A program made the translations under genes and the position numbers. This document shows positions 1 through 64,000 of a stretch of 64,000 bases of DNA, piece after piece. The DNA comes from Hydrogenophaga sp. IBVHS1. Its GTDB lineage: Bacteria > Pseudomonadota > Gammaproteobacteria > Burkholderiales > Burkholderiaceae_C. A model generated the notes under the pieces. It did no database searches and was not told where the DNA came from. It was given only the letters and a program-made list of their open reading frames with translations. The DNA is taken from positions 930,001 to 994,000 of the forward strand of contig NZ_NFUU01000001.1 of NCBI RefSeq assembly GCF_002127265.1, read 5' to 3'. Within the stretch, counting starts at the first letter, position 1. Every line of letters begins with the position of its first letter.

Positions 1-1400
1 CCTTCCGGCGTTTTCACCGGGAACACCGCCACGTTGGCCACGGCGTCGAAACGCGCAATCACCTGTTCGACCTCGTAGGCCGAGATGTTCTCGCCGCGGC
101 GGCGGATGCAGTCTTTTTTTCGATCGACAAACCAGAAGTAGCCGTCGGCGTCGCAGCGCACCCGGTCGCCGGTGTGGAACCACTGGTTGCGGTGTGCGGC
201 CAGGGTGGCCTCGGGCATCTTGTAGTAGCCGGTGGTGGCGCGCCATGGTTCGTGTGAGCGGATCACGAGCTCGCCCACTTCATCGGGTGCGCACTCGAAG
301 TCGTCGTCGTCCACCACGCGCAGTTCAAAATCGCGACGCGCCTTGCCGATGGAGCCGAGCTTGCTGGCGGGCGCACCCGGCACGAAGGCGCTTACCGTGC
401 CGAAATCGGACAGACCGTAGTTGCTCATGGCCTTGAGGTCGAAGCGTTTTTCGAACTCAGGAATGAAGCCGGGCATCGGCGACATGCTCACCAGCCGAAG
501 ACGGTTGTCGGTGTCGTCGGGCCGGGGCGGCTGGCTCCAGAGGAAGTTGGACATGGCGCCCAGGAAGTTGGTGATGGTCGCGCCCGATCGGCGGATTTCG
601 TCCATGAAGCGCGAGGCCGAAAAGCGCTGCGAGATCACCACCGAGCCACCGCAGACCAGCGCCGCGCAGAAGGCGGCGAGCAGGGCGTTGTTGTGGAACA
701 GCGGCAGGCAGATGTAGAACACGTCGGACTCGCGGTAGCCTTGCGCCTCGGCCGCGCTGGTGCCGTAGGTGAGGGCAGCAGCGTGCGGCAGCATGCTGGC
801 CTTGGAAGGGCCGGTGGTGCCGCTGGTGAAGGCCAGCATGAGCAAATCAGAGCACTTCACCTCGGCCTTCGGCTCCTGCGTGGAAGCGGCGGCGAGCAGC
901 GTGGCGAGGTCGTGTGCCGGTTTGGGCAGGGCGAGGCTTTCTTTGGCAGAGGGCGCGCCATCCGCGCCGAGCACCACCACGCTGCGCACCAGGTCGAGTT
1001 GCGGCAGCACCTCGGCGAGGCGCGGCGCCAGGACCTCGTCAACGATCACCAGCGACGCATCGCCATGGCTCAGGTAGTAGCGCAGCAGATCGCCGCGCGC
1101 GGCGGTGTTCACCGGCACCGACACCGCGCCGAGTTTGCCCAGGCCGAGAAAAAGCGCCAGGTGCTCGCCCGAATTGCCCAGCATCAGACCCACATGCTGG
1201 CCCTTCTGAACGCCCAGGCCGCGCAGCACCTGCGCAGCGCGGCTGGCGAAATCGTCAAGCTCGGCGTAGGTCCACTGCCGGCCGGTCCAGAGCTCGGTCA
1301 GGAAGGTCTTGCTGCCAAAACGCTCGCGCTGCTTTCGCAGCACCTGGCCGATGGTGAGCTCGCGAAGGGAGAAGTTGTTGCGCTGGTAGGTGTCGGTCAT
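1..1400 (-). CDS. AMP-dependent acyl-CoA ligase (3' end beyond window)
   Basis: The reverse strand reads as an ANL-superfamily adenylating enzyme from an ATG at 1400, beginning MTDTYQRNNFSLREL and open at the window edge after about 466 codons. The P-loop-like AMP-binding motif LAFTSGTTGPSKAS lies near residue 200. The acyl-adenylate signature (NYGLSDFGTVSAF) and the late motif TGDRVRCDADGYFWFVDRKKD, with the conserved aspartate and arginine, are also present. Such enzymes activate a carboxylic acid to its CoA thioester through an acyl-AMP; this one would prime the substrate of the surrounding catabolic genes. It is the last visible gene of an operon starting at 5062. The substrate cannot be told from sequence, and the C-terminal lid domain is mostly missing from the window. 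Confidence 0.93.
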   Translation of the reverse strand, partial: MTDTYQRNNFSLRELTIGQVLRKQRERFGSKTFLTELWTGRQWTYAELDDFASRAAQVLRGLGVQKGQHVGLMLGNSGEHLALFLGLGKLGAVSVPVNTAARGDLLRYYLSHGDASLVIVDEVLAPRLAEVLPQLDLVRSVVVLGADGAPSAKESLALPKPAHDLATLLAAASTQEPKAEVKCSDLLMLAFTSGTTGPSKASMLPHAAALTYGTSAAEAQGYRESDVFYICLPLFHNNALLAAFCAALVCGGSVVISQRFSASRFMDEIRRSGATITNFLGAMSNFLWSQPPRPDDTDNRLRLVSMSPMPGFIPEFEKRFDLKAMSNYGLSDFGTVSAFVPGAPASKLGSIGKARRDFELRVVDDDDFECAPDEVGELVIRSHEPWRATTGYYKMPEATLAAHRNQWFHTGDRVRCDADGYFWFVDRKKDCIRRRGENISAYEVEQVIARFDAVANVAVFPVKTPE

Positions 1401-1421
1401 GGCGTGGAGGCAGGGCATGAA

Positions 1422-2174
1422 TCAGGGCATGAAGGTGCCACCGTTGACGTCGAAGACGGCGCCGGTGATGAAAGAAGATCCGTCGCCGGCGAGAAAGCTC
1501 ACCACCGAGGCGATTTCTCCGGGGTCGCCGTAGCGGCCCAGCGGGACGCTGCGCGCAAAGGCGGCGCGCACTTCGGGCGAGGAGCCGGCGGTCATGGCGC
1601 TTTCGATGGGACCTGGCGCCACGCAGTTGGCGGTGATGCCGTCGGGCGCGCCTTCGAGCGCGGCGATGCGGGTGAATCCGATCTGCCCGGCCTTGGTGGC
1701 GGCGTAGTGGGCACTGGCCACCGGCGAGGCGGTGCGGCCCCCGCGGGAAGAGATGTTGATGATCCGCCCCCAGCGGTGCCGGCGCATCAGCGGCATCACA
1801 CGCTGGCAGAACACGAACGACGCGGTCAGGTTGATGGCGATCACCTCCTGCCACTGCGCCATCGGGATCTGTTCGATGAGGAACTTGCCGCCCTCGCGCT
1901 TGGGGTGCACGCCGGCGTTGTTCACCAGCACATCGCAGCGGCCATACCGCGCCTCCACGTCGGCCACTGCCGTGTGGATCGCGGCTTCGTCGGACACATC
2001 GCAGACGATGGCGTGCGTGTGGCCCTGCAGGCTGGCAGCGATGTCGGTGATGTTCGGCGAGCGGTCGAGCAGCACGGTGATGAGCCCGTCTTTGGCGAAC
2101 TGGGTGGCGATGGCCAGGCCAATGCCACTGGCGGCGCCGGTGACGAGGGCCACGCGCGCTGGAGCGGGGCTCAT
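1422..2174 (-). CDS. SDR family oxidoreductase
   Basis: A 250-residue classical short-chain dehydrogenase. The N-terminal NAD(P) motif is VTGAASGIGLA (residues 11-21), the structural motif NNAG follows, and the catalytic Ser plus YAATK (Tyr-x3-Lys) lies near residue 160. The C-terminus (GAVFDVNGGTFMP) is typical of FabG-like members. It would oxidise a hydroxyl or reduce a ketone in the pathway, probably on a CoA thioester or free alicyclic intermediate. Its start overlaps the stop of the upstream amidohydrolase by 4 bases, so the two are translationally coupled. It resembles the second SDR in this operon (3255-4016), which suggests paralogues acting on successive or stereoisomeric alcohols. 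Confidence 0.93.
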   Translation of the reverse strand: MSPAPARVALVTGAASGIGLAIATQFAKDGLITVLLDRSPNITDIAASLQGHTHAIVCDVSDEAAIHTAVADVEARYGRCDVLVNNAGVHPKREGGKFLIEQIPMAQWQEVIAINLTASFVFCQRVMPLMRRHRWGRIINISSRGGRTASPVASAHYAATKAGQIGFTRIAALEGAPDGITANCVAPGPIESAMTAGSSPEVRAAFARSVPLGRYGDPGEIASVVSFLAGDGSSFITGAVFDVNGGTFMP

Positions 2175-3250
2175 GCGGCCTCCGGTGCGGCCTGCGCCAG
2201 CTCAGCGGGCAGGTGGTAGGCGCGCACCGCGCTGCCGGCAAACAGATCGGCCTTCTCCGACTCCGTGAAACCCTGCGCCAGTCGCTTGAAGGTGTTCCAC
2301 AGCACGCGGTAGCTGCAGCACGATTTGTCGACCGGGAAATTGCTCTCGAACATGGCGCGCGAGGTACCGAAGGCTTCGATGCAGGTGTGCACGTAGGGGC
2401 CCCAGGCCTCGGCGAGTTCTTCCGAAGTGGGTGGCAGGTCGCGGTCGTGAAAGTCGAAGCCGCCCAGGCGCATGCCGATGCCGCCAAGCTTGACGGTGAC
2501 GTTGGGCCTTTCGGCCAGCGCAACGATCGAGGCTTTCCACGTCTTGAATACTTCGTCCTGCTTTCCTGCATAGGGCCCGAGGCCGGCGCGGCCACCCAGG
2601 TGATTGAGCACCACGGGTGTGTGCGGGTTGGCATCGACCAGCTCAATGAGTTGCGGCAACTGCGGGTGGTAGACCCAGGCGTCGAACGACAGGCCCAGGC
2701 GCCCGAGCACCGCGTGTCCTTCGCGGAACGCCGGGTTCAGCAGCAGGTCGTGTGGCGGAGGGCGCAGCAGGGTGCTCACCTCGGGGCTGGCATCCCACGC
2801 GGCCATGTGGCGGATGCCACGAAAGCGGTCGGGCGCTCGCTCCATGCAGGCGCGCAACACGTCTTCGGCGAAGGCGCCCAAGGTGAGGTCCACCTTGCCG
2901 ACGATGCCGGCGGCCACGCGCACCGGGCCATACACACCGCTGGCGCTCATGGCGGCAATGCCGTTGACGAACTCGACCTCGCCCACGCAGGCGAAACGCG
3001 GGTCGCCATCGGCCCGGTACATGGAACTGCATTCGGCGAACACGGTGCCGCGCACGTGGTGACCGGTGTTCAGGTCGGCCAGGATCTCGGGCAGCAGGTA
3101 GCGGTGGCGCGGTCGGTCCCACAGGTGGTGGTGTGGGTCGACGATGGGCCGGCCGGCGTCGAGCACCGGCTCGTCTCGCAGCGCCAGCCAGGCGTCGTCG
3201 ATGAAATGGTGGGGCGGGGCGCCGCGGCGTCTGGCGTTGTCGTTGCTCAT
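2171..3250 (-). CDS. TIM-barrel amidohydrolase (COG3618 type)
   Basis: A 359-residue metal-dependent hydrolase of the amidohydrolase-2 superfamily. The HxH-type metal motif appears as VDPHHHLWD close to the N-terminus, with further histidines in the VLNHLGG segment and a late acidic motif in ESNFPVDKS. Family members hydrolyse lactones or C-C/C-N bonds (for example pyrone-dicarboxylate lactonase), so a ring-opening or lactonase step is plausible. The ATG at 3250 was chosen because it follows the upstream stop by a few bases; an earlier in-frame start at 3274 would run into the upstream SDR. It lies between two SDR genes in the same operon. Confidence 0.9.
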   Translation of the reverse strand: MSNDNARRRGAPPHHFIDDAWLALRDEPVLDAGRPIVDPHHHLWDRPRHRYLLPEILADLNTGHHVRGTVFAECSSMYRADGDPRFACVGEVEFVNGIAAMSASGVYGPVRVAAGIVGKVDLTLGAFAEDVLRACMERAPDRFRGIRHMAAWDASPEVSTLLRPPPHDLLLNPAFREGHAVLGRLGLSFDAWVYHPQLPQLIELVDANPHTPVVLNHLGGRAGLGPYAGKQDEVFKTWKASIVALAERPNVTVKLGGIGMRLGGFDFHDRDLPPTSEELAEAWGPYVHTCIEAFGTSRAMFESNFPVDKSCCSYRVLWNTFKRLAQGFTESEKADLFAGSAVRAYHLPAELAQAAPEAA

Positions 3251-3254
3251 GGGT

Positions 3255-4016
3255 TCAGCACATGAAGGTGCCACCGTTGACGTCGATGACCGTGCCGGTG
3301 AGGTAACCGGAATCTTCCGAGGCCAGAAACTGCACCACGTGCCCGATCTCGTCGGGCGTGCCGATGCGGCCCACCGGGATGCGGCCCACCAGCATGGCGC
3401 GCTGTTCCGCGCTGCCCTGGTCGGTCATGGGCGAGACGATGCGGCCCGGCGCAATGCAGTTGGCGGTGATGCCGTCGGCCGCGACCTCGGCCGCGATCAC
3501 GCGCGTCATGCCGATCATGCCGGCCTTGGCGGCGGCGTAGTGAATGCCCGCGGTGTCCACCAGCGTGCGGCCCGCGCGCGAAGACATGTTGATGATGCGG
3601 CCCCAGCGGTGGCGCTTCATGAGGGGCGCGACCTCGCGGCACAGCACGAACGCCGAGGTGAGGTTCACACCTATCACCTCGTTCCACTGCGCCGTGGTCA
3701 TCTTCATGAAGCTGTTGCGCTCGCCATTCACCTTGGGGTGAATGCCGGCGTTGTTCACCAGCACATCGAAGCGGCCATGCTGCGCGTCGATATAGGCCAC
3801 CATCTTCCTCACCGCCGCTTCGTCGGCTACGTCCAGCACCACGGCCTGCACCTTCAGGCCCTCGGCGCGCAATGCAGCAGCGGCCTCGTTCACCTTGCCG
3901 TCGCGGTCGATGGCAATCACCTGGTAGCCCGCGCGAGCCAGTCGCTCTGCAATGCCCAGGCCGATGCCGCCCCCGGCGCCGGTGACAGCTGCCACGCGTT
4001 CCTTGATGTCCGTCAC
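3255..4016 (-). CDS. SDR family oxidoreductase
   Basis: A 253-residue short-chain dehydrogenase with cofactor motif VTGAGGGIGLG, NNAG, and the catalytic YAAAK after a Ser-rich strand (NMSSRAG). The GTG at 4014-4016 is preferred because GAGGAG sits about eight bases before it on the coding strand; an ATG ten codons upstream (4046) has no such site and would overlap the preceding gene's stop. The closing VIDVNGGTFMC closely matches that of the SDR at 1422, so the two are paralogues. It probably acts as an NAD(P)-dependent alcohol dehydrogenase or ketoreductase in the operon's pathway. Confidence 0.92.
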   Translation of the reverse strand: MTDIKERVAAVTGAGGGIGLGIAERLARAGYQVIAIDRDGKVNEAAAALRAEGLKVQAVVLDVADEAAVRKMVAYIDAQHGRFDVLVNNAGIHPKVNGERNSFMKMTTAQWNEVIGVNLTSAFVLCREVAPLMKRHRWGRIINMSSRAGRTLVDTAGIHYAAAKAGMIGMTRVIAAEVAADGITANCIAPGRIVSPMTDQGSAEQRAMLVGRIPVGRIGTPDEIGHVVQFLASEDSGYLTGTVIDVNGGTFMC

Positions 4017-4042
4017 GCTCTTCTCTCCTCGTTGTATGAATG

Positions 4043-5062
4043 TCAAACCGTGCCAACCGGCATCGGCGGGGAACCCACCAGCCCTGGCAGCCGCAATGGC
4101 GGCGCAGTGAGCAGGAATCGGCTTCGGTTGTTCTTGCGCAGCCAGGGGCCGAGTTCACTGAAGTTCCAGATCTCGCCAAAGAAGATGCCGAGCTTGAACA
4201 GGCAATGCGCATGCAGTGGCATGAAGGAATGCTTGGCGCCACCGCCGGCCGAGGCCGCGCTGTTGACGGCTTCCACGCCGAGGTTGTCGGCGCAGATGGC
4301 CACCAGGCCGCTGTCGGTAATCCAGTTCAGCAGGGCCGGGTCCTTGCCGTCGAGCACCGCGCAGGACTTCTTGAGGCGGTCGAAATCGGGCTGCTTTTTC
4401 ATGGACAGCACCAGGTCGGCCCAGCCGGTGTAGAGGCACAGAAAGTCGCCGGGTTCCACGCTGGTTTTCTGTCGGTCGAGCGCCCGCATGAGGCCGTCGT
4501 AGCCAACCACCGCAGGTGCTTCGCCATGGATGGAGGCGAGGTCCACCATCACGCCGCGCCCTTGCGCGCCAGTCTCGGCCAGGGTTTCCATGCCGAGCTT
4601 TTTCGCGAACGGCCCGCCGGGCTGGTCGGGTCCGAGCACGTGCTCACCCGCGCGCCAGCCGTTGTAGTACACGGGCTCTGCCACGCCGTCGCCATCGGCA
4701 TCGAACTCCTGCCCCCAGTGCGCCAGCGAATCCCATTGCGTGGAGTACTGCGTCCAGATCGTCACGGCGTCGTCCGAGGTGATGTCGAACAGTGAGTGGT
4801 TCTGGCAGGAGAAGCAGAAGTTGTAGCTGTACTCGCCGGTGGCGCGGCGCGTGGCCTCGATGCGTGGCGCGCGTCGGCTGGGCACCAGCTCGGCGCCACC
4901 GGGATAGTCCAGCGGCATGCTGAGCGAGAAGGCCAGTCCTTCGGTGACTTCCCGCACTGCGGCGAGCCGCCGGGCCGGGGTGATGAGGTTCATGCGGCCG
5001 ATCTGATCGTCCTCGCCGAAGTCACCCCAATTGGAGCCCTCCGGCCTGTTTTTCCATCGCAT
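4043..5062 (-). CDS. cyclase family protein (kynurenine formamidase-like fold)
   Basis: A 339-residue member of the putative cyclase family, starting MRWKNRPEGSNWG. Classical members carry the metal-binding pattern HxGTHxDxPxH. Here the matching segment reads QYSTQWDSLAH, so two metal-binding histidines are glutamines while the Asp and last His remain. This looks like a divergent subfamily with altered or absent metal binding. The usual reaction is hydrolysis of an amide or a ring, or its reverse. It is the first gene of the operon running left to position 1 and is divergent from the thiolase gene at 5186; a palindromic operator lies in the shared promoter region. Confidence 0.85.
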   Translation of the reverse strand: MRWKNRPEGSNWGDFGEDDQIGRMNLITPARRLAAVREVTEGLAFSLSMPLDYPGGAELVPSRRAPRIEATRRATGEYSYNFCFSCQNHSLFDITSDDAVTIWTQYSTQWDSLAHWGQEFDADGDGVAEPVYYNGWRAGEHVLGPDQPGGPFAKKLGMETLAETGAQGRGVMVDLASIHGEAPAVVGYDGLMRALDRQKTSVEPGDFLCLYTGWADLVLSMKKQPDFDRLKKSCAVLDGKDPALLNWITDSGLVAICADNLGVEAVNSAASAGGGAKHSFMPLHAHCLFKLGIFFGEIWNFSELGPWLRKNNRSRFLLTAPPLRLPGLVGSPPMPVGTV

Positions 5063-5101
5063 AGTTCGGTGTCTCCAAGCTGACTTTCCAGGTCGGCGGC
5101 C

Positions 5102-5130
5102 AGTATAGTTCGTATGCTAGTATTGGTCCA
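5102..5130 (-). promoter_or_regulatory. candidate sigma70 promoter of the 5062 operon
   Basis: On the reverse strand TATACT (5102-5107) matches five of six bases of the -10 consensus. TGGACC (5125-5130), 17 bases upstream, matches four of six bases of the -35 consensus. The -35 lies inside the palindromic operator at 5122-5136, so a bound regulator would block polymerase. Not experimentally supported. Confidence 0.5.
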
Positions 5131-5136
5131 TCCATT
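5122..5136. promoter_or_regulatory. GntR/FadR-type operator, site 1
   Basis: ATTGGTCCATCCATT is an imperfect 15-base palindrome close to the FadR-subfamily core TGGTNNNACCA. It sits between the divergent cyclase (5062) and thiolase (5186) genes, so one site could control both operons. Four more sites with the same spacing occur at 12626, 13704, 20837 and 20898. Confidence 0.6.
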
Positions 5137-5185
5137 TGAATGTCTAATATTTTGGCGCCTGCTGAAAGGTGCCGGGGAAACTTCG

Positions 5186-6367
5186 ATGACCGATCGATCA
5201 CTCAGGGGACGCGTTGCCATCGTCGGCATCGGAGAGACCACCTACTACAAGCACAGCCAGTCGCCCGACGCAGAGTTCAAGCTCGCGTTGAAGGCGGTGC
5301 TGGCGGCATCGAAGGACGCGGGCATTGACCCGCGCGACATCGATGGTTTTGCCTCCTATTCCAACGACCGCTCGGAGCCTTCGCGCATGTCGGCCGCGCT
5401 GGCTGCGAAGCAACTGCGTTCAACCACCATGCAGTGGGGCGGCGGCGGGGGCGGCAACTGCGGTGCCGTTGCCAACGGTGCGGCCGCCATCGCTGCGGGT
5501 CTGGCAGACTGCGTGGTCGCCTACCGCTCTCTGGCGCAGGGTCAGTTCGGCCGCTTCGGCAAGGCGCCCACCACGCCCACCATCTCCAGCGACATGGCCT
5601 ATCAGGCGCCCTATGGCGTGCTCTCGCCGGGCCAGAAGTTCGCCATGAAGGCGCGCCGCTTCATGCACGAGAACGGGGTGAAGCAAGAGGCGCTGCGCGC
5701 CATTGCCATGGCCTCCTACCACCACGCGCAATCCAACCCCCGCGCCGTGATGTACGGCAAGCCGCTGGACGAAGCGAAGTACGACAACTCGCGCTGGATC
5801 GTCGAGCCCTTTCACCTGTTCGACTGCTGCATGGAAAACGATGGTGCGGCGGCGGTGATCATGGTGCCAGCCGAGCGCGCGAAGGATTTTCCGAACCGCC
5901 CGGTGTACATCCTCGGTGCGGCCACCGGCTCGGATCACCGCGTCGGCGCCAATGCGCACAACCAGCCCAACTACGCAAGCTCGAGCTTCTCCACCGTGGC
6001 ACCCAACATGTTCCGCATGGCGGGCATGGGTCCGAAAGACGTGGGCGTGGTGCAGAGCTACGAAAACTTCACCGGCGGCGTGCTGATGGCGCTCGCCGAG
6101 CACGGCTTCTTCAAGCCTGAAGAAGCCAATGAATTCCTGCAGCTCGACAACCTGCTCGCACCGAGCGGCAAACTGCCGCTCAACACCAGCGGCGGCAACC
6201 TGGCCGAGTGCTACATGCACGGCTTCGAGCTGGTGCTGGAGGCAGTGCGACAGGTGCGCGGCACCTCGACCGCGCAGGCGCCACGCAACGACGTGGCCCT
6301 GGTGATCGGCGGGCCCATGGTCACGCCGGTGAGCAACCTTCTTCTCGGATCGGAGGCCACGCTGTGA
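5186..6367 (+). CDS. thiolase-fold protein, SCP2/Ltp2-like, partner of DUF35
   Basis: A 393-residue thiolase-superfamily protein. The ATG at 5186 follows a GGGGAAA ribosome site; an earlier in-frame start lies within the operator region. Where true thiolases carry the acyl-accepting cysteine (CxSG), this protein has a glycine run (WGGGGGGNCGAVANG, residues 84-98). The late GHP motif is replaced by AECYMHG. It is therefore unlikely to be an ordinary thiolase. Proteins of this kind that pair with a DUF35 subunit include the steroid side-chain retro-aldolase Ltp2, and the DUF35 gene follows here with a 4-base overlap. A retro-aldol or Claisen-type chain-shortening step on a CoA thioester is the inferred role. 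Confidence 0.85.
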   Translation: MTDRSLRGRVAIVGIGETTYYKHSQSPDAEFKLALKAVLAASKDAGIDPRDIDGFASYSNDRSEPSRMSAALAAKQLRSTTMQWGGGGGGNCGAVANGAAAIAAGLADCVVAYRSLAQGQFGRFGKAPTTPTISSDMAYQAPYGVLSPGQKFAMKARRFMHENGVKQEALRAIAMASYHHAQSNPRAVMYGKPLDEAKYDNSRWIVEPFHLFDCCMENDGAAAVIMVPAERAKDFPNRPVYILGAATGSDHRVGANAHNQPNYASSSFSTVAPNMFRMAGMGPKDVGVVQSYENFTGGVLMALAEHGFFKPEEANEFLQLDNLLAPSGKLPLNTSGGNLAECYMHGFELVLEAVRQVRGTSTAQAPRNDVALVIGGPMVTPVSNLLLGSEATL

Positions 6368-6822
6368 GCGCTATCACCACCAACAAATCGTATTTGCCGG
6401 CCGGTCTCCCGATCCCGGTACCCGAGGGCGACGGTCTCTCCGCGCCGTTCTGGAACGGCCTGCGCAACAACCGCGTGATGGTGCAGCACTGCAAGACCTG
6501 CGGCACCTGGCAGCACGGTCCCGAATGGATCTGCCACGGCTGCCATGCGATCGATCCCGAGTGGGACGAAGTGGCGCCGCGTGCGCGCATCTACAGCTGG
6601 GAGCGTGTCTGGCACCCGGTGCATGCCTGCCTGAACAACCATGGCCCCTACCTCGTGGTGGTGGTGGAGCTCGATGGCGCTCCGGGTGTGCGCATGTTGG
6701 GGAACCTGCTGGGTGACGCCATGGAAGAAGTGCGCATCGGCGCCGAAGTGGAGGGCGTGTTCGAGCACCATCCCCAGGCCGACCCGCCTTTTACACTGCT
6801 GCAGTGGCGTTACGCGAAATAG
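6364..6822 (+). CDS. Zn-ribbon/OB-fold DUF35 protein
   Basis: A 152-residue DUF35 protein starting at a GTG that overlaps the thiolase stop (GTGA). The rubredoxin-like zinc ribbon is seen as CKTCG and CHGCH separated by ten residues (about residues 38-55), followed by an OB-fold that normally binds the CoA moiety. DUF35 proteins act as obligate partners of thiolase-fold enzymes, as ChsH2 does for Ltp2. The tight coupling to the preceding gene supports a complex. A second thiolase/DUF35 pair lies at 19183-20795. Confidence 0.9.
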   Translation: MSAITTNKSYLPAGLPIPVPEGDGLSAPFWNGLRNNRVMVQHCKTCGTWQHGPEWICHGCHAIDPEWDEVAPRARIYSWERVWHPVHACLNNHGPYLVVVVELDGAPGVRMLGNLLGDAMEEVRIGAEVEGVFEHHPQADPPFTLLQWRYAK

Positions 6823-7955
6823 GTTCTTCCCTTCCCCTGCGGCTCATCGGCCTGCTGGTGCTGGGCCACATGGCCTTCGCCGCAGGCCGTTTCACCCTCA
6901 CCTTGCAGGCGGTGGCGCTGGACGCCTCCCCGGCCGCCATCGGTCTTGTCATGGGTCTGCTCATGGTGGTGCCCATGTTCCTCGCCGTGCAGACCGGGCG
7001 CTGGTCCGACCGCATCGGGCACACCCGGCCGGCCATGGCCGGCCTGTGCATGGCGGCAGTGGGTGCGCTGCTGGCAGCCTGGTGGCCATCCATCCCTGTG
7101 CTGTGCGTGGCCAGCGTGCTGGTGGGCTCGGGCTACATGCTGGCCCATGTGTCGGTGAACAACGCCATCGGTCAACAGGCGCCACCCGAAGGCCTCACGC
7201 GCGCGTTCTCGGTGCTGGCCATGGGCTTCTCGCTGTCGGGTGTGGCGGGGCCGCTGTTTTCGGGTGTGGCCATCGATCAACTGGGGCATTCGGCGGCGTT
7301 CCTGGGTGCGGCGGCTTGCTCGCTGGGCGCGCTCTACATTCTGGCGTCATCAAAGCCGGAGCCCGCGCCGCTTCGCCCGGCCACGCACGAAGCGTCCCAC
7401 TCGGTGGGTGACTTGCTGCGGCACCGGCCGCTGCGATCGGTGTTCGTGGTGAGCGGCCTGCTGTCCATGGGTTGGGATCTGTTTGCTTTTCTGGTTCCCC
7501 TGCATGGCGCCCGCTCCGGGCTGAGCGCCACCGCCATCGGGATGGTGATGGGCGCCTTCGGTGTCGGCACCTTCGTGGTCCGCATTTTTTTGCCGCACCT
7601 CGCGGCGGGCCTGGGCCAGTGGCGCACCTTGCGCTGGGCCATGTTCATCACCGCCGCCGGCTACCTGTTTTTTCCCATGGCGACATCGCTGCCCGTGATG
7701 TTGCTGGCGGCCTTTGCGCTGGGACTCGCCCTTGGCTGTGGGCAACCCATGGCCATGGGCCTGCTGCACGTGACCGCGCCCGCGGGCCGGGCCGGTGAGG
7801 CAGTGGGTGTGCGCTCCACCATCACCAGCGCCAGCCAGACCCTGCTGCCGCTGGTGTTCGGCGCGCTGGGCTCCGCCGTGGGCGTGGGCGTGGTGTTCTG
7901 GCTCGGCGCCGCGCTGCTGGCCGGCGGCGGTGCTTACGCAGGCCGCCACCGCTGA
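6804..7955 (+). CDS. MFS transporter
   Basis: A 383-residue major facilitator with about twelve hydrophobic segments. The loop 2-3 signature appears as GRWSDRIGHTRP, and a proline- and glycine-rich second half (VMGAFGVGTFVVRIF) follows. The GTG at 6804 overlaps the DUF35 gene by 19 bases, making it the third gene of the 5186 operon. It could import the growth substrate or export an intermediate; sequence alone does not decide. Its 3' end meets the convergent MFS gene with a four-base gap and no terminator between them. Confidence 0.88.
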   Translation: MALREIGSSLPLRLIGLLVLGHMAFAAGRFTLTLQAVALDASPAAIGLVMGLLMVVPMFLAVQTGRWSDRIGHTRPAMAGLCMAAVGALLAAWWPSIPVLCVASVLVGSGYMLAHVSVNNAIGQQAPPEGLTRAFSVLAMGFSLSGVAGPLFSGVAIDQLGHSAAFLGAAACSLGALYILASSKPEPAPLRPATHEASHSVGDLLRHRPLRSVFVVSGLLSMGWDLFAFLVPLHGARSGLSATAIGMVMGAFGVGTFVVRIFLPHLAAGLGQWRTLRWAMFITAAGYLFFPMATSLPVMLLAAFALGLALGCGQPMAMGLLHVTAPAGRAGEAVGVRSTITSASQTLLPLVFGALGSAVGVGVVFWLGAALLAGGGAYAGRHR

Positions 7956-7959
7956 CGCT

Positions 7960-9174
7960 TCAGTGCACCGGGGGCACCCGCCGACCGAGGGCGCCCGCAA
8001 ACGCCCAGCCCGCCACTGCCAGGCCAGCCGCTGCCGCTGCCAGCATCGGCACGTAGCCCAGGTGGTCGACCGACCAGCCCGCGAGCGTGACGCCCAGCGC
8101 CTGACCGGCGAAAAGGCAGAAGGCGAACAGCGCCACGGCGGTGCCGCGCGAGGCAGGCGCCATCTGCGTCGCATGGGTTTGCAGCGTGTTGTGGAACAGG
8201 TAGGTGCCGAAGCCCATGAGCAGCGCGATGGGGCCGGCAGCGAACCACCACGGCGAGAGCCAGAGCGCAAGGAAGGTGGCGCTCATGAGCACACCGCCCA
8301 GCAGCACCATGCGCCGCTCACCGAGCGTGGCCACGAGGCGCCGCGCGCTCACGGCATACACCAGGCCACCCACCGCGTACAGCGCGATCAGGCCCGAGGC
8401 CACCGCCAGCGTGAGGCCGTGGCGGTGGTGCAGGTAGGTGGGCAGGAAAGCCATCGGACCGAGCAGAAAAATGCCTTCAGCGCCCACGGCCAGCAACACC
8501 CGGCGCGCCCAGGGCACCTGCAGCACCGACCACAGATCACGGCCGAAATGGCCGCGCCCCGTGCTGGCGCTGCGCGCTGGCGCCGGCATGCGGCGCACGC
8601 GCCGCAGCAGCAAGGTGGCCACCAAGGCGAAGCCCACGGCCAGCGTGAAGAAAGCGCCGCGCCAGCCGGCCGCGAGATCGGCGAAGAGTCCGCCAGCCAA
8701 CTGGCCCGCCATCATTCCCGAGAGCGTGCCGGTGAGGAACCGCGCCAGCGTGGCCTGGCGCTGTGCATACGGCACGTTGTCGCCGATCCAGGCCATGGCC
8801 AGCGGTATCACGCCGGCTGCTGCCATGCCCCAGAGCATGCGGGTCCATACCAGCGCATCAAAACCCGGGGCGAGCGCAGAGGCGGCGGCCCCGCCCGCGC
8901 AGCCGAACAGCGCCGCGCACATCAGGCGCGCCTTGCCGTAGCGGTCGCCCAGCGGTCCAAACACCAGTTGCATCAGCCCATAGGCCACTGCGAAACTGAT
9001 GACCACCTGGCTGGCTGCGCCGGGCGTGATCGTGAAATCGCGCGCGAGGCGCGGCAGCAGACCGTCGCACACACGCAGGGCCGCGCCGCTGAAGAACGCG
9101 GCACACGCCAGCAGAACAATGGTGCTGTCGCGCTCGGCTTCGAGCGCGGCGGGCGAGCCTGGCTCGGCGTTCAA
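7960..9174 (-). CDS. MFS transporter (drug/substrate exporter type)
   Basis: A 404-residue major facilitator with twelve predicted membrane spans. It shows the loop motif GPLGDRYGKARL and the segment WIGDNVPYAQRQATLARFL, typical of the AraJ/Bcr-like families. The start is not obvious. A TTG at 9172-9174 overlaps the stop of the upstream racemase (TTGA) and gives a protein beginning just before the first helix, so I use it; longer starts would lie wholly inside the racemase gene. It is the last gene of the operon starting at 12557 and may move the substrate or a toxic intermediate. Confidence 0.82.
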   Translation of the reverse strand: MNAEPGSPAALEAERDSTIVLLACAAFFSGAALRVCDGLLPRLARDFTITPGAASQVVISFAVAYGLMQLVFGPLGDRYGKARLMCAALFGCAGGAAASALAPGFDALVWTRMLWGMAAAGVIPLAMAWIGDNVPYAQRQATLARFLTGTLSGMMAGQLAGGLFADLAAGWRGAFFTLAVGFALVATLLLRRVRRMPAPARSASTGRGHFGRDLWSVLQVPWARRVLLAVGAEGIFLLGPMAFLPTYLHHRHGLTLAVASGLIALYAVGGLVYAVSARRLVATLGERRMVLLGGVLMSATFLALWLSPWWFAAGPIALLMGFGTYLFHNTLQTHATQMAPASRGTAVALFAFCLFAGQALGVTLAGWSVDHLGYVPMLAAAAAGLAVAGWAFAGALGRRVPPVH

Positions 9175-10271
9175 CTCCAGCGCGCCCGCACCGCCTGCGC
9201 CGTGACGGCGGCAGACGGCGTGGGGCCCTGGATGGCCGATGGCGTGCGCGAGAAACGCGGCGCTGGTGCAGGGTGGCTCACGCCCTCGACGTCGACAAAC
9301 GCCTGGCGCGCCACGTTGTGCGGGTGTTGCGGCACTTCGCTCAAGGGCAGCACCGGCGCGAAGCAGACGTCGGTACCTTCCAGCAAGGCGACCCATTCGT
9401 CGCGCGTCTTGCTGCGGAAGATGCGCTCGAACTCGGTGTGCATCTCGGGCCAGCGTGCGCGGTCGAGCTGGGCATCGCGCAGGGCAGCAGGCAGGCCCAC
9501 GCGTTCGCACAGGTCCTTGAAGAACTGCGGTTCGATCGAGCCGATGCTGATGTACTGGCCATCGGCGGTCTCGAAGGTGCGGTAGTAGGGCGCTCCGCCG
9601 TCCAGCCCGTTGCTGCCGCGTTCTTCCTTGAAGAGGCCGCGCCGGGCGTGCGACACAAAGTTGCTCATGAGCGAGATCACGCCATCGGACATCGCCGCGT
9701 CCACCACCTGGCCCTGCCCGGAACGTTTCGCTTCGTGCAGCGCGGCGAGGATGCCGACGATCAGGTACAGGCTGCCACCGCCGTAGTCGCCCACCAGGTT
9801 CAGCGGCGGCACCGGCGCGCCACCGGCCGGGCCGATGGCGTGCAGCGCGCCCGCGATCGAGATGTAGTTGAGGTCGTGGCCGGCCGCCTGCGCCAGCGGG
9901 CCGTGCTGGCCCCAGCCCGTCATGCGGCCATACACCAGACGCGGATTGCGCGCGGCCACCACGTCGGGCCCGAAGCCCAGGCGCTCCATCACGCCCGGGC
10001 GAAAGCCCTCGATCAGCACGTCGGCCTGCTCCAGCAGCGCCATCACGTCCTCGCGCGCAGCGGGGTCCTTCAAATCGGCCAGCACCACGCTGCGACCGCG
10101 TCCGGTGATGTTGTTGCGGTCGCCCAGTTTTCGGGTCGGTCGGTCGATGGTGACGACGTCTGCACCCATGTCGGAGAGCAGCATGCAGGCAAATGGCCCC
10201 GGGCCGATGCCGGCGAATTCGACGACGCGAAGGCCGGCCAGCGGGCCTTTGGCGGTGGAGGGTGTGGTCAT
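9171..10271 (-). CDS. alpha-methylacyl-CoA racemase (CaiB/BaiF family III)
   Basis: A 366-residue family III CoA-transferase-fold enzyme. It has the features of alpha-methylacyl-CoA racemases rather than transferases: GHDLNY around His132, Asp162 in NLVGDYGGGSLYL, and the LDGGAPYYRTFETADGQY block near residue 230. In mycobacterial MCR the equivalent His/Asp pair exchanges the alpha proton of 2-methylacyl-CoA. Its presence implies an alpha-methyl-branched acyl chain in the pathway, as in isoprenoid or steroid side-chain degradation. It lies between a membrane permease gene and an MFS gene in the 12557 operon. Confidence 0.88.
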   Translation of the reverse strand: MTTPSTAKGPLAGLRVVEFAGIGPGPFACMLLSDMGADVVTIDRPTRKLGDRNNITGRGRSVVLADLKDPAAREDVMALLEQADVLIEGFRPGVMERLGFGPDVVAARNPRLVYGRMTGWGQHGPLAQAAGHDLNYISIAGALHAIGPAGGAPVPPLNLVGDYGGGSLYLIVGILAALHEAKRSGQGQVVDAAMSDGVISLMSNFVSHARRGLFKEERGSNGLDGGAPYYRTFETADGQYISIGSIEPQFFKDLCERVGLPAALRDAQLDRARWPEMHTEFERIFRSKTRDEWVALLEGTDVCFAPVLPLSEVPQHPHNVARQAFVDVEGVSHPAPAPRFSRTPSAIQGPTPSAAVTAQAVRARWS

Positions 10272-10299
10272 GGGCGAAGTCCTTTCAGGGTGCAGAGGT

Positions 10300-11715
10300 T
10301 CAACCAGCGCCGCGAACGACCGTGGCGATGGTACCGAGGAACAGGATGGCCAGGCCGAGGTAGATCACGGCGAAGCCACGGTTGAGGTTCACGGTGACGG
10401 CGGTCACCGAGTAACCGGAATAGCGGTGCGCCATCAGCGCAATCATGGAGAACGGCGTGGCATAGCTCGCCACCCCCCACGACACCAGGATGGCCGCCAT
10501 GTGCACCGTCACGGGCAGGCCCACCATGGCGGGCGGCAGGGCCGTGCCCACCAGCACCACCGTCAGCACCGGGTGCACCGCGAGAAAGGCCAGGCCGATG
10601 ATGATGGCCATGAGCGCAAAGCAGGCCAGGAACGGTGAAGTAGCCAGCACCGTGCCCATGGCGCTGGTCCAGGCTGCGGGGATCACACTGGCGATCACGG
10701 TGCCGCCGCAGCCGGCCGCCATGAAGAGCGCCACCTCGCCCGCCAGGGCCGGCAGCTTCCGGTAGTCCTCGCGAAGCCGGCCGCGAGCCTGTTTCAGCCG
10801 GGCAGGCCCTTCGGCCTGCAGCGCATGCAGCACGAGCACGGCCAGGGGAATCAGCAGCACGATGCCGGCAACCACCGCCACCTGCAGTGCGTGCGCCAGT
10901 GCAATCACCGCCGCCAGAAAGACCGCCATGGCCACCAGCATGGGCACCAGCGCGCGGTACAGCGGGGCGCGCGGCATGGGCTGCGGAGAAGCCAGCGTTC
11001 GGTGGCGCAGGCGTCGCATTTCGAGCAACGAGCCCAGCACGATGGAGCAGCCCGCCAGCGCCAGACAGAGCGGCACCACCGTGGCCCAGGTCAGGCCCGG
11101 GTAGAGCGCCAGCAAGATGGTGACATTGCTGAACATGGGGCTCCACATGGTGGCCGCCGCGAAGCTGCGCATGATGGCGGCCAGCATCGACAGGCGATCC
11201 TCTTCCACCAGCACTTCGCCCTTGGACGCCATGTCCATCAGCATGCTCACACCGGCCAGTCCCATCAACCCACCGAAGAGCTGGCAGGCCAGCGAGACCA
11301 GCAGGTAGCGGCTGCGCATGCCGGTGGCCAGCAGGTGGCTCGCCACCACGCCGGTCTGGGGTGCGGCGAGCGCGGCGCGCGCCATCAGGGTCACCGATGA
11401 AATGATGGACGCCATGAGCCCACCAATGGCAACACCCTTGCTGAGGCTCTCGCCGGGGGATGCTGCGAACGGCAGCAGCAACACCGTGATCGCTCCCAGC
11501 GCCAGCGAGACCCGACGGATGCTCGGCGGCAGGCGCCAGCGCTCGCGAAACAGGAAGACAGCGGCGGCCACGCCCACCAGCGCCACGGCGCCGGGGTGCG
11601 GATGGAACAGGTTGAACAGCGTGCCGGCCATCATCGCCACCAGCAGCAGGGCGCTCCTGGCCGATCGTTTCGCCTCCGCCTCGGGTGAACCGGACGCCTC
11701 CACGGGAGAACTCAC
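10300..11715 (-). CDS. multi-pass membrane permease, ion-transporter-like
   Basis: A 471-residue integral membrane protein with roughly twelve to fourteen hydrophobic segments and a central charged loop around residues 300-325 (EGPARLKQARGRLREDY). The repeated membrane stretches with GG, PP and TS motifs resemble the ion-transporter/CitM-DctM class, but I do not recognise a precise family. Its start overlaps the stop of the upstream repeat protein by 4 bases, so the two are coupled and may act together. Uptake of an organic anion is the simplest guess. Confidence 0.75.
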   Translation of the reverse strand: MSSPVEASGSPEAEAKRSARSALLLVAMMAGTLFNLFHPHPGAVALVGVAAAVFLFRERWRLPPSIRRVSLALGAITVLLLPFAASPGESLSKGVAIGGLMASIISSVTLMARAALAAPQTGVVASHLLATGMRSRYLLVSLACQLFGGLMGLAGVSMLMDMASKGEVLVEEDRLSMLAAIMRSFAAATMWSPMFSNVTILLALYPGLTWATVVPLCLALAGCSIVLGSLLEMRRLRHRTLASPQPMPRAPLYRALVPMLVAMAVFLAAVIALAHALQVAVVAGIVLLIPLAVLVLHALQAEGPARLKQARGRLREDYRKLPALAGEVALFMAAGCGGTVIASVIPAAWTSAMGTVLATSPFLACFALMAIIIGLAFLAVHPVLTVVLVGTALPPAMVGLPVTVHMAAILVSWGVASYATPFSMIALMAHRYSGYSVTAVTVNLNRGFAVIYLGLAILFLGTIATVVRGAG

Positions 11716-12557
11716 TCCAGCAGCAGCAGCGCTGCCTCCTTCGCGCTCTGACCCACCTTGACGCCCTTGGCGCGGGCCGGCTGGTTACAGGCGCTGATGA
11801 CACCGTCGAAGTAGGTGCTCTGGCCGTCGCCCATGCGGGCTGTGAGCGCGCTCACCGAGGCGCCCGGAATGCCATCGGGCTCGACCGCTTCCAGTGCGGA
11901 CAGGCCGGAGTTGTTCTTACCCACGCCACCGTCGGAGCAGATGAAGGCCCAGGGACGGTAGTCGCGGAAATAGCCCACCACGCTGCGGCCGGTGTGGCCG
12001 GCGGTGCACAGCACGTTGCGGTTCTTGTCTTCGGGCAGGGCGTAGGCAATGGAGTCGGTGCAGACGATGCTGCGACCGCTGGCGGCGGTGTGGATCACAC
12101 GGCGGCGGGTGGGCTCGAACACGGCAGGCTTCTTCTCGCCGGTCTGCAGGAAGCGCGCGGCGTCGCTGGCTTTCATGCCGGGTTCGATGCCCAGCGCCTG
12201 CGCTGCGTCGTTCACGCGGCTGACGATGCCGTTGTCGTAGAGGTCGCTGCCATTGCCCATCTCGGCGGTCATCACATCCACCGCTGCGGCGGGCACGCCC
12301 AGGGCTTCGTAGTACCACAGACCGGCGATGCCGGCGCCGTCCTTGCCGATGGCGCAATCGAGCCCGATCACCGCGCTGGGCTTGGCCGACATGACCATGC
12401 GCGCACAAAGCACCCCGCTGTACGACGCGTTGACCACGACATCCCCCTGGGTGGCAGGCTCGGCTGCCACGAAGGACTCCACGTAAGTGGCCGAGTCGAA
12501 GACGAGCACACGGCCCTGAGGGTTGTTGACGATGCGGGGGGAATGGGTGGATGCCAT
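11712..12557 (-). CDS. protein of unknown function made of two tandem homologous halves
   Basis: A 281-residue soluble protein with no signal peptide or membrane span; I do not recognise the family. It consists of an internal duplication. Residues 64-139 align nearly without gaps with residues 206-281: IGLDCAIGKDGAG with ICSDGGVGKNNSG, AEMGNGSDLYDNGIVS with ARMGDGQSTYFDGVIS, and each ends in an Ala/Leu-rich helix. The segments before these cores (about 15-60 and 152-205) also look related. The conserved Asp, Lys and MG(N/D)G motifs might form an active or ligand site. It leads the operon with a permease, a racemase and an MFS transporter, divergent from the GntR gene and with an operator between. 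Confidence 0.82.
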   Translation of the reverse strand: MASTHSPRIVNNPQGRVLVFDSATYVESFVAAEPATQGDVVVNASYSGVLCARMVMSAKPSAVIGLDCAIGKDGAGIAGLWYYEALGVPAAAVDVMTAEMGNGSDLYDNGIVSRVNDAAQALGIEPGMKASDAARFLQTGEKKPAVFEPTRRRVIHTAASGRSIVCTDSIAYALPEDKNRNVLCTAGHTGRSVVGYFRDYRPWAFICSDGGVGKNNSGLSALEAVEPDGIPGASVSALTARMGDGQSTYFDGVISACNQPARAKGVKVGQSAKEAALLLLE

Positions 12558-12625
12558 GCGAATTCCTTGATTGCGGGGGGTGTTCGAGGGTTCTGGAGTG
12601 GGTCGAAATCCGCTCCAAATGCTGT

Positions 12626-12640
12626 AATGGTAAGTCCATT
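12626..12640. promoter_or_regulatory. GntR/FadR-type operator, site 2
   Basis: AATGGTAAGTCCATT is a 15-base palindrome with one mismatch per arm pair. It lies in the 195-base gap between the divergent repeat-protein operon (12557) and the GntR gene (12753), so it fits autoregulation plus control of the operon. The rest of this gap shows only a weak TATGCT (12695-12700) as a possible -10 for the GntR gene. Confidence 0.62.
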
Positions 12641-12752
12641 CGAGGAAGTCGCTTTGCGGACGGGAATTGGGCAGGGCCCATCAACACGTACTGCTATGCT
12701 TTCACCCTCGCAGCCGCGACCCCGCGCGCGTGAGAACAGAGAGGAAGACCAC

Positions 12753-13595
12753 ATGGAGCCGACGCAGGATCTCGCATTCCAGCAAATCAAGACCCGCCGG
12801 GTGTTTGAGGAGATCTGCGAGCAGATCCGCAACCGCCTGAGTTCGGGCGCGCTCAAGCCCGGCGACAAACTGCCCGCCGAGCGCGAACTGGCGCTGGAGT
12901 TCAAGGTGAGCCGGCCCGCAGTGCGCGAGGCGCTGCGCACACTGGAGATCTCTGGGGTGGTCTTCCTGCAGAAAGGGGTCAAGGGCGGCACGTTCATTCG
13001 CGACGGCAACCCCGCCATGCTCACGCAGTCGCTGCAGGACCTGATGTTCCTCGGCCGTGTGACGCTGCGCAGTCTGGCCGAAGCGCGCGTGCTCATCAAC
13101 GGCATGGTCATGCGCCTGGCCTGCGAGCGCGCCACCGAAGAAGACTTCCAGGCCATCGAGCAAAACATCGCGTACATCGAAAGCAGCGATGACATCCTGC
13201 ACCGCGCCAACGCAGGCGTGATGTTCTTCCGCCTGATCGCCAAGGCCACTCGCAACGAAGTGCTGATGATGCTGGTGGATTCGCTCAGCGACATCATCCG
13301 CGTGGTGATCGATCGCACCGGCCGCGTGGCCCGTCCCGAGCTGGTGTCCGTGCGCAAGCGAATCGTCAAGGCCATGCGCGCGCGCGATGCGGATACCGCC
13401 ATCAAGCACATGAATGAATACCTCTCGGTGGTGCACGAGGGCATGGACGCCGATCCGATCGAATTGGTGCGCCCGGGACGCACGGTGGCGGCCGTGGCGA
13501 AAGACGCTCTTCCCCTGAGCAAGGGGCGAGCCAAGCCAGTGGCCAAGAGCGCGGCCAAGCCGGCCAAGCCTTCAGCCCGCACGGCGGCGCGCTGA
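12753..13595 (+). CDS. GntR family regulator, FadR/FCD subfamily
   Basis: A 280-residue regulator. The ATG at 12753 follows GAGGAAG. Residues 15-85 form the winged helix with the usual LPAERELA and SRPAVREALRTLE motifs. Residues 86-228 are an all-helical FCD sensor domain. The metal-binding histidines typical of FCD domains are not visible (FFRLIAKATRN in place of FHxxLAxATHN), so an acyl-CoA-like ligand bound without metal is possible. Residues 250-280 form a Lys/Ala/Pro-rich tail that is probably disordered and DNA-binding. It is the likely regulator of the five TGGTNNNACCA-type operators. Its FCD part is strikingly like that fused to the flavin reductase at 20978. Confidence 0.93.
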   Translation: MEPTQDLAFQQIKTRRVFEEICEQIRNRLSSGALKPGDKLPAERELALEFKVSRPAVREALRTLEISGVVFLQKGVKGGTFIRDGNPAMLTQSLQDLMFLGRVTLRSLAEARVLINGMVMRLACERATEEDFQAIEQNIAYIESSDDILHRANAGVMFFRLIAKATRNEVLMMLVDSLSDIIRVVIDRTGRVARPELVSVRKRIVKAMRARDADTAIKHMNEYLSVVHEGMDADPIELVRPGRTVAAVAKDALPLSKGRAKPVAKSAAKPAKPSARTAAR

Positions 13596-13639
13596 AGGCA
13601 GGCGGCCGCGCGCCGCCTGGTTTCGCGCCCGCCCAGGTG

Positions 13640-13656
13640 AGCCCTCGTGGGCTTTT
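13640..13656 (+). terminator. candidate Rho-independent terminator of the GntR gene
   Basis: AGCCC-TCGT-GGGCT followed by a short T run, 45 bases past the GntR stop. The stem is only five base pairs, so strength is uncertain. Confidence 0.45.
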
Positions 13657-13678
13657 CGCTGGATCTTTCGTGCCTTGC

Positions 13679-13706
13679 TTGACAAGGGGTTTTCGGCACA
13701 TATAAT
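13679..13706 (+). promoter_or_regulatory. near-perfect sigma70 promoter of the 13760 operon
   Basis: TTGACA (13679-13684) and TATAAT (13701-13706) both match consensus exactly, with a 16-base spacer. The perfect palindrome at 13704-13718 overlaps the end of the -10 element, an arrangement expected for a strong promoter held off by a repressor until inducer appears. Confidence 0.85.
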
Positions 13707-13718
13707 GGTCATACCATT
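13704..13718. promoter_or_regulatory. GntR/FadR-type operator, site 3 (perfect)
   Basis: AATGGTCATACCATT is a perfect 15-base inverted repeat containing the FadR-subfamily core TGGTNNNACCA. It overlaps the -10 element of the promoter at 13679-13706. It is the best of the five related sites and defines the motif. Confidence 0.78.
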
Positions 13719-13759
13719 TAAACCGAACCGTCGATCCACCACCACGAGGACCACACACC

Positions 13760-14992
13760 ATGAGCGAAATCGTCGTCAACGAAGCCAACCAATGGCGCCT
13801 GAACACCCCCGGCGCCACCGGTTGGGAAAAGTCACCCCAGCCGGGTGCCCCCAACAAGTACCTGATGGTGTCTTCGGACACCCACGCCAACGAGCCAGGC
13901 AACCTCTGGGCCGAGCGCATCGACGCCAAGTACAAGGACCGCCTGCCCAAGATGTGGATCGACGACAAGGGCATTCAGTGGCGCAAGATGGAGGCTTCCG
14001 AGCAGCCTGACCGCCTGGTGCTGGCACGCCTCGAAGGTGAAGACCTGGCCCGCTCCAGGGCCGGCGCCACGGCCACCGAGAAGGGGCCTTCCGTCGAGCA
14101 GCGCATCAAGGACCTGGAGATGGATGGCATCGATGGCGAGATCATTTTCCCGGGCAAGGGCCTGGGCATGTGGTACACGTTCGATCCCGATTTCGCGCAC
14201 GCTCAGTGCGAGGTGTACAACACGTGGGCCCACGAAACCTTCGGCGCCCACTTCGACCGCCTCTCGCCCGCCGCCGCGCTGGCCACCGGCAACATCGAAG
14301 CCACGCTGAAGGAAATCGACCGCTGCCTGAAGCTGGGTTTCCGCCACTTCACGCTGCCCTGCAAGCCGCTGTTCGGCCCGCCCAAGACCAACGAACTCAA
14401 TTACAACAAGATCGAGTTCGACCCGATGTGGGCGCGCTTCACCGAAGCCGACGTGCCGGTCACCTTCCACGTGTCCACCGGCAAGGACCCGCGCACCACG
14501 CGCGGCCTGGGTGGCGCGGTGGTGAACTACGTCGTGCACTCGCTCTCGCCCACGCTGGAGCCGCTGGTCAACATCTGCGCATCGGGCGTGGCCGAGCGCC
14601 ACCCCGAGCTGAAGTTCGGCAGCGTGGAAGCCGGTATCGGCTGGGTGCCATGGATGCTGGACGCCATGGACGAGGCTTACCTGAAGCACCACTTCTGGGT
14701 GAAGCCCAAGCTGAAAGCGCTGCCGTCTGACTTCTTCAAGGCCAAGGGTTTTGCCACCTTCGGCGAAGACCGCGCGGGTCTGTCACTGATGGAAGAGCAT
14801 GGTCTGCAGGACAACTTCATGTGGGCCAACGACTACCCGCACCACGAAGGTACCTGGCCGCATTCGGCCCAGGCCATCGAGCGCCAGATGGGTGGCATCA
14901 GCGAAGTCAGCCGTGCCAAGGTGCTGGGCCTGAACGCCGCCAAGGTGTTTGGCTTCAAGGAAATCCTGGCCAAGTACGAGGCCAAGGCCTGA
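13760..14992 (+). CDS. TIM-barrel amidohydrolase family protein
   Basis: A 410-residue member of the amidohydrolase-2 family. The N-terminal metal motif is degenerate (SSDTHANEP, only one histidine of HxH), FHVSTG follows mid-protein, and the late metal-binding Asp appears in ANDYPHHEGTWP. Such proteins cleave C-C bonds of beta-keto or ring intermediates, decarboxylate, or hydrolyse; the reaction here is not determined. It is the first gene behind the strong, operator-controlled promoter and is probably expressed highly on induction. The cupin gene follows after 14 bases. Confidence 0.88.
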   Translation: MSEIVVNEANQWRLNTPGATGWEKSPQPGAPNKYLMVSSDTHANEPGNLWAERIDAKYKDRLPKMWIDDKGIQWRKMEASEQPDRLVLARLEGEDLARSRAGATATEKGPSVEQRIKDLEMDGIDGEIIFPGKGLGMWYTFDPDFAHAQCEVYNTWAHETFGAHFDRLSPAAALATGNIEATLKEIDRCLKLGFRHFTLPCKPLFGPPKTNELNYNKIEFDPMWARFTEADVPVTFHVSTGKDPRTTRGLGGAVVNYVVHSLSPTLEPLVNICASGVAERHPELKFGSVEAGIGWVPWMLDAMDEAYLKHHFWVKPKLKALPSDFFKAKGFATFGEDRAGLSLMEEHGLQDNFMWANDYPHHEGTWPHSAQAIERQMGGISEVSRAKVLGLNAAKVFGFKEILAKYEAKA

Positions 14993-15006
14993 AGGTCCAG
15001 AGCGCC

Positions 15007-15408
15007 ATGAACGCCATCACGCCCTTCCATCCGCAGCACGACCAGCTCGGCGATGACGAGTCGCGCTATGTGGATGTGCAGAGCATTCCCTGGAAGCCCA
15101 CGCCCACGCCCGGCATCGACATGAAGGTGTTGATGCAGGACGAGAGCAGTGGCTTGCTGACAGCGCTGTTTCGCTGGAAGCCGGGCACGCAACTGCCGCT
15201 GCACGAGCATGTGGAGATCGAGCAGACCTATGTGCTCTCGGGCAGCATCGTGGACGACGAAGGCGAAGTGCGTGAGGGCGACTACGTGTGGCGCCCCAAG
15301 GGCAACCGGCATCTGGCGCGTTCGCCCAACGGCGCACTGGTGATCTCTTTCTTTCTCAAGCCCAACAAGTTCCTCGAAGGCGAGCACGCGGGCAAGGAAC
15401 TGAAGTAA
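15007..15408 (+). CDS. small cupin-domain protein
   Basis: A 133-residue single-domain cupin. Motif 1 is visible as GTQLPLHEHVEIEQTYVLSG, with the HxH and Glu metal ligands. Motif 2 is GDYVWRPKGNRHLARSPNG, with its histidine. The protein resembles ChrR-type and dioxygenase-like cupins, so it may be a metal-dependent oxygenase or isomerase acting on a pathway intermediate. It is second in the 13760 operon. Confidence 0.88.
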   Translation: MNAITPFHPQHDQLGDDESRYVDVQSIPWKPTPTPGIDMKVLMQDESSGLLTALFRWKPGTQLPLHEHVEIEQTYVLSGSIVDDEGEVREGDYVWRPKGNRHLARSPNGALVISFFLKPNKFLEGEHAGKELK

Positions 15409-15439
15409 TGCCGGAGCGCGGTGCCGGCTGGCCCGCTTC

Positions 15440-16420
15440 ATGACCAACCACTTGAGGGCGCTCATCGCCGGCTTCGCCGCGTCGATGGCGCTCGCCTGTT
15501 CGTTGGCGCAGGCCCAGCAGCCGGCTTTTCCGAACAAGCCGCTGCGCATCGTGGTGCCTTACGCCGCCGGGGGTTTGTCCGATATCCAGGTCCGCGCCAT
15601 CGCCGAACCGCTGGGGAAGTTGCTGGGCCAACCGGTGGTGGTGGACAACAAGCCCGGTGCGTCTGGTGCCATTGGCACGCAGGCCGTGGCAACCGCCGCG
15701 CCCGACGGCCACACCCTGGTTTTTGCCAACAACGGCTTCGTGATGACGCCGCACCTGAACAGAAATGCCGGCTACGACGCGTTGAGGGACTTCACGCCGG
15801 TTTCGCGGGTGAGCTCCACACCCATGGTGCTGCTGGTGAACAACGACGTGCCCGCCAGCACCATGACCGAGTTCATCGACTACATCCGTTACCAGCGAGC
15901 GCCGGTTGAGTACGGCTCGGTGGGCACGGCGTCCTTTGGCCACATGAGCATGGCGCTGCTGGCCCAGGCGGCCAGCATGAAGATGGTGCACGTGCCCTAC
16001 CGCGGGGAGGCGCCCTTGGTGCAGGCGTTGCGGGCCGGGCAGGTGCAGGCGCTGTTCACGCCACCTTCTCCTTTGATGATGGACGCGGTGAGGGCGCGGC
16101 AGGTCAGGTTGCTGGGGGTTGCTTCTGCCCGGCCCACGGCGATGTTGCCCGGGGTGAAGCCGATTGCCGACACGGTGCGCGGTTTTTCGGCTGAGGTGTG
16201 GTTCGGCCTTTTTGTGCCCAGCAGCACGCCGGTCGCACACATCGCGCGGCTCAACGAGGCGCTGGACAAGGTGCTGGCGCTGCCGGACATTCAGGCAAAG
16301 TTCGCCAGCGTCGGCGCGCTGGCCTCGCCCAGCACGCCGGCCGCCTTCCAGGAAATCACCCGCGCCGAGTCGGCCCGCTGGGCCAACCTGATCCGCACCA
16401 CGGGCTTGAAAGTCGAATGA
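15440..16420 (+). CDS. Bug-family tripartite tricarboxylate transporter solute-binding protein
   Basis: A 326-residue periplasmic protein with a signal peptide (hydrophobic segment at residues 7-25, cleavage near AQAQQ). It shows the Bug hallmarks KPLRIVVPYAAGG, NKPGASGAIG and the VPYRG segment. Bug proteins bind carboxylates and deliver them to TctA/TctB membrane subunits. No such subunits are in this window, so it is an orphan that may serve a distant transporter or sense the substrate. It is followed with a 4-base overlap by the flavoprotein gene. Confidence 0.93.
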   Translation: MTNHLRALIAGFAASMALACSLAQAQQPAFPNKPLRIVVPYAAGGLSDIQVRAIAEPLGKLLGQPVVVDNKPGASGAIGTQAVATAAPDGHTLVFANNGFVMTPHLNRNAGYDALRDFTPVSRVSSTPMVLLVNNDVPASTMTEFIDYIRYQRAPVEYGSVGTASFGHMSMALLAQAASMKMVHVPYRGEAPLVQALRAGQVQALFTPPSPLMMDAVRARQVRLLGVASARPTAMLPGVKPIADTVRGFSAEVWFGLFVPSSTPVAHIARLNEALDKVLALPDIQAKFASVGALASPSTPAAFQEITRAESARWANLIRTTGLKVE

Positions 16421-17907
16421 ATCCATCCTTGTCCTGCGACGTGATCGTGATCGGTGCCGGTGCTTCCGGGCTGTCGGCCGCCATCGAGGCCGCAGACGCC
16501 GGCGCGCGCGTGATCGTGCTGGAGAAGAACCCCATGCCGGGCGGCAGCAGCCGCCTCTCGGTGGGGTCCATCAACGCCGCCGGCTCCAGCCTCCAGAAGC
16601 GCGCCGGCATCGTGGACACGCCGGACGAACACTTCGCCGACATGGACCATTTCATGGGCCCCTTCGCCGGCAAGGACAACCTGGCCTTGCGCCGCCTGCT
16701 GGTGGATCACGCGGCCGAGTCGCTGGAGTGGCTCATCTCCCTTGGCCTGAGTTTCTACGGCCCCACCGCCGACCCGCCGCACCGCCACCCGCGCATGCAC
16801 AACGTGTTGCCCAATTCGCGCGCGTATCCCTATTACCTGAACCGCGCAGCGAAGGCGCGCGGTGTAGACGTCCGGCTGGACGCGCCGGTGCTGCAGATCC
16901 TGCGAGATGGCCACAGCGGTGTGCGCGGCGTGCTGGCACGTATGGGAGGTCAGTCGGTGGAGGTCGAGGCCCGATCGGGCGTGGTGCTGGCGGCGGGCGA
17001 CTACAGCAACGACCCCGAGCTCAAGCAGCGCTTCCGCCCGGAGCTGGCCCGCATTCCTGCGATCAACCCCACTGCCACGGGCGACGGCCACAAGCTGGGC
17101 GAAGCGCTGGGTGCGCGTGTGATCAATGGTGAGGTGGTTTTCGGCCCGGGCCTCCGTTTCATGGAGCCCACGCGGCCCAACCTGGTGCGGCGCCTTCCGC
17201 CCTCCTGGCTGCTGGGCAAACTCATGCAGTGGGCGCTGGACCATCTGCCGGCCTCGCTGTTCCGCCCCTTCGTGATGTCGTTCATGACCGCCTCCATGGG
17301 ACCCGAGGCCAGCCTGCTGCGCGCGGGCGCGGTGCTGGTCAATCGAGAGGGTCAGCGCTTTGTCGACGAGCTGGTGCAACCGGGGCTGGCGATTGCACAA
17401 CAGCCGGGTGGACATGCCTGGCTGGTGTTCGACAGCCGCGTGGCTACTATGTTCTCCGGTCCACCGCACTATGTGTCGACCGCGCCTGGCGTGGCCTTCG
17501 CCTATGTGCCCGACTACCAGCGCCACCGGCCCGATCTCTACCACCGTGCCGACAGCCTGGAAGCGCTCGCTGGCCGCGTCGGGCTGCCTGGCGATGCCTT
17601 GCGCGCAACGATCGAAAGCCGCAACGCGGCACTGCCCGAGGGCGTTGCAGGCGGTGTGTTGCAGGCGCCGTTCCATGCGCTCGGTCCGCTGGAGAGCCGC
17701 ATCGTCATCACCGACGGTGGGCTGGCGGTGACCGAGAGGCACCAGGTGCTGGGAGCGGACGGTGGCGTGATACCCCGGCTCTACGCGGCCGGCGCGGTGG
17801 GGCAGGGCGGCGCACTGCTTGCCGGCAATGGCCACCACATCGGCTGGGCCGTCACCTCCGGGCGCCGCGCCGGGCGCTTTGCCGCTCAGGAGCCCAGGCG
17901 GCTTTAG
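16417..17907 (+). CDS. FAD-dependent oxidoreductase, KstD/fumarate-reductase family
   Basis: A 496-residue flavoprotein starting at the ATG that overlaps the preceding stop (ATGA). The dinucleotide motif is VIVIGAGASGLSAAIEAADAG at the N-terminus; the phosphate-binding segment GGSSRLSVGSINAAG and the C-terminal FAD motif YAAGAVGQGGALLAGNGHHIG are clear. Family members include fumarate and urocanate reductases and 3-ketosteroid dehydrogenases, so it probably introduces or reduces a C=C bond conjugated to a carbonyl. It closes the 13760 operon and overlaps the convergent GntR gene tail-to-tail by 4 bases. Confidence 0.88.
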   Translation: MNPSLSCDVIVIGAGASGLSAAIEAADAGARVIVLEKNPMPGGSSRLSVGSINAAGSSLQKRAGIVDTPDEHFADMDHFMGPFAGKDNLALRRLLVDHAAESLEWLISLGLSFYGPTADPPHRHPRMHNVLPNSRAYPYYLNRAAKARGVDVRLDAPVLQILRDGHSGVRGVLARMGGQSVEVEARSGVVLAAGDYSNDPELKQRFRPELARIPAINPTATGDGHKLGEALGARVINGEVVFGPGLRFMEPTRPNLVRRLPPSWLLGKLMQWALDHLPASLFRPFVMSFMTASMGPEASLLRAGAVLVNREGQRFVDELVQPGLAIAQQPGGHAWLVFDSRVATMFSGPPHYVSTAPGVAFAYVPDYQRHRPDLYHRADSLEALAGRVGLPGDALRATIESRNAALPEGVAGGVLQAPFHALGPLESRIVITDGGLAVTERHQVLGADGGVIPRLYAAGAVGQGGALLAGNGHHIGWAVTSGRRAGRFAAQEPRRL

Positions 17908-18644
17908 TGCTTGGCGCGGGAGTTCCAGAGATCGAGGTACTTGATCTCCAGGCGCTCCAGAAACTTGGTCATCTCCTGCTCGGCGGCATCGGCGTCGCGG
18001 TCGCGAAGGTGCTTGAGCAGGCGCCGCCGCGAGGGCAGCGTGTAGGCGTTCTCGCTCGGGCCAATGGCCTTGATGAACTGGCGCATGAGCTCGCTCATGC
18101 CCTCCACCGCGATCATGATGATCGGGTTGTGCGTGGCTTCCGCCAGCAGGATGTGGAACTGCCGGTGCAACTCGGCGCGTTCCTCGAAGTTGCCCGCCTT
18201 CTGCGCCTGCGCGGCGGCGGCCACGTTCGCTTCGAGCTTTTGCAGGTCTTCCTCGGTCAGGCGTTCGCAGGCCACGCGCACCACGATGCCGCTGATCCAG
18301 GTGCGCGCCTCGGTCAGGTGCTGCGGCGTGATGGCGCCCAGGTGGTACAGATCGCGCAGGCCATTGACGATCACCCCCGAGCTGCCCGGCAACACAAAGG
18401 CGCCACCGGTGGCACCCTTGCGAAGTTCGATCATGCCCGAGAGCTCCAGCGCGCGAAGCGCCTCGCGCAGCGTGTTGCGGCTCACGTTGAACTTGGCCGA
18501 GAGCTCGCGCTCGGCGGGCAACCGGTCCCCTGGCTTCAGTTTGCCGCTCGCCACCAGCTCGCGGATCTGGTTGGCGATCTCTTCGAAAGCGCGTTGCGGC
18601 GTGATCGGAGCGAAACCGAGCGCGGAAGCGGGTGCGTTGTTCAT
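17904..18644 (-). CDS. GntR family regulator, FadR/FCD subfamily (second)
   Basis: A 246-residue regulator with a winged helix in residues 15-85 (LPAERELSAKFNVSRNTLREAL) and an FCD domain in residues 90-235. It keeps the RQFHILLAEATHNP histidine missing in the regulator at 12753 but lacks the last histidine (EMTKFL). The ATG at 18644 is used; another at 18674 is possible but falls within likely promoter sequence (TAAAAT). Palindromes at 18681-18692 and 18700-18712 just upstream are candidate autoregulatory sites and do not match the 15-base motif of the other regulator. It probably senses a different intermediate. Confidence 0.9.
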   Translation of the reverse strand: MNNAPASALGFAPITPQRAFEEIANQIRELVASGKLKPGDRLPAERELSAKFNVSRNTLREALRALELSGMIELRKGATGGAFVLPGSSGVIVNGLRDLYHLGAITPQHLTEARTWISGIVVRVACERLTEEDLQKLEANVAAAAQAQKAGNFEERAELHRQFHILLAEATHNPIIMIAVEGMSELMRQFIKAIGPSENAYTLPSRRRLLKHLRDRDADAAEQEMTKFLERLEIKYLDLWNSRAKH

Positions 18645-18680
18645 GCGTGTATTCGAAGTGAACGATGCTCGCATTTTACC

Positions 18681-18712
18681 GACCGGCCGGTCGAACCTTG
18701 TCAGGGTCTGAC
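18681..18712. promoter_or_regulatory. paired palindromes upstream of the second GntR gene
   Basis: GACCGGCCGGTC (18681-18692) is a perfect 12-base palindrome. GTCAGGGTCTGAC (18700-18712) is a perfect 5-3-5 inverted repeat. Both lie within 70 bases of the GntR start at 18644 and are candidate operators; which protein binds is not known. Confidence 0.4.
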
Positions 18713-18741
18713 CGTTTTTGCAATGCCCTCTTTTCGAGAAG

Positions 18742-18818
18742 CGCCGTGGAACCGGCTTTGCCGGGCCACTGGCGCTGTCCCCTTGAGGGGGTGACGCGCC
18801 GAAGGCGCGGCGCGGGGG
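18742..18818. repeat. GC-rich intergenic repeat (REP-like)
   Basis: This stretch contains nested inverted repeats, including CCCCTTGAGGGG and GCGCCGAAGGCGC, followed by CGGCGCGGGGG. It resembles interspersed intergenic elements I recall from Comamonadaceae genomes. Only one copy is seen in this window. It sits between the GntR and NIPSNAP genes and may act as an mRNA-stabilising or boundary element. Confidence 0.5.
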
Positions 18819-18825
18819 TGTGGCT

Positions 18826-19149
18826 TTACCTGATGGAGAAAGGAACCGCCATGAGCAATTCATTGCTGATCTTCGCCACCACTGGGCCGTCTTTTTCACT
18901 TTCGGCCAGTGCCCTGGCCCAGTCCGGGTCGTTGCGGAAGTCGGTCCAGGCCTTGTCGCGCTGTGCATGCGACTCCCATTCCAGGATGTACTTGATCTGC
19001 AGGTTGTCGTCGCCCACGGCCACTGTGAACAGCGGGCCGGCCTTCATGCCGTGCTTCTTGAACAAGCCGAGCGTGGCGGATTCGAAACGCTTGAGGACGA
19101 TGGGCATCTTGCCGGGCAGGCAGGTGTAGGTGCGCAGTTCGTAGAACAT
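18826..19149 (-). CDS. NIPSNAP family protein
   Basis: A 107-residue protein starting MFYELRTYTCLPGKMP, the hallmark of NIPSNAP ferredoxin-like alpha/beta barrels. The family has few known biochemical roles; bacterial members often sit beside oxygenases and CoA-pathway genes. It is the last gene of the operon from 20795 (thiolase-fold, DUF35, NIPSNAP). A second NIPSNAP gene at 23717 lies in the divergent operon, so both arms of this promoter carry one. Confidence 0.88.
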   Translation of the reverse strand: MFYELRTYTCLPGKMPIVLKRFESATLGLFKKHGMKAGPLFTVAVGDDNLQIKYILEWESHAQRDKAWTDFRNDPDWARALAESEKDGPVVAKISNELLMAVPFSIR

Positions 19150-19182
19150 CGGTGGTCTCCGTTGTGGGTCTGAGAAGGGTTT

Positions 19183-19605
19183 TCAGGCAGGACGTGAGGC
19201 GAACAGGGGGCCATCTTCGTATTGAAGGACCACCAGTTCCATGGGAATGCCAGGCTTGAATTCAACGCCCTCGCGTTCCACCATGCGCGTGGCAATGCGC
19301 AGGCCAATGTCGAGGTCCACCACGCAAACGGCGTACGGGGATTCATCGGCAAACACTTTGGGCGCGGCGTGGATGCGGGTCCACGAATACAGCGTGCCGC
19401 GCGCGCTCAGGTCTTTCCACACCATGTCTTCCGACCAGCAATGCGGGCAGATCTTTTTGGGCGGAAAGGTGAACTTGCCGCAGGCCTGGCAGCAGGTGGA
19501 TTGCCACTTGCCTGCCGAGAGCCCTTCCCAGAACGGCTGGGTGAAGGCCGAGACGCGCGGCGGGTAGGCCCGCTTGCGGGCGACGGGGATCAGGTCGAGT
19601 GTCAT
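19183..19605 (-). CDS. Zn-ribbon/OB-fold DUF35 protein (second copy)
   Basis: A 140-residue DUF35 protein with zinc ribbon CQACG and CPHCW separated by ten residues (about 38-54) and an OB-fold C-terminal half. The ATG at 19605 overlaps the stop of the thiolase-fold gene by 4 bases, implying a stoichiometric complex with it. It shares the fold and partner order of the pair at 5186-6822 but differs in sequence, so the two complexes probably act on different intermediates. Confidence 0.9.
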   Translation of the reverse strand: MTLDLIPVARKRAYPPRVSAFTQPFWEGLSAGKWQSTCCQACGKFTFPPKKICPHCWSEDMVWKDLSARGTLYSWTRIHAAPKVFADESPYAVCVVDLDIGLRIATRMVEREGVEFKPGIPMELVVLQYEDGPLFASRPA

Positions 19606-20795
19606 CGGACGGCCTCCAGAACATGGATCAGGGCGGCGTTGTAGTTGCCGAGTTCGCCGGTGGCCAGCCCGAGCCGGGCATTGGCCACCTGCCGTTCGCC
19701 GGCACGTCCCCGCAGCTGATCGGCCACCTCGACCATGTTGTAGAGCGAGGTGACATAGGCGGGGTGGCCGCGTGAGGTGAGGCCGCCGGAGGTGGAGATG
19801 GGGATGCGCCCGCCCAGCCGGGTCTGCCCCTCCAGCGCGCCGGGTGCGCCCTGGCCACGTTTGAAGAAGCCCACGGCCTCGCTCACCAGAATCTCCACGA
19901 TGGTGCAAGGTGCGTAGAACTCGGCGAAGTCGATGTCGGAGGCGCTGATGCCGGCTTGCTTGTAAGCCGTGGCCGAAGCCTCTTTGGCGGCGATCAGCTC
20001 GGTCATGTCGTTCGGGACTTCGTTGATCTGGTGCGAGCCGTCGTGGAAGAAGCCACGGCCGCGCACCAGCACATACGGCTTGCCCAGCGACTTGGCCACT
20101 TCCTCGCTGGCCAGCACCAGGCAAGCAGCGCCGTCGCTGCGCCCGGGCACGTCGTACAGGCCCAGCGGTTCCACGATCGGGCGCTGCGCCATTACCTCGT
20201 CCAGCGTGATCGGCTTGCGGTATTGCGCCAGCGGGTTGAGCGAGGCGTGGTGGCGGTTCTTCACCGCCACCGAGCCGAACTGCTCGCGCGTGGCGCCGTG
20301 GTCGTGCATGTAGCGCATGGCGTCCATGGCGTACCAGGAAATCGGAATGAAGCCGGCGGTGGCGTGGAAATCCACGTCGCCGGTGGAGCGCATGCTGCTC
20401 ATCGCGTGGTCGATGGAGGGCGTGGCCGCTTCCATGTTGATGCCCAGGGCGAGTGCCACATCGGTGCGGCCCAGCATGATCTCGTTGCAGGCCTGATCGA
20501 ACGCCAGCGCCGCTGTCATGCCGTTGCCCATTACTTCCATCACGTTGCCGGTGCAGGGCAGGCGCAGGTGGCTCACCAGGAAGGTGTGGAAGTATTTTTG
20601 CAGCGTGTAGGGCCGCGTGACGGTGAAGATCAGGCTCTGGATGTCCTTGCGGTCCACGCCGGCATCCTTCACCGCGTCCACCACCAGCTTGCTCATGATC
20701 TCCTGTTCAAGCACCTGCAGCGGCTCGTCCGATCGCGTCTGATGACGCCCCACCGGAATGGCGCTGGTGCCCACAATGGCAACGCGTCTTGTCAT
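19602..20795 (-). CDS. thiolase-fold protein, partner of DUF35 (second copy)
   Basis: A 397-residue thiolase-superfamily protein starting MTRRVAIVGTSAIPVG. The position of the thiolase nucleophile holds Gly (VMGNGMTAALAFDQA, residues 88-102) and no cysteine is close, while the late TSGGLTSRGHPAY keeps the GHP histidine. It is therefore not a standard thiolase. By analogy with SCP2-like proteins paired with DUF35 it may be a retro-aldolase or a decarboxylating/condensing enzyme. It heads the leftward operon from a promoter region with two operators shared with the flavin reductase-FCD gene. Confidence 0.85.
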   Translation of the reverse strand: MTRRVAIVGTSAIPVGRHQTRSDEPLQVLEQEIMSKLVVDAVKDAGVDRKDIQSLIFTVTRPYTLQKYFHTFLVSHLRLPCTGNVMEVMGNGMTAALAFDQACNEIMLGRTDVALALGINMEAATPSIDHAMSSMRSTGDVDFHATAGFIPISWYAMDAMRYMHDHGATREQFGSVAVKNRHHASLNPLAQYRKPITLDEVMAQRPIVEPLGLYDVPGRSDGAACLVLASEEVAKSLGKPYVLVRGRGFFHDGSHQINEVPNDMTELIAAKEASATAYKQAGISASDIDFAEFYAPCTIVEILVSEAVGFFKRGQGAPGALEGQTRLGGRIPISTSGGLTSRGHPAYVTSLYNMVEVADQLRGRAGERQVANARLGLATGELGNYNAALIHVLEAVR

Positions 20796-20836
20796 GCTGT
20801 GTTCCTTCCGTTCTGTGACCGGCGCAGTATAGCGGT

Positions 20837-20851
20837 AATGGACTGACCATT
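20837..20851. promoter_or_regulatory. GntR/FadR-type operator, site 4
   Basis: AATGGACTGACCATT, one mismatch from a perfect 15-base palindrome. It lies directly upstream of a leftward -10-like TATACT (20826-20831 on the reverse strand) before the thiolase-fold gene at 20795. Confidence 0.6.
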
Positions 20852-20897
20852 CGTATAGATGGTCCGGTTGGGTCGATTCAGGATGTCATTTTCAGGT

Positions 20898-20912
20898 ATT
20901 GGTAATACCATT
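20898..20912. promoter_or_regulatory. GntR/FadR-type operator, site 5
   Basis: ATTGGTAATACCATT, with a perfect TGGTNNNACCA core. It touches the -35 element of the rightward promoter for the flavin reductase-FCD operon. Its centre is 61 bases from that of site 4, so the two divergent promoters each have their own site. Confidence 0.68.
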
Positions 20913-20939
20913 GACGATAGTCTTTGGGTGCGCCATAAT
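20911..20939 (+). promoter_or_regulatory. sigma70 promoter of the 20978 operon
   Basis: TTGACG (20911-20916) and CATAAT (20934-20939), each one mismatch from consensus, are spaced by 17 bases. Operator site 5 overlaps the -35, so occupancy should block transcription. The start codon lies 39 bases past the -10. Confidence 0.72.
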
Positions 20940-20977
20940 CGCGCCAGTCCCCACTTGGTGCAGCTTCAGGAGCCCGT

Positions 20978-21961
20978 ATGCCCGACACCGTCACACCCGC
21001 CGTTGCCACGGAGGCGAACCCCGCGTTCGATGTCCGGGCCTTTCGCAACGCGCTGGGCAGCTTTCCCACCGGCGTGGCCATCATCACCACCACCGATGCT
21101 GAAGGCCGGCCGGTCGGCCTGACCTGCAACTCCTTCAGCTCGGTCTCGCTGGATCCACCGCTGGTGTCCTGGGGCCTGCGCATCAACAGCAAAAGCCTGG
21201 GCGCCTTTCAGCAGGCCGGCGCCTTTGCCATCAACATCCTGGCTGAAGACCAGAAGGACCTTTCCGGTCGTTTTGCCAGCGGGCGGATCGTCGACAAGTT
21301 CGAAGGTGTCGCGTGGCACAAGGGTCACCGGAATCTTCCGATCATCGAAGACTGTGTCGCCACGTTCGAGTGCGACAAGTTCGCCGAACACCTGGCGGGT
21401 GATCATGTGCTGTTTCTGGGGCAGGTGGCCCAGTTTGAACACGGCCGCCACGAAGATTCGCTGGTGTTCTACAAGGGCGCCTACATGATGCTCACGCAGT
21501 CGCTCCGTGAGCTGGCCGCGCGCGGTCGCATGGAGCCCGGCAACCTCGACCAGGCCCGTCGCCTGGTCAACTGCATGCTGCTGCGGCTGGCCTGTGAGAA
21601 CGGCGCCGAAGAGGACTTCGATGCGATCGAAAGCAACATTCTGCAGATCGAACAGCTCGCGACCATCGAGGAGCGCGAGCGGCGCGCCGAGGCCAGCCTC
21701 GAATTCTTCCGGTTGATCACCCGGGCGGCACACAACGAAGTGCTGGTGGTGGTGTCGGACACGCTGAACAACATCATGCGGCAGGTGCTCAAGGCCGACA
21801 CGTCGTTGCGCTACCGGCCCGACCTGGTGCCGGTGCGCAAGCAGATCCTGGCGCACCTTCGCCAGCGCGACGCCGAAGCGGCCGAGGCGGCGATGACGCA
21901 CTATTTCGATGAAATGCGCCGCGGCGCGGCCGCTGCGGCTCCAGCGCTTACCCCGACTTGA
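20978..21961 (+). CDS. flavin reductase fused to a GntR-type FCD sensor domain
   Basis: A 327-residue two-domain protein in one uninterrupted frame. Residues 17-168 are a flavin reductase-like FMN-binding split barrel (FRNALGSFPTGVAIITT, CNSFSSVSLDPPLVSW, FAINILAEDQ), normally the NAD(P)H:flavin reductase that feeds a monooxygenase. Residues 170-313 are an FCD helical domain that aligns closely with the sensor half of the GntR regulator at 12753: MLTQSLRELAARGRM, RLACENGAEEDFDAIESNI and VRKQILAHLRQRDAEAA match its MLTQSLQDLMFLGRV, RLACERATEEDFQAIEQNI and VRKRIVKAMRARDADTA. No winged helix is present. The likely idea is a reductase gated by the pathway ligand. It is followed 8 bases later by the KstD-like gene. 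Confidence 0.92.
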   Translation: MPDTVTPAVATEANPAFDVRAFRNALGSFPTGVAIITTTDAEGRPVGLTCNSFSSVSLDPPLVSWGLRINSKSLGAFQQAGAFAINILAEDQKDLSGRFASGRIVDKFEGVAWHKGHRNLPIIEDCVATFECDKFAEHLAGDHVLFLGQVAQFEHGRHEDSLVFYKGAYMMLTQSLRELAARGRMEPGNLDQARRLVNCMLLRLACENGAEEDFDAIESNILQIEQLATIEERERRAEASLEFFRLITRAAHNEVLVVVSDTLNNIMRQVLKADTSLRYRPDLVPVRKQILAHLRQRDAEAAEAAMTHYFDEMRRGAAAAAPALTPT

Positions 21962-21969
21962 GAACACCC

Positions 21970-23733
21970 ATGAGCCAACAAACTGTTTCAGCCCCCGTCA
22001 CCGAGTGCGATGTGCTGGTGATCGGCGCGGGTGCCGGTGGCCTGTCCACCGCGATCAGCGCCCGGCACCACGGCCTGGACGTGGTGGTGGTCGAGAAGGC
22101 ACCTGTCTTCGGCGGAACCACCGCGTTTTCCGGTGGGGTGCTCTGGATTCCTGGCAGCCCGCAGGCGCGCAAGGCCGGCATCCAGGACAGCCGCGAAGCC
22201 GTCATGCGCTACATGCGCGCTGAAACCGGTGCCTTCTTCGACCGCCCGGCGGTCGAGGCCTTCGTCGACCGGGGGCCAGAGATGGTCGAGTTCTTCGACC
22301 GCGAGACCGAGCTCAAATTCATCCCCACCCTCTACCCTGACTACCACCCCGATGTGGACGGTGGTGTGGACATCGGCCGCTCGATCCTGGCCGCGCCTTT
22401 CGACATCCGCGGCCTGGGGCAAGACATGGCGCGCCTGCGTCCGCCGCTGGCCACCATCACCTTCATCGGCATGATGTTCAACTCGTCCAACGCCGATCTC
22501 AAGCATTTCTTCAACGCCACCAAGTCCCTCAAATCGGCGATCTACGTGGGCAAACGCCTGCTCACGCACATCAAGGAACTGGTGCTCTACCGGCGCGGCG
22601 TGCTGGTGACCAGTGGCAATGCGCTGGCGGCGCGGCTGGCCAAGTCGGCGCTGGACCTGAAGATTCCGATCCACACCTCCACGCCCGCGCGCGAGCTGCT
22701 GGTGGAAGACGGTCGTGTGGTCGGAGCGCGCGTCGCCGGGCCCGATGGCGAGCGCGTCATTCGCGCGCGCAAAGGCGTGGTGCTGGCGGCCGGTGGTTTT
22801 GCGCACGATCTGGAGCGCATCCAGCGCGCCTACCCGCACCTGCGGCGTGGTGGCGAACATTTCTCCCCTGTGCCCACCGACAACACGGGCGACGGTTCAC
22901 GCATGGCCGAGCAGGTCGGCGGCACCGTGCCGATCCGCTTTGCGTCGGCGGCAGCGTGGATGCCCACCTCCAAAGTACCGCGCAAGGACGGAACCTTTGG
23001 TGCCTTCCCACACCTGCTCGATCGCTACAAGCCGGGCATCATCGGCGTGCTGCGCAACGGCAAGCGTTTCACCAACGAGTCGAACTCGTACCACGACGTG
23101 GGCGCCGCCATGATCGAGGCCTGCAAGAACGACCGCGAAACCGCGATGTGGCTGATCTGCGACCAGGCCACCATCAGCAAATACGGCCTGGGTTACGCCA
23201 AGCCCGCGCCCATGCCGCTGGGTGGCTTCGTGCGCAATGGTTACCTGAACAAAGGCCGCACGCTGGCCGAACTGGCCCAGAACGCGGGCCTTGATGCTGC
23301 CGGGCTGGAAGCCACCGTGCGCCAGTACAACGAGGGCGCCGTGCGTGGTGAAGACCCCGAGTTCGGCCGGGGCCGCACCTCGTTCAACCGTTACCTGGCC
23401 GATCCCGAGCAGAAACCCAACCCCTGCGTGGCACCAATCGGCGACGGGCCCTACTACGCGCTCAAGCTGTTGGTGGGTGACCTTGGCAGTTTCGATGGCA
23501 TCACCACCGATGTGGCCGGCCGCGTGCTCGGCGCGCAGGGCGGGCCGATCCCGGGCTTGTTTGCCGTGGGGAACGACCGCGCCAGCGTGATGGGCGGCAA
23601 CTACCCGGGCGCCGGCATCACCCTGGGGCCGATCCTGACCTTCGGTTACCTCACCGGGCGTTTCATGGCGGGTCTCGAACCCGGGCTGGAGACGGCCGTC
23701 AATCAGGAGGAAGCGCATGCTGTTGCAGCCTAA
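21970..23733 (+). CDS. FAD-dependent oxidoreductase, 3-ketosteroid-dehydrogenase-like
   Basis: A 587-residue flavoprotein. The ATG at 21970 follows TTGAGAA and begins eight bases after the flavin reductase-FCD stop. The FAD motif is VLVIGAGAGGLSTAISARHHG with VVEKAPVFGGTTAFSGG. The C-terminal FAD and substrate motif GLFAVGNDRASVMGGNYPGAGITLGP is typical of 3-ketosteroid Delta1-dehydrogenases and relatives. It should dehydrogenate next to a ketone or in a saturated ring. The substrate need not be a steroid. It overlaps the NIPSNAP gene by 17 bases. Confidence 0.9.
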   Translation: MSQQTVSAPVTECDVLVIGAGAGGLSTAISARHHGLDVVVVEKAPVFGGTTAFSGGVLWIPGSPQARKAGIQDSREAVMRYMRAETGAFFDRPAVEAFVDRGPEMVEFFDRETELKFIPTLYPDYHPDVDGGVDIGRSILAAPFDIRGLGQDMARLRPPLATITFIGMMFNSSNADLKHFFNATKSLKSAIYVGKRLLTHIKELVLYRRGVLVTSGNALAARLAKSALDLKIPIHTSTPARELLVEDGRVVGARVAGPDGERVIRARKGVVLAAGGFAHDLERIQRAYPHLRRGGEHFSPVPTDNTGDGSRMAEQVGGTVPIRFASAAAWMPTSKVPRKDGTFGAFPHLLDRYKPGIIGVLRNGKRFTNESNSYHDVGAAMIEACKNDRETAMWLICDQATISKYGLGYAKPAPMPLGGFVRNGYLNKGRTLAELAQNAGLDAAGLEATVRQYNEGAVRGEDPEFGRGRTSFNRYLADPEQKPNPCVAPIGDGPYYALKLLVGDLGSFDGITTDVAGRVLGAQGGPIPGLFAVGNDRASVMGGNYPGAGITLGPILTFGYLTGRFMAGLEPGLETAVNQEEAHAVAA

Positions 23734-24055
23734 AGCGCTGGTCGACCACCGCATCTACACCATCAAGCTGCGCAAGATGCCGGAGTTCCTGGAGGTGTTC
23801 GATCGCCTGGCCATGCCGGTGCTGCTCAAGACGCTGGGCACGCCGCTGGCGTTCTATTCGAGCGTGGTGGGCCCGCTGAACCAGGTGGTGCACCTCTGGG
23901 GTTACGACGACATGGCCGACTACGAGCGCCGCTCGCTCGCCCGCGACACGCACCCCGATTTCCCGGCCTACCTTTCGGCCTCCGAACACCTCATCGTGGC
24001 GCAGGAGACGCGCCTGATTCGCCGCATCGACCTGCCCAGCCTGCGCCAGGGCTGA
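23717..24055 (+). CDS. NIPSNAP family protein (second copy)
   Basis: A 112-residue protein (LVDHRIYTIKLRKMPEFLEVF; VVHLWGYDDMADYERRS), a NIPSNAP alpha/beta barrel. The ATG is inside the 3' end of the flavoprotein gene, and a GGAGGAA ribosome site precedes it. The role is unknown; position between a flavoprotein and a Rieske oxygenase suggests it helps the oxidative steps, possibly as a small isomerase or a carrier of a reactive intermediate. Confidence 0.88.
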   Translation: MLLQPKALVDHRIYTIKLRKMPEFLEVFDRLAMPVLLKTLGTPLAFYSSVVGPLNQVVHLWGYDDMADYERRSLARDTHPDFPAYLSASEHLIVAQETRLIRRIDLPSLRQG

Positions 24056-24102
24056 AGCGCGCGAGCGCGCACAACAACAACCCACTGACTGGAGACCCGC
24101 GA

Positions 24103-25422
24103 ATGCTTTCCCGTGAAGACAACGAACTGCTCGTGCGCGTGGGCGCCGACGCGCCCATGGGCAAACTCATGCGCCTGTACTGGCTGCCTTTCCTGCCGTC
24201 GACCGACCTGGAGGTGAACGGCCAGCCGGTGCGCGTGCGCCTGCTTGGTGAAGACCTGCTGGCGTTTCGCGACAGCGAAGGCCGCATTGGTCTGGTGGAC
24301 CACGCCTGCCCGCACCGCGGTGCCCCGCTGGTGTTCGGCCGCAACGAAGACTGCGGCCTGCGCTGCGTTTACCACGGCTGGAAATTCGACGTGAACGGCG
24401 AAGTGGTGGACATGCCGGCCGAACCGCCGGACAGCCGGCTCAAGGCCAAGACACGCATCAAGAACTACCCCTGCCAGGAGCGCAACGGCGTGGTCTGGGC
24501 CTACATGGGGCCGGATCGCGAATCGCCCCCGCCGCTGCCTTCGCTCGAATGGAACATGGTGCCGGAGGAAAACGTGCATGTGAGCTTTCGCGTGCAGGAA
24601 TGCAACTGGCTGCAGGCGGTGGAAGGCGAGATCGACTCGGCCCACGCCGCCATCCTGCATGGCCGCATTGATTCGCAAGGCGCCATCAACGACTGGGTGG
24701 CCAAGAAGGACCTGCGCCCGGTGTTCGAGTGCCATCGCGGTGAGCAGGGCATGAGCATTGCCTCGCGCCGCGTGCTCGATGAAGACACCTGGTACTGGCG
24801 CGTCAACCAGTTCCTGTTGCCGTTCTACACACTGGTGCCACCCCAGTCCAAGTACCCCGAACTCAGCGGCCATGCCTGGGTGCCACTGGACGACGAGAAC
24901 ACGCTGTGCATCATGTTCTCGTACCACCCTTCTCAGCCGCTGTACGAGAAGACACGCAAGCTGTTCGAGGACGGACACGCCGGCCGAGAGACCGGCCACG
25001 CCAGCACGCAGGCTTTCGCTCCGCGCCCGGTGAGCGTGCCGTTTGCCAAGTACTGGACCAAGTTCAATCTCGAAACCGGTTTCCAGTTCAACTACGACGC
25101 GCAGACCAAGACCTGGTTCTCTGGCCTGCCGGGCCTCTGGGTGCAGGACGCCGCCTGCCAGTCGGGCGTGGCACCCATCTACGATCGAAGCCAGGAACAT
25201 CTGGGCATCAGCGACACTGGCATCGCCATGACGCGGCGCCAGTTGCTCGAAACCGTGCGCAACCTGGAGCAGCGACAGCAGCGCCCGCCCCGCTACGACG
25301 ATCCCGATCTCTTCATGGTGCGGGCTGTATCGCTCACCCTGCCGGCCAAGGCCTCGTGGCAGGAAGAGGGCGCCGAACACATGCGAGCACGGCTCGGCGC
25401 CGATTTCGGCTACGCACCCTGA
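24103..25422 (+). CDS. Rieske non-heme iron oxygenase, alpha subunit (VanA/phthalate type)
   Basis: A 439-residue oxygenase. The Rieske [2Fe-2S] ligands are Cys69-x-His71 (CPH) and Cys88-x2-His91 (CVYH) near the N-terminus. The mononuclear iron site is suggested by EIDSAHAAILHG, the D/H-x4-H pattern of this class. The size and lack of a beta subunit place it with phthalate/vanillate-type one-component oxygenases. It would hydroxylate a ring or remove an O-alkyl group, using electrons from the reductase encoded ten bases downstream. Confidence 0.94.
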   Translation: MLSREDNELLVRVGADAPMGKLMRLYWLPFLPSTDLEVNGQPVRVRLLGEDLLAFRDSEGRIGLVDHACPHRGAPLVFGRNEDCGLRCVYHGWKFDVNGEVVDMPAEPPDSRLKAKTRIKNYPCQERNGVVWAYMGPDRESPPPLPSLEWNMVPEENVHVSFRVQECNWLQAVEGEIDSAHAAILHGRIDSQGAINDWVAKKDLRPVFECHRGEQGMSIASRRVLDEDTWYWRVNQFLLPFYTLVPPQSKYPELSGHAWVPLDDENTLCIMFSYHPSQPLYEKTRKLFEDGHAGRETGHASTQAFAPRPVSVPFAKYWTKFNLETGFQFNYDAQTKTWFSGLPGLWVQDAACQSGVAPIYDRSQEHLGISDTGIAMTRRQLLETVRNLEQRQQRPPRYDDPDLFMVRAVSLTLPAKASWQEEGAEHMRARLGADFGYAP

Positions 25423-25431
25423 GCCCACTGC

Positions 25432-26388
25432 ATGCCTGATGCGACCTTGAAGTTGCGCCTGCGCCAGATCCGTCTGGAGGCGCAGGACGTTGTCTCGCTC
25501 GAACTGGTGGCCGCCGGTGGTGGGCCGCTGCCGGCCTTCACCGCCGGCGCCCACATCGACTTTCTGCTCCCCGGTGAAAAGGTGCGCAGCTACTCGCTGG
25601 TGAACGACCCGGCCGAGACGCACCGCTACGTGGTGGCCGTGCTGCGCGAACGCGAAGGCAAGGGCGGATCAACCTGGCTGCACGACCACCCGCGCGTGGG
25701 CGACGAACTGCTGGTGCGCGCTCCGGTCAACGACTTCCCGCTGGCACCTGATGCGCCAGAGTCGGTGCTCATTGGTGGCGGCATCGGCATCACGCCGCTG
25801 ATGTCGATGGTGCGGCAGCTCGAACGCGAAGGCCGGGCCTGGCGGCTGCACCTGGCGGCCCGCTCGCCGCAGCATGCCGCGTTTCTCGAAGAACTCCGCG
25901 CGCTCGACGCCGGCCGGGGCCGGGTCACCTTGCACTGCGGTGCCGAAGACCAGACCCGCATGGACCTGACCCAGGTGGTGGCCAGTGCCCCTGCCACGGC
26001 GCATTTTTACTGCTGCGGTCCGGCGCGCATGATCGACGCCTTTCTGGCGGCCTGTGCCCAGCGCCCCGCCACACAAGTGCACGTCGAACGCTTTGCCGCC
26101 GCCAGCGAAGCGGCTACCGCGGGTGGCTTCGAACTCGTGCTCCAGCGCAGTGGCCAGCGCATTGCGGTGGGCGCCGGTAGAACCATTCTGGATGCCTTGC
26201 TGGATCAGGGCGTTCAGGTGCAGTACGCCTGCAGCGCCGGCGTGTGCGGCACCTGCATGACCGGGGTGATAGACGGTGAGCCAGACCACCGCGACGAATA
26301 CCTCACCGATGAGGAGCGCGCCGCGAACCGCCACATCATGATCTGCTGCTCCGGCTCGAAGTCGCCGACGCTGGTGCTCGACCTGTAG
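25432..26388 (+). CDS. phthalate-type oxygenase reductase (FMN/[2Fe-2S])
   Basis: A 318-residue class IA reductase. An FMN-binding barrel with RSYSLVN lies at about residues 55-62. An NAD-binding lobe follows (IGGGIGITPLMSM, about 115-128), then a C-terminal plant-type ferredoxin domain with CSAGVCGTC and a last cysteine in MICCSGS. The domain order is that of VanB and phthalate dioxygenase reductase. It passes electrons from NADH to the Rieske oxygenase upstream and ends the operon that begins at 20978. Confidence 0.94.
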   Translation: MPDATLKLRLRQIRLEAQDVVSLELVAAGGGPLPAFTAGAHIDFLLPGEKVRSYSLVNDPAETHRYVVAVLREREGKGGSTWLHDHPRVGDELLVRAPVNDFPLAPDAPESVLIGGGIGITPLMSMVRQLEREGRAWRLHLAARSPQHAAFLEELRALDAGRGRVTLHCGAEDQTRMDLTQVVASAPATAHFYCCGPARMIDAFLAACAQRPATQVHVERFAAASEAATAGGFELVLQRSGQRIAVGAGRTILDALLDQGVQVQYACSAGVCGTCMTGVIDGEPDHRDEYLTDEERAANRHIMICCSGSKSPTLVLDL

Positions 26389-26392
26389 CGGT

Positions 26393-26497
26393 TCAGGGAG
26401 CTTTCGGGCGCACGCCCAGCGACAGCAGCTCGTGGGCATCGACGATGGCCATGGCCACGTCTTCCATCGTCGTTCGCTTGCTCATGGCCTGAGTCAT
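26393..26497 (-). pseudogene. 34-codon mini-ORF with ribosome site, likely a truncated gene start
   Basis: On the reverse strand an ATG at 26497 is preceded by GGAGGG (26505-26510) and reads 34 codons (MTQAMSKRTTMEDVAMA, ending VRPKAP) to a stop five bases past the end of the reductase gene. The good ribosome site suggests a real translation start, but the product is too short to assign. It could be a small protein or the remnant of a longer gene lost when the acyltransferase region joined. A 16-base palindrome lies upstream. Confidence 0.35.
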
Positions 26498-26553
26498 GGC
26501 CGTCCCTCCAGCGCTGGTTCCCGCTGGCCGATCCTTCAATCTCGATTCGAGTT

Positions 26554-26569
26554 CGTTCGGGCCCGAACG
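26554..26569. promoter_or_regulatory. 16-base perfect palindrome
   Basis: CGTTCGGGCCCGAACG is a perfect inverted repeat about 57 bases upstream of the mini-ORF start and about 90 bases upstream of the acyltransferase start. It looks like an operator, but its regulator is not identified. The rest of the 26498-26657 gap holds AAGGAGG at 26615-26621 and nothing else I can assign. Confidence 0.4.
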
Positions 26570-26657
26570 CCCTGCATTTTCGGGGGTGTACCTAGACTCG
26601 CCGCTGCCATCCGCAAGGAGGTGTTGACCAGAACTTCCATTGCGAGGCGGGACAGAG

Positions 26658-28658
26658 TTGAAGTACAGACGGGAGATTGACGGGCTGCGAGCCCTGGCCG
26701 TGGTGCCTGTGGTGCTGTTCCACGCGGGTATCGGCGGATTCTCGGGCGGGTTCGTCGGGGTCGACGTCTTCTTTGTCATCAGCGGCTACCTGATCACGGG
26801 GATCATTCTCGATGCGATGGCGCAAGGCAAATTTTCATTTGCGGCGTTTTACGAGCGTCGGGCACGCAGAATCCTGCCGGCCTTGTTCGTGGTGGTTGCA
26901 GCCACCCTGATCCTCTCTTGCGTGGTGCTGCTTCCCGAAGATCTCAAGGCCTTCTCGAAGAGCCTGCTGGCGGTGATGCTGTTTGCGTCCAACCACCTGT
27001 TCTGGAGCGAGAGCGGTTATTTCCAGGCCAATGCCGAGTTGTTGCCCTTGCTGCACACCTGGAGCCTCGCCGCTGAGGAGCAGTACTACCTGGTCTTTCC
27101 CGTCGTTGCGGTGTTTCTCTTTCGGCGAGGCATACGGACGCTGACCGCTGCACTTGTCGTGGTGGCCGTTCTGAGCTTTGTACTGGCCGAGTGGGGCTCC
27201 AGGGCACATCCCGATGCGGCTTTCTACCTGCTCCCGTTCAGGGCCTGGGAGCTGATGATCGGTGCGCTGGCCGCTGTCTATCTTCGATCGAAGTCACCGA
27301 TGGCAGGACCTGCGCTTGCCAGCTTTCTGGCCGCGGTCGGCTTGGCCCTGCTTGTGCTGAGCATCCCTGGATTCGACCGCGCCCTGCCATGGCCAGGTGT
27401 GTACGCACTGGTTCCCGTTCTGGGGACCGGCCTGATCATTCTGTTCGCGCAGCCTCACAACCTGGTGGGCCGATGGCTGGGTTCCTCCGTGCTGGTTGGC
27501 GTTGGTCTGGTGAGCTACAGCGCCTATCTGTGGCACCAGCCACTCTTTGCTCTTGCGAGGCAAGCATCTGTCGACGAACCGACCATGCCCTTCTATGTGT
27601 TGTTGTGCGCGGTGACCTTTGTGCTGGCGGGGCTGACCTGGCGGTTTGTGGAGCAGCCGTTCAGAAAGTCGAGCAGGTTTTCACGGCGTTTCATCTTCCT
27701 GGGTGCGCTGGCCATCGCATTGCTGTTTGCCGGCATCGCCGCCTTGCTTTATGCGAACAAGGGCTATCCCGGTCGCATTGAAAACCACGCCAGAGTGGCT
27801 GACCTGTTCAGGTGGCAGGGCCTGGCCAGTCCGTGTGGCAAACAGTTGGCAGTCGCTGCCGAAATTGAAGCGCAATGCCGGCTGCCTGAAGGTGTGCATC
27901 CCGGCGAGGTGGATACGGTGCTTTTCGGCGACAGCCATGCGGATGCCTTTCTCCCTGCGTTGGTCTCCCTCTACGGTGAGCGTGAAACCTCGCATGCCTA
28001 CATCGGCATGGGCGGCTGCCTTCCCTTGCTGGGGGTGGATGTGAAATCGGGCATATGGCCCGTAGATGTCTGCCGATCGCTCGCGCAGGCGCAGTACACC
28101 TATGCGAGCCAGGTCAGGCCCCGAAATCTGTTGCTGGTGGCCCGGTGGGGCATGTACACCGATGGCGAGACCACGTCACGCTCGGCTCGACGGTACTACC
28201 TGGTGGAAAACGATGCCGACCCGCTTTCGCGCGAGCACTCGAAGGCGGTGTTTGTGCGGGGGATCGAGCGCACCGTGCGGGCCTATCAAGCGTTGGGCAC
28301 ACGGGTCTTTCTGATGGAGCAGGTGCCTCAGCAGATCACGGAGCCCAGGAAGGTGTTCCACAAGCTCAACCAGGCCGGTCTCTGGGGCGACCCAGCTGCC
28401 GAAGCGGTGATTCAGCGCAACGCTTCGCCCATCTCGCAGCACCATGCGCAACAGACCCGTGTGCGTAAACTGCTGAACAGATTGCCGCACATCGAAGGCT
28501 TCCGAGTCCTGAATCCGGAGGAGCTTTTTTGCTCAGCGGGACAATGTGTCATGGGCGACAAGGGTGGCCCCTGGTACCTCGACCGGGACCACCTCAACAT
28601 CCGGGGTGCGGAGAGAGCTGCCCCCTGGCTGGGCCGGCAGATTCAGGGCCCCGGCTGA
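26658..28658 (+). CDS. acyltransferase 3 (OafA/YrhL) with C-terminal SGNH domain
   Basis: A 666-residue membrane protein. The N-terminal 360 residues form the acyltransferase-3 bundle of about ten helices, starting KYRREIDGLRALAVVPVVLFH with the catalytic-type RxxR and FxH motifs and GVDVFFVISGYL. Residues after about 400 are an SGNH hydrolase-like domain (LFGDSHADAF with the Ser; DRDHLNIRGAE with the Asp/His pair). These proteins O-acetylate surface polysaccharides such as O-antigen. The start is TTG at 26658, fitting the family's N-terminus; a TTG at 26640 would add six residues. It may modify the glycan built by the locus at 33-41 kb. Confidence 0.9.
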   Translation: MKYRREIDGLRALAVVPVVLFHAGIGGFSGGFVGVDVFFVISGYLITGIILDAMAQGKFSFAAFYERRARRILPALFVVVAATLILSCVVLLPEDLKAFSKSLLAVMLFASNHLFWSESGYFQANAELLPLLHTWSLAAEEQYYLVFPVVAVFLFRRGIRTLTAALVVVAVLSFVLAEWGSRAHPDAAFYLLPFRAWELMIGALAAVYLRSKSPMAGPALASFLAAVGLALLVLSIPGFDRALPWPGVYALVPVLGTGLIILFAQPHNLVGRWLGSSVLVGVGLVSYSAYLWHQPLFALARQASVDEPTMPFYVLLCAVTFVLAGLTWRFVEQPFRKSSRFSRRFIFLGALAIALLFAGIAALLYANKGYPGRIENHARVADLFRWQGLASPCGKQLAVAAEIEAQCRLPEGVHPGEVDTVLFGDSHADAFLPALVSLYGERETSHAYIGMGGCLPLLGVDVKSGIWPVDVCRSLAQAQYTYASQVRPRNLLLVARWGMYTDGETTSRSARRYYLVENDADPLSREHSKAVFVRGIERTVRAYQALGTRVFLMEQVPQQITEPRKVFHKLNQAGLWGDPAAEAVIQRNASPISQHHAQQTRVRKLLNRLPHIEGFRVLNPEELFCSAGQCVMGDKGGPWYLDRDHLNIRGAERAAPWLGRQIQGPG

Positions 28659-28669
28659 CCGAGCCCGCG

Positions 28670-29569
28670 TCATCGGGCGCGGCTCAACCACCCCAGACGC
28701 ACCAACCCCGTCGACAACGCAGTGCCGCAAAGAATCACCACGCCACAGCCGATCATGAGCGGCGTGATGGCTTCGCCCAGAAGCACTGCGCCGTAGATCA
28801 GCGCGAACACCGGAATGAGAAACGTGACGGTGAGCGCACGTGCCGGGCCCGCCTGTTCGATCAGGCGGAAGTAGAGGATGTAGGCCACGCCGGTGCAGAG
28901 CACGCCGAGCGCCACGATGGCGGCCCACGCCGTGGTGCCGGGGTTGCTGGCGGGCCAGAGCCACAGCGCGGGCAACGCCAGGCCGCACACCGCGCCGAGC
29001 TGGCTGCCCGTGGCCGTGACCATGGACGGCAGGCCACCCAGGTAGCGCTTGGTGAAGCTGGCGGCAATGCCGTAGCACAGCGTGGCCAGCAGGCAGGCCA
29101 GCACGGCCCATGCGGGCGCAATGCCGGAGACGGCATCGGGCTTGAAGCTGGCTTTGCCGCTGGTGAGCGCCACGATGCCGGCAAAGCCGATCGCCAGGCC
29201 CAGGATGCGCGAGCCGTTGGGTCTGTCCTTCAGCCAGAGCCAGGCCACAAGGGCGCCAAACAGCGGCACGGTGGCGTTCAGGATGGCGGAGAGGCCGGTG
29301 GTGATGGCCAGCAGCGCGAATGAAAAGCACGCGAAGGGAATGGCCGAGTTCAGCAGACCCACCAGGAACAGCGCCTTCCAGTGCTGCAACAGAATGCGGC
29401 CCTCGCGTTTCCACAGGAGGATGGGCAGCAGGAAGGCCGCCGCCACCGAGACGCGCACGAAGGCGGTGGGCAGAGCCCCGAAGTCCACCACTGAGAGGCG
29501 CATGAACAGAAAAGAGGCGCCCCAGATGGCACCGAGCAGGACGAATTCGACAATGAGGGCAGGGTTCAT
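28670..29569 (-). CDS. EamA/DMT family transporter
   Basis: A 299-residue membrane protein with ten predicted helices in two EamA repeats; the first begins LLGAIWGASFLFMRL and the second LLATLCYGIAASFTKRYL. The family exports amino acids and metabolites. The ATG at 29569 is used; a TTG eleven codons upstream is possible. It converges on the acyltransferase gene with an 11-base gap. Confidence 0.9.
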   Translation of the reverse strand: MNPALIVEFVLLGAIWGASFLFMRLSVVDFGALPTAFVRVSVAAAFLLPILLWKREGRILLQHWKALFLVGLLNSAIPFACFSFALLAITTGLSAILNATVPLFGALVAWLWLKDRPNGSRILGLAIGFAGIVALTSGKASFKPDAVSGIAPAWAVLACLLATLCYGIAASFTKRYLGGLPSMVTATGSQLGAVCGLALPALWLWPASNPGTTAWAAIVALGVLCTGVAYILYFRLIEQAGPARALTVTFLIPVFALIYGAVLLGEAITPLMIGCGVVILCGTALSTGLVRLGWLSRAR

Positions 29570-29650
29570 GGGGGGAAGTATGCCGATGGCGATGGGTCGC
29601 AAGCCACGCCATTGATGATGCTTGGCGCACCGATTGATGCGTTCATGGGT

Positions 29651-30151
29651 TCAGTGCAGTGCAGCGCCTTCCAGCGCCAGCAGGGCGGTCTTGCGGTCCA
29701 GCCCACCCGCATAGCCGGTGAGCGAGCCGTTGGCGCCGATCACGCGGTGGCAGGGCACGACGATGCTCACCGGATTGCGCCCCACGGCAGACCCCACGGC
29801 GCGCACGGCGGCAGGGTGGCCGATGCGTGCGCTCAGCGCGCCATAGCTGGTGGTGCCGCCCGGCGCGATCTCCAGCAAGGCCTGCCACACGCGCTGCTGA
29901 AAAGCGGTGCCACCGCCCAGGTCGAGCGTCAGGTCGAACGCCTTGCACTTGCCCGCGAAGTAGGCAGCCAGCTGCACAGCCGCCTGCTGCAGCACCGGCA
30001 CATCGTCCGCGCGCTGCCAGGCAGAGGTGTCCGGCCCATGGCGCTGGCCTTCAAACCAGACGCCGCTGAGGCCTCGTGGCGTGGCCGCCAGCACCATGGC
30101 GCCCAGGGGTCCTTGCCATTCGGTGAATACCGTAGTGGGATCGTGCTTCAT
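29651..30151 (-). CDS. ogt: methylated-DNA--protein-cysteine methyltransferase
   Basis: A 166-residue O6-alkylguanine-DNA alkyltransferase with the active-site motif PCHRVIGANG (acceptor Cys in PCHR) and the helix-turn-helix segment TSYGALSARIG. It repairs O6-methylguanine by transferring the methyl to its cysteine in a suicide reaction. The ATG at 30151 overlaps the upstream Ada/AlkA stop (ATGA), so it is the second gene of a two-gene alkylation-repair operon. An in-frame start further upstream (30235) would lie inside that gene and is rejected. Confidence 0.95.
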   Translation of the reverse strand: MKHDPTTVFTEWQGPLGAMVLAATPRGLSGVWFEGQRHGPDTSAWQRADDVPVLQQAAVQLAAYFAGKCKAFDLTLDLGGGTAFQQRVWQALLEIAPGGTTSYGALSARIGHPAAVRAVGSAVGRNPVSIVVPCHRVIGANGSLTGYAGGLDRKTALLALEGAALH

Positions 30152-31701
30152 GTTGGCGTTCCTTTCGATTCGGTGGAGGGGGCGACACCAGCCGCCCATG
30201 CGCGGATCACTGCGTAGCTGCGCCAGGGTTTCCACACGGTGGATGCGGCCTCGGCCAGGCGTGCGGCCTGTTTGTGGTGCTGCACGCCCATCACCTTTTG
30301 CAGGGCCACGTCGCCAGCGGGAAACGCATCGGGCCAGCGCAGCGCGCGCATGGCGATGTACTGCGCCGTCCAGTCGCCAATGCCCGGGAGTTCCTTGAGC
30401 GCGGCAATGGTGGCGGGCACGTCGGCGCTGCCGTGCAGTTGCAGGCGCTGGCCAGCCACGGCCTGCGCGAGCGAGACGATGGCCGCCTGGCGCTGCTTCA
30501 CGATGCCGAGCTGGCCCAGTGCGTCGCCGCCAGCCTGGGCCAGCACTTCGTGTGCGGGGAACAGGCGCGTGAGTTCGAGAAACGGGGTGTCGATCGCTTC
30601 GCCGAAGCGGTCCACCAGGCGCTGCGACAGCGTGCGGGCGGCGGCCACGGTGATCTGCTGGCCCAGCACGGCCCGCACCGCCAGTTCGAATCCATCCACC
30701 GCCCCCGGCACGCGCAGGCCGTCGCCTTCTGGAAAGGCGCCGTGCAGCACGGCATTGATCGCAGCGGGATCGGCGTCCAGGTCGAGCGCGGCGCGCACGC
30801 GGTGAATCACCTGGGGCAGCGCTTCGCGCAAAGAATCGCTCACGCGCAATACCACCTGGCAGCGCGCTTCATCGAAATCCACCAGCAACCAGCCCGCATG
30901 CACCGATCCGGTGGCAGCCGGAAGCCGGCAGGTCTGGCCCAGTTGCAGGGGCGCACCCGCTTCGGCGCGCACGAATCCGGTACCGGTGATGAGGCGCTGG
31001 CGAAGGAAAGCGAGCAGGGCGTGGACGTCGTACGGCGGTCGGTAGCCCAGACGCACAGAGGTGCCCTGGCCGGTGTCCGAGCCTTTTCGGGTGGGTGCTT
31101 GCCGGCGCAGTTGCGTGGGGTTGAGCCGGTAGTGGCCGAGAAAGGCGGCGTTGAATCGGCGCACGCTGGCGAAGCCGCTCGCCATCGCCACTTGCGTCAC
31201 GGGCAGGTCGGTGTCGGCCAGCAGCTGCTTGGCCGTGAGCAGCTTGCGCGTCTGCAGGTACTGCAGTGGCGAGACACCCAGGTGTTCTTCGAACACGCGG
31301 CGCAGGTGGCGGTCGCTCACACCCAGCCGGTTCGCCAGGCGCTCGCTCATGGCGGCAGACACATCCGGGTCGGCCCAGTTGAGCGGATCATCCAGCCAGC
31401 GCGTGGCCTGCTGCACCAGGATGGTGGAAGCGTCTTCGGTGGACCAGTGCCGTTCCAGCGGCGCCAGTTCGGGCCGGCAGCGCAGGCACGGCCTGAAACC
31501 GGCGCGCTCAGCCTGCGCTGCGTGCTCAAAAAAGCGGCAGTTCTCGCGGCGGGGCGTGCGCACACGGCACACCGGGCGGCAGTAAATGCCGGTGGAGGTG
31601 ACGGCGGTGAAGAAGCGGCCGTCAAAGCGCGCGTCGTGCGCGCAAAGGGCGCGGTAGCAGGCGTCGTCGTCGATGGTGGCGGGGGGCAGCATGGGTGCCA
31701 T
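30148..31701 (-). CDS. Ada zinc domain / AraC / AlkA DNA-3-methyladenine glycosylase fusion
   Basis: A 517-residue fusion. Residues 10-85 are the Ada methylphosphotriester domain, with zinc and acceptor cysteines in YCRPVCRVRTPRRENC and CLRCRPE. Residues 95-200 carry two AraC-type helix-turn-helices (SDRHLRRVFEEHLGVSP). Residues 230-510 are an AlkA-type glycosylase with the HhH-GPD motif LKELPGIGDWTAQYIAMRAL and its catalytic Asp in FPAGD. Thus one protein senses methylated phosphates, regulates transcription and excises alkylated bases. The ATG at 31701 gives a start just before the Ada domain; 31692 is equally possible. Its operon partner is ogt. Confidence 0.94.
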   Translation of the reverse strand: MAPMLPPATIDDDACYRALCAHDARFDGRFFTAVTSTGIYCRPVCRVRTPRRENCRFFEHAAQAERAGFRPCLRCRPELAPLERHWSTEDASTILVQQATRWLDDPLNWADPDVSAAMSERLANRLGVSDRHLRRVFEEHLGVSPLQYLQTRKLLTAKQLLADTDLPVTQVAMASGFASVRRFNAAFLGHYRLNPTQLRRQAPTRKGSDTGQGTSVRLGYRPPYDVHALLAFLRQRLITGTGFVRAEAGAPLQLGQTCRLPAATGSVHAGWLLVDFDEARCQVVLRVSDSLREALPQVIHRVRAALDLDADPAAINAVLHGAFPEGDGLRVPGAVDGFELAVRAVLGQQITVAAARTLSQRLVDRFGEAIDTPFLELTRLFPAHEVLAQAGGDALGQLGIVKQRQAAIVSLAQAVAGQRLQLHGSADVPATIAALKELPGIGDWTAQYIAMRALRWPDAFPAGDVALQKVMGVQHHKQAARLAEAASTVWKPWRSYAVIRAWAAGVAPSTESKGTPT

Positions 31702-31808
31702 GTTAGGCGCTGGGCGACGATTCAACTGGCCGTTTCCGGACATATGCCTCACCAGGCCGGAGATACCCCCTTCTACAATGTTTTTTTTACGTTCATCAGG
31801 GATCATTC

Positions 31809-33191
31809 ATGCAAGTTGCAGCGTCCATCTTCAAGGCCTACGACATTCGCGGCGTCACGCCGACCGACCTGAACGAAGGCGTGGCCGAGGCCCTGGGTCT
31901 GGCCTTCGGCACGCAGGCGATGGCGCAGGGCGAGCGCGTCGTGGCGGTAGGGCGCGATGGGCGCCTGAGCGGGCCGGCGCTGTCGGCCGCGCTCATTCGT
32001 GGCCTGGTGGCCGCGGGTGTGGACGTGATCGACATCGGCATGGCCACCACGCCCCAGCTGTACTTTGCGGCCAGCACGCTGTGCACCAGCGGCATCCAGG
32101 TCACGGGCAGCCACAACCCGCGCGATTACAACGGCTTCAAGATGGTGCTCGGTGGCCGGGCCATCTACGGCGAAGACATTCAGGCGCTGCGCCGCACGAT
32201 GGAGGGCGAGACCCACCAACGCCAGGACGGCGGGCGCGTGCGGCTCATCAACGTGTCGGCGGCTTACCAGGCGCGCATCGTGGGCGACGTGAAGTTGGCG
32301 CGGCCGATGAAGCTGGTGGTCGACTGTGGCAACGGTGTGGCTGGCGCTTCGGCTCCGGCGATCTTCCGCGCGCTGGGCTGCGAGGTGATCGAGCTGTTCA
32401 GCGAGGTGGACGGCAACTTTCCCAACCACCACCCGGACCCGAGCAAGCCAGAGAACCTGCAGGACGTGATCCGCACGCTGCGCGAGACGGACGCCGAACT
32501 CGGTCTAGCCTTCGACGGCGACGGCGACCGCCTGGGCATCGTCACCAAGGACGGCGCCACCATCTACCCGGACCGGCAGATGATTCTGTTTTCGCAGGAC
32601 GTGCTGTCGCGTGTGCCGGGCGGCGACATCGTGTTCGATGTGAAGTGCTCGCAGCGCCTGGCCCCGGCCATCGAAGCGGCCGGCGGCGTGGCGCACATCT
32701 ACAAGACCGGCCACTCGCTGATCAAGGCGCGCATGAAGGAGCTGAACAGTCCGCTCGGCGGCGAAATGAGCGGCCACATTTTCTTCAAGGAGCGCTGGTA
32801 CGGTTTCGACGACGGCACGTATGCGGGCGCACGCCTGCTGGAAATTCTGAGCCGCAGTGCCGATGCCAGCGCGGTGCTCAATGCCCTGCCCACCAGCTTC
32901 AGCACGCCAGAGCTCAACGTGGCCTGCGCCGAGGGCGAACCCCATGCGGTGGTGGAAAAACTGGTGGCGCTGGCGAAGTTCGACGCGCCGGCCAAGGTGT
33001 CCACCATCGACGGCGTGCGGGTCGACTGGCCCGATGGCTTTGGCCTCGTTCGCGCTTCCAACACCACGCCGGTGCTGGTGCTGCGTTTCGAGGGGCACAC
33101 GCCGGAGGCCTTGCATCGCATCGAGGCGGCCATGTTGACCTTGTTGCGTCTGGGCAAGCCTGATGCGGTGGTGGGTGCGAGCGCGCACTGA
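31809..33191 (+). CDS. phosphomannomutase/phosphoglucomutase
   Basis: A 460-residue alpha-D-phosphohexomutase of the AlgC type. The phosphoserine loop is TGSHNPRDYNGFK (about residues 98-110), the magnesium loop AFDGDGDRLGIV, the sugar-binding loop GGEMSGHIFF, and the C-terminal phosphate loop RASNTTPVLVLRFEG. It interconverts 1- and 6-phosphates of mannose or glucose for polysaccharide and LPS precursors, which fits the adjoining glycan locus. A -10-like TACAAT lies at 31774-31779. Confidence 0.94.
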   Translation: MQVAASIFKAYDIRGVTPTDLNEGVAEALGLAFGTQAMAQGERVVAVGRDGRLSGPALSAALIRGLVAAGVDVIDIGMATTPQLYFAASTLCTSGIQVTGSHNPRDYNGFKMVLGGRAIYGEDIQALRRTMEGETHQRQDGGRVRLINVSAAYQARIVGDVKLARPMKLVVDCGNGVAGASAPAIFRALGCEVIELFSEVDGNFPNHHPDPSKPENLQDVIRTLRETDAELGLAFDGDGDRLGIVTKDGATIYPDRQMILFSQDVLSRVPGGDIVFDVKCSQRLAPAIEAAGGVAHIYKTGHSLIKARMKELNSPLGGEMSGHIFFKERWYGFDDGTYAGARLLEILSRSADASAVLNALPTSFSTPELNVACAEGEPHAVVEKLVALAKFDAPAKVSTIDGVRVDWPDGFGLVRASNTTPVLVLRFEGHTPEALHRIEAAMLTLLRLGKPDAVVGASAH

Positions 33192-33236
33192 TTTCTTGCC
33201 CTGACCGCCCACCCTTGCCAGCAAGGAAGCGAGAAA

Positions 33237-34493
33237 TCAACCCGGCAAGTGAGAAAGCACGCGAGTGATCACCGCTTCGGCCTGCGGATCCACCAGCGCG
33301 GCGGCATCGGAATCATGTGGCGTTGACCAGGCAGCAGTCACGCCACGCACCACTTCGTCTCCATTCCCCACCAGCGAGCTCTGCCCCAGCGCATCGAGCC
33401 GTTCGTAGCTCTCTGAAAAATTCCAGACGTTGGGGCCGTGCAGCACCGCACAGCCCAGCGCCAGCGGCTCGTGCGGGTTGTGACCGCCCACGGGTGCGAA
33501 CGAGCCCCCCACCAGCGCGATGGGTGCCAGCCGGTACCACAGGCCCATTTCGCCAATGCTGTCGGCCACGTAGACGCTCGCGCTCGTGGGCAACAGAGCG
33601 CCCGCACTGCGCAGCGGCGCATCGCCCGCCAGCGCCGCCACTTCACCGCCGCGAGCCGGTGCGCGCGGTGCAATCAGCAGCAAGGCGTCTGGCAGTTGCT
33701 CGCGCAATCGCGCATGGGCCTGCAGCGCCAGCGCTTCTTCGCCCGGATGGCTCGACGCCAGCAGCCACACCGGCCGAGCGCGCAGCGCATCACGCCAGGC
33801 CGCCAGCTCATCCACATCGCAACCCAGCGCGGGCACCAGCGACTTGATGGTGCCGCTCACGGTGATGCGCTCGCGGGCCGCGCCGAGCTTGACGAGCGCT
33901 TCCGCGGTGGCGTCGTTCTGCGCGAACACATCACGAAAACCCGGCAGCAAGGCCTGGTACAGCCAGCGGCCCCAGCGCCGCTTGGCCAGCGATTCGGGCG
34001 ATAGCCGCGCATTCACGAGCACGCGCGGAATGCCCCTTGCATCGGTGCCGGCAATCAGCGCGGGCCACAGGTCCATTTCGCACCACAGCGCGAGTGAAGG
34101 GCGCCAGTGGTCGAGGAACCGGGCCACCGCTTCGGGGGTGTCCACCGGCGCGAACTGGTGCTGGCAGCGCGGGGGCAGGCCGGTGCGCTTGAGCGCATCG
34201 CCCGAGGTGCGCGCGGTGGTGGTGATGAGAAAGCTGCAGTCGGGCCGCAGCGGCGCCAGGCGCGCGAACAAGCCGGCGAGCGCCATGGCCTCGCCCACAC
34301 CCACGGCATGGCCCCAGACCACCGTGCCCTGCGGCCGGTCGGCGTATTCGCTGCCGAGTTTCTGGCGCACGCTGCGTGGGGTTTCCTTGCCGCGCTTCAG
34401 GCGCCGCTCCAGCCCTTTGCGCCACACCGGCGCGAGCGCGCTTGCCAGGCCCAGGTAGGCCTGCAGCACCCAGGGCTGGCGCGCTCCGCTCAC
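33237..34493 (-). CDS. WaaA/KdtA-like GT30 glycosyltransferase, divergent
   Basis: A 418-residue GT-B transferase of the 3-deoxy-D-manno-octulosonate transferase family. It starts at a GTG overlapping the upstream paralogue's stop (GTGA), with GGAGG before it. Family motifs are the GHAVGVGEA segment, NARLSPES, FAQNDATAEAL and VGGHNPHEPLALG. Canonical WaaA has a catalytic Glu in R-E-R-L-G before the first strand; here that stretch reads RQKLG, a Gln at the matching place. The N-terminal hydrophobic anchor is reduced. Donor and acceptor may therefore differ from Kdo and lipid A. It lies next to nonulosonic-acid genes. Confidence 0.85.
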   Translation of the reverse strand: MSGARQPWVLQAYLGLASALAPVWRKGLERRLKRGKETPRSVRQKLGSEYADRPQGTVVWGHAVGVGEAMALAGLFARLAPLRPDCSFLITTTARTSGDALKRTGLPPRCQHQFAPVDTPEAVARFLDHWRPSLALWCEMDLWPALIAGTDARGIPRVLVNARLSPESLAKRRWGRWLYQALLPGFRDVFAQNDATAEALVKLGAARERITVSGTIKSLVPALGCDVDELAAWRDALRARPVWLLASSHPGEEALALQAHARLREQLPDALLLIAPRAPARGGEVAALAGDAPLRSAGALLPTSASVYVADSIGEMGLWYRLAPIALVGGSFAPVGGHNPHEPLALGCAVLHGPNVWNFSESYERLDALGQSSLVGNGDEVVRGVTAAWSTPHDSDAAALVDPQAEAVITRVLSHLPG

Positions 34494-35890
34494 CCCCGGC
34501 CCTCCAGCCAGGGCACCAGCGTGGCCATGTGTTTTTCGGTGGCGCCGCCGTGTTCCGCGTAAAAGGCTTCCGCGCCGGCGATCGCAAGCGCGTAATCGGC
34601 GGGCGAGGTGAGCAGTTTCACCAGCGCGTCGGCCAGGCTGGGGATCGTCATGTGCTGCTGCAGCACACCCGCTGCCAGCGCTTCCACGCCGGGGTACTCG
34701 ATACCCCAGATGCTGTGGCCCACCATCACCGGTTTCTTCAGCGCCAGCGGCTCGATGACGTTGTGCGCACCGAGTGGCACAAAGGACGCACCGACCACCA
34801 CCACCTGCGAGAGCGCGAGGTAAAAGTACATCTCGCCCAGCGAGTCGCCGAGCAGCACGTCCACTTGCGTCATGTCGGGCGCGTCGGCGGTGGGCGCGAG
34901 CTCCGCGTTCAGCATGCGGCTGCGGCGCGCCACCTTCAAGCCGGCAGCCTCCAGCAGTTCGGCCACCGTGTCGAAGCGCTGCGGGCTGCGCGGCACGTAC
35001 ACCACCAGCAGACGCGGCAGGCCGGCCTGCACCAGCCCGGCCTGCACGCGCGCAATCGCGTCGATGAACTGCTCGTCCTCGCCCACGATGGCGCTGGCAA
35101 AACACAGCACGGGTCGTCCGCCCGGCACAGCGGTGGCCAGGCTCCAGGGAGCGAGCAGCGTGCGCGCGGCGGCGAGTTGCGCGGGCGATACCGGCAGGTC
35201 GAAACGCGTCTCACCGGCGATCACCACGCGCTCGCAACCGACGGCGCGAAAGCGTTGCGCGTGCGTTTCAGATTTGCACAGCACCAGCTGGTACGCCTGG
35301 AAAATGCCGGCGCGAAAGCCGCCCCACTTCCGGTCGCGCTCGATGCTTTTCTTCGGGTACTGCGCGTTGGCGATGCACAGCGGCACGCGCTGGCGGCGGA
35401 TGCTGGCCAGCAGCACCGGCCAGGTGTCGATCTCGGTCATCATGGCGGCGCGCGGACGCACGCGGCGGATGAAGCGGCGCACCGCCCAGCCCAGTTCCAG
35501 TGGCACGAAGGCCACCTGCGCGCGGCCCTGACCAATGGCTTCTTCAAACAGTTGGCTGGCCGCCGTGCGGCCAGCGGGCGTGAGCGTGGTCACCAGCACC
35601 GGGTAGCCGGCTGCGAGCAGCGCACGAACCAGCGGCGCCGCGCCTCGAATCTCGCCCATGGAAGCCGAGTGCACCCACAACGGGCTTTGCAGCGGGGTGT
35701 CGACGCCGCCAAAGCGTTCGCGCCAATGCTGGCGGTACAGCGGCTCCCGCTTGCCGCGTTGCCACAGAAACAGCAGAAAAAACGGCAGCAGCAGGTGCCA
35801 CAGCAGTTCGTACAGCGCGATCATGGCCGACAGGCGCCAGCCGGGCGGGAACGGACGGGGCGACTGGCGGTTGGAAGAGGGCAGGGCCAT
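34490..35890 (-). CDS. WaaA/KdtA-like GT30 glycosyltransferase
   Basis: A 466-residue membrane-anchored GT-B transferase. The WaaA-type N-terminus appears as MIALYELLWHLLLPFFLLFLW followed by RQHWRERFGG, with the expected catalytic Glu, and HSASMGEIRGAAPLV. Later motifs include TEIDTWP, NAQYPKKS and LGAHNVIEPLALKKP. An ATG at 35824 matches the usual family start and would give 444 residues; 35890 is the longer choice. It is the first of two tandem GT30 genes and diverges from neuA. It may add Kdo or another 3-deoxy-keto sugar to a glycolipid. Confidence 0.87.
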   Translation of the reverse strand: MALPSSNRQSPRPFPPGWRLSAMIALYELLWHLLLPFFLLFLWQRGKREPLYRQHWRERFGGVDTPLQSPLWVHSASMGEIRGAAPLVRALLAAGYPVLVTTLTPAGRTAASQLFEEAIGQGRAQVAFVPLELGWAVRRFIRRVRPRAAMMTEIDTWPVLLASIRRQRVPLCIANAQYPKKSIERDRKWGGFRAGIFQAYQLVLCKSETHAQRFRAVGCERVVIAGETRFDLPVSPAQLAAARTLLAPWSLATAVPGGRPVLCFASAIVGEDEQFIDAIARVQAGLVQAGLPRLLVVYVPRSPQRFDTVAELLEAAGLKVARRSRMLNAELAPTADAPDMTQVDVLLGDSLGEMYFYLALSQVVVVGASFVPLGAHNVIEPLALKKPVMVGHSIWGIEYPGVEALAAGVLQQHMTIPSLADALVKLLTSPADYALAIAGAEAFYAEHGGATEKHMATLVPWLEGRG

Positions 35891-36004
35891 CGGTGGATGC
35901 GGAGTGCGCTGGCCGGGAGCCCGGCAAAAGGCTTTCAGTATAGTTACGCACCTGCACCCGCCGCCCCACCGTGCGGGCGCTCCCCGCACCACAGGAAATC
36001 CACC

Positions 36005-36691
36005 ATGTCCCTTCCATCTCCGGCCTGGACCGCGGTCATCCCGCTGCGCGCCGGATCCAGGGGCTTGCCCTCCAAGAACATTCGTCCGCTCGCGGGCAAG
36101 CCGCTGTACCGACATGCGCTCGATCAGGCGCTGGCCGCCGGCGCATCCCGCGTGGTGATCACCACCGATATCCCCGAGGTGCTCTGGGCCGAGCTGCCCA
36201 CCCAGGTGACGCTGGTCGAGCGACCCGCCCAACTCGCGGGCGACAGCGTGCCCATGGCGCCGGTGTTGCAGCACGCACTGGAAACCGCCAACGTGCACGG
36301 GCCCGTGGTGCTGCTGCAGGCCACTTCGCCGCTGCGCCGTCCGGCCGACATTGAAGCCGCGCTGGGCGTGTTCGCTGGCGGGTATTTCGAACTCGTCATG
36401 TCGGTCACCGAGGCCGACCGGGGCGTGCTCAAGTGGGGCACACTGCGAGGCAACCGCTTCCAGCCGCTGTCCGATCCGGCGCACTGTTTCGCCAACCGCC
36501 AGAGCCTGCCCCAGGTGGTGCGGCCCAACGGTGCCATCTATGTCTGCGATGCCGACTGGTTCCTGGCACGAGGCAGCTTTGTCTCGGAGCGCATCGGCGT
36601 GCTGCCGATGCCTGCCGAGCGCAGCCAGGACATCGACACGCTGGAAGATTTCGAGCGCTGCGAGGCGCTCCTGAAACAGATCAGTCCCTGA
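36005..36691 (+). CDS. neuA: acylneuraminate (nonulosonate) cytidylyltransferase
   Basis: A 228-residue CMP-sialate synthetase-type nucleotidyltransferase. The nucleotide-binding motif IPLRAGSRGLPSKNIRPLAGKPL is close to the N-terminus (about 12-34), QATSPLRRPADIE follows, and RPNGAIY plus the terminal QDIDTLEDF match the NeuA family. It activates a nonulosonic acid as its CMP sugar. The ATG at 36005 follows AGGAAATC. The neuB gene begins 13 bases after its stop. Whether the sugar is Neu5Ac, legionaminate or Kdn is not settled by sequence. Confidence 0.9.
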   Translation: MSLPSPAWTAVIPLRAGSRGLPSKNIRPLAGKPLYRHALDQALAAGASRVVITTDIPEVLWAELPTQVTLVERPAQLAGDSVPMAPVLQHALETANVHGPVVLLQATSPLRRPADIEAALGVFAGGYFELVMSVTEADRGVLKWGTLRGNRFQPLSDPAHCFANRQSLPQVVRPNGAIYVCDADWFLARGSFVSERIGVLPMPAERSQDIDTLEDFERCEALLKQISP

Positions 36692-36704
36692 AGGAATTGC
36701 ACCC

Positions 36705-37757
36705 ATGAAGATCGCCCACCGAGAGATCTCGCCCGCCCACCCGCCGCTGGTGGTGGCCGAGATCGGCATCAACCACGGCGGCAGCCTCGATGTGGCCAAA
36801 GGCATGGTGCTCGCCGCGCACCGCGCCGGCTGCGAGATGGTCAAGCACCAGACCCATTTCGTGGACGATGAAATGACCGAAGAGGCCAAGGCTATCTTCC
36901 CGCCCAACGCCGACAAATCGATCTGGGACGTGATGGCGGAATGCGCGCTGTCGAAAGACGACGAGATCTCGCTGAAGAAGTACGCCGAGTCGCTCGGCAT
37001 GATCTACATCTCCACGCCGTTCTCTCGTGCAGCCGCCGATTTTCTCAACGACATCGGCATTGCGGCCTTCAAGATCGGCTCGGGCGAATGCAACCATGTG
37101 CCGCTGATCCGCCACATCGCCAGCTTCGGCAAGCCCATCATCATGAGCACCGGCATGCAGACCATCGACGGCATGCGGCCCTCGGTGAAGGCGCTCGACG
37201 ATGCCGGAGTGGACTATGCGCTGCTGGAGTGCACCAACCTCTACCCCTCGCCCCCTGAAATCGTGAGCCTGCAGGGCATCACCGAACTCCGCAACGCCTT
37301 CCCGCACGCCGTCATCGGGTTCTCCGACCACAGCATCGGGCCGGAAATGGCCATCTCTGCGGTGGCGCTGGGTGCCTGCATCCTGGAGCGCCACTTCACC
37401 GACACGCGTTACCGCAAGGGTCCGGACATTTCCTGTTCCATGGACCCGGCCGAACTCAAGTTCCTGATCGACCGCTCGCGCGAGATCCACACCGCGCTGC
37501 ACAACCCCAAAGTGCGCACCGCACCCGAGGAAGACGTGTACCGGTTCGCGCGTGGCTCCATGGTGGCCGACCGTGACCTGGCGGCCGGCCATGTGATCAC
37601 CGCCACCGACATCTGGGCGCGCCGTCCCGGCTCCGGCGAAATCTCGGTGCAGCACTTCGACCGGCTGGTGGGCGCAAAACTCACGCGCGCCGTGAAGCGG
37701 AACCAGCAGTTGCTGTGGAGCGACCTCGACGGCGTGAAGCCGCTGGTGAACACCTGA
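36705..37757 (+). CDS. neuB: N-acetylneuraminate/nonulosonate synthase
   Basis: A 350-residue two-domain synthase. The TIM barrel has AEIGINHGGSLD at the N-terminus, KIGSGECNH, the CTNLYPSP motif and GFSDHSIG. A C-terminal SAF/antifreeze-like domain lies after residue 285 (ARGSMVADRDLAAGHVIT; RPGSGEIS). NeuB-type enzymes condense phosphoenolpyruvate with a mannosamine derivative to give a nine-carbon keto acid. It is the central enzyme of the locus and shares its final A with the start of neuC (TGATG). Confidence 0.92.
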   Translation: MKIAHREISPAHPPLVVAEIGINHGGSLDVAKGMVLAAHRAGCEMVKHQTHFVDDEMTEEAKAIFPPNADKSIWDVMAECALSKDDEISLKKYAESLGMIYISTPFSRAAADFLNDIGIAAFKIGSGECNHVPLIRHIASFGKPIIMSTGMQTIDGMRPSVKALDDAGVDYALLECTNLYPSPPEIVSLQGITELRNAFPHAVIGFSDHSIGPEMAISAVALGACILERHFTDTRYRKGPDISCSMDPAELKFLIDRSREIHTALHNPKVRTAPEEDVYRFARGSMVADRDLAAGHVITATDIWARRPGSGEISVQHFDRLVGAKLTRAVKRNQQLLWSDLDGVKPLVNT

Positions 37758-38875
37758 TGGGCCAGAAGCTGCTTTTTGTAACCGGCACGCGCGCCGACTT
37801 CGGCAAGCTGGAGCCGCTGGCGCTGGCGGCGCAGCGCGCGGGCTTCGACATCAGCTTCTTCATCACCGGTATGCACATGATGCGGCGCTATGGCGAAACG
37901 CGCCTGGAGGTGAAGCGTTTTCCGAAGGCCGAGTTCTTCGAGTTCGTCAACCAGCGCGAAGGCGACGCGCAGGATTTCATCCTCTCCAAGACCATCCTGG
38001 GCTTCTCTGATTTCGTGCACGAGCACCGGCCCGACCTGGTGGTGATCCACGGCGACCGGGTCGAGGCACTGGCCGCCTCCATCGTTTGCGCCATGAAGTA
38101 CATCGCTTCGGCGCACATCGAAGGCGGCGAGGTCTCGGGCACCATCGACGAGAGCATTCGCCACTGCAACACCAAGCTGTGTTCGCAGCATTTTGTGAGT
38201 TCGGAAGAGGCGCGCCAGCGCGTGCTGGCGCTGGGCGAACCGGCCGACCGCGTGCACAACATCGGCTCGCCCGAGCTCGACACCCACGCACAACCCTCGG
38301 GTGTGACGCTGGCGCAGGTGAAGGAGCGCTACGCGATTCCGTTTGACGACTACGGCATCGCCATCTTCCATCCGGTCACTTCCGAGGCCGACACCATCGG
38401 CGCGCAGGCGCAGGCGCTGTTCTCGCGGCTGGAGGCCAGTGGCCGGAACTTCGTGGTGATCTCGCCCAACAACGACCCGGGCACCGAAGACATCTTTGCC
38501 GTTCTCGATCGCCTGCCACCCGCCCGCTTCCGGCAGATTCCATCCATGCGCTTTGCCTATTTTTCCGAGCTCATGCGGCACGCATCGGCCATGGTGGGCA
38601 ACAGCAGCGCGGGGGTGCGCGAGGCCCCCTTTCTTGGCGTGCCGAGCCTGGAGGTGGGCACGCGGCAGAACAAGCGCGCCAGCGGACCGTCGATCACTGC
38701 GTGTGCGGCGAGCGATGCGAGCGTGATCGATCGTTTCCTTGGTGAGACATGGGGCCAGCGTTTTGCCGCCGACACCACCTTCGGCCATGGCCGAGCGGCC
38801 GAGGGCTTTGTGGAGGTGCTGCGCCGTCCCGGGTTCTGGCTGCAGCCCCTGCAAAAGGCTTTTTCCAGCGACTGA
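37757..38875 (+). CDS. neuC: UDP-N-acetylglucosamine 2-epimerase, hydrolysing type
   Basis: A 372-residue GT-B-fold epimerase starting GQKLLFVTGTRADFGKLEPL. The conserved histidine and glutamate segments include VIHGDRVEALA, HIEGGEVSGTIDESIRH, FHPVT and GNSSAGVREAPFLGVPSLEVGTRQ. The hydrolysing (NeuC) type converts a UDP-HexNAc to free mannosamine-type sugar, the NeuB substrate. With neuA and neuB this is the minimal route to a CMP-nonulosonic acid. The ATG overlaps the neuB stop and is itself followed with overlap by the membrane polymerase/ligase gene. Confidence 0.92.
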   Translation: MGQKLLFVTGTRADFGKLEPLALAAQRAGFDISFFITGMHMMRRYGETRLEVKRFPKAEFFEFVNQREGDAQDFILSKTILGFSDFVHEHRPDLVVIHGDRVEALAASIVCAMKYIASAHIEGGEVSGTIDESIRHCNTKLCSQHFVSSEEARQRVLALGEPADRVHNIGSPELDTHAQPSGVTLAQVKERYAIPFDDYGIAIFHPVTSEADTIGAQAQALFSRLEASGRNFVVISPNNDPGTEDIFAVLDRLPPARFRQIPSMRFAYFSELMRHASAMVGNSSAGVREAPFLGVPSLEVGTRQNKRASGPSITACAASDASVIDRFLGETWGQRFAADTTFGHGRAAEGFVEVLRRPGFWLQPLQKAFSSD

Positions 38876-40131
38876 TGGTCATCGACGCACCCGCTCCCTT
38901 GGTCCTCCACCGTTTTCAGTCCGCGATGGACCAGACCGCTCGGTGGGCAGCAGTGGCACTGCTGCTGGGCGCCCCCACCTCGATCGCGCTGGTCAACATC
39001 TCGGTGTTGCTCATTCTGGTGTGCTGGCCGCTTTCCGGGCGCTACGCCGAGAAGTGGGCCTTGATCCGCCGGCATCCCATCACGTTGCCGAGCCTGCTGC
39101 TGTTCGCTCTGGTGCTGGTGGGCATTGCGTACACCGATGCACCGCGCTCCACCATCGGCACCCACCTCTACGTGTACAGCAAGTTCCCCATGATGCTGAT
39201 GCTGCTGACGCTGCTGCACGAGCCACGCTGGCAGAACCGCGCGCTGGTGGCGTTTGCCGTGGGTGCGTTGATCACGCTGGTGTCCACCTACGCCAACATC
39301 TGGGTCGAGGTGCCGTGGTCGGACTCCCATACCCGCGGCTTCGGCGTGAGCCACAACATTTTCAACGACTACATCGCACAGGGTCTTGCGATGTCGTTCT
39401 TTACTGCGCTGGCGGTGGTGTATGCGCTGGAGGCCCGGGGGCGCGCCGCGCAGGTGGCGTGGTCCGTGGTGGCCATGTTCACTGTGTTCAGCATCACCCA
39501 CCTGCTGCAGGGGCGCACAGGTCAGGCGGTGTTGCTGGCCATGTTCTGCGCGCTGGCGCTGGTGTCGGTGCCGGTGGTCTGGCGCTGGCGCTCGCTGGCT
39601 GCCGTGCTGCTGATCACGGCCATCCTGTTTGCCTCGTCCCCTCTGCTGCGGCAGCGCATTCTTACCGGCTTCGCCGAGTTCGGCCAGTACCTCGATGGGG
39701 GCGTGGTCAACACCTCCATCGGCGCGCGGCTGGACATGTGGAAAAACGCGGCGGAAATGTTTGTGGCCAGCCCGATCTGGGGCCATGGCACCGGCGGCTA
39801 CCGCGTGTATTCGCTCCAGTTCTACAACGACGCCGGGCAGTGCGCGATTTCCTGTGTGCACCCTCACAACCAGTTTCTCTTTTTTGCCGCCGAGCACGGC
39901 GTCTTTGGTCTGCTGGCTTACGTGTGGCTGCTGCAGCGCTCGCTGGCAGCGGGCCTGGCGCAACAAGGGCGTTACCGGCTGCTGGCGGCGGCCTTCATGG
40001 CCATCCTGCTGGTCGACAGTTTCATCAACGGGCCGTTCTGGGTGACCACGGAGCGGCACTTCTTCGCCTCCGTACTGCCATTGCTGCTGGCCGGGTGGCG
40101 CGGCTCGGCACCAGCCCCGGCCGCGAGGTGA
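38875..40131 (+). CDS. O-antigen ligase/polymerase family membrane protein
   Basis: A 418-residue integral membrane protein with about twelve helices and a large periplasmic loop (about residues 275-345). The loop has GARLDMWKNAAEMF, SPIWGHGTGGYR and HPHNQFLFFAAEHGVFG, the WaaL/Wzy (Wzy_C) signature with the functional histidine. It joins or polymerises undecaprenyl-linked glycan. The ATG at 38875 overlaps the neuC stop; an upstream in-frame start would lie inside neuC. It is the fourth gene of the neuABC operon. Confidence 0.9.
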   Translation: MVIDAPAPLVLHRFQSAMDQTARWAAVALLLGAPTSIALVNISVLLILVCWPLSGRYAEKWALIRRHPITLPSLLLFALVLVGIAYTDAPRSTIGTHLYVYSKFPMMLMLLTLLHEPRWQNRALVAFAVGALITLVSTYANIWVEVPWSDSHTRGFGVSHNIFNDYIAQGLAMSFFTALAVVYALEARGRAAQVAWSVVAMFTVFSITHLLQGRTGQAVLLAMFCALALVSVPVVWRWRSLAAVLLITAILFASSPLLRQRILTGFAEFGQYLDGGVVNTSIGARLDMWKNAAEMFVASPIWGHGTGGYRVYSLQFYNDAGQCAISCVHPHNQFLFFAAEHGVFGLLAYVWLLQRSLAAGLAQQGRYRLLAAAFMAILLVDSFINGPFWVTTERHFFASVLPLLLAGWRGSAPAPAAR

Positions 40132-40136
40132 CGCGC

Positions 40137-41231
40137 ATGATTCCCCGCTGGAAGATCGAACGCGAGCTGGAGACCCTGCGCCAGCAGCTTCGGTCGCTGC
40201 CCGAGCGCCTGGTGGGCCCGGCACGCCAGCGTCGGCTCGATGCCCGGTTTCCATCGGATTACCGCGTGCAGAACGGCGCGGCGCCGCTCACGCAGAAGGT
40301 GGCGATCTTTCTGGTGTACCAGCCCAAGGGCATGGCCGCCTCGGTGCTCGAGACCTGCCGGCACCTTACAAAGCGCGGCTACGCCGTGTTGCTGGTGGCC
40401 AATGCGCCGGTGTCGGCACAAGACCAGCAGGCCATGGGGGCCTGCGTGTGGCGCTTTGTCGAACGGCCCAACTTTGGTTACGACTTCGGGGGCTACCGCG
40501 ATGGCATCCGGCTGCTCTGGCACTGGTCGGTATCACCAGATCACCTCGTCATCCTCAACGACAGCGTGTGGTTTCCACTGGACAAGGGCGAGACCATGCT
40601 GGCGTCCATGGAGCGGTCCCCTGCGGGCTTCGTCGGCGCTCTGCGGCATGTCGACCATCCGCAGCCTGAGTCCGAACACACGGGCATTTTTCTTTCGTAC
40701 TTTTTCCATATCAAGCGTTCGGTGCTGAGTTCGACCGTGTTTCTCGATTACTGGAACTACTATGTGGCCACCAGCAACAAGTACCTCACGGTGCGCCGGG
40801 GCGAGCGCGGTTTCTCACGTGCATTGTTCGCCGCGGGTGTGCCGAGCGAAGGCATTTACTCGCGCGATCGATTGCTGCAAGCACTGGCGCAGCAGCCGGT
40901 GGAGGCCGTGGTCAAGACGCTGGAGTACGGCGCCTACACCGACCTGAACCTGCAGCACGAGCGCGACGAACTGCTGAGTTCGGGTGCTCGCGACACCGCC
41001 TGGCGCGCGAAGGCCATGGCGCACATCGAAGCGGTGTCTGCCCGGCGCAACTTCCATTCAGCTTTCTGCTACGCCACCATCGGGCTGCTCGGCGTGCCGG
41101 TGCTCAAGAAGAACCGGGGCGAGCTGCAGATTCGCATGCGGCGGCAGTACGTGCGCGCGGTGGAGGCGGGCGATCTGCCCCGGCCCGATGAAGCCACGTA
41201 TGCGGAGATCGTGGCCAGCGTGGCGGGCTGA
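40137..41231 (+). CDS. RgpF-like (rhamnan synthesis F family) glycosyltransferase
   Basis: A 364-residue protein. The ATG at 40137 has a strong GAGGTG six bases away; a GTG three codons upstream overlaps the previous stop. Residues 55-330 show the rhamnan-synthesis F pattern: VAIFLVYQPKGM, NFGYDFGGYRDGIRLL, VILNDSVWFPL and FFHIKRSVL. These cytosolic transferases build rhamnose- or other 6-deoxyhexose-containing glycans. It ends the neu operon and converges on the TolC-type gene three bases away. Confidence 0.85.
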   Translation: MIPRWKIERELETLRQQLRSLPERLVGPARQRRLDARFPSDYRVQNGAAPLTQKVAIFLVYQPKGMAASVLETCRHLTKRGYAVLLVANAPVSAQDQQAMGACVWRFVERPNFGYDFGGYRDGIRLLWHWSVSPDHLVILNDSVWFPLDKGETMLASMERSPAGFVGALRHVDHPQPESEHTGIFLSYFFHIKRSVLSSTVFLDYWNYYVATSNKYLTVRRGERGFSRALFAAGVPSEGIYSRDRLLQALAQQPVEAVVKTLEYGAYTDLNLQHERDELLSSGARDTAWRAKAMAHIEAVSARRNFHSAFCYATIGLLGVPVLKKNRGELQIRMRRQYVRAVEAGDLPRPDEATYAEIVASVAG

Positions 41232-41234
41232 CGC

Positions 41235-42596
41235 TCAGGGCGCCAGCAGCGAGTTGACCGGCCGCAGGTCTTCGGGTGCCAGCCTGCCGCTGGCCTGGCG
41301 CAGCCGCAGACTGCCTATCAGCACGTTGTAGCGCGCCTGAGCGAGGTCGCGTTTGGTCTGGAACAACTGGCTCTGGGCGTTGAGCACATCGATGTTGATG
41401 CGCACGCCCACCTGGTACCCGAGGCGGTTGGCGTCGAGTGCGCTCTGGCTGGAGGCCTCGGCCGCTTCCAGTGCCTTCACCTGACCCTGGCCCGAGACCA
41501 CGCCCAGGTAGGCACTTCGCGTGTTCAGGTCCACGCCTCGCCGTGTGGCTTCAAGGTCGGTGCGGGCTTTTTCTTCCAGCGACAGCGTTTCCTTCACCCG
41601 GTTCTGGATCGAGAACCCGGCGAACAGTGGCATGTTGAACTGCACCCCCACGCTGGCGTTGTTGGTGCGCACATTGCCCGGCACGATGGCCACGTTGGAC
41701 GGCGCGCGCGCCACCTGGTATTGCGCCACCAGGTCGACTGTGGGTTTGTGACCGGCTTCGGCCTTGGCGGTCTCGAGTTTCGCGATCTCCAGCGCGCGCG
41801 TGGCCTGCAGGATGGCCGGATGGGTTTCATCGGCCAGGTTCACCCAGGCCTGTGGATCGGCCGGCAGCAGCTCGGGCAAGGCTACGGGGGCAATCAAGGG
41901 CCGAGGCGTCACGCTGGGACGACCCACCAGCTGGTCCAGCGCCAGCCGTTTCACGCGCAGGTCGTTTTCTGCGGCGATCTCTCGCGCCAGCACCAGGTCG
42001 TATTGAGCCTGGGCTTCCCGGGAGTCAGTCACGGTGGTGGTGCCGAGCTCGAAGTTGCGTTTGGCCGCCGCGAGCTGTTCGCCCACGGCGGTTTTTTGCG
42101 CCTGCACGAAGGCCAGCGTGTCCTGCGCGGCGAGCACGTCGAAATAGGCCTGCGAAGTGCGCAGGATCAGGTCCTGCTCGGCCTGGGTAAGGCGTGCCCT
42201 GGCCACGTCAATGGAGAGTTGTGCCTGCTCGTTCACCAGCTTGTTGACCGGCCGGTAAAGTGGCTGGCTGGCCGAGACGCCGGTGCTCTGGCTGTTGGTG
42301 GTGGCGTCGAGCACGGGGTTGCTGGCATCGCGGCGCGCCCAGCTCGCTGCCGCAGCCAGTCCTACCTGAGGCAGCAGGCCCGCGCGGGCCTGGGCCGCAC
42401 GGGAAAGGTCGGCTTCGTACTGCGAGCGCGCCGAGAGGTAGGTGGCGTCAAAACCCCGCGCGGCTTCGTACAGCTCCACCAGGCTCTGTGCCTGCGCACC
42501 CGCAGCGCCCAGCACCAGCAACGCGGCCAGCGCCGTGTGGCGGAGGGCAGGCAGGCCGCTTCGGGCGGTGGAAGGCTGGGCGATCGGGGCGTTCAT
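41235..42596 (-). CDS. TolC family outer-membrane channel protein
   Basis: A 453-residue outer-membrane efflux protein with a signal peptide (LAALLVLGAAGAQAQ, residues 22-36) and two TolC repeats rich in Ala/Gln heptads. It carries the family's SQPLYR (first repeat), FNMPLFAGF (second repeat) and QARYNVLIGSLRLRQASG motifs. The trimer provides the exit duct for tripartite pumps or type I secretion. It is the last gene of a six-gene leftward operon that also encodes an RND pump and adaptor, its likely partners. Confidence 0.93.
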   Translation of the reverse strand: MNAPIAQPSTARSGLPALRHTALAALLVLGAAGAQAQSLVELYEAARGFDATYLSARSQYEADLSRAAQARAGLLPQVGLAAAASWARRDASNPVLDATTNSQSTGVSASQPLYRPVNKLVNEQAQLSIDVARARLTQAEQDLILRTSQAYFDVLAAQDTLAFVQAQKTAVGEQLAAAKRNFELGTTTVTDSREAQAQYDLVLAREIAAENDLRVKRLALDQLVGRPSVTPRPLIAPVALPELLPADPQAWVNLADETHPAILQATRALEIAKLETAKAEAGHKPTVDLVAQYQVARAPSNVAIVPGNVRTNNASVGVQFNMPLFAGFSIQNRVKETLSLEEKARTDLEATRRGVDLNTRSAYLGVVSGQGQVKALEAAEASSQSALDANRLGYQVGVRINIDVLNAQSQLFQTKRDLAQARYNVLIGSLRLRQASGRLAPEDLRPVNSLLAP

Positions 42597-42645
42597 GAAA
42601 GGTCCTTTGAAACAAGGCGGTGCGGTGCGATGCGGGGCAGCGGGC

Positions 42646-42996
42646 TCAGTACACCGGCACGCTGGGGTCGAGCTCTTGCGACCAGGCGTGGATGCCGCCG
42701 TGGATGTTGACCACGTCGGTGAACCCGTTCTGCAGAAGAAACTGCGCCACCTGCGCGCTGCGCGCACCGTGGTGGCACAGGCAGGCGATGGGGCGCGTGT
42801 GGTCGAGCTCCAGGTAGCGTTCTGGAACGCTGCGCATGGGCATGGCCAGCAACTCGAAGCCATCGGGCCGGACCGAGGCGGTCTGCAGTTCCCAGGGCTC
42901 GCGCACGTCGAGCACCAGGGGCAGTGCGTCGGCGGGGGTGCTGGCGGCGGCGAGCTGCAGCCAGTCGTGCAGTTGGGCGGGGTGAATGGCTTTCAT
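42646..42996 (-). CDS. rhodanese-like sulfurtransferase
   Basis: A 116-residue single rhodanese domain. The entry motif is VLDVREPWE, and the active-site loop CHHGARSAQVAQFL has the catalytic Cys. Length and loop are those of GlpE/PspE-like proteins, which transfer sulfur to thiols or cyanide. The ATG at 42996 lies just after the pcm stop. Its place between pcm and the TolC gene is probably positional rather than functional. Confidence 0.92.
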   Translation of the reverse strand: MKAIHPAQLHDWLQLAAASTPADALPLVLDVREPWELQTASVRPDGFELLAMPMRSVPERYLELDHTRPIACLCHHGARSAQVAQFLLQNGFTDVVNIHGGIHAWSQELDPSVPVY

Positions 42997-43021
42997 GGGC
43001 GGCTCGCGGCGTGGATCGGCA

Positions 43022-43735
43022 TCAGAAACGGAAGCTCGAAGGGGCGGGAAAGTTCCGCAGGCGAGGTGCCACGGTGTCCCAGGGTTGTTCGGTCTGGAAC
43101 GAGGCATCGCCCGTGCGCGTCACGATGGTCGCGCGCATCATGGGCTCGAAGCCCACGATGGCGGCCAGCCGTCCGCCCCTGGCCAGCAGGGCCAGCAGGG
43201 CAGCGGGCACCTCAGCCACCGAACCGCTGAGCACGATGGCGTCGAACGGGCCCTGACTGGAGCAGGCAGAAAAGCCATTGGCAGCCGCATCGGCCTCGCG
43301 CACGTCCACGTTGTGAATGCCTGCGGTCTGCAGGTTTTCGCGCGCCATGCGGGCCAGCACGGGATTGATCTCCAGCGAAACCACCGACCGCGCCAGGCTG
43401 GCCAGCAACGCGGCCATGTAGCCGCTGCCGCTCCCCACTTCCAGCACCTTGTCGGTGGGCTTGAGCGCGAGGTCTTGCAACAGGCGGGCCTCGACCCGGG
43501 GTGCCAGCATCACTTCGCCATCCACCGCCGGGTGGGTCAGAGGCAGCTCCAGGTCGCCGAAGGCCAGGGCCTTGTGGGGCGCTGGCACGAAGTCTTCGCG
43601 GCGAATGCGGCCCAGCAGGTCCAGCACCTGCGCGTCGAGCACTTCCCAGGGGCGGATCTGTTGCTCGATCATGTTGAAGCGGGCCTGGTTCAGGCTCATG
43701 GCGGTGTGGGGGGTGGCAGTGGTCATGGCATTCAT
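43022..43735 (-). CDS. protein-L-isoaspartate O-methyltransferase family protein
   Basis: A 237-residue SAM-dependent methyltransferase of the Pcm family. It has NMIEQQIRPWEVLD near the N-terminus, the SAM motif VLEVGSGSGYMAALLASLA, the LEINPVLA acidic strand end and GGRLAAIVG. The family methylates isoaspartyl residues to repair aged proteins. The N-terminal active-site region is shortened and diverges from canonical Pcm (no clear VPxxF/H segment), so substrate range is uncertain. Confidence 0.86.
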   Translation of the reverse strand: MNAMTTATPHTAMSLNQARFNMIEQQIRPWEVLDAQVLDLLGRIRREDFVPAPHKALAFGDLELPLTHPAVDGEVMLAPRVEARLLQDLALKPTDKVLEVGSGSGYMAALLASLARSVVSLEINPVLARMARENLQTAGIHNVDVREADAAANGFSACSSQGPFDAIVLSGSVAEVPAALLALLARGGRLAAIVGFEPMMRATIVTRTGDASFQTEQPWDTVAPRLRNFPAPSSFRF

Positions 43736-43776
43736 TCGGTTGAAGCAGGATTCGGAGGGCGGATCAGCGCGGGATT

Positions 43777-46956
<3,180 letters not shown>

Positions 46957-46968
46957 GGTGGGCTGCGC

Positions 46969-48114
46969 TTAGGGGGTGGCCAGCTTCACGGCCGTGCCTT
47001 CGCGGATCAGGCCGGCCTGTGCACCGAGCACTTGCGTGCCTTCAGCCAGGCCGACGATCTCTCGCATGGGTTCGCTGCCGCGCAGGCCGGTGGCCCCGCC
47101 CTGTACGGTGAGGTGTGCCACCGAGCCTTCGCGCACCAGCTGGATGTAGGGCTGAGGCTTGTCGTTGCGCACCGCCGATGCAGGCACGGCGATGGCCTTG
47201 ACCGAGCCAGTGACCAGATGGCCCTGGGCAAACAGGCCCTGACGCATGCCGGGTGCGGCCGGCATGCGCAGGTACACCAGCACGCTGCGGCTGCCGGCCT
47301 GCACGCTCGGGTTGATGCGCGAGACCGTGGCCTGAATGGGTTCTGGCAGGCCCTCGACACGCAGCACGGCGGCCTGGCCCACACGCACCGTCACGGCGTC
47401 GGCCGGCGAGATGGCGGCTTCCATTTCAAAGGCAGAGAGGTCCACCACATCGAACACGCGAGTGTCGATGCCCACACGCTCACCGTTCTGCACCAGCCGC
47501 GCCGAGATCTGCCCGTTCAGTGGCGAGCGCAGCGTGGTGTCGGCCAACGATTTTCTGGCGATGTCCAGCGCGGCGAGCGCGGCGCGGTGGTTGGCTTCCG
47601 CCGCAGCGAGGTTGTTGTTCGAGGTCTCCAGCGCCGTGGCCGAGATGAAGCCCTGGCGCACGAGCGCCTGGTTGTTGTCCGTGGTCCGCCGCGCGATGCT
47701 CACCTGCGCCTGCGCCGATTCGGCTTGCTGCGCCGCCTGGCGCACGCGCGCCTGGGCTTCGGTGCTGTCGATGCGCGCCAGCACTTCGCCGGCTTTCACC
47801 TCGTCGCCCTCGCGCTTGCTCAAACCCTGAATTTCGCCCGCGGTGCGCGCCTTCACAGCCGCCGTCTGCAAGGCTTCCACCGAGCCCGAAATGCCCACGG
47901 TCTGCGTGAGCTCGAGCGTCTGTGCTGTCACCACGTCGCTGGCTGCCAGTGTGTACACGGGCGCTTTCTGCATCGACTCGGCCGCCGCGCGGGCTTCAGC
48001 CGCCTGTGTCTTGCGCTTGTCGAGTGCGCGAAACAGCCCGACGCCGACGCCCACCACGAGCAGGGCCAGCAGCAACCATTTGATCCAGGTGGAGCGTGCG
48101 CGTGGAGAGGTCAT
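46969..48114 (-). CDS. RND efflux periplasmic adaptor subunit
   Basis: A 381-residue membrane-fusion protein. The N-terminal membrane anchor is WLLLALLVVGVGVGL. A split lipoyl domain follows (GISGSVEALQTAAVKARTAGEI and ADTTLRSPLNGQISARLV). A coiled-coil hairpin rich in Ala/Gln lies between them (about residues 115-175). The C-terminal beta-barrel domains show VRVGQAAVLRVEG. It bridges the RND pump and the outer-membrane channel. The ATG at 48114 is chosen over a TTG two codons upstream. Confidence 0.95.
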   Translation of the reverse strand: MTSPRARSTWIKWLLLALLVVGVGVGLFRALDKRKTQAAEARAAAESMQKAPVYTLAASDVVTAQTLELTQTVGISGSVEALQTAAVKARTAGEIQGLSKREGDEVKAGEVLARIDSTEAQARVRQAAQQAESAQAQVSIARRTTDNNQALVRQGFISATALETSNNNLAAAEANHRAALAALDIARKSLADTTLRSPLNGQISARLVQNGERVGIDTRVFDVVDLSAFEMEAAISPADAVTVRVGQAAVLRVEGLPEPIQATVSRINPSVQAGSRSVLVYLRMPAAPGMRQGLFAQGHLVTGSVKAIAVPASAVRNDKPQPYIQLVREGSVAHLTVQGGATGLRGSEPMREIVGLAEGTQVLGAQAGLIREGTAVKLATP

Positions 48115-48139
48115 GGCCAATGCGGTGATGAATGGGTAT

Positions 48140-48814
48140 TCAGACGGGTTTGCCCGGCACCAGCATGCCGCGCAGCAGCAGGTCGACCTGGTTGTCCAGG
48201 AAGCCGATGGGATCGATCTGTTCGGACGGCGGGCAGCATGGCGCCATGGAGTGCTTCCACATCAGCAGGAAGATCATGGGCGCAATCAAGCTGTAGACCG
48301 CGTACTCCAGTTGAAGCGCGCGGAACTCTCCGCGGTCGATGCCGCGCTGCAGGACGCGACGCAGCAGATCGTGCCCGGGGATGATGACCTCCTGCTGGTA
48401 GAACGCCGCGATCTCGGGGAACATGCCAGCCTCGCTCATGACCAGCTTGGTGATGCCGGAGGCCGCCGAATTGCCGATGCGTTCCCACCACGAGTGCATG
48501 CAGTAGCGCACCAGTTCGGCGCTGTCGCCGCTGAATTGCTGCAGTTCTTCATTCCACTCGGTGAAGCGGCCCGCGATGTTCTCGCGGACCACGGCTTTGA
48601 AGAGTTCTTCCTTGCTCGGGAAGTAGAGGAACAGCGTGCCTTTGGAGACGCCGGCGCGCGCCGCGACTTCTTCCACCCGGGTGGCAGCAAAACCCTTTTC
48701 TACGAAGAGTTGCAGCGCGGCGTCCAGCAGCTCACCCGGGCGCGCTTCCTTGCGCCGGGCGCGGCGCTGGCGCGGCTCGGCGTCGGAATCGGCGGACGTG
48801 GTTGGCGATGGCAT
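48140..48814 (-). CDS. TetR/AcrR family regulator
   Basis: A 224-residue repressor-type regulator. The N-terminal helix-turn-helix is clear ([42 protein letters not shown], residues about 30-72), preceded by a basic stretch. The C-terminal ligand domain contains hydrophobic helices ([14 protein letters not shown]). It is the first gene of the pump operon and most likely represses it until a pump substrate binds. The 48815-48901 gap holds the promoter but no operator I can identify. Confidence 0.92.
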
Positions 48815-48901
48815 GGGGATGGTTAATGACCGATGGGTTAGTAATATACCCCATGGCCCACGCCGCCCGGTGTCGCGCCGGTAAAGCCGGCGGTCCCGAT
48901 G

Positions 48902-50095
48902 TCAGGAGAACGCGGCAATGCCCGTGATGGCGCGCCCAAGGATCAAGGCATGAACGTCGTGCGTGCCTTCGTAGGTGTTCACCACCTCCAGGTTCACCAG
49001 GTGGCGCGCCACGCCGAATTCATCGGAAATGCCATTCCCGCCCATCATGTCGCGCGCCAGGCGGGCAATGTCCAGCGCCTTGCCGCAGCTGTTGCGCTTG
49101 AGAATGGACGTGATCTCCACCGCGGCCGTGCCTTCGTCTTTCATGCGGCCCAGGCGCAGGCAGCCCTGCAGGCCCAGGCTGATCTCGGTGAGCATGTCGG
49201 CCAGCTTCTTCTGGATCAACTGGTTGGCGGCGAGAGGGCGGCCGAACTGCTGGCGGTCCAGCACGTACTGGCGGGCGCGGAAGTAGCAGTCTTCGGCGGC
49301 GCCGAGCGCACCCCAGGCGATGCCGTAACGCGCGCTGTTGAGGCAGGTGAACGGGCCCTTCAGGCCACGCACTTCGGGGAAGGCGTTTTCTTCCGGGCAG
49401 AACACGCCGTCCATCACGATCTCGCCGGTGATGGAGGCGCGCAGGCCCACCTTGCTGTGGATCGCCGGGGCGCTGAGGCCCTTCATGCCTTTTTCCAGAA
49501 TGAAGCCGCGGATGGCGCCTTCATCGTCTTTCGCCCACACCACGAACACATCGGCAATCGGCGAATTGGTGATCCACATCTTGGCGCCGGAGAGGCTGTA
49601 GCCGCCGTCGACCTTCTTGGCACGCGTCACCATGCTGCCGGGGTCCGAGCCGTGGTTGGGCTCGGTCAGGCCGAAGCAGCCGATCCATTCGCCGCTGGCG
49701 AGCCTGGGCAGGTACTTCTGCTTCTGCGCTTCGGTGCCGAACTCGTTGATCGGCACCATCACCAGCGAGCTCTGGACGCTCATCATGGAGCGGTAGCCCG
49801 AATCCACGCGCTCCACCTCGCGAGCCACCAGGCCGTAGCACACGTAGTTCAGGCCTGCGCCGCCGTAGGCCTCGGGAATGGTGGCGCCCAGCAGGCCGAG
49901 CTCACCCATCTCGCGGAAGATCGCCACGTCGGTCTTCTCGTGGCGGAAGGCTTCCGTCACACGGGGTAGCAACTTTTCCTGGCAGTAGGCGCGCGCTGCG
50001 TCCATCACCTGGCGCTCGTCGTCGTCGAGCTGCTGGGACAGGTGGAACGGGTCTTCCCAGCTGAAGCTGGCTTTGGCTTTGGTGGGGGAAAGCAT
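48902..50095 (-). CDS. gcdH: glutaryl-CoA dehydrogenase
   Basis: A 397-residue acyl-CoA dehydrogenase. Features are the FAD/substrate motif [16 protein letters not shown] and [32 protein letters not shown], and the catalytic base Glu in [20 protein letters not shown]. These, especially the NHGSDPGSM arginine-free loop and YEGTHD, match GcdH, which oxidises and decarboxylates glutaryl-CoA to crotonyl-CoA in lysine and aromatic catabolism. The ATG at 50095 fits the family length; longer starts overlap the promoter. A divergent LysR gene is the likely regulator. Confidence 0.92.
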
Positions 50096-50202
50096 GGTGT
50101 TTGTCTCCGGTTCTGCGGGGTGTGCGAAGAGCGCGATTGTCGGCCGAGCATGCATAGTTGTCTAATATCGTTACCGTATTCATTGATCCAGAAAACATAT
50201 TC

Positions 50203-51102
50203 ATGGAATTCCGCCACCTGCGTTATTTCCTGGTGCTGGCCGAGGAACTGCACTTCGGCCGCGCCGCCCAGCGCCTGTCCATCACGCAGCCGCCGCTCTC
50301 GCTCAACATTCAGCAGCTCGAAGCCTCGGTGGGGGCGCAGCTGTTCACCCGCAACAGCCGGGGTGTGCAGCTCACGGCGGCGGGTGTGGCCTTCGTGCCA
50401 GCGGCGCGCGCACTGCTCGATCAGGCCGGCCAGGCAGCCCGTGAGGCGCGCGAGGTGGCCCAGGGGCTGGTGGGTAGCCTGCAGATCGGCTTTGCCGGCA
50501 CGGTGCTTTACCGGGGCTTGCCACAAATGCTCAAGGGCTTCGCCGCCGAGCACCCCAAGCTTCGGCTCACGTTGCGCGAGCTGAGTTCGAGCGACCAGCT
50601 CATCGACCTCATGCACGAGCGGCTGGATGTCGGCTTCGTGCACACCACGCGGGTGCCGGCGGGCTTTTCCCAGATTCTTGTGTCCCGCCAACCTTTCGTG
50701 GCCTGCCTGCCGCTGGGGCATGCGATGGCGCGGCGCAAGCGGCTGGCGTTGCACGCGCTGCAAGGCGAACCCTTTGCCATGATCTCGCGGGCGGTATCGC
50801 CCGATTACCACGAGCGCATCCTCGGTCTCTGTGCCGACGCGGGGTTTTCGCCGGAGGTGCGCTACGAGTTGCGCCACTGGCTCAGCGTGGTTTCTCTGGT
50901 GGCGCAAGGATTGGGCGTGGCGCTGGTGCCGGCGGCGCTGCAGCAGGCCAACCTGCCCGGTGCGGTGTTCGTGCCGCTGGCTGGCGAAACGTCGCCTTAC
51001 GAAACGCACTGCCTCTGGAGGACCGACAGAGACCAGGCTGCGCTGGGGGCATTTCTGGCGGTCGTGCGCGCGGCCGCGCAGTCGGTACATTCGGTGGGCT
51101 GA
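50203..51102 (+). CDS. LysR family regulator (GcdR-like)
   Basis: A 299-residue LysR-type regulator. The winged helix covers residues 1-62 (MEFRHLRYFLVLAEELHFGRAAQRL, SITQPPLSLNIQQLE). The effector domain has the pattern of the CbbR/CatR-like branch (GSLQIGFAG). The ATG at 50203 is preferred to 50158, because the extra 15 residues do not fit the family. It diverges from gcdH with a 107-base gap and probably controls it, as GcdR does in other Proteobacteria. Confidence 0.92.
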   Translation: MEFRHLRYFLVLAEELHFGRAAQRLSITQPPLSLNIQQLEASVGAQLFTRNSRGVQLTAAGVAFVPAARALLDQAGQAAREAREVAQGLVGSLQIGFAGTVLYRGLPQMLKGFAAEHPKLRLTLRELSSSDQLIDLMHERLDVGFVHTTRVPAGFSQILVSRQPFVACLPLGHAMARRKRLALHALQGEPFAMISRAVSPDYHERILGLCADAGFSPEVRYELRHWLSVVSLVAQGLGVALVPAALQQANLPGAVFVPLAGETSPYETHCLWRTDRDQAALGAFLAVVRAAAQSVHSVG

Positions 51103-51120
51103 CGTTTCTGGAGAAATGCA

Positions 51121-51657
51121 ATGAGCGACAAACAGGTGCTGGTGCTGGGTGGTGGCTGCTTCTGGTGCACCGAGGCGGTGTACGTGGGCGTCAAAGGTGT
51201 GACCGATGTGGAGTCCGGTTACTCCAATGGGCAGGTGAAACAGCCGAGCTACGAAATGGTGTGCACCGGGACCACGGGCCACAACGAAGTGGTGCGGCTC
51301 GAATACGACCCCGCGCAGATCAGCACGCGCGAAATTCTGGAGATCTTTTTCGTGGTGCACGACGCCACCACGCTGAACCGCCAGGGCAACGACGTGGGCA
51401 CGCAATACCGCAGTGGCATTTACTTCACCACGCCCGAGCAGCAACAGGTGGCGCAGGCGCTGATCGATGAGCTCACCAAAGACAACGCCTTCGGCAAGCC
51501 CATCGTCACCGAGGTGAAACCGCTGGACAACTACTGGCCGGCGGAGGAATACCACCAGGACTTCTTCGAGCGCAACCCGCACCAGGGCTATTGCATGGCC
51601 GTGGCGGCGCCCAAGGTGGCCAAGTTCCGCAAGACCTTCGCCAGGCTGGCGAAGTAG
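51121..51657 (+). CDS. msrA: peptide-methionine (S)-S-oxide reductase
   Basis: A 178-residue MsrA with the catalytic GGGCFWCTEAVY motif (Cys in GCFW), the YSNGQVKQPSYE segment and the distal EYHQDF. It reduces methionine-S-sulfoxide in proteins using thioredoxin. A GGAG site lies ten bases before the ATG, 18 bases after the LysR stop. Confidence 0.96.
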   Translation: MSDKQVLVLGGGCFWCTEAVYVGVKGVTDVESGYSNGQVKQPSYEMVCTGTTGHNEVVRLEYDPAQISTREILEIFFVVHDATTLNRQGNDVGTQYRSGIYFTTPEQQQVAQALIDELTKDNAFGKPIVTEVKPLDNYWPAEEYHQDFFERNPHQGYCMAVAAPKVAKFRKTFARLAK

Positions 51658-51675
51658 GTCTTGCGGAGCCGGAGA

Positions 51676-52227
51676 TCACTTCGGCAGCATCACCTTGTCC
51701 ACGACGTGGATCACGCCGTTGGACTGGTAGACATCGGCGATGGTGACGGTGGCCACGCCACCCTTTTCATCGGTCACCGTGACCTTGCCGCCAGCGGATT
51801 TCGCCACCAACGTGCCGCCAGCCACCGTCTTGATTGATGCCATGCCTTTGCCATCGGCAATCATCTTGCTGATGGCCGCCGCATCAAACTTGCCCGACAC
51901 CACGTGGTAGGTGAGGATGCCGCTGAGCATGGGCTTGTTCTCGGGCTTGAGCAGCGTGTCCACGGTACCGGCGGGCAGTGCGGCGAACGCAGCATTGGTG
52001 GGCGCGAACACGGTGAACGGACCCGGGCCCTTGAGCGTGTCGACCAGGCCGGCAGCCTTGACGGCCGCCACCAGGGTGGTGTGGTCCTTGGAGTTCACCG
52101 CGTTGTCGATGATGTCCTTGCTGGCCAGCATGGGCGCGCCGCCCACCATGACTTGTGCGAAGGCGCCGAGCGATGCGGTGCCGATGGCGATGGCGAGAAC
52201 GGTCTTGCTGAGGGTCTTGGTGATCAT
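51676..52227 (-). CDS. secreted fasciclin-domain protein
   Basis: A 183-residue protein with a signal peptide (SKTVLAIAIGTASLGAFAQ) and one fasciclin domain. The domain carries the FTVFAPTNAAFAALP (H1) and YHVVSGKFDAAAI (H2) motifs and ends NGVIHVVDKVMLPK. Such proteins take part in adhesion or cell-surface contact; the function here is unknown. It lies convergent with msrA with an 18-base gap. Confidence 0.93.
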   Translation of the reverse strand: MITKTLSKTVLAIAIGTASLGAFAQVMVGGAPMLASKDIIDNAVNSKDHTTLVAAVKAAGLVDTLKGPGPFTVFAPTNAAFAALPAGTVDTLLKPENKPMLSGILTYHVVSGKFDAAAISKMIADGKGMASIKTVAGGTLVAKSAGGKVTVTDEKGGVATVTIADVYQSNGVIHVVDKVMLPK

Positions 52228-52357
52228 GGAGTCTCCTGAAGGGTTGAAGCCGATGCGGCTACAGGAGATACGCAGACCGGATGCAGACTGGATTCAGAAA
52301 AATCAAAAGACCCTCGCCGTACAAGCACGCTGGCCCCCACTTGGCAGCGGTCCTTAG

Positions 52358-52404
52358 CGCAACTGAATTGCGTTAGCATCGCCACCTACTGCAACAAGGT
52401 TGCA
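52358..52404 (+). promoter_or_regulatory. two inverted repeats upstream of the Fur-family gene
   Basis: CGCAACTGAATTGCG (52358-52372) and TGCAACAAGGTTGCA (52390-52404) are both perfect 5-5-5 inverted repeats sharing (C/T)GCAA-N5-TTGC(G/A). Their centres are 32 bases apart, three helical turns, on the same face of the DNA. They lie just before the Fur/Zur-type gene at 52421 and are candidate sites for its product. The second lies 16 bases before the ATG. Confidence 0.62.
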
Positions 52405-52420
52405 ACAATGGGAGAAATCC

Positions 52421-52936
52421 ATGTCGTCTCGTCCAGCCAGGGAATTCACGGGCGTTCCGCCCGAGGTGCAGACGCGTCTGGAAGGGGCAGGGCTCCGACG
52501 CACGCTGGCCACGCGGGCGGTGCTGGGCCTGTTTCTGGCCAGGCCGCGCGGTCGCCTCACGCACGCCCAGGCGCAGGCCGCCCTCACTGCGCGCGGACTC
52601 GATCTCAACCGCGTCACGCTCTACCGCCTGCTGGACCGGCTGGCCACCTGCGGTGTGCTGCGCCGCGAAGCCGACGAGCAGCGCATCTGGCGATTCAGCC
52701 TGGCGCCGACCACGGCCCCGGCCGAAGACGGGGGCACGGAATCGCGTTTCGAGTGCGATGCCTGCCACCGGCGCTTCGACTTGTCGACCGCCAGCGATTC
52801 CACCCGAGCGGTCACACAAGACCTGTTCCAGGCGCTGGCCCGGCTGGGCCATCACGGGGAGCGGCTGGAGCTGTCGATCCATGGCACCTGCGCCACCTGC
52901 GTGCCATTGAATAACCCAGCTGAGGGCGTCGCGTGA
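52421..52936 (+). CDS. Fur family regulator, probably Zur
   Basis: A 171-residue Fur-superfamily protein. The ATG at 52421 has GGAGA nine bases upstream. A winged helix (LNRVTLYRLLDRLATCGVLRRE) is followed by a metal domain containing ECDACHRRF and CATC, a structural Zn(Cys)4 site. The zinc-uptake-type operon behind it (ABC transporter, small Cys/His protein, DUF3299) favours Zur over Fur. Palindromes immediately upstream fit autorepression. Its stop overlaps the ABC ATPase start by 4 bases. Confidence 0.88.
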   Translation: MSSRPAREFTGVPPEVQTRLEGAGLRRTLATRAVLGLFLARPRGRLTHAQAQAALTARGLDLNRVTLYRLLDRLATCGVLRREADEQRIWRFSLAPTTAPAEDGGTESRFECDACHRRFDLSTASDSTRAVTQDLFQALARLGHHGERLELSIHGTCATCVPLNNPAEGVA

Positions 52937-53592
52937 TCGAGACCCGCGGCCTGGCCTATGCCTACCCGGGCGCGCAGCCGCTGCAGCTGCCTGATGTCGC
53001 CGTGCCTCAAGGCGGCACGCTGTTGCTTCGCGGACCCTCGGGCAGTGGCAAGTCGACCTGGCTGGCACTGGCGGCGGGGCTGCTCACGCCTTCGCGCGGT
53101 GAGGTGCTGGTGGCGGGGCAGGCGCTCGGCACCTTGCGCGCGGGCGCGCGAGACACCTGGCGTGCGCGCCATGTGGGCTTTCTGCCGCAAAGGCTGCACC
53201 TGAGCGAAGCACTCTCCGTGGCCGACAACCTGGCGCTGGCGTACTTCGCCGCCGGCCTGCCGCCTCAGTGGCCCGCCATCACGCGAACACTGGATGCATT
53301 GCAAGTGGGTGCGTTCGCCGCGCGCCGGCCCTCGCAACTCTCGAGCGGTCAGGCCCAGCGCGTGGCGCTGGCTCGCGCCGTGTTGCTGCGCCCGAGCGTG
53401 ATCCTGGCCGACGAACCCACCGCCAGCCTGGACGACGATGCGTGCGCGGTGGCGCTGAGTTTGCTGGTGAAGAGCGCAGCAGATCTGAACGCCACGCTGG
53501 TGATTGCCACGCACGATGCGCGCGTGCGGCAGGACTTGCCGCACGCGCAGGTGTTGACGCTTGCACGGATTGCCGCGGAGCTCGAACCATGA
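52933..53592 (+). CDS. ABC transporter ATP-binding protein (LolD/MacB type)
   Basis: A 219-residue ATPase. The Walker A is GPSGSGKST (about residues 36-44), the signature LSSGQAQRVALARAVL, and Walker B VILADEPTASLDD. It is of the LolD/MacB type that pairs with FtsX-like permeases, and the permease gene follows with an ATGA overlap. In Pseudomonas aeruginosa the Zur-regulated PA4063-PA4066 operon carries a similar ATPase, permease and DUF3299 gene, which suggests a zinc-linked role. Confidence 0.9.
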   Translation: MIETRGLAYAYPGAQPLQLPDVAVPQGGTLLLRGPSGSGKSTWLALAAGLLTPSRGEVLVAGQALGTLRAGARDTWRARHVGFLPQRLHLSEALSVADNLALAYFAAGLPPQWPAITRTLDALQVGAFAARRPSQLSSGQAQRVALARAVLLRPSVILADEPTASLDDDACAVALSLLVKSAADLNATLVIATHDARVRQDLPHAQVLTLARIAAELEP

Positions 53593-54815
53593 ACGTCGCC
53601 ACCCTGTCCTGGCGCTACCTCTGGTCGCGCCCGCTCTCGACCACGCTGAACCTGTTGCTGCTGGCGCTCGGGCTGGCCTCGATGGCGTTGGTGCTCATCG
53701 CGCGCGATCAGGTGGAGCGCGCCTTCGACCGCGACCTGGCGGGGATCGATGTGGTGGTGGGCGCCAAGGGCAGTCCCATGCAGCTCATCCTGGCCGGCGT
53801 TTTCCACATCGACGTGCCGCCCGGCAACATCCCACTGGCCGAAGCCGCGAAGCTCGCGCAGCATCCCCACGTGGCCCAGCTCATTCCTCTGAGTCTTGGC
53901 GACAACCTTCAGGGGTTTCGCATCGTCGGCACGACACACGACTACGCCGGGCATTACGGCGTGCAGCTGGCCAGCGGTGTGCTCTGGCAGTCACCGATGC
54001 AGGCTGTGCTCGGCGCGCAGGTGGCCACGCGCACGGGGCTGCAGTTGGGGCAGGCTTTCGAGGGTGCGCACGGCCTGGGCGTGGGCGGTGCGTCTCACGG
54101 CGGGACGCCGTACACCGTGTCGGGCGTGCTCGCGCCTTGCGGCTGCGTGCTCGACCGACTCATCCTCACCGCCACCGAATCGGTCTGGCGCGTGCACGAC
54201 GACATGCACGCAGGCGCTGGCATGAGCGAGGCCGAGCGCGCGGAGCTGGACGAAGCCCTGCAGGCCGAACGCGAAATCACGCTGGCGCTGATCCGCTACC
54301 GCACGCCCATGGCCGCGGTGAGCTTTCCGCGTTTCGTCAACGAGACCACCTCCCTGCAGGCCGCCGCACCCGCACTGGAAATCACGCGCCTGCTGGCCAT
54401 GGTCGGCGTGGGCACGCAGGTGCTGCATGGGCTCACGGCGGTGCTGCTCGCGGTGGCGGGCCTCTCGGTGTTCATCGCGCTCTGGAGCGCCGTGCGCGAA
54501 CGCCGGGGCGATCTCGCCATGCTGCGCATGCTGGGCGCACCGCCGGCCCGCGTGAGCGCGCTGCTGCTGTGCGAGGCGCTCTGGCTCGCGCTGCTGGCGT
54601 GTGCGCTGGGCCTGCTGGCGGCTCACGCGCTCACGGCCTTGCTGGGCGAGCTGCTCGCAGCCCGCCATTCGCTGAGCATTTCGGGCTGGCAATGGGTTTC
54701 CGCCGAATGGTGGGTGCCAGCGCTGGCTTTTCTGGTGGCGGTGATCTCGGCTTTGTTGCCTGCGATCAGCGCCTACCGGATCGATGTCACTTCCCTTCTC
54801 AACTCAACCCGGTGA
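53589..54815 (+). CDS. ABC transporter permease, FtsX/MacB type
   Basis: A 408-residue permease with a first membrane helix (TLNLLLLALGLASMALVLI), a periplasmic MacB-PCD-like domain (residues about 40-280, DVVVGAKGSPMQLIL), then three helices at the C-terminus with the FtsX motif VRERRGDLAMLRMLGAPPARV. It would form a mechanotransducing ABC complex with the ATPase before it. Such complexes move lipoproteins or extract envelope molecules rather than import small solutes. Start at the ATG overlapping the ATPase stop. Confidence 0.9.
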   Translation: MNVATLSWRYLWSRPLSTTLNLLLLALGLASMALVLIARDQVERAFDRDLAGIDVVVGAKGSPMQLILAGVFHIDVPPGNIPLAEAAKLAQHPHVAQLIPLSLGDNLQGFRIVGTTHDYAGHYGVQLASGVLWQSPMQAVLGAQVATRTGLQLGQAFEGAHGLGVGGASHGGTPYTVSGVLAPCGCVLDRLILTATESVWRVHDDMHAGAGMSEAERAELDEALQAEREITLALIRYRTPMAAVSFPRFVNETTSLQAAAPALEITRLLAMVGVGTQVLHGLTAVLLAVAGLSVFIALWSAVRERRGDLAMLRMLGAPPARVSALLLCEALWLALLACALGLLAAHALTALLGELLAARHSLSISGWQWVSAEWWVPALAFLVAVISALLPAISAYRIDVTSLLNSTR

Positions 54816-54820
54816 ACACC

Positions 54821-55063
54821 ATGAAAAAAGCATTGCTGTGCCTCTCTTCCGCCCTCCTGCTCGCCACGTCGGCGCTGGCACAACATTCCGACCAGGAGAC
54901 CAAAGAAGACATCGCGCGTCACCGTGCCATGGCCAGCGCCCACGAGGGCGCTGCCAAGTGCCTGGAAGCGGGCAAAGGCGAAAAGGTCTGCATGGCGGAA
55001 CTCCAGACCGCTTGCAAGGGTCTTGCACTGGGCAAATACTGCGGGATGCGCCACGCTCACTGA
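54821..55063 (+). CDS. small secreted Cys/His protein of the zinc-type operon
   Basis: An 80-residue protein with a signal peptide (KKALLCLSSALLLATSALAQ) and a mature part of about 60 residues. The mature part has three cysteines (KCLEAG, VCMAEL, TACKGLAL plus YCGM) and several histidines, ending RHAH. I do not recognise a family. It sits five bases past the permease stop in the same operon. A periplasmic metal-binding role, like the His-rich PA4063 product of Pseudomonas aeruginosa, is an inference from position and composition. Confidence 0.75.
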   Translation: MKKALLCLSSALLLATSALAQHSDQETKEDIARHRAMASAHEGAAKCLEAGKGEKVCMAELQTACKGLALGKYCGMRHAH

Positions 55064-55084
55064 ACCCATCGATCCTGACCACCC

Positions 55085-55630
55085 ATGACACTGCTTCGAT
55101 CCACCGCCTCGCTGCTTTTTCTGTGCCTGACGGGTGTTGCAGGAGCCCAGACGCTGAGTTCCCCGCTGCCCCCCGGCGCTGCGGCCTCGCAGCCACCGGT
55201 GTCGCCGCATGTGCAAGGGCAGGGGGCCGGCGTGCACAGCCCGCAGAGCCCGATTGCGCCCTTGCCCCAGCGAAGCGACGTGGTGGCCTGGTCCATGCTG
55301 ACCGACATCACCACCAGGGTGGATAAGAAGCGCATCGTGCCGGTCTACCCCGACGCGGTGAACGCGCTGAACCAGAAAACGCTGCGGTTGCAGGGCTTCA
55401 TGATGCCGCTCGAACCCGGCGAGAACCAGCGCCATTTTCTGCTGGCCTCGGTGCCACTGACCTGCTCTTTCTGCTCGCCAGGCGGGCCTGAAAGCATGGT
55501 GGAGGTGCGCACCAGCAAGCCGGTGAAATACAAACTGGAGGCGGTGGTGGTGGAGGGCAAGTTCCACGTGCTGCAGAACGACAAATACGGTCTGTACTAC
55601 CGCATCACGGAGGCGGTGGGCGTTGAGTGA
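55085..55630 (+). CDS. DUF3299 domain protein, secreted
   Basis: A 181-residue protein with a signal peptide (LLFLCLTGVAGAQ) and a Pro-rich linker to about residue 65. The DUF3299 domain includes LQGFMMPLEPGENQRHFLLAS, CSFCSPGGPESMVEV and KPVKYKLEAVVVEGKF. The CxxC in PLTCSFCSPGG could bind metal or form a disulfide. DUF3299 genes accompany Zur-controlled MacB-like transporters in other bacteria, and this gene ends such an operon here. Confidence 0.88.
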   Translation: MTLLRSTASLLFLCLTGVAGAQTLSSPLPPGAAASQPPVSPHVQGQGAGVHSPQSPIAPLPQRSDVVAWSMLTDITTRVDKKRIVPVYPDAVNALNQKTLRLQGFMMPLEPGENQRHFLLASVPLTCSFCSPGGPESMVEVRTSKPVKYKLEAVVVEGKFHVLQNDKYGLYYRITEAVGVE

Positions 55631-55643
55631 GTAACATCCTTGG

Positions 55644-56600
55644 GTGAATTTCGCTCAACACCCCGTCGTCGCTTCTCTCACCCCGGTTTTCCTGCTCATC
55701 GCGCTCGGCTTTCTGGCCGGTCGCCTGCAGTGGATCCGCGACAGTTCCATCAAGGACCTGTCCAACCTGGTGTTCCTGCTGTTGATCCCCGCGCTGCTGT
55801 TTCGCACCATGAGTGCGGTGCGTTTCGAGCAGCTCGACCTGCTGCCGGTGGCAGCCTACTTTCTGGCCGCGCTCGCTCTGCTCGGTGTGTCCATCGCTTG
55901 GCGCGGGTTCAACCGCGGCAGCGTGGTCATGGCGCTGGCGGGTACGTTCTCGAACATGGTCATGCTGGGTATCACGCTGGTCGAGCTCGCCTATGGCAAG
56001 GCTGGCCTGGTCACCTTGCTCACCCTGGTGTCGGTGCACGCGCTCATCCTGCTCACGGTCGGCTCCATCGTGCTCGAACTCGCCGTGGCGCGCGAAGCCC
56101 GTGCGGGTGGCGAGCGTGCGCCTCACGTGCTGGCCACGGCCTGGTCGGCCTTCAAGGGCGCGCTGATCCATCCCATCCCACTGCCCATTCTCTGTGGTTT
56201 GCTGTTCGCCCAGACCGGCTGGACGCTGCCCACCGTGGTGGACAGGCCGTTGCAATTGCTCGGCAGCGCGTTCGGTCCCATCGCGCTGGTGCTGGTGGGG
56301 GTGACGCTGGCGCGCACGCCGATGGCGGGCCACCTTCGTCAGGCGCTCTGGATCAGCGCCTCGAAGAATCTGGTGCTGCCGGTGCTGGTGGGCGCCAGCG
56401 CCTGGGCCATGGGCATCTCCGGCCTGCCACTCACCGTGATGGTGGTGGCCGCCGCGCTGCCGATCGGCGCCAACGTGTTCCTGTTTGCCCAGCGCTACGA
56501 AGTGGCGCAGGAGATCACCACGGCCAGCATGGGCTTGTCCACGGTGCTGGCGCTGTTCACGCTGAGCCTGGTGATGCTGCTCATGTCGCACATCGGATGA
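55644..56600 (+). CDS. AEC family transporter
   Basis: A 318-residue auxin-efflux-carrier-like protein with ten predicted helices (PVFLLIALGFLAGRLQWI; NLVFLLLIPALLFRT; TASMGLSTVLALFTLSLV). The start is a GTG at 55644 giving the standard N-terminus. The family exports organic acids such as malate or malonate. It begins 13 bases after the DUF3299 gene but is likely functionally separate. It ends convergent with the TM2 gene by a six-base gap. Confidence 0.9.
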   Translation: MNFAQHPVVASLTPVFLLIALGFLAGRLQWIRDSSIKDLSNLVFLLLIPALLFRTMSAVRFEQLDLLPVAAYFLAALALLGVSIAWRGFNRGSVVMALAGTFSNMVMLGITLVELAYGKAGLVTLLTLVSVHALILLTVGSIVLELAVAREARAGGERAPHVLATAWSAFKGALIHPIPLPILCGLLFAQTGWTLPTVVDRPLQLLGSAFGPIALVLVGVTLARTPMAGHLRQALWISASKNLVLPVLVGASAWAMGISGLPLTVMVVAAALPIGANVFLFAQRYEVAQEITTASMGLSTVLALFTLSLVMLLMSHIG

Positions 56601-56606
56601 ACGCGG

Positions 56607-57065
56607 TCACTGGCTGATCTTGCGGCCCTCTTCGACCTGGTATTCGAAGTAGCGCTGAAAGCCGAACGCCAGGCTGCCCATCAAGGCGACGGTGCCCATG
56701 AGCAGTGCCGCCACGAGTGCGCCAATGGTCAGCCAGTTTGTGCCGCCCGGGTTCGCGTCGGCGGGCAGACCGGGATTGAACTGGCGGTTCCACTTCTCTC
56801 GATCGGTCAGTGCGTAGACGATGGCCATGAGGCAGCTCGCTGCCACTGTCATGCCCAGCAGGGGAATCAGAATCCACGAGAGCTTGTCGTCCTGCCCGTA
56901 CAGAAGGACGCGGTCCACACCCCACAGGCCGAGTGCGGCGGGTATGGGGTGCAGCCAACCCACCCAATCGCCCAGGCCCCGCAGGTAGAAGCGGTGCAGG
57001 CCGAGCACACCGAAGATCAGCGCCAGCCACACGGCCAGCGTCTTGTTCCTGCGGTACGCGCTCAT
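56607..57065 (-). CDS. TM2-domain membrane protein
   Basis: A 152-residue membrane protein beginning with a basic stretch and the TM2 motif KTLAVWLALIFGVLGLHRFYLRG. Three or four membrane spans are predicted. TM2 proteins have no settled bacterial function. Its start overlaps the stop of the GNAT gene (ATGA). Confidence 0.85.
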   Translation of the reverse strand: MSAYRRNKTLAVWLALIFGVLGLHRFYLRGLGDWVGWLHPIPAALGLWGVDRVLLYGQDDKLSWILIPLLGMTVAASCLMAIVYALTDREKWNRQFNPGLPADANPGGTNWLTIGALVAALLMGTVALMGSLAFGFQRYFEYQVEEGRKISQ

Positions 57066-57592
57066 GCCGTGGCATTCGGTGGTGTGCTGTCGCCCGCGCC
57101 CAGGGTCTTCTGCATCATCACGATATCGAGCCAGCGATCGAACTTCCAGCCGCAGGACTGCACCACGCCCACCATCTCGAAGCCCAGCGCGCGGTGCACG
57201 CCAATGGAGCCGGCGTTGTTCGAGTCGCCAATCACCGCCATGACCTTGCGTGTGCCCGTGCGCTCCAGCACCGCCAGCAATTCGGCCAGCAACGCGCGGC
57301 CCAAGCCCTTGCGGTGCGCCGCCGGGTCCATGTAGATCGAGTCTTCTACCGAAAACCGGTAGGCGGGGCGCGGCTTGAACCAGTTGCCATAGGCAAATCC
57401 GAGCACCTGGCCGTCTTCCTCCGCCACCAGCCAGGGGAGGCCTTTGGCCAATACATCGGCGCGGCGGGCTGTCATGTCGGCCAGGCTCGGGGGCGTGGTT
57501 TCAAAAGTGCCTGTGCCGTGCAGCACATGGTGGCCATAGATGCGGGTGATGGCGTCGAGGTCTTCGTCGCGGCTGGGGCGGATGAGGGGCAT
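57062..57592 (-). CDS. GNAT N-acetyltransferase (phosphinothricin acetyltransferase-like)
   Basis: A 176-residue acetyltransferase with the acetyl-CoA loop HRKGLGRALLAELLAVLERTG (R/Q-x2-G-x-G/A) and the IGDSNNAGSIGVHRALGFEMVG segment typical of the PAT/Pat-like branch. Members acetylate amino groups of amino-acid analogues such as methionine sulfoximine. The ATG at 57592 gives the standard start (MPLIRPS). It precedes the TM2 gene in a two-gene unit. Confidence 0.92.
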   Translation of the reverse strand: MPLIRPSRDEDLDAITRIYGHHVLHGTGTFETTPPSLADMTARRADVLAKGLPWLVAEEDGQVLGFAYGNWFKPRPAYRFSVEDSIYMDPAAHRKGLGRALLAELLAVLERTGTRKVMAVIGDSNNAGSIGVHRALGFEMVGVVQSCGWKFDRWLDIVMMQKTLGAGDSTPPNATA

Positions 57593-57640
57593 GGCGTCAG
57601 TGGGGAAGGATGGCAAAGAGGGAAGCACCGCCAGACGGGC

Positions 57641-57646
57641 TATAAT
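57641..57646 (+). promoter_or_regulatory. -10 element before rpsP
   Basis: A consensus TATAAT sits 124 bases before the rpsP start, but no good -35 is seen at the right distance. The intervening leader contains a GTACC-AGTTC-GGTAC inverted repeat (57733-57747). Confidence 0.45.
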
Positions 57647-57769
57647 CGCGGGTTTCGTGGCGTTTCGCTGGCCGGGTGGTCAGTCGTGTGTCTCAGGCGC
57701 CGCGATCGAGGCGGGTTGCAAAACCCAGTGAAGTACCAGTTCGGTACCTCTCCACCCGAAGGATAAATC

Positions 57770-58027
57770 ATGGTCGTCATCCGACTTTCCCGCGGCGGCG
57801 CAAAAGCCCGTCCTTTCTACAACATCGTGGTTGCCGACAAGCGCAACCGCCGTGATGGCCGTTTCATCGAGCGCATCGGGTTTTACAACCCGCTGGCGCG
57901 CGGTGGTGAAGAGCCGCTGCGCATCGCGCTGGATCGCCTGACCTACTGGACCAGCGTGGGCGCCACCCCGTCCGACACGGTGGCACGCCTGGTCAAGCAA
58001 AACGCAGCCACGGCCACCACGGCCTGA
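57770..58027 (+). CDS. rpsP: 30S ribosomal protein S16
   Basis: An 85-residue S16 protein with the signature [39 protein letters not shown]. It is a primary binder of 16S rRNA and needed for 30S assembly. GAAGGA lies eight bases before the ATG. It leads the conserved rpsP-rimM-trmD-rplS operon. Confidence 0.98.
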
Positions 58028-58043
58028 TCCTTCCTCGCCGAAG

Positions 58044-58643
58044 GTGACCAGCCCCGCGTCCGACGCCTTTCAGGCGTCGTCCCTGCCCGATGACGCCATC
58101 GAGCTGGGCCGCATTCAGGACGCGTGGGGCATCAAGGGCTGGGTTCGCATCCTGCCCCACAGTGCCGATACCGAGGCGCTGATCGTTTCCCCGACATGGT
58201 TCCTGCAGCCGCCCGAAGCCCGCTTCGCGCGCGGCTTCTCGGCGTTTTCGGGCTGCGTGGCGGTCGAAGTTGCCGAGGTCAAGGCCCATGCCGATGGCCT
58301 CGTGGCACAGCTCGTCGGCGTCGGTGATCGCAATGCGGCCGAAGCCTTGAAGGGTGTCCGCATTTACCTGCCGCGCAGTGCTTTTCCCGCCACGCCAGAG
58401 GGCGAGTACTACTGGGTGGACTTGATCGGTCTGGACGTCTTCAACCGGGAAGGCGTGCACCTCGGCGTGGTGCGCGACCTGATGCCCACCGGGCCCAACT
58501 CCGTTCTGGTGCTGGAATACCCCGAAGCAGTCGATGGCACACCGGAGGTGGCCGAGCGCATGATCCCGTTCGTGGGCGCCTATGTCGACCACGTTGACAA
58601 AGCCGCACGGCGCATCACGGTCGACTGGCAACCGGACTACTGA
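58044..58643 (+). CDS. rimM: ribosome maturation factor RimM
   Basis: A 199-residue RimM. The N-terminal domain has ELGRIQDAWGIKGWVRILP (about residues 18-36) and the PRC-barrel domain follows with GEYYWVDLIGLDVFN and IPFVGAYVDHVD. It binds S19 and helps process 16S rRNA. The start is a GTG at 58044, 16 bases after the rpsP stop; other starts downstream would cut the N-terminal domain. Confidence 0.97.
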   Translation: MTSPASDAFQASSLPDDAIELGRIQDAWGIKGWVRILPHSADTEALIVSPTWFLQPPEARFARGFSAFSGCVAVEVAEVKAHADGLVAQLVGVGDRNAAEALKGVRIYLPRSAFPATPEGEYYWVDLIGLDVFNREGVHLGVVRDLMPTGPNSVLVLEYPEAVDGTPEVAERMIPFVGAYVDHVDKAARRITVDWQPDY

Positions 58644-58673
58644 GTTCAGGACGTCTGCACACAGGCTCGCTCC

Positions 58674-59450
58674 ATGCGCTTCGACGTCATTTCACTGTTC
58701 CCTGAACTGTTCGAGCCATTTCTTGCGAATGGCATCAACCGCCGCGCCTTCGAGTCCGGCAAGGTGGATGTGCACCTCTGGAACCCGCGCGATTACGCAG
58801 AAGGCAACTACCGGCGCGTGGACGACCGCCCTTTCGGTGGCGGCCCTGGCATGGTGATGATGGCCGAGCCGCTGTGGCGATGCTTGCAGGCGGTGCGCGA
58901 AGCGCGGGGCGAGGCCGAAGCGGCGCGAGCGCCGGTGGTTTTGTTCTCACCCATTGGCGACAAGCTGGACCATGCCGGCGTGGCGAAATGGGCAGAAAGC
59001 CAGGGCGCTGTGCTGGTGTGCGGACGCTACGAGGGCATCGACCAGCGTTTCATCGACGCGTGCATTGACCAGCAGATCAGTCTGGGCGACTTCGTGCTCT
59101 CAGGCGGTGAAATTGCTGCCATGGCTTTGCTTGACGCCTTGGCGCGCCTGCAACCCGGCGTGCTGAACGACGAGGGCAGCCACCAGCAGGACAGCTTCAA
59201 TCCAGCGCTGGATGGTCTGCTGGACAGCCCGCACTTCACCCGTCCGGAGGTCTGGCAGGGCCCGGCAGGGCCACAACCCGTGCCGGAGGTGCTGCTGGGC
59301 GGCCATCACGAGCGCATCGCGCGCCATCGGCGGGAGCAAAGCTTGCTGCTCACCGCGCGCCAGCGCCCGGATCTTCTGGAGCGGTCCCGCGAGAGCGGCT
59401 TGCTCGATCCGGCGGACCTGGCTTTCCTGCGTTCTCAAGGCTTGCTATAA
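58674..59450 (+). CDS. trmD: tRNA (guanine-N1-)-methyltransferase TrmD
   Basis: A 258-residue SPOUT methyltransferase with MRFDVISLFPELFEPF, the active-site RPFGGGPGMVMMAEP, and the knot region GRYEGIDQRFIDACIDQQISLGDFVLSGGE. It methylates G37 of tRNAs to hold the reading frame. Third gene of the operon. Its stop overlaps a TATAAT (59446-59451) that may be an extra promoter for rplS. Confidence 0.98.
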   Translation: MRFDVISLFPELFEPFLANGINRRAFESGKVDVHLWNPRDYAEGNYRRVDDRPFGGGPGMVMMAEPLWRCLQAVREARGEAEAARAPVVLFSPIGDKLDHAGVAKWAESQGAVLVCGRYEGIDQRFIDACIDQQISLGDFVLSGGEIAAMALLDALARLQPGVLNDEGSHQQDSFNPALDGLLDSPHFTRPEVWQGPAGPQPVPEVLLGGHHERIARHRREQSLLLTARQRPDLLERSRESGLLDPADLAFLRSQGLL

Positions 59451-59582
59451 TCCAAGGCTTTTCGATCCTCTGACCGGCCGCCGCGACCGGGCCACCCCGC
59501 AGACTCCACAGGTCTGGACAGGGGCCCTGCCGGATTCGCGGCCTTTAGTGCAGCGCGGTCATGACCGACAAAACAGGAAATC

Positions 59583-59939
59583 ATGAACCTCATCCAGACC
59601 CTAGAGCAGGAAGAAATTGCTCGCCTCGGCAAAGTGATCCCGCCGTTCGCCCCTGGCGACACCGTGATCGTCAGCGTGAACGTGATCGAAGGCACGCGCA
59701 AGCGAGTGCAGGCCTACGAAGGCGTTGTGGTGGCCCGTCGCAACCGCGGCCTCAACTCCAGCTTCATCGTGCGCAAGATCTCCAACGGTGAAGGCGTGGA
59801 ACGCACCTTCCCGCTGTACAGCCCGCTGATCGCCAAGATCGAAGTGAAGCGTCGCGGTGCCGTGCGCCGCGCCAAGCTGTACTACCTGCGCGAGCGCAGC
59901 GGCAAGTCGGCACGCATCCGCGAAAAGCTGGGCGCGTAA
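59583..59939 (+). CDS. rplS: 50S ribosomal protein L19
   Basis: A 118-residue L19 with [26 protein letters not shown] and [22 protein letters not shown]. It lies at the 30S/50S interface. The 132 bases before it contain a GC-rich, hairpin-forming leader that may host regulation, and a TATAAT at its left end. The strong terminator downstream closes the operon. Confidence 0.98.
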
Positions 59940-59955
59940 GCCTTCAAGCTGGCGC

Positions 59956-59984
59956 AAAAAGCCGCTCCTCGGAGCGGCTTTTTT
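59956..59984 (+). terminator. strong Rho-independent terminator after rplS
   Basis: GCCGCTCC-TC-GGAGCGGC is an eight-pair perfect stem extended by A-U pairs on both sides, with five As before and a run of six Ts after. It begins 17 bases past the rplS stop. Confidence 0.93.
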
Positions 59985-60009
59985 ACGTTCCGCCTATGCT
60001 CGCAGTCTC

Positions 60010-60693
60010 ATGACCCAGCTTCTGCCTGCCTTCGACCCTCGCCTCGTGCCCATTCAGGCCGACGCGCCCGACGAAATCCTTCACCCGGCTCAGGCGCAGC
60101 GCCTCACGCCAGCAGGCCTGCGCGATCTGTTCACCCATCCCCCGGTGTGGACGCCCGAACTGCACCGCGAGCGAAAGTTTGGCAACCGGGCACCCACCCA
60201 GGCCGCCGTGCTGCTGCCGCTGGTCATGCGCGACGAACTCACGCTGATCCTCACCCAGCGCACCACGCGCATGTCGACGCATGCGGGGCAGATTGCACTG
60301 CCCGGCGGCAAGCTCGACCCGGAGGATGCCGATGCCATCGCCGCTGCGTTGCGCGAAGCGCATGAAGAGATCGGCCTGCAGCCGGACCATGTGGAGGTGC
60401 TCGGCACCATGCCCGAATACGTCACCGGAACGGCGTTCATCATCACACCGGTGGTGGCCCTGGTGCAGCCGGGCTTTGAACTCGTGCCCAACCCGCATGA
60501 GGTGGACGATGTGTTCGAGGTGCCGCTGGCTTACCTCATGAACCCTTTGCACCACCGTCGACATGCGCACGATTTCGAAGGCGTGGTTCGCGAGTGGTAT
60601 TCGATGCCCTATCAGGATGGCGACACTGAGCGTTTCATCTGGGGCGCCACCGCAGGCATGCTGCGCAACTTCTATCGGCTTCTTACAGCCTGA
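60010..60693 (+). CDS. Nudix CoA diphosphatase (NudL-like)
   Basis: A 227-residue Nudix hydrolase. The CoA-specific UPF0035-type motif LTQRTTRMSTHAGQIALPGGK precedes the Nudix box GGKLDPEDADAIAAALREAHEEIG. It hydrolyses CoA and acyl-CoA to phosphopantetheine and 3',5'-ADP. The ATG at 60010 lies just past the rplS terminator; an in-frame reading upstream overlaps rplS. Confidence 0.93.
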   Translation: MTQLLPAFDPRLVPIQADAPDEILHPAQAQRLTPAGLRDLFTHPPVWTPELHRERKFGNRAPTQAAVLLPLVMRDELTLILTQRTTRMSTHAGQIALPGGKLDPEDADAIAAALREAHEEIGLQPDHVEVLGTMPEYVTGTAFIITPVVALVQPGFELVPNPHEVDDVFEVPLAYLMNPLHHRRHAHDFEGVVREWYSMPYQDGDTERFIWGATAGMLRNFYRLLTA

Positions 60694-60732
60694 TCCAGAG
60701 GCTCACCATGAGCGCGCCACTATGATGGCGCC

Positions 60733-61662
60733 ATGAGCTTCTTCGCTATTCTTATTGCCCTGTTGCTGGAGCAAGCGCGTCCCCTGGCCTTTGACAATCC
60801 CGTTCATGGTGGTTTGCGCGGGTGGGCCCGCATGGTTCGTCGCAATCTCGATGCGGGTCAGTCGTCCCACGGCTGGCTGGCCTGGTTGCTGGCAGTGGGC
60901 GTGCCTTCTCTGCTGGCCGGCCTGGTGTACTGGGGGTTGTGGCAATTCAGCTCGGTGCTGGCGTTCGTCTGGGTGGTATGCGTTCTGTATGTGACGCTCG
61001 GCTTTCGCCAGTTCAGCCACCACTTCAGCGAGATCCGTCAGGCACTGGAAGAGGGCAACGATCTTGCGGCGCGCGAGAAGCTGGCCTCCTGGCTTCGCGT
61101 AGACGCCTCCACACTGCCGCGCACCGAATTGCTGCGCCAGGTGATCGAGCATTCAGTGCTTGCGGCGCATCGCCATGTGTTCGGCGTGCTGGTGTGCTTC
61201 GCGGTGTTCTGGGCACTGGGGCTGGGGCCTTCGGGTGCGGTGTTCTACCGCCTGGCCGAATACCTCTCGCGCAACTGGCGCGCGCGCCCCGACGGCACGC
61301 CCAGCGTGGCACTGCAATCTGCTGCGGAAAAGGCTTGGGGCTGGGTAGACCACGTGCCGGCGCGCATGACCGCACTGGGCTTTGCCATCGTCGGCAATTT
61401 CGAGGAGGCGGTGGCGAGCTGGCGGGGTGATGCAGAACGCTTCGCCCCAGGGAGCGATGGCGTGGTGCTGGCCGCCACCTCCGGCGCACTCAACGTACGA
61501 CTGGCGCCGCAGCCGGATGCGCTGGCACTGCCGGAAGAGGGCGACCCAGGCAGCCGGCCAGAGCCGCAACTGGCGCATCTGGGCAGTGTGGTGGGGCTGG
61601 TTTGGCGAGCCGTGGTGCTCTGGATGCTGCTGCTCGCCCTGCTCACGCTCGCAGGGCTGTAG
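60733..61662 (+). CDS. CobD/CbiB family membrane protein
   Basis: A 309-residue membrane protein starting SFFAILIALLLEQARPL, with four to five predicted helices and a long internal loop (RQALEEGNDLAAREKLASWL). It matches the CobD/CbiB-type family, whose canonical member makes adenosylcobinamide. In many Betaproteobacteria a divergent homologue sits here with no cobalamin genes, so an amide-ligase role is not assured. Start is the ATG at 60733. Confidence 0.85.
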   Translation: MSFFAILIALLLEQARPLAFDNPVHGGLRGWARMVRRNLDAGQSSHGWLAWLLAVGVPSLLAGLVYWGLWQFSSVLAFVWVVCVLYVTLGFRQFSHHFSEIRQALEEGNDLAAREKLASWLRVDASTLPRTELLRQVIEHSVLAAHRHVFGVLVCFAVFWALGLGPSGAVFYRLAEYLSRNWRARPDGTPSVALQSAAEKAWGWVDHVPARMTALGFAIVGNFEEAVASWRGDAERFAPGSDGVVLAATSGALNVRLAPQPDALALPEEGDPGSRPEPQLAHLGSVVGLVWRAVVLWMLLLALLTLAGL

Positions 61663-61716
61663 GCGCTCAGTAGGCCGCCATCTATGGTCAGCGCGATGAT
61701 GCGTACACCCTCCTGA

Positions 61717-62547
61717 TCAGGACGGACCGCAAAGGCCGCGACCCGATGAGCGAGCAGGCCCGGCAATGGAAGGCAGGGATGGCCCAGACGCCGGGTCTGC
61801 CCCACCGGAACCACCTGCCACCGCACCCCGAGCCTGCGACGGATTGCCGGCCTCCGCACCTTGCGCCACTCGGCCACGCGTGGCAGGTGACAGCGCGGGC
61901 AAAGGGTCCAGCGGCAATGAAGGCACCACCCCGGCGCCACGGACACGGCCCGCCGCTCCAGGTCGCGCGGTGGGAGACATGGCACCCAGTTCGCTCACCT
62001 CAGGGGCGCCTGCAGCGGGCGGCAATCGCAGTGCCGCAAGTCGCCGCTCCATCACACCTCGCCACTCCGAGGGCATCAACGCATTGGCACGGAGCCGGGA
62101 ACCGGCAGGGCTGCCTACCGCGGGCAGCGCACAGGGCGAGTGCGCGGCAGGCGCCAGGGGCACATCTTGGCGCAGCCCGCGCAGATTGAGTGGCGGCACG
62201 AACGGCGCCGTGGGCAACGCGGCCGCTGAAGGTGTAGAGGCGTGAGCAGGCGGCAGCACGGGCATCCCCAGGCCGGCCCCCTGCGCTTCTTCCCTGTCCA
62301 GAAGATCCATCAAACCTTCCACGAGCTCAGGGCTCTGTGGACGAATGCTGTGGGTAGCGGACGGACTTAACGTGCTTTCTGACAGATTCCACCCGATGGA
62401 GGCCTCGGCGTCTGGGCTCCCATCCAGACGGTCATCACTGTCAGAACCACCCGCAGCCTCATCCGCAGCAAGCGGGAGCCCTCCCAAAAATTCCTCTTGC
62501 AGCGGTGCCACAGCAGGCCGCTGGCCATTTCCTCTTTGCGTTGCCAT
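61717..62547 (-). CDS. orphan low-complexity (Pro/Ala/Gly/Ser-rich) protein
   Basis: A 276-residue hypothetical protein with no signal peptide, membrane span or domain I recognise. Composition is dominated by Ala, Pro, Gly, Ser and Leu. A short helical stretch occurs around residues 155-180 (MPSEWRGVMERRLAALRL) and an acidic one near residues 30-50 (GSDSDDRLDGSPDAE). Most of the chain is likely disordered. No homologous neighbour explains it. It lies alone, flanked by an AT-richer 195-base gap on the rsgA side, so recent acquisition or a secreted effector is possible. The reading frame could also be partly spurious. Confidence 0.5.
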   Translation of the reverse strand: MATQRGNGQRPAVAPLQEEFLGGLPLAADEAAGGSDSDDRLDGSPDAEASIGWNLSESTLSPSATHSIRPQSPELVEGLMDLLDREEAQGAGLGMPVLPPAHASTPSAAALPTAPFVPPLNLRGLRQDVPLAPAAHSPCALPAVGSPAGSRLRANALMPSEWRGVMERRLAALRLPPAAGAPEVSELGAMSPTARPGAAGRVRGAGVVPSLPLDPLPALSPATRGRVAQGAEAGNPSQARGAVAGGSGGADPASGPSLPSIAGPARSSGRGLCGPS

Positions 62548-62741
62548 TTACTTCACTGCCTCCATCTTGAATTGCCTACAAAGAATCTTGGTGCGACTCA
62601 TCTCCTCGGCGCGCGGGTGCCCTGGAGATGGTCGATTCGACAATAGGAAGGCAGATCACCCTTGGGGGATCGAAGGCACCAGATGCAAAAGAATGGGCTC
62701 GAATCGCCCGGGGGAGGCGCAAAGCGGGTGCGCCTGGCTGC

Positions 62742-63662
62742 TCAGTAGCGCCTTTTGTTCGATAGCTCTTCGAACAGCTCGCCATAGATACGGTAGCGGT
62801 TCTCGCTGATGGACAGCGGCGCTTCGCCCTCCCGCACATGCGCCACCACGGCACAGCCAGGCTCATGCAGGTGAGTGCAGTTGTAAAAGCGGCATTCGCC
62901 CAGCGTGGCGTTCAGGTCGGGCATCAGGTGGGCGAGCTGCATGGGCTCGATGTGGTTCAGGCCGAATTCCTGGAAGCCGGGCGAGTCGATCAACGCCGTG
63001 CGACGCGCTTCATCTACCCAGTACCAGGTGGTGCTGGTGGTGGTGTGTTTGCCCGAGTTGAGCGCGCGCGAGATCTCCCCGGTCTGTGCACGCGCTTCAG
63101 GCACCAGCCGGTTGACCAGCGTGCTTTTGCCCACGCCGGAAGGGCCCAGCACCAGCGTTCGCTTGCCAGTCAGCCGCTCTTGCAGCGCATCGAGGCCGTC
63201 TTCCGTGCCATCGGCCGATTTCAGGCGCAGCGGCAACACGGCGCATCCCATGCGGCGGTAGGGCGCCAGGCGTGCCCAGGCGCGATCGAAAGCAGGCTGC
63301 AAGTCGCTCTTGTTGAGCACGATCAGCACATCGATGCGCTCGGCCTGCGCTGCAATCAGCGCTCTCGCAAGCTGGCGCTCGGAGAACTCGGGGTCGGCCG
63401 CCACCAGCACCAGCACCTGGTCGAGGTTGGCGGCAAACGACTTGGTTCGCATCTCGTCCTGCCGGTAGAACAGGTTGCGCCGTTCCTCCACACGCTCAAT
63501 GCTGCCTTCGTCGCCGGTGATCTGCCATTGCACCTGGTCACCCACCACCACCGCGCTCTTCTTGCCACGAGGATGGCAGATGCGACGTTCGCCATCCAGG
63601 CTTTCCACGAGGCAGTGGCGACCATGGGCAGCCACCACCAGACCGGGCATCAGATCGGCCAT
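62742..63662 (-). CDS. rsgA: ribosome small subunit GTPase RsgA
   Basis: A 306-residue circularly permuted GTPase. An N-terminal OB-fold is followed by the G4 motif NKSDL, the G1 motif GPSGVGKSTLVNRL, and G3 DSPGF. A C-terminal zinc domain contains CRFYNCTHLHEPGCAV. It aids late 30S maturation. Its start overlaps the stop of the upstream pterin dehydratase gene (TGATG). Confidence 0.97.
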   Translation of the reverse strand: MADLMPGLVVAAHGRHCLVESLDGERRICHPRGKKSAVVVGDQVQWQITGDEGSIERVEERRNLFYRQDEMRTKSFAANLDQVLVLVAADPEFSERQLARALIAAQAERIDVLIVLNKSDLQPAFDRAWARLAPYRRMGCAVLPLRLKSADGTEDGLDALQERLTGKRTLVLGPSGVGKSTLVNRLVPEARAQTGEISRALNSGKHTTTSTTWYWVDEARRTALIDSPGFQEFGLNHIEPMQLAHLMPDLNATLGECRFYNCTHLHEPGCAVVAHVREGEAPLSISENRYRIYGELFEELSNKRRY

Positions 63663-63982
63663 CAGTCCTTTTGCAGCGCATCCACTGCGGCCGCGCAATG
63701 GAAGTCGCTGACGGAGATGCCGCCCACGTCGTGCGTGTTGAAGCGCACCGTGCAACGGCTGTAGCTCACGGCAAGGTCGGGGTGGTGGTCTTCGCGGTGC
63801 GCGATCCACGCCAGCGCGTTGACGAAGGCCATGGTCTCGTAGAAGTTGGCGAAGGTGTAGGTCTTTTCCAGCGAGCCTTCGATCAGCTTCCAGCCCTGCG
63901 CGGCGTCGCCGTTGAGCTGAGTGAGCTGGGTCACGATTTCGGTGGCGGAAAGCGCGCGGCGGTTCTGGTGGATGGAATTCAT
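63662..63982 (-). CDS. phhB: 4a-hydroxytetrahydrobiopterin dehydratase
   Basis: A 106-residue pterin-4a-carbinolamine dehydratase with the signature AHREDHHPDLAVSYSRCTVRFNTHDVGGIS, holding the catalytic histidines. It recycles the oxidised pterin cofactor of phenylalanine hydroxylase; in bacteria without that enzyme it may serve molybdopterin metabolism. It is a short upstream partner of rsgA, an arrangement frequent in this group. Confidence 0.95.
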   Translation of the reverse strand: MNSIHQNRRALSATEIVTQLTQLNGDAAQGWKLIEGSLEKTYTFANFYETMAFVNALAWIAHREDHHPDLAVSYSRCTVRFNTHDVGGISVSDFHCAAAVDALQKD

Positions 63983-64000
63983 GTTGTAGTGATCAGATGC

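Follow-up and report, generated by a model that had tools for sequence, protein, structure and literature searches.

A flavin reductase fused to the FCD sensor domain of GntR regulators, a candidate metabolite-gated enzyme in Hydrogenophaga and related bacteria

What does the sensor domain of a GntR regulator do when it is joined to an enzyme? The question is raised by an open frame in a 64,000-nucleotide stretch of the Hydrogenophaga sp. IBVHS1 genome (the window; features in Table 1), for which the original prediction, made from the sequence alone, had proposed a flavin reductase running directly into an FCD domain and lacking any DNA-binding domain. Pfam searches and a structure model agree with this proposal. 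Flavin_Reduct (PF01613) covers residues 27–170 of the protein (E 1.4e-43, 149 bits against a cut-off of 27) and FCD (PF07729) covers residues 192–311 (E 4.5e-16, 59.8 bits against 24.3), while no winged helix, other DNA-binding domain or third family of any kind was found by Pfam up to E 1. Since no winged helix was found and the N-terminal half is a flavin reductase, the protein is not a GntR regulator.

Table 1. Features of the fusion locus in the window
Feature	Position	Strand	Basis or remark
Flavin reductase-FCD fusion gene, 327 aa	20978..21961	+	Intact open frame; kept in 59 other loci
Flavin reductase split-barrel domain, residues 17-170	21026..21487	+	PF01613, fold, invariant columns
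FCD sensor domain, residues 171-316	21488..21925	+	PF07729, fold, column counts
FAD_binding_2 flavoprotein (3-ketosteroid dehydrogenase-like), next operon gene	21970..23733	+	Candidate flavin acceptor or pathway enzyme
Small protein, NIPSNAP-like by sequence reading, third operon gene	23717..24055	+	Cluster membership
Thiolase-like gene, transcribed away from the fusion gene with the operator region in between	19602..20795	-	Neighbourhood
Palindrome TGGTAATACCA, probable GntR operator	20900..20910	.	67 nt 5' of the fusion ATG
Second palindrome copy TGGTCATACCA	13706..13716	.	Between the GntR-1 gene and the amidohydrolase gene
GntR/FCD regulator GntR-1, closest FCD in the window to the fused one	12753..13595	+	FCD tree, identity; ~7.4 kb upstream

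The structure model was built on a 55-row alignment (pLDDT 83.9, pTM 0.56). Modelled residues 30–165 match solved flavin reductases, led by 3rh7 (Z 22.8) and HPAH C1 (5zyr, Z 22.4), and the predicted split-barrel fold is shared with many solved members at Z 16–23. Modelled residues ~175–320 match the FCD domains of DhdR (9jpk, Z 19.2, 2.1 Å over 135 residues) and PdhR (5tpm, Z 18.6, 2.2 Å over 141 residues), and those of DhdR, PdhR, DgoR and others all fall at Z 17–19, so that an unrelated fold for the C-terminal half, which would have contradicted the prediction, is not what Pfam and the model find. These FadR-subfamily GntR regulators share the C-terminal FCD fold with the fusion protein but carry a winged helix where the fusion has its reductase. 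The low pTM leaves the relative placing of the two halves uncertain in the model. The reductase half contains many invariant columns among 55 aligned fusion members, and by its sequence and predicted fold we infer a flavin reductase family member with NAD(P)H:flavin reductase activity.

The trivial explanation, that a sequencing error joined two genes or that the gene is decaying, can be dismissed. A scan of genome contigs left 79 kept loci, of which 59 (L029–L087) match both halves of the fusion and 20 match only in, or little beyond, the reductase half. Because 59 other loci span both halves, a joining error is excluded, and dN/dS values from four pairwise comparisons (0.08–0.14 for the reductase half and 0.07–0.35 for the FCD half) indicate that both halves are under purifying selection. 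An artefact is thereby refuted, and we give it practically no weight. Genera represented among the loci are Variovorax, Xenophilus, Hydrogenophaga, Ramlibacter, Pseudorhodoferax, Ottowia, Trinickia and others. Counting the own genome every time, matches to both halves came from 4 of 100 relatives, 11 of 399 genomes belonging to the family (a twelfth matches in the N-terminal half only) and 1 of 369 from the class, the family and class searches being run at E 1e-45. On plasmids, coverage of the query reached 80% or more in 3 of 1016 matching records, each of them from Variovorax. The family of FCD fusions is narrow at the search sensitivity used, at which distant or independent fusions would escape. 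Gene calling missed the fusion gene in L038 and L045, cut it short in L041 and misplaced its start in L042, L066 and L071. The FCD tree and column counts given below use 61 fusion rows, made up of the window, L010–L012 and 57 genes from 56 loci (L046 contributing two), including duplicates (L011 equals L044, and L010 and L029 have identical FCDs); 55 of the 61 rows entered the alignment behind the structure model and 18 the reductase tree. A single Xenophilus contig (L046) carries two copies of the fusion.

We propose that the fusion protein works as an NAD(P)H:flavin reductase and that a pathway metabolite, by binding to its C-terminal FCD, gates this activity, a reading to which we give a probability of about 0.6. 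It follows from the precedent of HPAH C1 (AbHpaC) of Acinetobacter baumannii, in which the same plan is realized with another sensor. According to a review, the MarR domain of HPAH C1 inhibits the reductase until 4-hydroxyphenylacetate binds, flavin reduction is enhanced at least 30-fold by this compound, and such gating is 'not common ... except for AbHpaC' (PMC10816480). Like the fusion protein, HPAH C1 (5zc2, 5zyr) begins with a reductase of the same family (134 aligned residues, 40% identity) and ends with a sensor of the regulator type; the two differ in that the sensor of C1 is MarR, with 4-hydroxyphenylacetate as ligand, while that of the fusion is FCD. The fusion protein is not a member of the C1 family, since it reaches 166 bits against a cut-off of 340 for NF045919, with a match limited to residues 16–175, and has no MarR domain. 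In the proposed mechanism, the FCD, which controls a winged helix in a GntR regulator, would control the flavin-reducing barrel in the fusion. Without ligand it would restrain the reductase and with ligand it would release it, a sign of gating that we infer, and reduced flavin would be produced only while the pathway runs.

The claim that no enzyme of this build had been described thus stands for the FCD version, but not for the general plan, in which HPAH C1 with its MarR domain precedes. A search of the open literature (titles and abstract starts) found, among the matches listed, no paper on FCD or IclR fused to a flavin reductase. Gating of such a reductase is already known; the FCD version, its kinship to the pathway's regulator and the shared operator described below did not appear among those matches. 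The short reductases of two-component monooxygenases (PheA2, HpaC, StyB/SMOB) have the reductase domain and fold of the fusion but no C-terminal sensor, with chain lengths of 149–190. SMa0793 of Sinorhizobium meliloti (3rh7) is the best match of the reductase half by both sequence and structure and also has a C-terminal domain; that domain, however, aligns with a group modelled with a Nudix-like fold, and the record names only a putative oxidoreductase.

Domains of several other kinds were found at the place that the FCD occupies. A Diaphorobacter plasmid gene (L168:2995-4065, NZ_CP049906.1, 356 aa) has IclR_C at residues 175–348 (E 2.1e-9, over the cut-off), and its neighbours, a luciferase-like monooxygenase, AtuA and DUF4387, recur together next to the FCD-fused genes in L042, L043 and L064. 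IclR_C fusions (such as WP_166071235.1 from Diaphorobacter sp. HDW4B) resemble the FCD fusions in joining a reductase to a regulator sensor, and some share their neighbours, but the sensor is IclR_C and the reductases form a separate clade; when reductase domains were placed in a tree, the 18 FCD fusions included made up one clade with support of 95/93, apart from the IclR fusions. Full-length relatives of the IclR fusion occur in 12 of 399 family genomes, that of L168 included, at 13 places, and four more genomes match in the N-terminal half only. Pfam assigned IclR_C in L168 and L022, the other IclR fusions being full-length matches to L168, and no DNA-binding domain was found in the IclR-fused reductases. 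A luciferase-like monooxygenase lies in 11 of the 13 IclR-fusion stretches (L186–L198), three of which are cut by contig ends, four of the matches being weak (22–30% identity). In L019, L020, L024 and L028, MarR_2 follows the reductase at a score just over the Pfam cut-off. L014 aligns with HPAH C1 over nearly its full length, and L018 aligns with it in part and has a separate match to a MarR regulator. In the group of SMa0793, the model of the C-terminal domain matches Nudix proteins at Z 13–15, a reading that rests on one modest model (pLDDT 74), and Pfam assigned no Nudix family in the three members scanned or in L165. All 15 reductases with the Nudix-like extension in L088–L107 lie near a luciferase-like monooxygenase, against none of the 4 without an extension; one further reductase is cut by a contig end. 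These rates are not a census, because the reductase sets were chosen by likeness to the query; nine loci with short reductases (L002, L013, L015–L017, L021, L023, L025 and L027) were left out of this neighbour comparison. As separate observations, the MarR-fused genes of L019, L020, L024 and L028 belong to the window's own genus and share a reductase clade with short ones that lack MarR, and L165:3998-4969 encodes another flavin reductase with a Nudix-like C-terminal domain, with a luciferase-like monooxygenase in the surrounding DNA.

That IclR, MarR and Nudix-like domains take this position in other flavin reductases suggests that sensors have been recruited repeatedly, which we regard as the most interesting outcome of the analysis. 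As several unrelated domains stand there and three of them are found in regulators, sensing itself is arguably the point of the arrangement. This bears on the alternative that the FCD is only a structural or dimer-forming tail and the reductase is ungated, which we hold to be unlikely. FCD domains form dimers in regulators, as this alternative would have it, and the model, with its pTM of 0.56, leaves the meeting of the halves unfixed. However, reductases of the same fold do without a tail, among them one encoded on C3 of the own genome that ends 6 residues after the domain; R236, N253 and R287 of the FCD are invariant in all 61 fusion rows, though in GntR-2 (the second local GntR) too; and a mere tail does not explain why other sensor folds stand at the same place. 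If the FCD, IclR and Nudix-like fusions are gated as well, ligand-controlled supply of reduced flavin would be a common answer to wasteful autoxidation, reached several times. The FCD fusion would further offer a natural test of one sensor fold driving two unrelated outputs, and ligand-gated reductases could serve as components in biocatalysis with flavin monooxygenases and in metabolite biosensors.

The fused sensor was compared with FCD domains of GntR proteins. The kinship to a local GntR protein claimed by the original prediction is evident: the fused FCD is 46% identical over 143 residues to that of GntR-1, 39% to the GntR protein at C1:893758- and 32% to GntR-2, and the short motifs listed as common to it and the upstream GntR protein do recur in both. 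In a tree of 114 FCD domains, kept from 147 prepared rows (the 33 dropped include extra reading frames added deliberately), all 61 fused FCDs group together behind a branch with support of 100/98, and the nearest non-fusion rows are GntR proteins, namely that of C1:893758-, 57 kb upstream in the same genome, and the GntR-1 group. Few columns and long branches make the exact sister of the fused FCDs uncertain, and it is safer to state that they are nested among GntR sensors. Within the reading of a gated reductase, the fused FCD appears to have been taken once from a GntR protein of a kind still encoded ~7 kb away.

Conserved columns of the pocket were then counted in the 61 fusion rows and in 15 GntR-1 rows, two of which are the same gene (L038 and OTH_L157). 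A three-histidine metal site is usual, although not universal, in FadR/FCD GntR regulators. At the three columns that we take to be the metal ligands, histidine occurs in 0 of 61 fusions and 0 of 15 GntR-1 rows, against 7 of 7 ordinary FCD proteins of the own genome, which form a distant branch of the FCD tree; 5 of the genome's 19 FCD places (L119, L122, L127, L128 and L136) were left out. In the window the histidines are replaced by F244, R287 and Y309; across the fusion rows, column 244 is F or Y, column 287 is R and column 309 is L, Y or F, and GntR-1 has F, R and Y. GntR-2 rows retain histidine at column 244 only (15/15). R236, N253 and R287 are likewise invariant in GntR-1, and as all 15 GntR-2 rows have them too, they do not single out a shared ligand. 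At column 203 the fusions have mostly R and GntR-1 has E in 9 of 15 rows, and at column 240 the fusions have A, S, T or M (S240 in the window) and GntR-1 has G in all 15. The column pattern fits a metal-free pocket acquired by common descent, and a common ligand is not proven by it.

An operator-like palindrome ties the fusion gene to the local GntR proteins. The 64-kb window contains two copies of the pattern TGGTNNNACCA, at 13706 and 20900, the latter touching a -35-like TTGACG at 20911. In the subgroup of the window (13 other loci, L029–L041) it stands 5' of the amidohydrolase gene in 13 of 13 loci and 5' of the fusion gene in 12 of 13 (not L041), against 0 of the 46 loci outside the subgroup; in L034, L037 and L039 it falls inside the called fusion frame because the gene caller chose an upstream start. 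The three middle bases agree between the two copies in 10 of 12 loci and differ in L029, L040 and the window. The broader TNGTNNNACNA, which is the FadR-type GntR consensus, shows no enrichment in the window, with 4 copies against 4.68 expected, and evidential weight lies only in the stricter TGGTNNNACCA with its fixed place across loci. Over the whole genome TGGTNNNACCA occurs at 51 places, against 168 for a control pattern read backwards, and among the matches listed 9 of the 51 sites fall within 83.8 kb (C1:867141-950910) where about 1 is expected; the P of 8e-7 for this clustering is too small, since the ends of the stretch were set by the sites themselves. This ~84-kb stretch holds four GntR/FCD genes besides the fusion. 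From the placement and clustering of the palindrome, the fusion operon is very probably in the regulon of these GntR proteins, any of which is a candidate for the binder. As a side observation, the stretch (C1:~867000-951000, ending with window positions 1–21000) carries SDR-, thiolase/ChsH2-, CoA-transferase-like and monooxygenase-like FAD genes, named mostly by sequence reading, and may degrade an alicyclic or steroid-like compound.

The kinship of the two FCDs, the lack of the metal histidines in both and the common palindrome together suggest that regulator and enzyme may read the same ligand, so that the metabolite gating the reductase is perhaps the one sensed by GntR-1 and one compound would probably set transcription and electron supply together. 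Such a shared ligand had been part of the original prediction, in which acyl-CoAs were candidates. The FCD tree and the shared palindrome speak for it, and the differences at columns 203 and 240, where R203 is mostly replaced by E and S240 by G in GntR-1, weaken it. Under a shared ligand, the pair of enzyme and regulator sensors could reveal the ligand of the catabolic island.

The same observations could be taken to mean that the fusion acts mainly on transcription, its FCD pairing with, or taking ligand from, a local GntR protein and so linking regulation to the supply of flavin and NADH. The 46% identity between the FCDs of the fusion and GntR-1 and the operator-like palindrome common to the fusion operon and the neighbour of GntR-1 would suit such a role, yet the wider family does not. 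When the FCD of L047 was searched against 12 genomes (one of which, the twelfth, also has a locus of the window's subgroup, and for three of which the query itself is distant), 4 had no other match and 7 more only matches of E 3.5e-9 or weaker. Outside the subgroup the palindrome is lacking (0 of 46 loci) and no close GntR protein accompanies the fused FCDs in the genomes searched, yet both halves are retained; the reductase columns, moreover, are conserved. A main action on transcription is therefore quite improbable, and ligand titration, the second role originally suggested, is unlikely as the main one of the family, as close rival sensors are mostly absent from the 12 genomes. A wider version of the gated-reductase reading can be held tentatively, at somewhat less than even odds: flavin reductases would be a general output module repeatedly given metabolite sensors, mostly effector halves of transcription factors (MarR, FCD, IclR) but also a Nudix-like domain, and in the window's subgroup a graft closely kin to the pathway's own regulator would have come to stand in an operon under the regulon's operator, so that a single metabolite, through two copies of one sensor, governs enzyme production as well as electron flow.

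We finally asked which protein might receive the reduced flavin. Outside the subgroup, tblastn of the flanking stretches with six query proteins placed a luciferase-like monooxygenase near the fusion in 42 of 46 loci (the exceptions are L045, L055, L066 and L083, the last at a contig edge), and in 21 of the 46 it is the directly preceding gene, 13–47 nt away. The HPAH oxygenase C2 belongs to another class than these monooxygenases. Among the 13 loci of the window's subgroup, L031 is the single one with such a gene, which lies 4 kb downstream of the fusion; a second fusion gene follows ~4 kb beyond it, and because the same kind of monooxygenase adjoins the related fusion of L046, we assigned it to that second fusion. 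The genes concerned (L046, 1481-2482 and 9899-10900; L031, 20356-20904) represent a further branch of FCD fusions near another kind of luciferase-like monooxygenase. Two PF00296 genes exist in the own genome, but they lie far away and are less than 35% identical to the usual partners, and for this distance in place and sequence they were set aside as flavin acceptors; PF08028 gave 35 matches in the own genome, among which dehydrogenases and hydroxylases are not separated. With the usual partner absent from both the subgroup and the own genome, the flavin acceptor here is missing.

The gene order of the subgroup offers a candidate. In this order, which is largely kept, GntR-1, amidohydrolase, cupin, TctC-like and FAD-binding genes are followed by GntR-2, NIPSNAP, ChsH2-like and thiolase-like genes and then by the fusion and the FAD_binding_2 flavoprotein. 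In every one of the 11 related loci showing both, the fusion gene shares 4 nt (ATGA) with the flavoprotein gene; the window has TTGA at those four bases and an ATG at 21970. The overlapping flavoprotein is a candidate recipient of the reduced flavin, and in an alternative form of the proposal the subgroup's reductase would feed this protein and not an oxygenase, with gating by the FCD unchanged and hence compatibly with the preferred reading. The constant overlap favours this form, as does the single luciferase-like monooxygenase among 13 loci, itself probably tied to a second fusion. On the other hand, the flavoprotein's best NCBIfam matches, none of which reaches its cut-off, are to dehydrogenases and FAD-dependent oxidoreductases; such dehydrogenases need no flavin reductase, and overlapping genes indicate co-translation only. 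We consider this form possible, though doubtful. The small protein behind the flavoprotein gave no NCBIfam match; its cluster takes in the window and L081 together with 11 loci of the subgroup, L029 being absent from it. Of the two PF00296 genes mentioned above, one (C1:1779108-1780058, L108) is a luciferase-like monooxygenase domain inside an NRPS-like frame of more than 1200 aa.
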